Source of the DNA: Methanobacteriota archaeon
GTDB lineage: Archaea > Methanobacteriota_B > Thermococci > Methanofastidiosales > Methanofastidiosaceae
Direction: 5' to 3'
DNA length: 36,568 nucleotides
NCBI GenBank assembly: GCA_023622545.1
Contig: JAMNZA010000042.1
Span: 1 to 36,568, forward strand
Both the position numbers and the translations under genes were made by a program. Shown one piece after another: positions 1 through 36,568 of the stretch (its first letter is position 1; the number at the start of each line of letters is the position of its first letter). Under the pieces are notes generated by a model, which saw only the letters and a program-made list of their open reading frames with translations, did no database searches and had not been told where the DNA came from.

Positions 1-53
1 CATCCTGCAAATAATATTAATATTCCTAAGAAAATAACTAAGAATTTTTTCAT
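1..53 (-). CDS. N-terminus of a lipoprotein (partial, runs off the left edge)
   Basis: Reverse complement of 1-53 reads ATG AAA AAA TTC TTA... = MKKFLVIFLGILILFAG(C): signal peptide with an apparent lipobox, truncated by the window end. Confidence 0.55.
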   Translation of the reverse strand, partial: MKKFLVIFLGILILFAG

Positions 54-69
54 ATTTTGACCTCCTAGT

Positions 70-792
70 TTATGAAGATACTACTACATAATTAATAAAT
101 GATTCCTCGTCCATCAGTCCTTCTTTTCTGAAACTTTCATTAATTATCGTTGTAGGAACAGCAGTAATTTTATAGTTCTTGCTGTAATCTTCGAATTCAT
201 TTGACATTATTACAACTGTAGATATCTTGTCTGAAACAATTGAATATTTGTCTGCTATTCTAACCATGTCAGGGCATGAAGGGCATGTAGATGTTACAAA
301 TATTTTTACCTCAATTGGATTTTTTATAGTATTTAATTTCTTTGTTATATCTTCAGTTGCTTGTGGTTTCGACATAGACGAGTAAATCATAGCTTCAAAA
401 AGTGGATTAAATTCTCTTCCACCTGGGAATCCATAATGTTTAATCCCATAATCATCTTCTCCAATTACTACTATAGCTGGAACTAGTTCGATATCATATC
501 TTGCAGCCATTTCTTTATCTTTATCTACGTCATACACTTTCAGATCTATTTTATTTGAAAGTTGATCTATTTCTTTCATTAATGTTTCAGTTTTAGAGCA
601 GCTAAAACATTCATTATCTGATTTAAAGAATAATATATCTATATTACCATCCATATTAACTAGTATTTTATTAAGCTCTATTTTGTCTGCATCTGAAAGT
701 ACCTTATCTGGATTGGATTCATTACATCCAGCCAAAAATAATGTACCTATTATCATTAAACTTGTAAATATATATTTTATTTTTTTGTCCAT
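70..792 (-). CDS. Lipoprotein with two thioredoxin/glutaredoxin-like domains
   Basis: N-terminal lipobox (LFLAGC); two thioredoxin-like segments with CFSC and CPSC motifs, each followed by a cis-Pro-like VPA/VPT element. Confidence 0.8.
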   Translation of the reverse strand: MDKKIKYIFTSLMIIGTLFLAGCNESNPDKVLSDADKIELNKILVNMDGNIDILFFKSDNECFSCSKTETLMKEIDQLSNKIDLKVYDVDKDKEMAARYDIELVPAIVVIGEDDYGIKHYGFPGGREFNPLFEAMIYSSMSKPQATEDITKKLNTIKNPIEVKIFVTSTCPSCPDMVRIADKYSIVSDKISTVVIMSNEFEDYSKNYKITAVPTTIINESFRKEGLMDEESFINYVVVSS

Positions 793-1706
793 AATTTTCC
801 CTTTGACCTTTCAATATCATCAAATATACTTTTTATAGCAATTATGCCTTCACTTGCAGCTGTCAAAATTTGCTGGAACCCATTTGAGCCAGAGGATACA
901 TCTCCAGCTGCATAAACTCTATCAACATTTGTTTTTTGAGTAGTGTCGACTGCAATAAAGCCTTTCTCGTTGATTGTGATCCCAAGTTCCTTAGCACAAC
1001 AACATTCAGGAATCGAACCAATCTCTACAAATACTCCATCAACTGGAATAACTCTTCCATCTTCTAATTTAACACCTTCAACAAATTCTTTTCCCATCAC
1101 TTCTATGACATTAGAATTGTACAAAACTTCTATTTTTGGATTTGTGATGACCCTATCAATCCAGATTAATTCTCCCCTTAACTTTTCTTTTCTATAAATT
1201 ATATACACTTTTTCTGCCATAGAAGAAAGTAATATTGCCCCCATATTTGCAGCATCACTTCCTCCAATGACTGCAACTGTTTTACCTCTGTAAAAAAAGG
1301 CATCACATGTAACACAATAACTTACACCCTTACCGTAGAAGTTAGCCTCTCCAGGAACACCTAGTTTTCTTCTTTTCGTACCTGTAGCAATTAATAGGTA
1401 TTTTGCTTTTATTTCTTGGTCATTAAGATTTAGAACGAATAAGTCATTTTCTCTACTTACAGAATATACGTGTTTTTCTAGAATTGGGATTTCAAATGTC
1501 TTCAGATGTTCTCTGAATTTTTGCATCAACTCGAAACCAGATATTGCTCCAAACCCAGGATAGTTTTCTATAAGATGTGCACTCTGTGCAGTGCCTCCCA
1601 AAGAGTTAGATATTAGTATTGCGTTTAACTTAAACCTTGCCGCATAGATGCCTGCAGAAATCCCAGCAGGACCTCCTCCAATTATAGCGACATCAAAAAC
1701 ATCCAT
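777..1706 (-). CDS. trxB: Thioredoxin reductase-like FAD/pyridine nucleotide-disulfide oxidoreductase
   Basis: GGGPAGISAGIYAAR FAD motif, SYCVTCDAFFYRG redox site, C-terminal YAAGDVSSG motif. Overlaps the downstream Trx lipoprotein gene by 16 nt. Confidence 0.85.
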   Translation of the reverse strand: MDVFDVAIIGGGPAGISAGIYAARFKLNAILISNSLGGTAQSAHLIENYPGFGAISGFELMQKFREHLKTFEIPILEKHVYSVSRENDLFVLNLNDQEIKAKYLLIATGTKRRKLGVPGEANFYGKGVSYCVTCDAFFYRGKTVAVIGGSDAANMGAILLSSMAEKVYIIYRKEKLRGELIWIDRVITNPKIEVLYNSNVIEVMGKEFVEGVKLEDGRVIPVDGVFVEIGSIPECCCAKELGITINEKGFIAVDTTQKTNVDRVYAAGDVSSGSNGFQQILTAASEGIIAIKSIFDDIERSKGKLWTKK

Positions 1707-1797
1707 AAAATCTTAAATTTATGAAATCTTTTAAGCCTATCTGTGATAAAATCACCACATAAATAAACGTTATAAAACTAGATATTCTAATATTTTC

Positions 1798-2994
1798 ATG
1801 ATTAATGTTGATTTTCATATACATTCCAAGTATTCAGGCGGCACTTCAGGTAATATGGAAATTCCTGTTATCGCTGAGCAATCTATATTCAAAGGACTAA
1901 ATACTATTGGGTCGGGGGATTGTCTTAACAAAAACTGGCTCGATCATTTTGTTTCTTCTGTAAAAAAAGTAGATGAAGGTACATTTGAGCATAAGAGTGG
2001 TATTAGGTTCATTCTTACTACGGAGGTTGAAGATTATAGAAGAGTTCATCATGTTATTCTATTTCCTTCTCTTTCGGCAGTTCAAGAATTTCGGGATACA
2101 ATAAAAGATAAATCCCCAAATCTAGATACAGATGGAAGGTGTAATATTAATTTAGCAGGTGATGAGCTTTTAGATATTGTATCAAATATCGACGGCTTAA
2201 TAGGCCCATCTCATGCATTCACCCCATGGACATCTATATACAAAGAATATAACAGTCTTGAAGAATGCTACAAAACTAAAAATATCCCTTTCCTAGAACT
2301 TGGACTTTCTGCCGATACTCAAATGGCAGATTGCATTTCAGAGTTGAAGAATGTTACTTTCATGACTAACTCAGATGCTCATTCGCCTTGGCCCCATAGA
2401 ATAGGCAGAGAGTTTAATCGATTAAAGGTTAAAGACAACACTTATGATGAAATAATTAACGCAATTAAGAGGCGTGGTGGAAATGAATTTGTCCTTAATG
2501 TTGGAATTGATCCAGACCTTGGCAAATACCACATGACTGCATGTACAAGATGTTATAAAAAATATTCTTGGGATAAAGCCAAAGAAACAAAATATAGGTG
2601 TACTTGTGGCGGGCTAATCAAAAAAGGTGTTGTAGATAGAATAAATGAGCTTCATGACCAAGAAGTTATCCACCCTCCACATAGGCCAAGATACATAAAA
2701 ACAATTCCCTTAGCAGAGATTTTAGTTGAGGCTCTAGGACTTTCTTCAGTTAACTCAAAAAAAGTCCAAAATCTCTGGAAGTTATTAGTCGAATCATTCA
2801 AAAATGAAATCAATGTTCTGATAGTGACTCCAAAAGAAGAAATAGAAAGGATAGCAGGTGAAAAAGTAGCTCAGGCAATTATCGATTTCAGAGAGGGAAA
2901 AATTTACATTGAACCAGGTGGAGGTGGGATGTACGGAAAGGCCTACCTCAATAAAAAGAATATTAATCAATCAAGTTTGGATGGATACTTATAA
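1798..2994 (+). CDS. PHP-domain protein, endonuclease Q-like (TIGR00375-type)
   Basis: N-terminal DFHIHSKYSGG PHP motif, SGDCLN, SDAHSPWPHRIGREFN, and a four-Cys zinc element CTRCYK...YRCTCGG; length about 400 aa. Confidence 0.75.
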   Translation: MINVDFHIHSKYSGGTSGNMEIPVIAEQSIFKGLNTIGSGDCLNKNWLDHFVSSVKKVDEGTFEHKSGIRFILTTEVEDYRRVHHVILFPSLSAVQEFRDTIKDKSPNLDTDGRCNINLAGDELLDIVSNIDGLIGPSHAFTPWTSIYKEYNSLEECYKTKNIPFLELGLSADTQMADCISELKNVTFMTNSDAHSPWPHRIGREFNRLKVKDNTYDEIINAIKRRGGNEFVLNVGIDPDLGKYHMTACTRCYKKYSWDKAKETKYRCTCGGLIKKGVVDRINELHDQEVIHPPHRPRYIKTIPLAEILVEALGLSSVNSKKVQNLWKLLVESFKNEINVLIVTPKEEIERIAGEKVAQAIIDFREGKIYIEPGGGGMYGKAYLNKKNINQSSLDGYL

Positions 2995-2995
2995 T

Positions 2996-3220
2996 TTAAC
3001 TTTCAAAAAGAGTCTTTACAACTAAGATGACCTTTTCAGTGTCTCCAGAAAAACGTGCTACAAATCCCTGTTTCAATTTTTTTATATCAAGATGAACATC
3101 TGCGGGTAAACTTATCTCTCTTAGATTTTCGACTTCTTCCCTAGAGATAAAAATATCTCTAACAAAAACGTCCTTCTTTTGGTGTTGCTTTGCCCTTTCA
3201 AAAATCTTTTGAGTAACCAA
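2996..3220 (-). CDS. Hypothetical protein, 74 aa
   Basis: Intact ORF between convergent/divergent neighbours; no recognised domain. Confidence 0.5.
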   Translation of the reverse strand: MVTQKIFERAKQHQKKDVFVRDIFISREEVENLREISLPADVHLDIKKLKQGFVARFSGDTEKVILVVKTLFES

Positions 3221-3326
3221 AGTATCCCCAAATATTATTATTGATTTTGGAATATATAAAATTAATTAAAATAAATTCAACAATAGAAATATAAATAATA
3301 ATTTCCAATAGAAGAAAGGGATAAAA

Positions 3327-3473
3327 ATGTCAAAAGTTGAAGTATCTATCAATGGGAAGGATATAGACTTGAATCCTTTTGTTGAAGAGTTCATTAAAAA
3401 TACTGTGAAAGGAATGGTGTCTACCCTTAGAGGGTATGAGAAGGGAAAAATAAAAATTGAGATTGAGGATTAA
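3327..3473 (+). CDS. Small conserved archaeal-type protein, 48 aa (not in the supplied ORF track)
   Basis: ATG...TAA gives MSKVEVSINGKDIDLNPFVEEFIKNTVKGMVSTLRGYEKGKIKIEIED. Purine-rich gaaaggg RBS upstream; stop directly abuts the next gene start at 3475. Confidence 0.7.
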   Translation: MSKVEVSINGKDIDLNPFVEEFIKNTVKGMVSTLRGYEKGKIKIEIED

Positions 3474-3474
3474 A

Positions 3475-3966
3475 ATGGTATCCGTATTAATAGTCTATTA
3501 CACCAAATCTGGGAACACTAAAGAAATGGCTAACATGATAGCTGCTTATATAAGAAACGAGAATGTAGATGTTGAAGTGAGAGATGTTTTTGATACAACT
3601 CCTGAATACTTATTAGAATACGATGGGATTATACTCGGGTCTCCAACTTATTATGGGGATATGGCAGCTGAAATGAAAGAACTAATAGATAAAAGTGTCA
3701 AATACCATGGTGAGCTTTCCGGTAAGCTTGGGGGTGCATTTACATCAAGTGCATATATCGGAGGAGGAAATGAAACTACTCTTTTATCTATACTAAAAGC
3801 TATGCTAATCCATGGAATGGTAGTTGTAGGTGTTCATAATGCCGACCACTATGGCCCTGTAGCAATTGGTTCACCTGATGAGAGAGCAGAAAAACAATGT
3901 AGAGTCTATGCTAAAAAATTCGCTGACACCCTAAAAAGTCTTAAAGGATTCGATATAGTTGATTAA
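3475..3966 (+). CDS. Flavodoxin / NAD(P)H:quinone oxidoreductase (WrbA-like) family protein
   Basis: LIVYYTKSGNTKEMA FMN phosphate-binding motif, GSPTYYGDM, TSSAYIGGGNETT. ATG at 3475 preferred over the upstream TTG-type extension in the ORF track. Confidence 0.8.
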   Translation: MVSVLIVYYTKSGNTKEMANMIAAYIRNENVDVEVRDVFDTTPEYLLEYDGIILGSPTYYGDMAAEMKELIDKSVKYHGELSGKLGGAFTSSAYIGGGNETTLLSILKAMLIHGMVVVGVHNADHYGPVAIGSPDERAEKQCRVYAKKFADTLKSLKGFDIVD

Positions 3967-4841
3967 TGATGATAGTACCTGATAACTATGGAGGTCTTGA
4001 AGACCAATTCTCTAATTATGAGAATTCGTATTTTGTTGTGTTGCCTGCCCCTCTTGAGAAGACCGTTTCTTATAAAGGCGGTACATCCCTAGGGCCAAAA
4101 GCTATCATAAATGCAAGTCAGAATATGGAGCTTTTCGATGAGGAATTTTTTGTTTCTACTTGTACCATGGGCATCCACACAAAAGATGAAATTAACTGTA
4201 AGCAAGAAATGGAAATTGTAATGCAACAAATAGAAGAAGAATCTTTTAAGATTTTTAATGATAATAGATTTCTATGTGTTCTTGGTGGTGAGCACTCTGT
4301 TTCTCAGGCCCCCATCAAGGCTGCAAACAGGGCCTTTGACAATCTCTCTGTCCTACAATTTGATGCACACCTTGATCTTAGAGACGCTTACTTAGGAGAC
4401 AAATACAGTCATGCTTCTGTAATATCACGAGTTGAAGAAATATTGCCCATAGTCCAAGTTGGTATAAGAAGTTTCTCAGAAGAAGAATATGAGAAAATAA
4501 AAAATGGCAGTTACAATATTTTCTATGCCAAGGACATTCACGACAATAAAACTTGGTTTAATAGAGCAATTGAAAATCTATCTGAAAATGTATACATAAC
4601 ATTTGACATTGATGCATTTGACCCTTCATTAATACCTGGAACTGGAACACCTGAGCCTGGAGGACTATCGTGGTATCTAGTATGCGACTTTTTAAAGGAA
4701 GTTTTTTTCCATAGAAATGTTGTTGGGGTAGATATTGTTGAGGTAGCACCCCAAGAAAATTCTACAGTTTCAGAATTTGTTGCCAGTAAGCTACTATACA
4801 AAATGATGACGTATAAGTACATAAAAATGAATGATATTTAG
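3966..4841 (+). CDS. speB: Agmatinase / ureohydrolase family protein
   Basis: Mn-binding motifs GGEHSV, QFDAHLDLRD, TFDIDAFDPSLIPGTGTPEPGG; overlaps the upstream stop by 1 nt. Confidence 0.87.
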   Translation: MMIVPDNYGGLEDQFSNYENSYFVVLPAPLEKTVSYKGGTSLGPKAIINASQNMELFDEEFFVSTCTMGIHTKDEINCKQEMEIVMQQIEEESFKIFNDNRFLCVLGGEHSVSQAPIKAANRAFDNLSVLQFDAHLDLRDAYLGDKYSHASVISRVEEILPIVQVGIRSFSEEEYEKIKNGSYNIFYAKDIHDNKTWFNRAIENLSENVYITFDIDAFDPSLIPGTGTPEPGGLSWYLVCDFLKEVFFHRNVVGVDIVEVAPQENSTVSEFVASKLLYKMMTYKYIKMNDI

Positions 4842-5037
4842 GCCTATTATTATATAACATAGTTCTAAATTGGCTATAATATGCAAAATCTTATATTTAA
4901 AATATATTTTTTTAATTATTTTTAACTTATTTTTTGTAGTTTAAAATAAAAATAAACAAAAGATTTTTAAAGCATATTTTATTCACTTAAAACAACTACC
5001 CTATAAAGGTAAGAGAAATAATTTTGGAGGAAAATAA

Positions 5038-5523
5038 ATGTTGAACTTAGAGTCTTTAATATCAATTCTTGAAGCTTGTAAAAAAAACAATATTGCAGAG
5101 TTGGTAGTCAGAAAGGATTCCGTTGAAATTAGAACTGTTGTTGCCGGTGGAAGCGGCGCTGTACATGCTGTTCAGCCTCAGATTTCCATGCCTGCAGCAG
5201 TAACGTCAGCAGGATCCGTTGAAGCAGCACCAGCAGCCGAAGAAAAGGCAGCACCAAAGGCAGCTGCAGCATCAAACTTGATTGAATTAACAGCCCCAAC
5301 GCCTGGAGTAAGTTATGTATACCCAGGAACTACAATTGATAAGAAACCCCTTCCAAAAGAAGGAGATATAGTTGAAGCTGGACAAGTTGTAGCACTTGTT
5401 GAAGCAATGAAAATGTTTAATGAAGTTACAGCACCAAGAAAAGCAAAAATTGCAGAGATTAAAGTAACAAATGAAACTCTTGTCAAAGTCGGACAGGTCC
5501 TAATGCTTCTCGAGCCTCTCTAA
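5038..5523 (+). CDS. Biotin carboxyl carrier protein (AccB-like)
   Basis: AccB-like N-terminus (LISILEACKKNNIAELVVRKDSVEIR), Ala/Pro-rich linker, biotinyl domain with EAMKM (Lys codon 5410-5412); RBS ttggaggaaa upstream. Confidence 0.9.
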   Translation: MLNLESLISILEACKKNNIAELVVRKDSVEIRTVVAGGSGAVHAVQPQISMPAAVTSAGSVEAAPAAEEKAAPKAAAASNLIELTAPTPGVSYVYPGTTIDKKPLPKEGDIVEAGQVVALVEAMKMFNEVTAPRKAKIAEIKVTNETLVKVGQVLMLLEPL

Positions 5524-5551
5524 ACTGGGTAATCCCTACTAAGGTGATAAT

Positions 5552-7297
5552 ATGGAAGATGTTAACTACCTAAGGGATATATTCCAGACACCCAGTAAAG
5601 GTGCAGGAATACCCTATGATGATAAGATACAGAGAGCAAAAAAGGGATGGGACAAAAAAGGAGAGGACACGGAAAAAAGACTTTCCGAAGCAAAAAAGTT
5701 CGTTAAGACAGGAACAAAGATTATTGAACCAGCAGATGCGATTGCTCTTTTGGAAACAGTCATAAAACCAGGTGACAGAGTTTCCATAGAGGGAGACAAT
5801 CAGAAGCAGGCAAACTTTCTTGCAAAATGTTTAGCAAAAGTAAGCCCTTCTAAAGTAAATAATATTCACATGGTACAATCTGTCTTGGCTTTACCAGAAC
5901 ATCTTGATATTTTTGAAAAAGGTATTGCCTCAAAAGTAGATTTCTGTTATTCTGGTCCAGTTGGAGCAAGACTTGCAAACATGGTCATGAGTGGAAAGAT
6001 AACAATAGGTGCTATCCATACCTATATGGAATTGTTCGCTAGAACCTATCTTGACCTCACACCAAAAGTTTGTTTAGTAGCAGCAAACGCAGCAGATAAA
6101 GAAGGAAATCTCTACACAGGATTTAACACAGAAGAAACCCATTCAATAATTGAAGCAACAAAATTTAGAAAAGGTATTGTAATAGTACAAGTCAACCAGA
6201 TAGTCAACAAGGTACCACGTGTTGATATCCCAGGAGGCTGGGTAGACTTTATTATACCAACTGAAGAGCCATACTACATTGAGCCACTCTTTACAAGAGA
6301 TCCTAGATTAATTACAGAATCCCAGATATTTATCGCTATGATGGCTTTAGTCGGAGTCTATGCTAAATATGAAGTTAAAACACTAAATCACGGTATTGGT
6401 TTTAACACAGCAGCAGCCGAACTTTTATTGCCCACATTTGGAGAAGAAATGGGATTGAAAGGAAAGATTTGTACTCACTGGGCATTAAACCCACACCCAA
6501 CAATGATACCCGCTATAGAATCAGGATGGGCAGAATCATTCATGCCATTCGGTAGCGAAGTTGGTATGGAAAAATACATCATGGCAAGACCAGATATATT
6601 CCCAGTTGGCCCAGATGGAACAATGAGATCAAACAGAGTAATGTCACAGGCAGCTGGACACTACGCAGTTGATGCATTCTTTGGTTCAACTCTACAGATA
6701 GACCAATTTGGAAACAGTGCAGCAGCAACAGCAGGCAGAATACCTGGATTCGGTGGAGCTCCCAACATGGCATGTAACGCCCCTGGAAGAAGACACCCAT
6801 CAAAGGGATGGTTGCTAGCTTCTCAAGAAGACGGAATGAGAGAATCATTAATCGGTCCAATAGCTAGAGGAAGAAAACTAGTCGTTCAGATGGTTGAAAC
6901 ATTTGGAGAAGGAATGGCACCAGTATTCGTAGAAAAACTAGATGCATTCAAACTTCAAGCCCAAGCTAAATTCCCAATACCCCCAATAATGATTTACGGA
7001 GACGATATCACACACATAGTAACTGAAGAAGGAATAGCATACATACACAAATGTAAATCACTAAAGGAGAGAATGGACGCAATTAAAGCAGTAGCAGGCT
7101 ACACACCATTAGGACTAGCAGCCGATGACTCACAAACTAAAAAGCTAAGAAAGGCGGGAATAGTTTCACTTCCTGAAGATTTAAACATCTCATTTAATGA
7201 TGCAAAAAGATCAAAACTTGCTGCAAAGAGCATGAGTGAACTTGTAGAATGGTCTGGAGGTTTATACGAACCACCAGTCAGATTTAGAAATTGGTAA
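5552..7297 (+). CDS. Malonate decarboxylase alpha subunit-like acetyl-ACP:malonate ACP transferase (MdcA/MadA)
   Basis: Full-length 581 aa protein with CoA-transferase-like segments ([29 protein letters not shown]-independent [26 protein letters not shown]), embedded in a malonate-type cluster. Confidence 0.85.
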
Positions 7298-7308
7298 GGA
7301 GGATTAAT

Positions 7309-8670
7309 ATGTTTAAGAAAGTTCTTGTTGCAAATAGAGGAGAAATCGCTGTAAGAATAATCAGGGCATGTAAAGAAATGGGAATCAAGACAGTTGCTGT
7401 TTACTCTGATGCTGATAAAAACGCACTCCACGTTAAACTAGCTGATGAAGCTGTTAACATTGGACCTGCCCCATCAATTAAAAGTTACTTGAACATGATG
7501 AATATCATAAACGCCGCTATTGTCACGGGCGCAGAAGGTATTCACCCAGGTTACGGATTTCTTGCAGAAAACTCCAGATTTTCAAAGCTTTGTAAAGCCA
7601 ATGGAATCAAATTCATAGGCCCCAGTGCAGAATCAATTGACGCAATGGGGGACAAAGCAACAGCTAAAGATACAATGAAGAAAGGTGGTGTACCTGTTAC
7701 ACCAGGTTCAGATGGAATTATAAAAACAATCGAGGAAGCCGATAAACTCGTAAAGAAGATCGGTTGCCCTGTCATCTGCAAAGCCTCAGCAGGCGGCGGT
7801 GGAAAGGGTATGAGACTTGTCAAGTCTGAAAAAGAGTTAGAATCTGCTTTGAGATCTTGTCAAGCTGAAGCACAGGCTGCATTTGGAAACCCAGATGTAT
7901 ATATTGAGAAATACATCGAACAACCAAGACACGTCGAAATACAGATTATTGCGGATCAGTATGGAAACGCTATATACCTTGGAGAAAGAGATTGTTCAAT
8001 CCAAAGAAGACATCAGAAGCTTGTCGAAGAAGGACCTTCGCCTGCAATATCCCCTGAGATTAGAAAGAGGATGGGAGAGGCCGCAGTAAAGGCAGCTCTT
8101 GCAGCAAACTATGAAGGTGCCGGAACGGTAGAATTCCTTTTCAACGATAAGGAAAATGACTTCTACTTCATGGAGATGAACACAAGGGTCCAAGTAGAAC
8201 ACTGCGTATCTGAGATGATCACAAACATCGATATAGTAAAGACAGGTATAAAAGTAGCAGCTGGAGAAAAACTACCATATGCACAGAAGGATATCCAAAT
8301 AAGGGGACATGCAATTGAATGCAGAATCAATGCAGAAGACCCAAATACATTCGTTCCTTCTCCAGGAGATATAGACAAACTCATTCTACCAGGTGGTCCT
8401 TTTGTCAGAGTAGATACAGCATGTTACCAGGGATACCAGATCCCCCCATTCTACGACTCTCTAATAGCAAAATTGATTGTCTGGGGAGAAGATAGAAATG
8501 AGGCAATTGACAGGATGTACAGAGCTCTCGATGAATTCATTGTTGAAGGTATAAACACAACAATTCCATTCCACAAAAAAGTCATGAAAAACCAGGTATT
8601 TAGAGGAGGAGTATTCCACACCGACTTTATTGATAAACACATGGATAAGTCAAAGAACGGAGGGGACTAA
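7309..8670 (+). CDS. accC: Biotin carboxylase (AccC-like, ATP-grasp)
   Basis: [75 protein letters not shown]. Start at ATG 7309 (preceded by taaggagg). Confidence 0.93.
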
Positions 8671-8994
8671 ATGGCTTTAACTGAATTAAATTATGAATTT
8701 AAGCCTGAAACCCCTAAAACAATTAAGGATGACTGGTCCCACATCGGCGTTGTTGCCAGCGGGGATCTTGAAGTCTTGATTGAAAAGGAAAATGCCCTCA
8801 AAGGGAAGACTAAAATCCACATATTAACGACAGTAGTTGGTTTTGACGACGTCTGGGAAACAGTTGTAAAGAAGTTCATTGATAAAACTGGACTTTCAGG
8901 TGTCAGAGTAAGCATAAATGACAACGCAGCAACACCCGCAGTAGTTATTAGAAGGCTACAGCAGGCAGTGGACAACGGAGGAGGTCTCCAATAA
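8671..8994 (+). CDS. Malonate decarboxylase acyl carrier protein (MdcC/MadE-like)
   Basis: 107 aa; GVVASGDLEVLIE matches the CitD/MdcC prosthetic-group attachment motif with Ser30 (codon 8758-8760); position between the transferase and carboxyltransferase genes. Confidence 0.85.
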   Translation: MALTELNYEFKPETPKTIKDDWSHIGVVASGDLEVLIEKENALKGKTKIHILTTVVGFDDVWETVVKKFIDKTGLSGVRVSINDNAATPAVVIRRLQQAVDNGGGLQ

Positions 8995-9003
8995 GGTGAT
9001 TCT

Positions 9004-9969
9004 ATGAAAATAAATTGGGATGATCTTCAAAGTAAGAGCTTTTATCAAGCAACTGCAAGAGAAAGAGCTTATGGAATGTTAGATAAAGATACCTTCAAAG
9101 AGTTACTTGGCCCAAGAGATAAAATGACAAGTCCACACTTGTTAATTCTTGGAGAGGCAGTTGAATTTGATGATGGTATTACAGTAGGTATTGGTAAGAT
9201 AAAGAAACACCCAGTATTTGTCGTTTCACAGGAAGGAAAATTCGTCGGCGGTGCACTTGGTGAAGTAAACGGAGCCAAGATGGCATATACACTAAAACTA
9301 GCCTTGAAAACCTATGAAAAGATGAAGGAAAAATACGGCACAGTCCCTGACGACAGAAAACCAATCTGTATAGTCTCATTTGACTCTGGTGGAGTTAGAC
9401 TTCATGAAGCAAATGCAGGACTTCTAATGCATTCTGAATCCATGGAGACAATATGGGAGCTTCAAAACAAGGTTCCTTACATTGCAATCACTGGAAGCAC
9501 AATAGGTGCCTACGGTGCACAGGGATTCGTATGTTTGAGTGCGGATGTTGTCATTGCAAATGACTTTGGTAGAATTGGTCTTACAGGTCCAGAAGTTATT
9601 CAACAGGAAGTTGGAAAGGACGAATTTGATGCATCAGACAGAGCCCTCATATGGAGGACAATGGGTGCCAGATCAAAATACATCCTTGGCGACGTTGATT
9701 ACTTGATAAAGGACACAATTGGAACATTCAGAGACACAATCGTTAATATGGTTGACGAGCCAATGAGCAAGATTTCAAAGACAAGAAAGGTGGGTTCACC
9801 ACAGCTTGTTGAGGAAAATCTTGAGGTAGTCAAACTTGCTGCTGAGAAGAAGATAAAAGATTCAAAGGACCTTTGGAAGATTTACGGAAATGAAAATGTT
9901 GATGAGATTCCAGAGATGTCACAGGAAAAGTTTCTTTCAGTTGTTAAAAGAAGACCAAGGAGGCATTAA
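9004..9969 (+). CDS. Malonate decarboxylase beta / carboxyltransferase subunit (MdcD/MadC-like)
   Basis: Crotonase-fold carboxyltransferase: ARERAYGMLDKDTFKELLGP, FDSGGVRLHEANAGLL, TGSTIGAYGAQGFVCLSADVVIA, GRIGLTGPEVIQQEVGKDEFDASDRALIWRTMG. Confidence 0.88.
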   Translation: MKINWDDLQSKSFYQATARERAYGMLDKDTFKELLGPRDKMTSPHLLILGEAVEFDDGITVGIGKIKKHPVFVVSQEGKFVGGALGEVNGAKMAYTLKLALKTYEKMKEKYGTVPDDRKPICIVSFDSGGVRLHEANAGLLMHSESMETIWELQNKVPYIAITGSTIGAYGAQGFVCLSADVVIANDFGRIGLTGPEVIQQEVGKDEFDASDRALIWRTMGARSKYILGDVDYLIKDTIGTFRDTIVNMVDEPMSKISKTRKVGSPQLVEENLEVVKLAAEKKIKDSKDLWKIYGNENVDEIPEMSQEKFLSVVKRRPRRH

Positions 9970-10845
9970 ATGATTAAATCTTTAATTGGAAAGACAGATG
10001 AGGCAATACAACTAATCTTTGACAAAGATACTTTTCAGGAGAACGTTATTGGAAATACCCGCCTTGATAAAGACCTTGCACCACCAGTAATGGTTGGTCA
10101 GGCCATGATCGACGGTGAGGTATGTTCAGTTCTTGCAAACAACTCAAAGAGACCAAATCCAAGATTTAGAGTCGTTTACAGTGGAATCTTGGGAATGGAA
10201 GAAGCATACAAATTCTCACAGGCAATGTACGCAACAATCGAAGCAGACAAAGAAAGGCCAAAAGACAAAAAGAGACCAATAGTCTTACTAATCGATACAC
10301 CCGGTAACAGTCCAGGAAAAATTGAGGAAATCGTCGGAATGACAAAGGGAACAGCTTCCTACCAGTTCGCAATTGAAGACGCTAGACTTGCCGGTCACCC
10401 AGTAATTGGATTGATTATAGGCAGAGCAGTCAGCGGTGGATTCTTGTGTCACGGACTTCTATCGGACAGAATTCTTGCACTTCCAGCTGAATACGGTACA
10501 ATCGTACACGTCATGCCAACAACAAGTATTGCAGTTATTACAAAGATCCCTCTAGAGAGACTAAATGAGCTTGTAAAAACAAACCCAGTATTTGCTTCAG
10601 GTGCCGAATACTTCTATGACCTCGGTGGTATAGATGAGATGGTAAAGAGACCTGAAGACATGAGAGCAGCTATCATTAAATCAATAAAGGAAGTCAGAGC
10701 ACTCAGAAAACAGGGTAAGGAAGACCAGCTCGGAATTTGGCACAGAGGAGTAGTCGGTGCAGAAAGAGGCGGCAGACAGAAGAGAATGGAAGCCATCAAG
10801 AAGATGCAAGAAGAATACGAAAAGATGTTACCTGAACTAATTTAA
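9970..10845 (+). CDS. Malonate decarboxylase gamma / carboxyltransferase subunit (MdcE/MadD-like)
   Basis: PIVLLIDTPGNSPGKIEEIVGM, GRAVSGGFLCHGLLSDRILALPAEYGTIVHVMPTTSIAVITK; immediately follows the beta-like subunit (TAA/ATG adjacent). Confidence 0.87.
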   Translation: MIKSLIGKTDEAIQLIFDKDTFQENVIGNTRLDKDLAPPVMVGQAMIDGEVCSVLANNSKRPNPRFRVVYSGILGMEEAYKFSQAMYATIEADKERPKDKKRPIVLLIDTPGNSPGKIEEIVGMTKGTASYQFAIEDARLAGHPVIGLIIGRAVSGGFLCHGLLSDRILALPAEYGTIVHVMPTTSIAVITKIPLERLNELVKTNPVFASGAEYFYDLGGIDEMVKRPEDMRAAIIKSIKEVRALRKQGKEDQLGIWHRGVVGAERGGRQKRMEAIKKMQEEYEKMLPELI

Positions 10846-10882
10846 TAATTTTCCTTTTTTTTTAAATTTTTGAGGAATTGCA

Positions 10883-12001
10883 ATGGAAAAAAAAATAAAT
10901 CCGTTTTTTGAAGAATTAAAAGATAGTGTTGAAACCTTTTCTACTGTTCCATCTTTTGATGAGATGAAAAGAAGAACTCTTGCTGACAAGGGTATAAACG
11001 GACCCACAGCAGCACATGTCGTGGAAGAAGTACACACACCACTTAATTATGCTTATATCACTTTCACCACAGGCACAACAGCCTGGCAAAATATCGTGGG
11101 AATCACACCAAATGAAAAAGAGTATAGAAAAGAAGTTGGTAAAAATGCCTTGAGAATGGCAGGTGTGAAAGAGGGCCACAAAGCAATGTTTTGCTACCCA
11201 CCATTATTAAATGCAATAACAAGAGGGGCATTAGAAGAGCTAGGTGTAACGTGGACATTTCTCACAAAATCATCTAGGGATTCTTTTCTTATGGATCTTT
11301 ACTTTAAAGAGCCTACAGTAATTTTTGGTGAATCGTCATTTCTAAAGTGTGCATTAAATGATGCCATAAGATTGAACTTGGTTGATGACTTACCAAAGGT
11401 TGACATTGTAAACTGTATTGGAACCCCTCTAGACCTAGAAGCAGTAGATACCATACGCGAAATACTAGGCGCAAGAGTAAATGATATTTATGGGACTCAG
11501 GAGTTTGGCTGGATTACAATGAACGGAAAGCCAGTAAGAGAGGACATTGCTTTTGTTAGATCTGATGTGGGTCAAGAGTTTAAAGAGGCGGTTGTTGGAG
11601 GGCTACCAACTGGAGACAGTTTCCCAGTAGTTGATTCAGGTCACGTCCTCGATAAGGACGGTAAAATAATAACATACATGAGGAAGAGAACTCAGCCTGA
11701 CTATGAGATCTATGTTAGAGAAACTACACTGTCCGCATTTCAGACAATTGAAAGGGCATGCAGAAGTATCCTAAGAATAAAATCAAAGGTAGCAAAGGTA
11801 ACTGAGGATGTTGTACTTAACTCAGATAGAACTGTCCTTGAGCTTAAACCATCAATAATACCAAAAGGGTATGAAGAAAATAATGAGCCAATTCTCATAG
11901 AAGGCCCAACTAAGACCAAGATGTTTGACCTACTTGTTCAGGCTCAGCTAGATTATCAAACTTTAAGTGTCACAGACCCTTGCTGGATTAAAGGAAGGTA
12001 A
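10883..12001 (+). CDS. ANL-superfamily AMP-forming acyl ligase, probable acetate:[malonate decarboxylase-type ACP] ligase (MadH-like)
   Basis: P-loop-like YITFTTGTTAWQN, YGTQEFGW adenylate motif, 372 aa; located between the carboxyltransferase subunits and the prosthetic-group transferase gene. The specific substrate is inferred from context. Confidence 0.65.
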   Translation: MEKKINPFFEELKDSVETFSTVPSFDEMKRRTLADKGINGPTAAHVVEEVHTPLNYAYITFTTGTTAWQNIVGITPNEKEYRKEVGKNALRMAGVKEGHKAMFCYPPLLNAITRGALEELGVTWTFLTKSSRDSFLMDLYFKEPTVIFGESSFLKCALNDAIRLNLVDDLPKVDIVNCIGTPLDLEAVDTIREILGARVNDIYGTQEFGWITMNGKPVREDIAFVRSDVGQEFKEAVVGGLPTGDSFPVVDSGHVLDKDGKIITYMRKRTQPDYEIYVRETTLSAFQTIERACRSILRIKSKVAKVTEDVVLNSDRTVLELKPSIIPKGYEENNEPILIEGPTKTKMFDLLVQAQLDYQTLSVTDPCWIKGR

Positions 12002-12009
12002 AATAAAAT

Positions 12010-12657
12010 ATGATCTTCCAGAGACACGACCTAGTTTTTGCAGACTGGAAAAGCATCGATACTTCAGTAATTAAAAATGAGGATTTTAGGAATCTTATTA
12101 TTCAAAGCAAGATACCCGGGATTGTTAGAAGGGATGAAAAAGACGTAACAGATGGGGAAAATTATTACACTGAAAATGAGAAAGTGTTCATTGGATTTGT
12201 CCACCCGGTAACTGTCCAGGGCAGAAGGCTTCGATTTGGCTCATCTATCCAAGGAAATAAAATTACTAAGTTGATATCCCCTTATGAAGTATCTAACTTT
12301 GAATTTGAGGCAAGAACACCATCACTAAAGGCGTTGACAGATATAAGGCAAAGTTATAATGTAGGTGTTTGGGGATCGGCATCTTTAGAGATTGTAACTG
12401 AATACCCTTACACTCACGACATGTCTGACCTTGATCTTATTGTTAAGAATTATCAACCTGATGTCCTGATTGAATTATTATCCAAATGCAATGAGCTTGA
12501 ATCTTCATTTGGTATCAAAATAGACGTCGAAATATACCTTAAAAATGGGTACGGCATAAACCTTAAAGAGTATGTTTCCGAGAGCGATACATTGCTAGGC
12601 AAAGGACTAAGGGATGTTATACTAATTAAAAGAAAAAGTGTTGAGGCATATCTATGA
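12010..12657 (+). CDS. mdcG: Phosphoribosyl-dephospho-CoA transferase, malonate decarboxylase holo-ACP synthase (MdcG-like)
   Basis: RHDLVFADW N-terminus, nucleotidyltransferase signature GVWGSASLEIVTEYPYTHDMSDLDLIV, RGLRFGSSI-like RLRFGSSIQGN. Confidence 0.83.
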   Translation: MIFQRHDLVFADWKSIDTSVIKNEDFRNLIIQSKIPGIVRRDEKDVTDGENYYTENEKVFIGFVHPVTVQGRRLRFGSSIQGNKITKLISPYEVSNFEFEARTPSLKALTDIRQSYNVGVWGSASLEIVTEYPYTHDMSDLDLIVKNYQPDVLIELLSKCNELESSFGIKIDVEIYLKNGYGINLKEYVSESDTLLGKGLRDVILIKRKSVEAYL

Positions 12658-13505
12658 AAAAAGTTGACATATTGGGCGAGCTTGCAACAAGAAGCATCTT
12701 ACTTGAAGTATCATCACACCCAAAACCGGGGCTTGTTACACCGTTTTCACAAGGCGCCCACAGGGATATGAACTTCACACTATTTATGAAAAGCACTGCA
12801 GTATTGAGCCAGGGATTTAAAGAAGTTTCAAACTTTGGTTACAACTATAAAGGTGACCTGGAGAAAATGCTGCCCCCTCTAAGAAAGCTAGGCCTCGATG
12901 TTGAAGAGAGGATGTTTAAGGTTACAAATGGCGTCAATACACAAAAAGGGCTTATATTCCTGTTTTATCTTATCCTGGGATCATCTGGTTACCTATTGAG
13001 TAAACGTAGACTGTCACCAAAAAATGTTTCTTCTTCAGTTTCAAAGATAACTAGTGGCATCACAAAAAAGGAGCTTGCACCTGTAAAAAAAAGTAAGAAA
13101 GCCCTTTCAAAGGGAGAGAAAACTTTTGTGGCCCATGGCATCACGGGAATTAGAGGGGAGGTAGAAAAGGGCCTTCCTTCCGTCATGCAAATTGGATTGC
13201 CTGAATTCAAAAAGGCATATGAAACAACAAATGACATTAATAAATCATCACTCCATGCACTTATTGCGTTGATGTCTTCTGTAGAGGACACTAACATCAT
13301 CTCAAGAAATGGAATTGATGTTTACTATGAAGTTCAAAAAAAGGCTTCAGAGATCCTTGAAGTTGGGGGAGTTTTGACACCAGTTGGATTATCAAAGATA
13401 ATAGACCTTGAAATGGAATTTCTTAAAAGAAATATTAGCCCTGGCGGGTCTGCAGACCTATTGAGTGCAACACTCTACTTTTATTTCTTAGAAAAGGAGA
13501 TATAG
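12654..13505 (+). CDS. mdcB: Triphosphoribosyl-dephospho-CoA synthase (CitG/MdcB-like)
   Basis: EVSSHPKPGLVTPFSQGAHRDM, GVNTQKGLIF, GIRGEVEKGLPSVMQIGLP, ISPGGSADLLSATLYF; 4-nt ATGA overlap with mdcG. Confidence 0.88.
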   Translation: MKKVDILGELATRSILLEVSSHPKPGLVTPFSQGAHRDMNFTLFMKSTAVLSQGFKEVSNFGYNYKGDLEKMLPPLRKLGLDVEERMFKVTNGVNTQKGLIFLFYLILGSSGYLLSKRRLSPKNVSSSVSKITSGITKKELAPVKKSKKALSKGEKTFVAHGITGIRGEVEKGLPSVMQIGLPEFKKAYETTNDINKSSLHALIALMSSVEDTNIISRNGIDVYYEVQKKASEILEVGGVLTPVGLSKIIDLEMEFLKRNISPGGSADLLSATLYFYFLEKEI

Positions 13506-13516
13506 AGGGGTAATAT

Positions 13517-13624
13517 TTGACAGACGCTCAAACACTTATACTTGCAATCTTATTGAGGATCTCCATACCAGTTATCCTAGTCGTGGCAATATTTTATTTC
13601 TACAATAAGAAGAGAAAAAATTAA
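13517..13624 (+). CDS. Small single-TM protein, about 35 aa (TTG start; not in the ORF track)
   Basis: gaggggtaat RBS then TTG ACA GAC...: MTDAQTLILAILLRISIPVILVVAIFYFYNKKRKN*; hydrophobic helix with basic C-terminal tail, 11 nt after the mdcB stop. Confidence 0.45.
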   Translation: MTDAQTLILAILLRISIPVILVVAIFYFYNKKRKN

Positions 13625-13929
13625 TCCCAAAACTCTTCAATTAGTATCGATGCAAGGAAACATAACCCCGAGTTTTTTATCCCCCAATATCTCTCTATCT
13701 GTGGCCTAGCAGTGTCCAATAGCTTCTTTAACCGTTCATTGATCTCGGCATACTCATCGCTTGTTAGTATGGTCACAGCAACATGCCTAGAAAGAAACTG
13801 CATAAGCGTTTTATCTTCGATATGATCCTCTATCTCCTTAATTTTTATGTTGTACTCTGACGAGTCTATCGCACATATTATTTCAAAAATTAAATTCTTT
13901 ATAGCACTAGAGGATATATCGTTTGCCAT
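13621..13929 (-). CDS. Hypothetical protein, 102 aa
   Basis: Intact ORF in an otherwise non-coding slot; no recognised domain. Confidence 0.5.
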   Translation of the reverse strand: MANDISSSAIKNLIFEIICAIDSSEYNIKIKEIEDHIEDKTLMQFLSRHVAVTILTSDEYAEINERLKKLLDTARPQIERYWGIKNSGLCFLASILIEEFWD

Positions 13930-14023
13930 AATAATCTACAATATTCAAGCACATGAGTTTATTAATTTTATTATTAATTAGGCACAGGGATATTATTATA
14001 AATTCTAAATTCGATTTAATATC

Positions 14024-14716
14024 GTGGCGAAAATTAAAATCTGTTTTGCACTTGTTTTGCTTTTACTCTTAGTAACAGAATGCTGCATATTCACTGAAGA
14101 TGACTTCTTCCCAGACAAATCAGATGAACAAAATTCTAGGTATACAGAAAGCGAAATAGAATACTTCGAAGAGATTGCCTTGGGCACTGAATACGGTAAT
14201 ACGGACCAAGTTATAAGAAAATGGAACAACGATATAAAAATAAAAGTCAACGGTGCGCCAACACAAAAGGATCTCGATGCCCTAGATAAAGTTGTATCTG
14301 ATATAGATTCTATAATTGGAGAAAAGATACCCATTTCTATAGTTGAAGAAAACGCTAACATTTCCATAAATTTTGTTCCAACTTCAGAGTTTTCAATATG
14401 CGAGGCAGTTCCAGGTAATTATGGATATTTCAATTGCAAGTGGGAAAACAATCTGATATACAAATGTGACATCTGCATTGCGACAGATATCTACCAGGAA
14501 GAAAGGTCACACATGATAAGAGAAGAAGTTACCCAGTCTCTTGGGCTGATGAACGATTCGGAGAAGTATAGAAACAGTATCTTCTTCCAGGGGTATTCTG
14601 CAACACAAAAGTATGTAGAGATAGATAGAAAATTGATTGAGATACTCTACATTGATGAAATTAAACCTGGAATGAGGAAAAAAGAAGTAGAATCTATTTT
14701 AAGGGATATCTCCTAA
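14024..14716 (+). CDS. Secreted/lipoprotein of unknown function (DUF2927-like)
   Basis: GTG start; N-terminal signal with Cys (VTECCIF); IREEVTQSLGLMNDSEKYRNSIFFQGYS resembles the conserved core I associate with DUF2927. Confidence 0.6.
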   Translation: MAKIKICFALVLLLLLVTECCIFTEDDFFPDKSDEQNSRYTESEIEYFEEIALGTEYGNTDQVIRKWNNDIKIKVNGAPTQKDLDALDKVVSDIDSIIGEKIPISIVEENANISINFVPTSEFSICEAVPGNYGYFNCKWENNLIYKCDICIATDIYQEERSHMIREEVTQSLGLMNDSEKYRNSIFFQGYSATQKYVEIDRKLIEILYIDEIKPGMRKKEVESILRDIS

Positions 14717-14765
14717 CTTTTGGATAAATAGATACTATTTTAAATATGTATCAAAGAGTCAATTC

Positions 14766-14939
14766 ATGAATATTCGACTGTTATTAGGATGTTTGTGCAT
14801 TGGGAATGGAGTTGCCGGAATTATTACGCCAATAATGTACAAGGTAAATTTTGATAGTATCAGCATAATAGTAACTATTCTGTCATTTGCAGCAGGATTT
14901 TATATACTACATAGCGAAATCAACAAATCTAAGAAATAA
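14766..14939 (+). CDS. Small two-TM membrane protein, 57 aa (not in the ORF track)
   Basis: ATG...TAA: MNIRLLLGCLCIGNGVAGIITPIMYKVNFDSISIIVTILSFAAGFYILHSEINKSKK. Confidence 0.5.
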   Translation: MNIRLLLGCLCIGNGVAGIITPIMYKVNFDSISIIVTILSFAAGFYILHSEINKSKK

Positions 14940-15040
14940 TATTACATTTTGTTTGACAGTATTGGATAAATTTAAAAGCTCATTGCGTATTTATCTATTC
15001 GTCACAACTTTAAATATTTGTTACAACTGTCGGTGGAAAT

Positions 15041-15610
15041 ATGGTTGAAAGATTTAGATCTATTACAAGTGTAGGTAGAGGTTTTAGCCGGTATATGGGT
15101 TCTATATCCCGCAAGAAAAGAAAAGCGGATAGAATGATTGGTCTTTTGATAGACGGGCCCAATATACTAAGGAAAGAATTTGATATTAATCTTGAGGACA
15201 TAAAGAAGATCCTAGAGGACATGGGAGATATTAGAATAGGTAAAGTTCTTTTGAATCAATTTGCCCCACATGGCCTTATTGAAGCTATAGCAAACCAAGG
15301 ATTTGATGCAATCGTCGTTACCGGAGACATCGACGTTAGAATGGGTGTCGAGGCAATGGAAATAATCTACAATGAAAACATTAACACTGTTGCAATAGCT
15401 ACCAGAGATGCAGATTTTGTCCCAATAGTTGCAAAGGCTAAAGAGCACGGAAAAGAAACAATAGTCATTGGAGCTGAGCCAGGATTTTCAATTGCCCTAC
15501 AGAACTCAGGCGATTTTGTTATCAAGATGGGAAAGATCCCACCTGAGGCTGAATTGGCTGAAGAAGAAGAGCTTCGCATTGAAGGCGAAGACTTGGAAGA
15601 TTCCTATTAA
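15041..15610 (+). CDS. NYN (PIN-like) domain protein, TIGR00288-type
   Basis: GLLIDGPNILRKEF, VVTGDIDVRMGVEAME, AIATRDADFVPIVAKAKEHGKETIVIG: conserved acidic residues of the NYN/LabA-like fold. Confidence 0.8.
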   Translation: MVERFRSITSVGRGFSRYMGSISRKKRKADRMIGLLIDGPNILRKEFDINLEDIKKILEDMGDIRIGKVLLNQFAPHGLIEAIANQGFDAIVVTGDIDVRMGVEAMEIIYNENINTVAIATRDADFVPIVAKAKEHGKETIVIGAEPGFSIALQNSGDFVIKMGKIPPEAELAEEEELRIEGEDLEDSY

Positions 15611-15682
15611 TTTTTATTTTTCTCCTCTTTTTTTTAAAGTCTTCTAGTAAGTTTTATAAGTTTTGAATACATTAATAGTAGA

Positions 15683-16171
15683 GTGGAAGCAAGAGATGAT
15701 AACAGCGTTCTTACAAGGACAGAGATGCAGATAATACGTTCACTGAAGCTGTCTTTTAGGACCTATGATGACCTCGAGAAGGAAGGGGTTGGAGACTCTA
15801 AGACATTAAACTCAGCAATTAATGCTCTTTTAGCAAAAAGATTAATGTCTCAGATGATCAAAGAAAATGATCTTGGCTATTCCACAGAATATTTCTTAAC
15901 ACCAAAAGGGCTTGAGATGTCAAAGATACTTGCCCTTATGAGGGTCTATAAGTTCCCTGACGAAGGCATGACGCGATTGAAACTCAAGATTTTGGAATTC
16001 TTGAAAGATGAAAAAAAACTTGAGAAGATTACTAATTTTTTAGATATTGAAGAGGCCGAGGTCAAAAGAAATCTTAGGGTCCTTGTAAACACTAACCTCA
16101 TCAAAAAAGACGAGGACATCTATTCTATCACATATGCAGGGGATAAATTCTTGAGCATCTTCATGAAATAA
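15683..16171 (+). CDS. Winged-helix/HTH-type protein, putative transcriptional regulator
   Basis: GTG start; helical repeated wHTH-like segments (MQIIRSLKLSFRTYDDLEKEGVG..., LKILEFLKDEKKLEKITNFLDIEEAEVKRNLRVLVNTNLIKK). Confidence 0.55.
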   Translation: MEARDDNSVLTRTEMQIIRSLKLSFRTYDDLEKEGVGDSKTLNSAINALLAKRLMSQMIKENDLGYSTEYFLTPKGLEMSKILALMRVYKFPDEGMTRLKLKILEFLKDEKKLEKITNFLDIEEAEVKRNLRVLVNTNLIKKDEDIYSITYAGDKFLSIFMK

Positions 16172-16179
16172 GTGGTTCT

Positions 16180-16647
16180 ATGGAGATTCTTTATCTTGAA
16201 TGGAGCAAGGTAGACGAAGCAATTTGGACAATGTGTGATATCATAAAGAGAGACTATGAATTTGATGTCATAGTTGGTATTTCACGTGGTGGGCTTATAC
16301 CCGCAGTTAGGATATCGCATATTTTTGATAACAAACGATTGCTCCTAATGGAAGCCAAATATTACAAAGACATAGGCGTAAGAGATGATAAACCAAAGAT
16401 AACCTTACCGTTGAAAAAGGAGGACATAGCAGGTAAGAGGGTGCTCCTAGTGGATGATGTTGCAGACACTGGCGGAACATTAGTAGTTGTCAAGGAGTAC
16501 ATCGAATCGCTATCCCCAATAGACCTAAAAGTAGCCGTCGTTGCTTCAAAACCAATTTCACTGGTCAAACCCGATTACACCGTTTTTAATACCGATAGGT
16601 GGATAATATTTCCCTGGGAAAAGATGCCGGTGGAGAAGAAAAAATGA
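16180..16647 (+). CDS. Purine-type phosphoribosyltransferase
   Basis: GISRGGLIPAVRISHIF and PRPP loop VLLVDDVADTGGTL; C-terminal WIIFPWE typical of xanthine/hypoxanthine PRTase-like proteins. Confidence 0.82.
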   Translation: MEILYLEWSKVDEAIWTMCDIIKRDYEFDVIVGISRGGLIPAVRISHIFDNKRLLLMEAKYYKDIGVRDDKPKITLPLKKEDIAGKRVLLVDDVADTGGTLVVVKEYIESLSPIDLKVAVVASKPISLVKPDYTVFNTDRWIIFPWEKMPVEKKK

Positions 16648-17204
16648 GAAGTTTTATCTCCATGGATATAAATTCAAAGGAAGTTTTGGATAAGATAGAT
16701 GCATTCCAGAAGAAGCTTAAGAGCAGTGCCTGCCCAATGAAAGCAGTCGAGAGGGAAAATCTCCATCTTACACTTAAATTCTTAGGGGAGATCAGCGAAC
16801 CATCTTATAAAAGAATCGTTGAATCACTTGAACCCACGCTACAGGAGTTTTCCTCTTTTGAAGTTGAATTAAAAGGTACAGGTTTCTTTCCAAGTATCTC
16901 TGATCTAAGGGTCGTATGGGTTGGATTAAACGCCCCAGAGATAGTCTATATACAGAAAGAGATAGAGGATACCGTTAACTCAATGGGTTTTGCTGAGGAC
17001 AAGAAGTTCGTCCCGCATCTGACAGTTTGTAGAATAAAAAGCTCCCTGAATAAAAAATCCCTTCTAAATGTCCTAGATGATTATAAAAACTATGAGTTTG
17101 GGGCTGATATGATAAAAGGAATCAATTTCAAAAAGAGCACACTAACGCCTTCAGGCCCCATATACGAAACTTTAAAAGAATTTAAGCTTAAAGAAGTACA
17201 ATGA
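16644..17204 (+). CDS. thpR: RNA 2',3'-cyclic phosphodiesterase (2'-5' RNA ligase family)
   Basis: Two HxTx motifs: HLTLKFLGE and HLTVCRIK; 4-nt ATGA overlap with the PRTase (start 16644 preferred over 16599). Confidence 0.88.
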   Translation: MRSFISMDINSKEVLDKIDAFQKKLKSSACPMKAVERENLHLTLKFLGEISEPSYKRIVESLEPTLQEFSSFEVELKGTGFFPSISDLRVVWVGLNAPEIVYIQKEIEDTVNSMGFAEDKKFVPHLTVCRIKSSLNKKSLLNVLDDYKNYEFGADMIKGINFKKSTLTPSGPIYETLKEFKLKEVQ

Positions 17205-18475
17205 TTTCAGAGATAAAGGCGAAAATTCTATCAGAGATTACCCCTTCTGAAGATGAGAGAAAGGAAATATATAACCTCACTAAAACTATCCAGAACCACC
17301 TCACAGAGAAAATATCAAATCTCAGTCTAAATGCGAAAGTTGAGATTGTAGGTTCAATTTCTAAGGACACGTGGATTGCTAGAGATAGGGACCTTGACAT
17401 CTTCATAGTCTTTGATAAGACATACCCTCTTGACGAGCTTAAGAAGATGGGGTTAGTCCTTGGAAAAATTGAGCTTGATGGATTTACCTCTGAAACAGCA
17501 TATGCCAATCACCCTTATACAATCAATCATTTTAAGGAGTTCAAAATAGATGTCGTGCCCTGCTATGATTCGATAGAGATAATAACTCCAGTTGACAGAA
17601 CTCCTCACCACACAAGGTTTGTAAAGGAGAACATCGGGGATCTTAGAAACGAGGTCCGTCTCCTAAAGCAGTTCATGAAAGGTGTTGGTGTATACTCCTC
17701 TGAGCAGAAGATACAGGGTTTTTCTGGATATCTTTGTGAGCTTCTAATTATCAACTACCGTAGCTTTGACGCAGTCCTAGAGAAAGCTTCAAAATGGAAG
17801 CAGGGAGAATATATAGACATCAAGAAATCAGGAAAGAATAATGAGTTCAAAGACCCACTTGTAGTAATTGACCCAGTTGACCCAAAGAGGAATGTTGCAT
17901 CTGCATTATCAATTGAGAGATTATGCGAGTTCATTCACTACTCGAGGGCCTTTCTAGAGGGGCCTTCATTGGATTACTTCAAAAAGAAAAAGAGGTTATT
18001 TGTCAAAAGATTTCCTGAATCTGAGGTCTATGCAATTGTTTTCTCTGGAGAGCTTCTAGACGATATTATCTACCCGCAGCTAAGGAAGAGTGCAAAGTAT
18101 ATCTGGACAATACTTGAAAAGAATGACTTCAAGCCACTTTCATACGGTCTTTTTAAGAAAGGAGAATCCTCTGGGATAGTCTTTGAGCTGGAAAAATATA
18201 CCCTTTCTCCAATGGTAAAGCACTATGGACCAAAGGTTTTTGATAATGCCAACTACGCTAGCTTTGTCTCTAAGTACAGGGAAACATTCATAGAGGGTGA
18301 CAGAGCCTGCACCCTAAGACCAAGACAGTTTTCTAAACCATTAAACGTATTCTTAAACATTATAAATGAAAAAGAAGGGCTTGGAAAAAATATGAAGGAT
18401 ATGCCGTTTCTCATATTAAAGGATGAGAAGGCTTTGTCCTTCTTAGCACGTGAAGAATTCGATATATTCATTTAG
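17201..18475 (+). CDS. cca: CCA tRNA nucleotidyltransferase (archaeal class I)
   Basis: GSISKDTWIARDRDLDIFIVF nucleotidyltransferase signature, FKIDVVPCY third carboxylate, archaeal-type length; ATGA overlap with thpR. Confidence 0.92.
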   Translation: MISEIKAKILSEITPSEDERKEIYNLTKTIQNHLTEKISNLSLNAKVEIVGSISKDTWIARDRDLDIFIVFDKTYPLDELKKMGLVLGKIELDGFTSETAYANHPYTINHFKEFKIDVVPCYDSIEIITPVDRTPHHTRFVKENIGDLRNEVRLLKQFMKGVGVYSSEQKIQGFSGYLCELLIINYRSFDAVLEKASKWKQGEYIDIKKSGKNNEFKDPLVVIDPVDPKRNVASALSIERLCEFIHYSRAFLEGPSLDYFKKKKRLFVKRFPESEVYAIVFSGELLDDIIYPQLRKSAKYIWTILEKNDFKPLSYGLFKKGESSGIVFELEKYTLSPMVKHYGPKVFDNANYASFVSKYRETFIEGDRACTLRPRQFSKPLNVFLNIINEKEGLGKNMKDMPFLILKDEKALSFLAREEFDIFI

Positions 18476-21069
18476 CGTCTTACGAAATATTTTCTTACCT
18501 CATCAACTACTAGGATTGAAAATGCTATTGGAACTATTATTAGCCAGTCTCTTAAGGAAAGTGGTACTGTATGGAAGAATCCCTGTAGGAATGGCAGATT
18601 GACGACCGCTATCTGTAGTAAGAACGATACCCCTATAGCTATTAGTAATCCTTTGTTTTCAAAGAAATTTATCTTGAATATTGACTGATCAAATGACCTG
18701 CAGTTCAAGACGTTTACAAGTTGGTATGTGACAAACAGCGTAAATGCAGCAGTCCTTGCATAATCCACAGACCCTCCAATATTAGTGAACAGTATGTATG
18801 TACCAAGGCCCATTGCAATACCTCCTATGAACATCGAAAGGTACAGCGGACTTGTAAGTATAGGTGAGTTTTTCTTCCTTGGTGGTTTTTCCATCAACGC
18901 TTCATGTAGTGGCTCCATTGACAGTGTAACAGCTGGTGGTCCATCCATTATAATATTGACCCAAAGTATCTGGACAGGTAATAATGGCAATGGTGCTCCG
19001 GTCATAATAGAAGTAAACATCAGTATAATCGCACCGATGTTTGTAGAAAGCTGGTATCTCAAGAACTTCCTGATGTTGTCGTAGATCCTTCTTCCCTGGC
19101 GTATAGCAGTTACTATGGTGTTGAAGTTATCATCCATTAGGATCATGTTTGAAGCTTCCCTTGCAACATCTGTTCCAATGAGCCCCATGGAAACACCTAT
19201 GTCTGCCATCTTTAGAGCAGGTGCATCATTTACACCATCGCCTGTGACGGCAACTACCTCGCCAACTTCCTTTAGGGTCTCCACTATCTTGACCTTGTGG
19301 AATGGGCTGGCTCTATAGTAGACGACGACATCCTTTACAATAGATGCAAACTTTTCCTTTGGCATTTCATCAAGCTCTTTCCCTGATAGTGTCAAATCAT
19401 CTGCATCTAAAATGCCCGCTTCTCTTGCAATAGAAAGCCCTGTTTCCTTCTGGTCTCCTGTGATCATTGCAACTTTGATCCCTGCTTTTTTGCACAGCGC
19501 TATTGCCGATTTTACTTCCTTCCTTAGAGGGTCTTTGAAGAACGCAAAGCCAACAAATGTGATGTCATCTTCACTATCCCCCTCCTTGTATCCAAGAGCA
19601 AGTGCCCTAAGCCCCTGAGCAGCATATTTATGATGTTTAGTTAGAATCTCTTCCTTTTCTTCTTTGCTCAACTTTTTTAACTTGCCATTTACGAGCATAT
19701 TCTTTGAGCGTGTTAAAACGACCCTTGGTCCGCCCTTGATGTAGGTAGTTTTCTTGCCATCCTCATCTATTAGAACGGACATCATCATTTTTTCAGAGTC
19801 AAACGGATTTTCCTTTATCCTTTGATTCTTTGGGTGATGGTAGTTCCTTTCTTTTGAGAATATCTTGAGCGCCCCTTCTACTGGGTCACCTATTACTTCT
19901 ACCTTCTTCCCTTCAGTCTTTACATGGGCGTTGTTACATAGCTCACCAATCTTTAGAAACATATCATGCTTCTTTGGATTAACTTCCTCAGGTTTTAGGA
20001 ATTCATTATCCACAAAAGCGTTAACGACCCTCATTCTGTTTTCTGTCAGTGTTCCAGTTTTATCTGTGCAGATGAATGTAGTTGTTCCTAGCGCTTCTAC
20101 CGCTGCAAGCTTTCTGACAATCGCATTGTTTTTAGCAAGTATCTGTGTTCCAAGAGCAAGCGTTACTAGAACTACAATTGGCAGCCCTTCTGGGATAGTA
20201 GCAACTGCAAGACTTATCGCTGTCAAAGCAGACTCAACTAGCGCATCCCTCATAGGCATTGATGCAAGAAGCTCTCTGACCAATACAGAAACAAAAAGAA
20301 GGGCGCTGATACAAACTGATAGTACCCCTAGCTTCTTACCAAGATTGTCTATGTTCTTTTCTAGTGGAGTGCTACCTCTTTCTTCCATGGATATTAAGCT
20401 TGAGATCTTTCCAATGGGTGAATCCTTCCCTGTTAGTATCACAACACCTTTTCCTCTGCCCCTTGTGACAACAGTCCCCATAAACCCGGTGTTTGGGTAT
20501 CCTTCTTGTGATTTTGATTCAACAGACTTAGAAACAGGAAAACTTTCTCCTGTTAGTGATGATTCGTCTATCTGAAGATTGATTGATTCAATTAATCTGA
20601 CGGTGGCGGATAGCTTATCCCCATCCTCAATAGTTATTATATCCCCCGGGACAAGTTCCCTTGATGGTATCTCCTTCTTTGCACCGTCCCTTATCACAAT
20701 AACTTTTGACTGAACCATCGCTTTTAGTACTTCGATAGCCTTATCGGCTCTGTACTCCTGTAAGAATCCCATCACACCATTAACAATTATAACTAGAAAT
20801 ATGACGGCAGAATCCTTTAGATTCCCTATTGCAACAGATAAAATGCCTGCAATTAATAATACAACAATAAGATTGTTCTTGAATTGATTTATGAACTTTT
20901 TAAAATTGGACTCTTTCTTTGTCTCGGGAAGCTCGTTATAGCCATAAGTGGCTAGTCTTTTTTCAGCTTCTTTAGTTGTGAGTCCTTCTTTCGTTGCGTC
21001 AAGTTTTTTCAGAATATCTTTAATATTTTGATTAGTCCAGCTTTGGTCAATCAGACCTAGATCTTCCAT
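18472..21069 (-). CDS. P-type cation-transporting ATPase (Ca2+-type, P2)
   Basis: DKTGTLTENRM phosphorylation motif, PEGLPIVVLV TM4 motif, TGES, TGDGVNDAPALKMADIG hinge, N-terminal cation ATPase domain. Confidence 0.92.
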   Translation of the reverse strand: MEDLGLIDQSWTNQNIKDILKKLDATKEGLTTKEAEKRLATYGYNELPETKKESNFKKFINQFKNNLIVVLLIAGILSVAIGNLKDSAVIFLVIIVNGVMGFLQEYRADKAIEVLKAMVQSKVIVIRDGAKKEIPSRELVPGDIITIEDGDKLSATVRLIESINLQIDESSLTGESFPVSKSVESKSQEGYPNTGFMGTVVTRGRGKGVVILTGKDSPIGKISSLISMEERGSTPLEKNIDNLGKKLGVLSVCISALLFVSVLVRELLASMPMRDALVESALTAISLAVATIPEGLPIVVLVTLALGTQILAKNNAIVRKLAAVEALGTTTFICTDKTGTLTENRMRVVNAFVDNEFLKPEEVNPKKHDMFLKIGELCNNAHVKTEGKKVEVIGDPVEGALKIFSKERNYHHPKNQRIKENPFDSEKMMMSVLIDEDGKKTTYIKGGPRVVLTRSKNMLVNGKLKKLSKEEKEEILTKHHKYAAQGLRALALGYKEGDSEDDITFVGFAFFKDPLRKEVKSAIALCKKAGIKVAMITGDQKETGLSIAREAGILDADDLTLSGKELDEMPKEKFASIVKDVVVYYRASPFHKVKIVETLKEVGEVVAVTGDGVNDAPALKMADIGVSMGLIGTDVAREASNMILMDDNFNTIVTAIRQGRRIYDNIRKFLRYQLSTNIGAIILMFTSIMTGAPLPLLPVQILWVNIIMDGPPAVTLSMEPLHEALMEKPPRKKNSPILTSPLYLSMFIGGIAMGLGTYILFTNIGGSVDYARTAAFTLFVTYQLVNVLNCRSFDQSIFKINFFENKGLLIAIGVSFLLQIAVVNLPFLQGFFHTVPLSLRDWLIIVPIAFSILVVDEVRKYFVRR

Positions 21070-21212
21070 GAGGCATTAAAGCGAAATCACTTTAAAAAGA
21101 TTGCGGGTAATTAAACTTACTTATTGGTCAGTATTATTATTAATATAATGAATTAAAAAGAGAAAAATAATAAGAAAAGAATCACAATAAGCCTTTTATT
21201 GAACTAGATTCT

Positions 21213-22589
21213 ATGAATTCTATGGATATATTCGAATCATTTAATATTGATAATCTGAAGTTCCCAGATTGTTTTGTTGACATTAGATTTCAAAAAAGGT
21301 CAAACAATATAGCAAACGTCCAGAACTCTGAACTTGAAGAAGTCTCCTCTAACAGCCAGGCAGGAGTTGGAGTCAGAGCTCTTGTAAATGGTGCTTGGGG
21401 ATTTTCATCCACAAACAATACTGAAGATGTCCAGAGGTGCATCGATAGCGCTTACAGGATAGCTGTTGCTACTGCTCGTGGGTCCAAGAGGGAGAAGTTT
21501 GAGATTGACCCGCCGCTGTTAAGGGGCCGTTCTGAAAACAAGGTAAAGATTGGTCCGGATGATGTTTCACTAGAAGAGAAGATTGACTATGCTTACGAAA
21601 TAGAGAAAGGTGCAAAGATAAATGGTCTTGTTAAAAATACATCTACCGCTTGCAGCGACTCCACAAACGAGCAGCTCTACATAAATTCTAATGGCAGCGA
21701 GATATACGAGAAGACAACGCGCGTTTACCTAAGGGCAGTTTCTACATGTGGCAACGGCTCACTTCAGATGGGTTATGAAGTCATGGGCGGTACAAGAGGT
21801 TATGAGATTCTAAAAGAAAAATCTCCAGCAGAACTTGGCAAAGAAGCAACGGATAAATCACTAAGACTACTAAAAGCAAAAAAAGTATCAGGTGGGGAGA
21901 AGACAGTTGTTTTGGATCCAAAGATATTGGGTGTATTTGTCCATGAAGCGCTTGGTCACGCATGCGAGGCAGACATTGTTTTGCAAGGTGATTCTGTCCT
22001 TGAAGGGAGAATAGGGGAAAAGATTGCTGCAGATGGTGTCAATGTCTATGATGACCCGACATTCCCAGAGAAAAACGGTACCTACTTCTATGATGATGAA
22101 GGTATAAAGGCGGAAAAGACATGCCTCTTGAAAGACGGTGTTTTGACGTCTTACCTCCACAACCTTGAGACCGCGTCAAGATTCAAAGCCAAACCAACAG
22201 GTAATGGCAGAGCCCAGAACTTTTCCTCAAGACCCTTAGTAAGGATGAGTAACGTCTACATGGGGAGCGGCGACTATAGTTTCGAAGAGCTAATCGACAT
22301 AAAGGATGGCCTCTACGTTAAAGGAGGCAGAGGTGGCCAGGTAGACACTGCAAAAGGTCTTTTCACCTTTGGTTGCGAAGAGGTCTATGAAATAAAAAAT
22401 GGTGAGATTGGAAATCTTTTCAGGGATGTTTCTCTTTCTGGCAGCACATTGGAGATTCTAAAGAACATTGAAGGCATCGGAAAAGACTTTGATATTGGTA
22501 GCCCAGGAAGCTGTGGTAAAGGGCAGTATGTACCTGTAGATGATGGTGGGCCCCACATAAGGACAAGAGCACTTGTCGGTGGAGAATAA
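21213..22589 (+). CDS. tldD: TldD family metalloprotease
   Basis: HEALGHACEAD (HExxxH zinc motif), NGRAQNFSSRPLVRMSNVYMGSGD, C-terminal DIGSPGSCGKGQYVPVDDGGPHIRTRALVGG. Confidence 0.88.
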   Translation: MNSMDIFESFNIDNLKFPDCFVDIRFQKRSNNIANVQNSELEEVSSNSQAGVGVRALVNGAWGFSSTNNTEDVQRCIDSAYRIAVATARGSKREKFEIDPPLLRGRSENKVKIGPDDVSLEEKIDYAYEIEKGAKINGLVKNTSTACSDSTNEQLYINSNGSEIYEKTTRVYLRAVSTCGNGSLQMGYEVMGGTRGYEILKEKSPAELGKEATDKSLRLLKAKKVSGGEKTVVLDPKILGVFVHEALGHACEADIVLQGDSVLEGRIGEKIAADGVNVYDDPTFPEKNGTYFYDDEGIKAEKTCLLKDGVLTSYLHNLETASRFKAKPTGNGRAQNFSSRPLVRMSNVYMGSGDYSFEELIDIKDGLYVKGGRGGQVDTAKGLFTFGCEEVYEIKNGEIGNLFRDVSLSGSTLEILKNIEGIGKDFDIGSPGSCGKGQYVPVDDGGPHIRTRALVGGE

Positions 22590-22600
22590 AGAAAAAACTT

Positions 22601-24307
22601 TTAGAGATAATCTCCATTATTTCTTTTTTTTCTGAAGAAAATAAATCCAAGTGCCGCCCCAACAACTGCAATCAGTGCTATTATTGGTATCCATATTAGT
22701 AGAGGGCTTATCCCCGGAGCCTTTGGCATGGCTAGGATCTTAGTATTTGTTTCACTTATCATAGCATCTGTTGTTGCTACCATTGCCTTGTTCCCGACTT
22801 TTTCAAATACCTTTCTAGCGTCATTAAAGTTTTGAAGTGCCGCTTCATAGTTTCCATTGTTTAGCTCTTCGTTACCTTTTGCAAACTTATTCATGGCCTC
22901 TGCATTTAGCGCCTTGTATTCAACAGCGGTCATTATGTTCTTTTCACATCTCTTTACGGCCTCGTTATCACCAAGCTTTGTGTACATCTCCTTTGCCTTG
23001 GAAAACTCCTTTATTGAATCATCAAACTGTGCCCTCAATAGAAGTTTTTCCCCCTCTGCATAGTGCCTCATTGCAAAGATTGTAAGGAAATTATTCTTGA
23101 ATACAGAGACGTAGTTGCTGCACACAATGATATCCTTGTACCCATCAGAATCAATATCCATAATAGATATAGTTTTTATCGGGCCGTTCACTTTAGTCTC
23201 AGAAAGCTTTTCGCCATCAGAAGTAAATATGTAAAACACACCGTCATCAATCATCTGTTTTGACGACGACCAGTTACCTGCTGCAACTAGTATTTCCGGT
23301 GTGCCATCAGCTGTGAAGTCGTCGATTGTGACATACCTCACATCCTTTCCAATAGACTGTGGGGTATTCCATAATTTGTACCCCTTGCTATCGTAAAGAT
23401 ATACATTACCATCAACTGTTCCAACGGCAACTTCCTTCTTGCCATCCCTGTTTATATCACCGACACCAAAGGAGTAGATATAGGAGTCAACTATATTCTT
23501 CCATAGCTCACCCTCTAAGCCAAACGCTTGCAGATACTTGTAAGACGCTGTTATTACTTCCATCTTGCCGTCATTATTGATATCTCCTGAGTATGTCTGC
23601 TCTATAGGGTAGACGTTTTCTATCTCCCAGAGCTTCTTCCCACTTGGATCATATAATGAAAAATTTGGATCCCTCTCCCCTGACGCAATGACATCTGGGA
23701 ATATCCATGAGAGGTCAATCTTTACCCCTAGAGGGTAATCATCCCATGTTTCATACTCCGATGCTGCAAACTCAGCTGTGTAAAGCTTAAGGGTATAGAA
23801 TCTGTAAAAATCATTCTTGTTCTGCCACTGGTTTTTTGTTAGTGTATAAACCATGAACGTTGCATCCTTAAATCCAACGATGACTTCAGGTGACTTATCA
23901 GAATCAAGATCTGACGCACTAACAGAGTTTATTGGCTTTGTGAAGTAAAGATGCCATTTTTCATTCCCGCTTGAATCAATAAGATAAACAAAATTCTTAT
24001 CATTGTAAAACAGAACATACCTTTCACTGCCCTTTCTAACAACTGATAGACCCCTTGCAGGCGCATCAAACTTCGTTGACCAGAGGGTTTCTCCGGATAG
24101 CTTGTAAGCCCTAAGCTCTCCCGTATCAGTTGAGAGTATAACATCGTGGACTCCATCGCTATCAAGATCCCCAAGGGCAGAAGAGATAGTGCCGTAGTCA
24201 TGCCTGAAATAGTGTTTTATTGTGAATGGCTCTGGCTCTGCTGAAACTGGAACTACCAAAAGAAAAGAAATAGATACCAGAATGCACAATAGTTGTTTTA
24301 TATTCAT
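22601..24307 (-). CDS. Secreted FG-GAP/VCBS-like beta-propeller protein with TPR-like segment and C-terminal TM anchor
   Basis: Signal peptide; repeated D-D-G blades (DLDSDGVHDV, DLDSDKSPEV, DINNDGKMEV, DINRDGKKEV, DIDSDGYKDI); two TPR-like repeats; C-terminal hydrophobic helix and FFRKKR tail. Confidence 0.75.
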   Translation of the reverse strand: MNIKQLLCILVSISFLLVVPVSAEPEPFTIKHYFRHDYGTISSALGDLDSDGVHDVILSTDTGELRAYKLSGETLWSTKFDAPARGLSVVRKGSERYVLFYNDKNFVYLIDSSGNEKWHLYFTKPINSVSASDLDSDKSPEVIVGFKDATFMVYTLTKNQWQNKNDFYRFYTLKLYTAEFAASEYETWDDYPLGVKIDLSWIFPDVIASGERDPNFSLYDPSGKKLWEIENVYPIEQTYSGDINNDGKMEVITASYKYLQAFGLEGELWKNIVDSYIYSFGVGDINRDGKKEVAVGTVDGNVYLYDSKGYKLWNTPQSIGKDVRYVTIDDFTADGTPEILVAAGNWSSSKQMIDDGVFYIFTSDGEKLSETKVNGPIKTISIMDIDSDGYKDIIVCSNYVSVFKNNFLTIFAMRHYAEGEKLLLRAQFDDSIKEFSKAKEMYTKLGDNEAVKRCEKNIMTAVEYKALNAEAMNKFAKGNEELNNGNYEAALQNFNDARKVFEKVGNKAMVATTDAMISETNTKILAMPKAPGISPLLIWIPIIALIAVVGAALGFIFFRKKRNNGDYL

Positions 24308-24345
24308 GAATACCGTTAATACATAATACTATATAAAGTTATTGC

Positions 24346-25407
24346 TTAACGATAGTTAAAATAGTGGAAATCCATTTCCCTTTGCTCCATGAGTTTGGAT
24401 AGCTCCCCGGTAAAGAATAGCGGCCTTGTCTTAAGGTCAATTGGATTTTGGCAAGAGTTTAAAAACATCGCTATCTTAAATTCCCTCTTCAATGTTTCTA
24501 TCTTCTCAACAAGCGCATCAACATTCTCTTCAACGGCAGGTTTTAGAAATGGAAGGGCTATGCCGCATGCAGAGGCGCCCAATGCAATGCACTTTGCTAT
24601 ATCAAATCCTGTCCTAACGCCGCCTGAGCCTATGATAGTCCTTATCCCAGCAACCTTGCACTCAGCAATTGATAGGGGTGTCGGTATGCCCCAGTTCCAG
24701 AGCCTCTTCACAGTTTCCTTATGTTGATTTGCCCTATAATATTCAACAGCGCTCCAACTTGTCCCGCCTAACCCCGCGACATCAACACCATCAAGAAATG
24801 TCAGATGTTCTGCAACCTCTCTCGATATACCTGCACCAGTTTCCTTAGCTATCAATGGGAATGGAAGTTTTTCTTTAAGTTTCTTCAATATTGAAAGGCC
24901 ATTTTTGAAGGATAGATCACCTTCAGGTTGTGAAACTTCCTGAAGGCTATTAAGATGGACGGCAAGCATATCAGCCTTGATCTCATTTACAGCAAACATC
25001 GCCTCTTTTTCAGTGTAACCCTTAACAAACTGCGGGAGACCAATATTGCCTATAAGAAGTATATCTTTGGCATATTTTCTAATATCATAAGTGTGAGTAA
25101 GTGAAGGATCTTCGATCATTGCCCGTTGGCTTCCAAGACCCATCCCTATTTCAGTCTTCTGGCATGCCTTTGCTATTGCCTTGTTTATCTTTAATGCCTC
25201 TTCGGTGCCGCCTGTCATGGCAGAAATAAATAATGGAAAAGAAAGGCGTTTGCCAAAGATCTTTACTTCAGTTTCTATGTCGTCAAAGTTTACCTCAGGA
25301 AGTGCAGAGTGCAAAAATGAGATATCTTCTAGATAGTTGTGCTTCGATTGGACGTCCTCTTCTAGACATATCTTAATATGTTCGAACTTCCTTCTTTCCG
25401 TTGTCAC
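24346..25407 (-). CDS. fni: Type 2 isopentenyl-diphosphate delta-isomerase
   Basis: RRKFEHIKICLEEDVQ, ISAMTGGTEEALKINKAIA, GLGSQRAMIEDP, AKETGAGIS, GGTSWSAVEYYR, GSGGVRTGFDIAKCIALGA. Confidence 0.93.
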   Translation of the reverse strand: MTTERRKFEHIKICLEEDVQSKHNYLEDISFLHSALPEVNFDDIETEVKIFGKRLSFPLFISAMTGGTEEALKINKAIAKACQKTEIGMGLGSQRAMIEDPSLTHTYDIRKYAKDILLIGNIGLPQFVKGYTEKEAMFAVNEIKADMLAVHLNSLQEVSQPEGDLSFKNGLSILKKLKEKLPFPLIAKETGAGISREVAEHLTFLDGVDVAGLGGTSWSAVEYYRANQHKETVKRLWNWGIPTPLSIAECKVAGIRTIIGSGGVRTGFDIAKCIALGASACGIALPFLKPAVEENVDALVEKIETLKREFKIAMFLNSCQNPIDLKTRPLFFTGELSKLMEQREMDFHYFNYR

Positions 25408-26878
25408 CTTTATCTACCTTCTTCCATTTACCATAGGCAAACCCTACAATAAACATTGTTATTGCATAGGAGATTATAGTATATAAAATGTATTCTGTGG
25501 TGACAGTTTCAACTACATCAAACCCTTGAAGGATGAGCCAGAACGAGATTATTATTACTACAGCGCCAAGTACAACCCATCCAATAAACCTAACAGTTGG
25601 ATTCCATCTCATGTCCCTTGCAACATTCTTCGTAAATGCCCCGACTATCCCTATGGCAACAAACGGTATTAGAACACCTAGCCCATAGAAAGTGACCTTT
25701 AGAAAAGCTGAAGCGTTTGAGCCTGTTATGGCCTCATCTATAAGTAATGGTAGGATTATTGCTGCGCATGGCAGTTTGATAACAGAGAATATCATACCAA
25801 GAGCAAATACACCTAGCAGTCCGTAGGACAGAGCAAGTTTGTGGGTCATCTTCTGTGCAAAGAACTTAGTTGTTATCGGGAGCTCGACAAGATCAAGCCC
25901 GCTGTTGATGAGATTTAATCCAAGGACAAATGTTATTATTGCCCCAAATAAGGATATCAAATACTTGTAGGCATCTGGTATTGCTTGGCCAAGCTTTAGG
26001 AACATGATGGCAACAAGAACATAAGATGCTGTTATACCAAGACCAAAGAATATTGATTTTAATAATATCATGATTGATTTCTTGCTTGTACCGGCAGTGT
26101 ATGCAATGATAAACGAGAGAACTGCCAAAAGACAAGGTGAGAAGCTAGAGAAGAATCCTGCACCAAGGGCACCAAGCATCGTGATAGTGCTTACTCCGCC
26201 ATTTCCTTGAGGCTTTCCAGAAAGACAACCCTCAATTGCACTCTGCATCTTTGGGTCTACCTGGTCAGTTCCTTCAAGCTTCGTTTCCCCACATACAATG
26301 ACCGCAGGGACAATCTTAAATCCGGCCTCGGAGAACTCTTTATACCCTGCAAGTGAGAAAACATCAACTTCAACAACAGAGATGTTGTAATCCTTTTCAT
26401 CTATCAGGCTGTACATCTTAGCCTTTGAAGCGGCACACTTCTCGCAGCCTTCCTCGTAGAAGAATCTAATCTGTTTTGAGCTAGTACTTGGAGCAACAAC
26501 AGGCTCTTCAGGAGTTGTTGTGGGATCAAGTATTGAGTCAAAGACTGCCCTAAGGGAGGCCTCGTCAAGCTGGCTTATTCCCTCAAGCTTTATTGTGCCG
26601 TTTACTACCATGGCAGGGGTAATGCTAAATCCAAGATCCTTAAACTCCTTGTACCCTGCTGATGTAAAAGTTTCTATTTCAGTGATATTGAGCTTTCCGC
26701 TGTAATCACCTGCGGCAAGTGCATCTAGTGTAACTTTTACCGCGGCGCACTTCTCGCAGCCCTCAGTCTTGAAGAACCTGATGTCTATCTTTTCTTCTTC
26801 TGAGGACACAGCTAAAGCCCCAAATAAACTAATGATTAAAAGTGATAATAATGCTATATTAACTAATTTTTTACTCAT
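25373..26878 (-). CDS. Fusion of two tandem thioredoxin-like domains (CEKC x2) to a CcdA/DsbD-type transmembrane domain
   Basis: Signal peptide; two repeats each beginning IRFF..EGCEKCAA and containing F(S/T)..GYKEF...P A.V; then GALGAGFFSSFSPCLLAVL and VIKLPCAAIILPLL CcdA-type Cys-Pro motifs. Confidence 0.85.
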   Translation of the reverse strand: MSKKLVNIALLSLLIISLFGALAVSSEEEKIDIRFFKTEGCEKCAAVKVTLDALAAGDYSGKLNITEIETFTSAGYKEFKDLGFSITPAMVVNGTIKLEGISQLDEASLRAVFDSILDPTTTPEEPVVAPSTSSKQIRFFYEEGCEKCAASKAKMYSLIDEKDYNISVVEVDVFSLAGYKEFSEAGFKIVPAVIVCGETKLEGTDQVDPKMQSAIEGCLSGKPQGNGGVSTITMLGALGAGFFSSFSPCLLAVLSFIIAYTAGTSKKSIMILLKSIFFGLGITASYVLVAIMFLKLGQAIPDAYKYLISLFGAIITFVLGLNLINSGLDLVELPITTKFFAQKMTHKLALSYGLLGVFALGMIFSVIKLPCAAIILPLLIDEAITGSNASAFLKVTFYGLGVLIPFVAIGIVGAFTKNVARDMRWNPTVRFIGWVVLGAVVIIISFWLILQGFDVVETVTTEYILYTIISYAITMFIVGFAYGKWKKVDKGDNGKKEVRTY

Positions 26879-26973
26879 AATACTCCCTTTTGGCCGTAAA
26901 ATGAGATAATAAAAATCATATTTAAAGATAATGGTTATTTATTCTAGGTTTTTAAGAGTATTTTTACAAAAAA

Positions 26974-27933
26974 TCAGTATAAGTGGCAGGCAACAAAGTG
27001 ATTTTTCCCAACTTCGATAAGCTCTGGCTCCTTAGTTTCACAGATCTTTCCTATCTTCTTGAAGCATCTTTCATGGAACCTGCACCCGCTTGGCGGATTA
27101 ATCGGGCTAGGGACATCCCCTTCTAGTATGATATGCTTTTGTCTTATCTTTGGATTCACGCTAGGCACAGCAGAAAGCAATGCTTCAGTGTATGGGTGTT
27201 TTGGATTTTTGAAGAGGGCCTTTTTTGGGGCAATCTCAACTATCTTCCCAACATACATAACCCCCACTCTATCGCAGATATGCTTTATCACACTAAGGTC
27301 ATGAGTGATGAAGAGGTATGTGAACCCGAACTCCTTCTGCAGATCCTGCATCAAGTTTAGTATCTGCGCCTGTATTGATACATCTAAAGCAGAAACAGGT
27401 TCATCGGCAACGACAAACTCTGGATTCAACGCCAGTGTTCGTGCTATCCCTATCCTCTGCCTCTGACCGCCTGAAAACTCGTGAGGGTATCTGTTCATCT
27501 GTTCGGAAGTTAGCCCAACCTTTTCCATTATTTCTTTGATCTGCTCATGCCTCTCAGACTTGGGGTAAAGGTTGTGGATCTCCATTGGCTCAGATATAAT
27601 GCTGCCAACAGTCATCCTAGGGTCAAGTGATCCGAATGGGTCCTGGTAAACTATACCCATCTTTGTCCTGTAACTCCTCATCTCTCTTCTTCCAAGGTGA
27701 GTAATATCTTCCCCTCTAAAGAGTATCTTCCCACTATCAGGCTCATATATCTTTAAAACAGTCTTGCCACAGGTAGTCTTCCCGCAGCCGCTTTCACCGA
27801 CAAGGCCAAGGATCTCCCCCTCCATTATCTTAAATGAGACATTATCAACAGCTTTCACAACACAAGATTTCTGTAGAAACTCTGCCTTTGTATTGAAGTA
27901 TTTCTTAAGTTCAATGACCTCTAGGATTTCCAT
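26974..27933 (-). CDS. dppF: Oligopeptide/dipeptide ABC transporter ATP-binding protein (DppF/OppF)
   Basis: Walker A GESGCGKTT, FSGGQRQRIGIARTLALNPEFVVADEPVSALD, C-terminal Cys-rich oligopeptide domain. ATG at 27933 preferred over 27954. Confidence 0.9.
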   Translation of the reverse strand: MEILEVIELKKYFNTKAEFLQKSCVVKAVDNVSFKIMEGEILGLVGESGCGKTTCGKTVLKIYEPDSGKILFRGEDITHLGRREMRSYRTKMGIVYQDPFGSLDPRMTVGSIISEPMEIHNLYPKSERHEQIKEIMEKVGLTSEQMNRYPHEFSGGQRQRIGIARTLALNPEFVVADEPVSALDVSIQAQILNLMQDLQKEFGFTYLFITHDLSVIKHICDRVGVMYVGKIVEIAPKKALFKNPKHPYTEALLSAVPSVNPKIRQKHIILEGDVPSPINPPSGCRFHERCFKKIGKICETKEPELIEVGKNHFVACHLY

Positions 27934-28904
27934 GGTAGCTCCTCCAAATAGCATCTTGACAGGTGGCCGTTTTCTTTCTTTTCCAAAGGCGGCTCAGCTG
28001 TTCTACATATATCCATAACATATCGGCATCTTGGGTAAAACTTACACCCTTTCGGGAGATCAATAAGATTAGGGACATTGCCCTTAATTATCTGTAATCT
28101 TTTTTTATCAACATCAAGCCTTGGAATTGCATTGTTGAGGCCAACAGTATATGGGTGCAAAGGATTTTCAAAGATATTTTCTACGCTCCCTTGCTCAACA
28201 ATTTTCCCTGCATACATCACGGCAACATTTTTGCAGGTTTCAGCAACTACACCGAGGTCATGGGTAATAAGAAGGACAGCAGTTGAAAAATCATCCTTTA
28301 GATCTTCGATTAGCCTAAGTATCTGCGCCTGTATTGTGACGTCAAGAGCAGTTGTGGGTTCATCTGCTATCAGTAACTTTGGATTGCATGAAAGTGCCAT
28401 TGCTATCATTGCCCGCTGCCGCATGCCGCCTGAGAGCTGGTGAGGATACTCTTTGATTCTTTTTTCTGCCTCAGGTATCCCGACTACCTTTAGCATCTCT
28501 ATTGACTTCTTCATTGCTTCCTTTCTGTCGAGATTCTGGTGTAGCATTAGAACCTCTATTAGCTCATCACCAATCGTGAACAACGGGTCAAGAGAAGTCA
28601 TCGGCTCCTGGAATATCATCGATATGTCTTTTCCCCTTATCTTCTGCATTTCTCTCTCAGATTTATTGACGAGATCCTCTCCTTCGAGAAGAATACTGCC
28701 GCCTACTATTTTTCCAGGTGGATTTGGGATTAATCTTATGATGGAAAGAGCTGTGATCGACTTACCGCATCCGCTTTCACCGACAAGGCCAAAAGACTCC
28801 TTTTTATCGACAGAAAAACTAACACCATCTACGGCCTTCACAACACCATCATCAGTAAAGAAATGGGTCTTAAGATCTGAAACTTCCAGTAGAGGCTTTG
28901 TCAT
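27921..28904 (-). CDS. dppD: Oligopeptide/dipeptide ABC transporter ATP-binding protein (DppD/OppD)
   Basis: Walker A GESGCGKS, LSGGMRQRAMIAMALSCNPKLLIADEPTTALD, C-terminal GCKFYPRCRY. Confidence 0.9.
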   Translation of the reverse strand: MTKPLLEVSDLKTHFFTDDGVVKAVDGVSFSVDKKESFGLVGESGCGKSITALSIIRLIPNPPGKIVGGSILLEGEDLVNKSEREMQKIRGKDISMIFQEPMTSLDPLFTIGDELIEVLMLHQNLDRKEAMKKSIEMLKVVGIPEAEKRIKEYPHQLSGGMRQRAMIAMALSCNPKLLIADEPTTALDVTIQAQILRLIEDLKDDFSTAVLLITHDLGVVAETCKNVAVMYAGKIVEQGSVENIFENPLHPYTVGLNNAIPRLDVDKKRLQIIKGNVPNLIDLPKGCKFYPRCRYVMDICRTAEPPLEKKENGHLSRCYLEELPWKS

Positions 28905-29818
28905 ATCTTTGTACCTCCTTTGAGCCTTGGATCAAGCGCATCCCTCAACCCATCACCTAACATGTTTAGAGAGATCACTGAGATAAGAATTGCAATACCT
29001 GGAAACGTTGCAGCCCACCATGCGCCTGTGACTAGGTATTTTCTTGCAATAGAAAGTGAAAGGCCCCACTCAGGGGAAGGTGGCTGTGCACCGACGCCAA
29101 GGAAACCAAGAGCAGCAGCATCAAGTATTGCAGTTGCTAGCATAAGGGTTGAGTATACAATAAGAGGAGCTAGGGAGTTTGGAAGCACATGTTTGAATAC
29201 TATCCGCCAATCTGAAGCGCCAAGAGAGTGCTCTGCTTCAATGTACTCCATCTCCTTTATTGACAAGACTGCACTTCTTATTATCCTAGCCATCTGAGGA
29301 GTGTAGACTATACCTATGGCAAGCATTGCCTTGTCTATGCCCCTTCCTAGTGTCCCTGCAACTACAAGTGCGAGCAAAAGTGCAGGATAGGCAAAAAGTA
29401 TATCCGCTATCCTCATAAGAGCGCTATCAATTATTCCGCCTTTGTAGCCGGCGGTGAGCCCTAACAATGTTCCAGCGACCAATGCGAATGCAAGAGCAAC
29501 AAATCCAACGCTAAGTGTTACTCTTCCACCATAAAGTAAACGCGAAAGTATGTCCCTGCCTAGATTGTCTGTGCCTAGAGGGTATCCTGCAATGCCGTCC
29601 TTGGACCAGAACCCAGGCTTTAATCCACGGTCAAGGTCGACATCATCAGGTGCATGAGGGGCAAATATAGGGGCGCCTATGCAGAGTATAAATATAACAA
29701 TAAGCATGCCTAGGCCTACCATTGCAGTCCTGTTCTTCCTAAGCTGCTTTAGTGTAATCTCTGTCCTTGTCCTCTGCTTTACTTCGATTGGATTTTCGTT
29801 ATCCATCTTATCCCTCAT
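28901..29818 (-). CDS. dppC: Oligopeptide/dipeptide ABC transporter permease (DppC)
   Basis: GTDNLGRDILSRLLYGGRVTL, EAEHSLGASDWRIVFKHVLPNSLAPLIV permease EAA motif, GDGLRDALDPRLK C-terminus. Confidence 0.9.
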   Translation of the reverse strand: MRDKMDNENPIEVKQRTRTEITLKQLRKNRTAMVGLGMLIVIFILCIGAPIFAPHAPDDVDLDRGLKPGFWSKDGIAGYPLGTDNLGRDILSRLLYGGRVTLSVGFVALAFALVAGTLLGLTAGYKGGIIDSALMRIADILFAYPALLLALVVAGTLGRGIDKAMLAIGIVYTPQMARIIRSAVLSIKEMEYIEAEHSLGASDWRIVFKHVLPNSLAPLIVYSTLMLATAILDAAALGFLGVGAQPPSPEWGLSLSIARKYLVTGAWWAATFPGIAILISVISLNMLGDGLRDALDPRLKGGTKI

Positions 29819-30815
29819 ACTTTATTCTTGGATCAATATAGACATAGATGATGTCTGTTATCAGATTAACAACAACAAACAAAGTAGCAAAAAATAATGT
29901 GAAACCCTGAACCACAGGATAATCATAGGCGAGTATTGCATCAGCAATGTATTTCCCAAGCCCAGGAAGGGTAAATATAGTTTCAGTAAGAACTGCCCCT
30001 CCCATAAGCATACCTAGCTCCATACCTATGACTGTGACTATAGGTATCAAGGCGTTTTTCACTGCGTGCTTATAGATAACTGAACGCTCAGATAATCCCT
30101 TCGCCCTCTCAGTCCTGATAAAATCCTGCCTCAGTACTTCGAGCATAGAAGAGCGTGTCATCCTAGCAACAGTCGCCATGGGTATTGTCGCAAGGGCAAA
30201 CCCAGGAAGGATGAGGTGCTTTAGGCTATCGACAAATGCTGGCCAGTTCAGTGTCAGTATGCTATCAAGGACATACATGCCCGTTATCCGCTCTAGCATT
30301 ATGCCGGTAGTCAGCCTCCCACCAACGGGAGTAAGCCCCAGCTGCAGGCTGAATATGTATATCAACATAAGGCCAAGCCAAAACACAGGCATCGATACCC
30401 CAAAAAGGGCACCAATCATGACGCCATAATCTGCTATGGAATACTGTTTGACTGCAGATATGACGCCTGCAAGAATTCCAATAATAGAAGCTATGACTAT
30501 TGCAAAAAGTGTAAGCTCAAGAGTCATGGGTAACCTTTCCAATATCTCGTTTATCACAAGATCTCTTGATTCTATTGACCGCCCAAGATCCCCTTGCAAA
30601 GCCATCCTTAGCCAGTAAAAGTACTGGACATATATCGGATCGTTAAGATGATACTTTTCCCTGATATTCTCTAAAACTTGTGGAGATGCATGCTCACCTG
30701 CAAGATGGACAGCCGGATCCCCCGGGGCGAGCCTAACTAAACTGAATGTGATTATTGAAACCCCAATTAATACTATGACTAATAATCCTAATCTTTTCAA
30801 TATGTATTCTTTCAT
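29808..30815 (-). CDS. dppB: Oligopeptide/dipeptide ABC transporter permease (DppB)
   Basis: LLVIVLIGVSIITFSLVRLAPGDPA, RTERAKGLSERSVIYKHAVKNALIPIVTVIG, C-terminal YVYIDPRIKYEG. Confidence 0.9.
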   Translation of the reverse strand: MKEYILKRLGLLVIVLIGVSIITFSLVRLAPGDPAVHLAGEHASPQVLENIREKYHLNDPIYVQYFYWLRMALQGDLGRSIESRDLVINEILERLPMTLELTLFAIVIASIIGILAGVISAVKQYSIADYGVMIGALFGVSMPVFWLGLMLIYIFSLQLGLTPVGGRLTTGIMLERITGMYVLDSILTLNWPAFVDSLKHLILPGFALATIPMATVARMTRSSMLEVLRQDFIRTERAKGLSERSVIYKHAVKNALIPIVTVIGMELGMLMGGAVLTETIFTLPGLGKYIADAILAYDYPVVQGFTLFFATLFVVVNLITDIIYVYIDPRIKYEG

Positions 30816-30846
30816 TTTAACCCTCTAAAAAAAAAGAAAAATTAAT

Positions 30847-32544
30847 TTATTTTTCTTTGTATACTGGATAGAAGAACTTCCTATCAGTTGGGTGTATGAC
30901 AAATCCCTTGACATTGCTCTTAAAGGCGAGGTTCTGGTCTGCATGTGCAATAAAGACATGTGTACCTTCGTCAACAATCATCTTGTTTGCTAGCCTGTAT
31001 AAGGTGTCTCTTTGGGTCTGGTCATATGTCAATAGGGCGTTGTTTAGAACCTTCTGTAATGGCGGATTTTTCTTAAATCCGTAGTTACCAGCGCTACCAA
31101 CTGTACACACGTGGTCGGAGTATAGAACGTTCAAGAAGTTATCTGGGTCACCGTTGTCACCGGACCAACCGAGCATAATCATCTGGGCTTTTCCGGCCTC
31201 GGCATCCTGTAGATATGTTCCCCAGTCTTCTGTGAATAACTCTACCTCTATACCAACTTTTGCTAGATCGCTCTGTATAGCCTCTGCAATTCCAGTTGGT
31301 TCTGGGAAGTATGGTCTGGATGTTGAGCCCATGTGCCATAGTGTTACCTTGAATCCCTCTTCGTACCCTGCATCTTCCAAGAGCTGCTTTGCCTTCTCAG
31401 GATCATATGGGTATCCAGTTAACTGGTCGTTGTACCCGAGTAATCCTGGTGGCATACCCTGTGTGGCAACACTTGCTGCACCCTTGTATAGATTCTTTAC
31501 TATGGTCTCTTTGTTTATTGCATATGCGATTGCCTGTCTTACCCTTATATCCTTGAAAGGCTCAAATGCGCCTGGTACAGCTACTTCTTCGCCATCGTCC
31601 CACTGGTAGTTACCATTCTTGTCGACATACCCTTCACCGCAGTTTAATGCGATGTAACCGATGTTCATACCGGCCTGGGATACTAGCTGTAGTTTTGGAT
31701 CATTCTTGATTATCTCAAGCTGTGCTGGGTCTGGGTATTCCATACCGTCAATTTCCCCTGCCTGTAAAGCCATAAGCCTTGCAGATGGGTCAGGTATTAC
31801 CCTGAATATTAGCTGGTCAAGGTAGGCTTTTCCTCCCCAGTAATCTGGGAATGCCTTTAGGGTGATGTGGTCATCCTTTACCCATTCGACAAACTCAAAT
31901 GGCCCTGTACCCACTGGATTTTTGAAATAATCGTCGCCATACTGCTTTGCAGCCTTCTCACTTACAATTGCAGCAGTGAACATGGCAAGGCTTGTCATCA
32001 TTGAGGAGTTAGGCTTACTCATATGGATTGCCACAGTGTAGTCGTCTATCTTCTCTACACTTTCAATATCGCTGAACATGTATCCCCAGTATGCCCATTC
32101 TCCCTTGTCATGATACCAGTTGTTTGGATCATACTGCCTTGCAAATGAGAATACAACATCATCAGCTGTCATTTCTCCGAAGTTCTTGTGGAATTTTACT
32201 CCCTTTCTTAGTTTGAATGTAATTGTCTTTTTGTCCTCAGAAATAGTCCACTCTGTTGCGAGTGCTGGCTTGATGCTTGTGGTGCCCTCTTCATACATGA
32301 CAAGTCCCTCATGTATGTTATCCATCCTCTGTATCGATTCCCCATCAGTAACATCGGCTGGATCGAGTCTGGCAGCATCACCGCTGGAACCAAAGACTAA
32401 AGTGCCTCCGTATTTGGAAGTTGCATCTGTTGTGCTGGGGGGCGTTGTTGTCCCTTGGTCAGCACAACCACCAAAAATAGATGATAGCATTATTACAGCT
32501 ATCATGAGTCCAAGTATCTTATTTTCTTTTTTCATTGATTTCAC
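30847..32544 (-). CDS. dppA: Family 5 solute-binding lipoprotein of the peptide ABC transporter (DppA-like)
   Basis: Lipobox SIFGGCADQ; GTLVFGSSGDAARLDPADVTDGES, LRKGVKFHKNFGEMTADDVVFSF, VRQAIAYAINKE; heads the dppBCDF operon. Confidence 0.9.
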   Translation of the reverse strand: MKSMKKENKILGLMIAVIMLSSIFGGCADQGTTTPPSTTDATSKYGGTLVFGSSGDAARLDPADVTDGESIQRMDNIHEGLVMYEEGTTSIKPALATEWTISEDKKTITFKLRKGVKFHKNFGEMTADDVVFSFARQYDPNNWYHDKGEWAYWGYMFSDIESVEKIDDYTVAIHMSKPNSSMMTSLAMFTAAIVSEKAAKQYGDDYFKNPVGTGPFEFVEWVKDDHITLKAFPDYWGGKAYLDQLIFRVIPDPSARLMALQAGEIDGMEYPDPAQLEIIKNDPKLQLVSQAGMNIGYIALNCGEGYVDKNGNYQWDDGEEVAVPGAFEPFKDIRVRQAIAYAINKETIVKNLYKGAASVATQGMPPGLLGYNDQLTGYPYDPEKAKQLLEDAGYEEGFKVTLWHMGSTSRPYFPEPTGIAEAIQSDLAKVGIEVELFTEDWGTYLQDAEAGKAQMIMLGWSGDNGDPDNFLNVLYSDHVCTVGSAGNYGFKKNPPLQKVLNNALLTYDQTQRDTLYRLANKMIVDEGTHVFIAHADQNLAFKSNVKGFVIHPTDRKFFYPVYKEK

Positions 32545-32647
32545 CTTAGAAACTCACCACAATTAAAAGAGATTATTCTATTTAACGTTTTCCGTATTAA
32601 ATAATTCTAAAAAATTTTAATTAAAACAAAAATAAATTAAAAATAGA

Positions 32648-33178
32648 TTATGGAACTCTTGTCGTGAGGTCCTTTATCTTGGCATTTGAGCCTAATTCAT
32701 CGTATGTGTAGTAGATTGCCCCAGAATAGACCCCGCTCTTTTTTGCCTTAAGATATATGTTTAGATCAACCGTTTGACCGCCCACCATATCCCCTATGTA
32801 GAACCTGTTGCCGTTGATGGCTATTGTGGGGGCAGCGCTTACAAGATCAAAGTTCGAGTAGTAATCTTCTGATATTATCACAACTACATTTGTAGCTTTG
32901 CCATTACCGTGGTTTTTAATAGAAAGTGATATGTGATTCACACTGTCAATTGTTTCAGTATTATAAGATATCCCTGCAAGTATTAGAGGGGTGCCTGTTT
33001 GAGTAGTTGTTTCAGTGGTCGTGGTGGAAGTTTGAGATGTTTCTGTAGTAGTTGAAGTCGTCTGAGGAGAGCTTGAGGTGCTTGTAGGAACTACCTTCTG
33101 CCCGACACAACCACTAAATACAGATGATAGCAGTACTAAAGCTATCAACAATCCAAAAAACATATTTTTCTTCTTCAT
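32648..33178 (-). CDS. Lipoprotein with S/T-rich stalk and CARDB/COG1361-like domain
   Basis: Lipobox SSVFSGCVGQ, Ser/Thr-rich linker, beta-rich domain (ISLSIKNHGNGKATNVVVIISEDYYSNF...GVYSGAIYYTYDELG) shared with the next gene. Confidence 0.7.
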   Translation of the reverse strand: MKKKNMFFGLLIALVLLSSVFSGCVGQKVVPTSTSSSPQTTSTTTETSQTSTTTTETTTQTGTPLILAGISYNTETIDSVNHISLSIKNHGNGKATNVVVIISEDYYSNFDLVSAAPTIAINGNRFYIGDMVGGQTVDLNIYLKAKKSGVYSGAIYYTYDELGSNAKIKDLTTRVP

Positions 33179-33192
33179 TTAACCACCAAAAA

Positions 33193-34032
33193 TCATGAAG
33201 GAACTCTTGTTGTTATGTCTCGTATCTTAGCAGATGTTCCAAGCTCATCATAGGTGTATGTTATAGCCCCCGAGTACACGCCGACTTCCTTTGCCCTAAG
33301 ATTGATATCAAGTTTGAATGACTTACCCCCGTCAATATTGCCCACGTAGAACTTATTGCCCTCTACCTTTATCCCTTGGTCTGTGCTGACAAAATTAAAA
33401 TTCGAGTAGTAATCGTCAGATATCTCTACAATGACATTAGTTGCCTTGCCTTTACCATAGTTTTGAAGGGACAGATGAATATGGGCCTCCCTGTTAACAG
33501 TCTCTGTGTCATAGGATATTCCGGATAGTATCAGTGGCAGATCTTTAATTGCAACGCGTCCCTCTGCTGCGGTAGATACAGCGCTTGTGAAGTTTGGGCT
33601 TGCACCGTTAATAACTCTGACAGTCTCTTCATACGTCCTCTCCCTATCGACCCCTGCTATTATTGCTATGGTGTCAGCATGGCCGTAAGGGTCGGGTTTG
33701 ATGAAGGTGTACTTCTGGTCTTCTTGTCGTATGAAGTCCATTTCAAGGTTATCAAGGTAGCGCTTTACTATATCCCCTGTCCCATAAGGTGAATCCGGGC
33801 CCCCAAGGATCACTATAAGCTTTGAACCTTTAAGTGATTCAAAATCTTCAGGCCCCAAAAACTGTGGGAAAATGCTGTACCCTCTAAAATATTCCTCTAG
33901 CAAAGGCTTAGAAACGACGTCTATATTGTTTGAGATAACAACAACTTCGTTTTGTGCGGCTAAAGGTATGATAGCCCCTATGCTAAAAAGCATTATAAAA
34001 GTAAGAAATATAGGGATTAATTTATTTTCCAT
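33193..34032 (-). CDS. Secreted protein with putative N-terminal S-layer/cell-surface domain and CARDB/COG1361-like domain
   Basis: Signal peptide; KLIVILGGPDSPYGTGDIVKRYLDNLE...TIAIIAGVDRERTYEETVRVING; C-terminal domain paralogous to 32648-33178. Confidence 0.68.
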   Translation of the reverse strand: MENKLIPIFLTFIMLFSIGAIIPLAAQNEVVVISNNIDVVSKPLLEEYFRGYSIFPQFLGPEDFESLKGSKLIVILGGPDSPYGTGDIVKRYLDNLEMDFIRQEDQKYTFIKPDPYGHADTIAIIAGVDRERTYEETVRVINGASPNFTSAVSTAAEGRVAIKDLPLILSGISYDTETVNREAHIHLSLQNYGKGKATNVIVEISDDYYSNFNFVSTDQGIKVEGNKFYVGNIDGGKSFKLDINLRAKEVGVYSGAITYTYDELGTSAKIRDITTRVPS

Positions 34033-34157
34033 GAATAATAATTCTTTTCTTTATATATAAATTTTATTAAAGTTAGAGTTATATAACAGATAGATTATAT
34101 ATTATTAGATCCTATAGATGGGCATGGCCCTATTTATTGGACAAAGGAGGTAATAAA

Positions 34158-34349
34158 ATGGCACAAAAAACATCTTGGATATGGTGGTTGTTACCTATAT
34201 TGCTTGGTATCATAGGTGGAATAATTGGATTTTTATTTGTTAGGGGCAAGGATTCTGTAAAAGCTAGGAACCTTCTTATTGTTGGGGCTATAATCTCTGC
34301 ATTAGGATACCTCTTCAACTATCTATTCCTTGGATTCGCTCCATTCTAG
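34158..34349 (+). CDS. Small two-TM membrane protein, 63 aa
   Basis: Strong RBS aaaggaggtaataaa before ATG 34158: MAQKTSWIWWLLPILLGIIGGIIGFLFVRGKDSVKARNLLIVGAIISALGYLFNYLFLGFAPF. Confidence 0.7.
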   Translation: MAQKTSWIWWLLPILLGIIGGIIGFLFVRGKDSVKARNLLIVGAIISALGYLFNYLFLGFAPF

Positions 34350-34405
34350 AATAATAATTTAATTTGTTTTATTTTTTTTAATTTAGAGGAATAATATTAT
34401 TAGAT

Positions 34406-34420
34406 AAAACAATGTGAAAC
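34406..34420 (+). promoter_or_regulatory. Conserved upstream box, copy 1 (aaaacaatgtgaaac)
   Basis: 14/15 identical to 34929-34943 and at nearly the same distance (91 vs 90 nt) from the TATA-like element of the paralogous gene. Confidence 0.45.
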
Positions 34421-34478
34421 GTTAGAGAGTTATTTTGATTAAAATAAGCTATAATTTAACTCTAAATATTTAATTTTT

Positions 34479-34507
34479 TGAAGGTTTACACAACAACTAT
34501 ATATAAC
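34479..34507 (+). promoter_or_regulatory. Putative archaeal promoter (TATA-like) of the first small secreted paralog
   Basis: ttgaaggtttacacaacaactatatataac, closely matching ttgaaggttacaccacaactatatatag at 35001-35028; TATA about 50-55 nt upstream of ATG. Confidence 0.6.
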
Positions 34508-34552
34508 GGCCGGATCAAAACATTATCAGCTTAACAACAAGGAGGTAATACT

Positions 34553-34882
34553 ATGAAAAAAATGATAACTATATTTGTTGCAGTTGCATTGATAGCATCA
34601 TTTGGTGTCGGAGCTATTGCCGGTGCCAATGAAGATGCTTTTGCAAACGCAGTAATTGACGAGCAGGCGCAATTAGCTTTGGAAAAGGCAGCAGTAGAAT
34701 TTGCCAACGGCAACGATACTGAAGGCCTTGCAGCAGAAGAGGACGCAACGAACAACTTTGGTAAGACAAAACTTGGATTCCACAAGATATCTGGTGCAGT
34801 TATTTCTGCATCATATTACTGGAAGGCTAAACCTGGTACTTGGATAAGAACTCACAAGCCACGTCCTTCAGCGGTGGCCTGA
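34553..34882 (+). CDS. Small secreted protein, 109 aa, tandem paralog 1
   Basis: RBS aaggaggtaatact; signal peptide MKKMITIFVAVALIASFGVGAIAGA; near-identical to 35067-35402 up to ASYY. Confidence 0.75.
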   Translation: MKKMITIFVAVALIASFGVGAIAGANEDAFANAVIDEQAQLALEKAAVEFANGNDTEGLAAEEDATNNFGKTKLGFHKISGAVISASYYWKAKPGTWIRTHKPRPSAVA

Positions 34883-34928
34883 TAAAAAATTTAATTTATT
34901 TTTAATTCTTCTTTTATTAAAGTCATTT

Positions 34929-34943
34929 AAAACATTGTGAAAC
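34929..34943 (+). promoter_or_regulatory. Conserved upstream box, copy 2 (aaaacattgtgaaac)
   Basis: One mismatch to copy 1 at 34406-34420. Confidence 0.45.
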
Positions 34944-35000
34944 ATCATTGACCTTATTTTTAGAATCTAAACTTTATCCTGCCTTTTTCATATCAAATAA

Positions 35001-35028
35001 TTGAAGGTTACACCACAACTATATATAG
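35001..35028 (+). promoter_or_regulatory. Putative archaeal promoter (TATA-like) of the second small secreted paralog
   Basis: ttgaaggttacaccacaactatatatag, conserved with the upstream region of paralog 1. Confidence 0.6.
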
Positions 35029-35066
35029 TAACATCACTAATCAATTATTAGTCAAGAGGTAATACC

Positions 35067-35402
35067 ATGAAGAAAATAATAACCTTGTTTATTGCAGTTG
35101 CATTACTCGCATCATTTGGCGTCGGCGCTATAGCCGGTGCAAACGAGGATGCTTTCGCAAATGCAGTAATTGATGAAGAAACGCAAATCGCTTTGGAAAA
35201 AGCGGCAGTTGAGTTTGCAAAAGGCAATGACACAGAGGGTCTTGCAGCGGAAGAGAATGCGACAAACAACTTCGGTAAGACAAAGCTCGGGTTCTTGAGA
35301 ATATCTGGCGCAGTTATAACAGCATCATATTACAGACCTTGTGCAAAAGCTGGAATGGTACATAAGCCAATTGGAACAGTTGTGTGCGCAACATTTCTCT
35401 AA
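35067..35402 (+). CDS. Small secreted protein, 111 aa, tandem paralog 2
   Basis: RBS aagaggtaatacc; signal peptide MKKIITLFIAVALLASFGVGAIAGA; paralogous to 34553-34882 with a divergent C-terminal tail containing two Cys. Confidence 0.75.
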   Translation: MKKIITLFIAVALLASFGVGAIAGANEDAFANAVIDEETQIALEKAAVEFAKGNDTEGLAAEENATNNFGKTKLGFLRISGAVITASYYRPCAKAGMVHKPIGTVVCATFL

Positions 35403-35541
35403 ATTAATTTTTTATTATTTATTTTTATTATTCTTTTCTTATTCTAGTTGTTTTGGATGAAGATCTATAATAGATATTTTATAGCTTTCAAATGAGTGAA
35501 AAATCGATATAGTTTTATTCATTTGATTATTATTCTCCTCG

Positions 35542-36420
35542 ATGTCGATTTTTATTCCAATAGACTATGACGGGAGGAGATACCCGGAAGATATATCTCC
35601 CAAAATAAAGGAAGTTGCAGCAAATTTTGACATGGCTTATTTAAGGCCATTAAAGGAATATTCCCTGCATACAGAGTATTCTTATGGGAAAAGAAAATTC
35701 AATAGTGATGCTATATCAAACTTTAATACCATAAAAGAATCCCAAAGGGATTTTGTCCCGATGTTATGGGCAAATGAAAAATGGGCTATGGAGTTCAGCG
35801 ATTTCATATTCAAGATCGTCGGCAATAATAGGCCGCCAAAAATAATAGAGATACACCCACCTTTCAATGATTACTGTACTTGTATTGAAGATTTCTTAAA
35901 AATTTATGGATTGTTTGAGGAGAGTATTTCTAAAAAATATCCAGAAACTAATATCTTCATTGAGAATAGGTATGGTACTCTTTACAGGGGTGGGAAGTTC
36001 TTGATATCAAAGGCAGATGAAATTGAAAATCTTTGCAAAGTCATTTCTAGAATGTCCCTTAAATTAAGGATAGTCCTAGACTTCCCACAGCTCTTCAGCG
36101 CATATAATCTGGGCCCAGGAAAGTTTACTGAGGACAAGATTGTTTCCTTAATGAGGGCTGTAAATCCATTCAGGGAGTATGTAAGGGGCGTGCATCTATG
36201 GGGGAAGAAGGACTATGGAACCGGAAGGCAAGTGTCACATATGGGTGATCTTGATACTTATTTCGTTGAAAAGGAGTTGAAAGAGATCTTCCTAAAAGAG
36301 CTCTATGATCTCTTAGATGACGGCATTCAAAGGTATTTTGTCCCTGAGGTCAATAGTTCTGATCAGGATTTAAGAAGTATTATTGAGGATTTAAAGAGAT
36401 ATGGATTTAAATTCGTTTAA
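35542..36420 (+). CDS. Putative TIM-barrel protein (xylose isomerase-like/AP endonuclease 2-like fold)
   Basis: Alternating beta/alpha pattern with IIEIHPPFNDY, NIFIENRYGTLY, LRIVLDFPQLFSAY, RGVHLWGKKDYGTGRQVSHMGDLDTYF, YFVPEVNSSDQDLRSIIEDLKRYGF. Confidence 0.55.
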   Translation: MSIFIPIDYDGRRYPEDISPKIKEVAANFDMAYLRPLKEYSLHTEYSYGKRKFNSDAISNFNTIKESQRDFVPMLWANEKWAMEFSDFIFKIVGNNRPPKIIEIHPPFNDYCTCIEDFLKIYGLFEESISKKYPETNIFIENRYGTLYRGGKFLISKADEIENLCKVISRMSLKLRIVLDFPQLFSAYNLGPGKFTEDKIVSLMRAVNPFREYVRGVHLWGKKDYGTGRQVSHMGDLDTYFVEKELKEIFLKELYDLLDDGIQRYFVPEVNSSDQDLRSIIEDLKRYGFKFV

Positions 36421-36467
36421 ATAGCAAATCTTAAAAAGGTTGGGCCATAGTTCTTTTAATCTCACCT

Positions 36468-36563
36468 GCCGGGGTGGCTTAGCCTGGTTATAGCGCACGG
36501 CTCATAAGCATGAAACAAGGCTGGGAAACCGTGAGGTCGCGGGTTCGGATCCCGCCCCCGGCA
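36468..36563 (+). tRNA. tRNA-Met (CAU, elongator-type) with a 21-nt intron
   Basis: Acceptor GCCGGGG/CCCCGGC, D-arm GCTT...TAGC, anticodon stem CACGG/CCGTG with loop CTCATA|A, T-arm GCGGG-TTCGGAT-CCCGC, discriminator A; CCA not encoded. Confidence 0.93.
36507..36527 (+). other. Archaeal tRNA intron at position 37/38 with bulge-helix-bulge motif
   Basis: Central 4-bp helix CTCA (36501-36504) with TGGG (36522-36525), flanked by 3-nt bulges TAA (36505-36507) and AAA (36526-36528), then the outer helix CACGG/CCGTG. Confidence 0.85.
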
Positions 36564-36568
36564 CCTTT

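Follow-up and report, generated by a model that had tools for sequence, protein, structure and literature searches.

A MAD-type gene cluster with an AccB/AccC biotin carboxylase pair in Candidatus Methanofastidiosum: a candidate ATP-dependent acetyl-ACP carboxylase

Introduction

The described systems closest to the locus reported here are MAD, the biotin-dependent, Na+-translocating malonate decarboxylase of Malonomonas rubra, the biotin-independent Mdc system of Klebsiella, Acinetobacter and Pseudomonas, and bacterial AccABCD. In MAD, the carboxyltransferase subunits MadC and MadD work in the decarboxylating direction, and the madH product of M. rubra is an acetate:ACP ligase. The carboxybiotin of this system is decarboxylated by MadB (PMC7274780). 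In the Mdc system of Pseudomonas, the malonate-binding and catalytic residues of MdcA and the role of Ser25 in MdcC have been described (PMC5534430).

For the WSA2 methanogens, acetate, malonate and propionate have been named as possible carbon sources, according to the passage of PMC6052691 that cites Nobu et al. 2016. Among the papers covered by our literature search, none described a biotin carboxylase as part of a MAD-type system.

Results

The window analysed in this study is the whole stretch of 36,568 nucleotides (contig JAMNZA010000042.1, assembly GCA_023622545.1), and its organism is Candidatus Methanofastidiosum, an uncultured methanogen of the class WSA2. A preliminary description of this DNA had reported nine co-directional, tightly packed genes at 5038-13505, and an ORF check of the window together with profile searches confirmed their coordinates, strand and identities; the motifs quoted in it were also found in the window translations. 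The gaps between neighbouring genes range from -7 to +37 bases, and an Rfam search of the window returned tRNA and nothing else. The genes are listed below, with the cut-off given after each TIGR score.

5038..5523, + strand: AccB-type biotin carboxyl carrier protein, 161 aa, at the madF position (Biotin_lipoyl/BCCP profile)
5552..7297, + strand: MadA/MdcA, acetyl-ACP:malonate ACP transferase (PF16957, Mal_decarbox_Al, 889 bits; TIGR01110, 869 bits, cut-off 789)
7309..8670, + strand: AccC-type biotin carboxylase, between madA and madE (TIGR00514, 734 bits, cut-off 627)
8671..8994, + strand: MadE/MdcC-type acyl carrier protein (TIGR03130, 104 bits, cut-off 84; PF06857; VVASGDLEV with the prosthetic-group serine)
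9004..9969, + strand: MadC, carboxyltransferase beta (AccD-like) subunit (TIGR03133, 302 bits, cut-off 278)
9970..10845, + strand: MadD, carboxyltransferase gamma (AccA-like) subunit (TIGR03134, 250 bits, cut-off 237)
10883..12001, + strand: MadH-type ANL ligase, presumed acetate:ACP-SH ligase (weak AMP-binding profile match; 48% identity to MadH of the Nitrospiraceae MAD operon L040)
12010..12657, + strand: MadG/MdcG, phosphoribosyl-dephospho-CoA transferase (holo-ACP synthase) (PF10620, 67.6 bits)
12654..13505, + strand: CitG/MdcB, triphosphoribosyl-dephospho-CoA synthase (PF01874, 251 bits)

The accC ORF opens at TTG 7291, but similarity to AccC sets in only at residue 7, so that ATG 7309 is the more likely start.

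The cluster resembles the MAD system of M. rubra in MadA, MadE, the split MadC/MadD carboxyltransferase, MadH, the prosthetic-group enzymes and a biotin carrier beside madA. A complete bacterial MAD operon, madL-M-B-F-A-E-C-D-H-G, was found on a Nitrospiraceae contig (L040, genome G115), with a MadF of 69 aa carrying ESLKMEN and an ANL protein of 375 aa at the madH position. A second MAD set with madB lies beside an Mdc set on a Geobacteraceae contig (L034, genome G116), whose madH continues on contig C70 and is followed there by an 80-aa biotin carrier. The archaeal core order A-E-C-D-H-G is that of L040. However, compared with this operon, the genes of the Na+-pump decarboxylase (madB) and of the malonate transporter (madL and madM) are missing from the archaeal cluster, an ACC-type AccB stands at the madF position instead of the short MadF, and AccC lies between madA and madE. 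The preliminary description was thus right that the cluster holds no MadB-like subunit, as no OAD-beta/MadB gene occurs in it.

The preliminary description had read the ACP transferase as MdcA/MadA-like and the prosthetic-group enzymes as MdcG-like and CitG/MdcB-like; the set as a whole derives from MAD and not from Mdc. In the MadC tree, which the preliminary description had proposed together with that of MadD, the window protein groups with two bacterial MadC against all Mdc homologues, including Pseudomonas MdcD, at 100/100. The MadD tree likewise splits the window and bacterial MadD from the sampled Mdc proteins at 100/100, with Pseudomonas MdcE left unplaced on a long branch, and the MdcA tree places archaeal MadA with neither MAD nor Mdc. 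The protein described earlier simply as an ANL ligase is indeed of ANL type, but it is MadH, a regular member of MAD operons, as its identity to the L040 protein indicates; its structure model is poor (pLDDT 60.8), and only the fold, from ANL-fold matches, was taken from it. Judging from the MadC/MadD trees and the MadH identity, the archaeal cluster is MAD-derived (madA-E-C-D-H-G plus citG), not Mdc. Archaeal and bacterial MadC/MadD also have indels in common, but since an insertion of this kind occurs in Pseudomonas MdcE too, the indels were not counted as evidence.

Mdc remains homologous in its alpha, ACP, beta and gamma subunits, MdcB and MdcG, and the archaeal MadA matches Pseudomonas MdcA (5vit) with 689 bits, conserving the active-site residues Arg341, Tyr134, Asn258, Ile261 and Arg228. 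In contrast to Mdc, the archaeal cluster has a biotin carrier and a biotin carboxylase, a MadH-type ligase rather than MdcH, and a MadC nearer to MAD; AccB/AccC, MadH and the MadC tree rule out membership in Mdc. Among 246 genomes of the phylum of G115 no further MdcA was found, and of 395 genomes in the phylum to which G116 belongs, one has a close MadH.

The two inserted genes are of the AccABCD type. AccB has an N-terminal segment resembling the biotin carboxylase docking segment, a thumb and the biotinylation site VEAMKMFNEV, and it aligns over residues 5-157 with the E. coli carrier of the BC-BCCP complex 4hr7. When aligned with E. coli AccB, MadF, MmdC and the carrier of propionyl-CoA carboxylase show neither this N-terminal segment nor a thumb. 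In AccC, all 15 checked catalytic and binding positions of the E. coli biotin carboxylase are identical, and 18 of 19 genomes encode a biotin protein ligase. These residues, the EAMKM motif, the docking segment, the thumb and the ligase gene suggest an active biotin carboxylase with a biotinylatable carrier, as in AccABCD, with which the cluster also has a split carboxyltransferase of AccD/AccA fold in common. From its sequence, the cluster appears to have a biotin carboxylase in place of MadB as the partner that handles carboxybiotin.

As the window's genome is 68% complete, the absence of genes was judged on its relatives. Among 115 genomes of the phylum, full-strength matches to the MdcA/MadA profile are confined to two families of the Methanofastidiosales, namely the window's own (f1) and a second one (f3). 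In both, the order bccp-madA-accC-madE is kept in the genomes whose contigs span that part, and madC-madD-madH-madG-citG follow in constant order where the contigs reach. One genome (G009) seemed to be without the biotin carboxylase; its cluster is split over contigs C89 and C106, and AccC presumably lies in the gap. The cluster genes are under strong purifying selection; for AccC, comparison of the window with four genus mates gives a dN/dS of 0.02-0.03, one of the lowest values of the set. The arrangement is therefore not due to chance, and AccC is no relic.

The comparison of the two families bears on which enzyme the biotin carboxylase serves. The searched f1 genomes have at most one biotin carboxylase, that of the MAD cluster, and all eight also encode one OAD-beta (MmdB), 50% identical to MadB of L040, and one PycB/OadA-type protein with its own biotin domain and no biotin carboxylase of its own. 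The OAD-beta locus resembles that of methylmalonyl-CoA decarboxylase (mmdA, mmdD, mmdC and a family III CoA transferase) and lies 10-15 kb from the MAD cluster in several genomes; in the window's genome, the OAD-beta is at G000:C85:7499-8554 inside such a locus, and the PycB/OadA-type protein is on G000:C25. Taken alone, f1 would thus allow the biotin carboxylase to be a missing PycA and the OAD-beta to be a shared MadB. The preliminary description had held that a MadB-like gene elsewhere, together with another carboxyltransferase accounting for AccB/AccC, would speak against its reading, and the window's genome goes half of this way, because it has the OAD-beta, albeit in an Mmd-like locus, and a PycB/OadA-type protein that comes with no biotin carboxylase.

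The second family separates these readings. Neither OAD-beta nor PycB was found in five f3 genomes (77-96% complete); naively multiplied, the probability that OAD-beta is missing from all five just because the genomes are incomplete comes to about 1e-5. In these genomes AccB and AccC stand at the places within the MAD cluster that they occupy in f1, and in four of them a second biotin carboxylase with its own carrier and carboxyltransferase follows directly downstream, while the fifth contig ends too early to show it. Because there is no PycB and the PCC-like carboxyltransferase has a separate biotin carboxylase, MadC/MadD are the only visible carboxyltransferase partner of the cluster AccB/AccC in f3, and AccC is the only visible enzyme for the carboxybiotin of the cluster. 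The acyl-CoA carboxylase and the family III CoA transferase that neighbour the f3 cluster would be consistent with propionate assimilation but leave malonate unexplained. Propionyl-CoA carboxylase and methylmalonyl-CoA decarboxylase occur in the same genomes as the cluster, but they differ from it by a fused carboxyltransferase of about 520 aa, their own BCCP, their own biotin carboxylase or OAD-beta, and the lack of an ACP.

Two explanations of AccC can be weighed against these data. AccC, with or without AccB, might simply lie beside the MAD genes and work with a different carboxyltransferase; in f1 the likeliest candidate is the PycB-type protein, with which it would form a pyruvate carboxylase, and the presence of this protein in 8/8 searched f1 genomes with no second biotin carboxylase fits this idea. 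We nevertheless consider it improbable, given that f3 keeps both genes in place without PycB and with a separate biotin carboxylase for its PCC-like enzyme, and that PycB, having its own biotin domain, would not need AccB. Pyruvate carboxylase is ruled out as the explanation outside f1 and is possible in f1 only; propionyl-CoA carboxylase is ruled out, since that of f3 has its own biotin carboxylase and BCCP.

The other explanation is ordinary malonate catabolism, in which MadA, MadE, MadC and MadD would decarboxylate imported malonate to acetate, the carboxybiotin being handled by an OAD-beta shared with methylmalonyl-CoA decarboxylase, or CO2 being released without biotin, and AccB/AccC would be incidental. 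It agrees with the TIGR annotation of the subunits, with the OAD-beta of the f1 genomes and with the statement, repeated in PMC6052691, that WSA2 may use malonate. Against it stand the absence of OAD-beta from 5/5 f3 genomes that keep the cluster, the separate Mmd-like locus of the f1 OAD-beta, the strong constraint on AccC and the lack of a MadM-type malonate transporter: MadM (PF03818) was found in none of 19 genomes, in a search whose built-in controls were silent, and the same profile recognises the MadM of L040 with 384 bits. We regard this explanation as unlikely.

Apart from weak thiolase-like matches, no ketosynthase was found in the cluster-carrying genomes, and a supply of malonyl-ACP for fatty acid or polyketide synthesis was rejected as its purpose. 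The results support the preliminary picture of an archaeon that has no ketosynthases but carries MAD-like genes in which MadB is missing and AccB/AccC are built in.

Discussion

In this study, the cluster anatomy and the f3 comparison favour carboxylation, and the reading that we prefer, with slightly more confidence than doubt, is that the cluster encodes an ATP-dependent acetyl-ACP carboxylase that makes malonyl-ACP, a MAD system run in reverse. The carboxylating direction suggested by the preliminary description gains strong support from f3, where OAD-beta and PycB are absent and the PCC-like enzyme has a biotin carboxylase to itself; both direction and product are predictions. Unlike AccABCD, the archaeal cluster combines a MadC/MadD carboxyltransferase with a dedicated ACP, an ACP transferase and prosthetic-group enzymes, for which reason acetyl-ACP rather than acetyl-CoA is its predicted substrate.

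In the proposed mechanism, CitG and MdcG would build the phosphoribosyl-dephospho-CoA arm on MadE, and MadH would prime MadE with acetate at the cost of ATP. AccC would use ATP and bicarbonate to carboxylate the biotin on AccB, which we infer to form a complex with MadC/MadD, and these subunits would transfer the carboxyl group to acetyl-MadE to give malonyl-MadE. Malonate is possibly a further product, as MadA could swap the malonyl group for acetate, which would release free malonate and regenerate acetyl-MadE.

The energetics point the same way. Malonate decarboxylation yields about -17 kJ/mol and ATP hydrolysis about -32 kJ/mol, and therefore the ATP-driven direction would be carboxylation. 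The gene set would also allow malonate decarboxylation with AccC running backwards, in which ATP would be made from carboxybiotin, ADP and phosphate by substrate-level phosphorylation, MadB being replaced by another enzyme able to take the carboxyl group from carboxybiotin. At one ATP per malonate and ordinary concentrations, however, this process is uphill (about -17 against +32 kJ/mol or more), and the 19 genomes show no MadM-type transporter to bring in malonate; we consider it very improbable.

Several points speak against the acetyl-ACP carboxylase. A consumer of malonyl-ACP or malonate was not found in the searches described above, and the carriers have no ketosynthase beyond the thiolase-like matches. 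The OAD-beta of the window's genus, being 10-15 kb away in several genomes, could act as MadB, and AccC may serve PycB or be shared with it, so that shared use with either protein is possible in this genus. MadC/MadD of MAD are known in the decarboxylating direction, and the published view is malonate assimilation (Nobu et al. 2016, as cited in PMC6052691).

A broader proposal is put forward tentatively, with more doubt than confidence: a dedicated system of this methanogen order may convert acetate, bicarbonate and ATP into malonyl-ACP and free malonate on an ACP with a phosphoribosyl-dephospho-CoA arm, with the Na+ pump of MAD swapped for an ACC-type AccB/AccC, and may feed a malonate-requiring pathway new to archaea.

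If the acetyl-ACP carboxylase reading is true, a decarboxylase would have been reversed in evolution by a swap of its carboxybiotin partner, an ATP-driven carboxylase taking the place of a Na+ pump, and a biotin carboxylase would act on an ACP of the citrate-lyase/MAD type. It would also overturn the view of these digester methanogens as malonate eaters, since they would make malonate or malonyl-ACP instead, for a purpose new to archaea lacking fatty acid synthesis.

Neighbouring and Related Carboxylase Genes

The genes considered here, in the window and in other contigs and loci, were as follows.

Window 3457-4841: flavodoxin-like and agmatinase-like genes, directly upstream of the MAD-like cluster
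Window 34553-34882 and 35067-35402: two small proteins, of 109 aa and 111 aa, that look secreted
L117:7549-20000, L118:109-12000, L119 and L130 (family f3): MAD-like genes continuing into a propionyl-CoA-carboxylase-like set
G000:C85:5758-11030 (L116, window's genome) and G011:C1 (L120:7840-13113): methylmalonyl-CoA-decarboxylase-like locus of the window's genus
L034:4090-7731 and 8713-14344 (Geobacteraceae): biotin-independent Mdc set and MAD set
G000:C25 (L159:5026-6675): PycB/OadA-type protein

The upstream flavodoxin-like and agmatinase-like genes kept their position in genus mates (L025, L026, L028 and L045), and none were seen upstream of the cluster in f3. There, the carboxyltransferase, BCCP and biotin carboxylase genes directly followed the MAD-like genes in a co-directional run, which in L117 also included a family III CoA transferase. 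Such a transferase likewise adjoined the methylmalonyl-CoA-decarboxylase-like locus (mmdA carboxyltransferase, delta subunit, carrier, OAD-beta and another small carrier), located 10-15 kb from the MAD-like cluster in several genus mates.

The two small secreted-looking proteins were tandem and closely similar with diverging C termini; the first had no Pfam match.

The Mdc and MAD sets of L034 were adjacent, and its MadB shared only 31% identity with that of the Nitrospiraceae contig L040.

Every f1 genome searched encoded the PycB/OadA-type protein, which itself carries a biotin domain, and no second biotin carboxylase was found in these genomes. The protein would be either a pyruvate carboxylase that relies on AccC from the cluster or an oxaloacetate decarboxylase that works with the OAD-beta.
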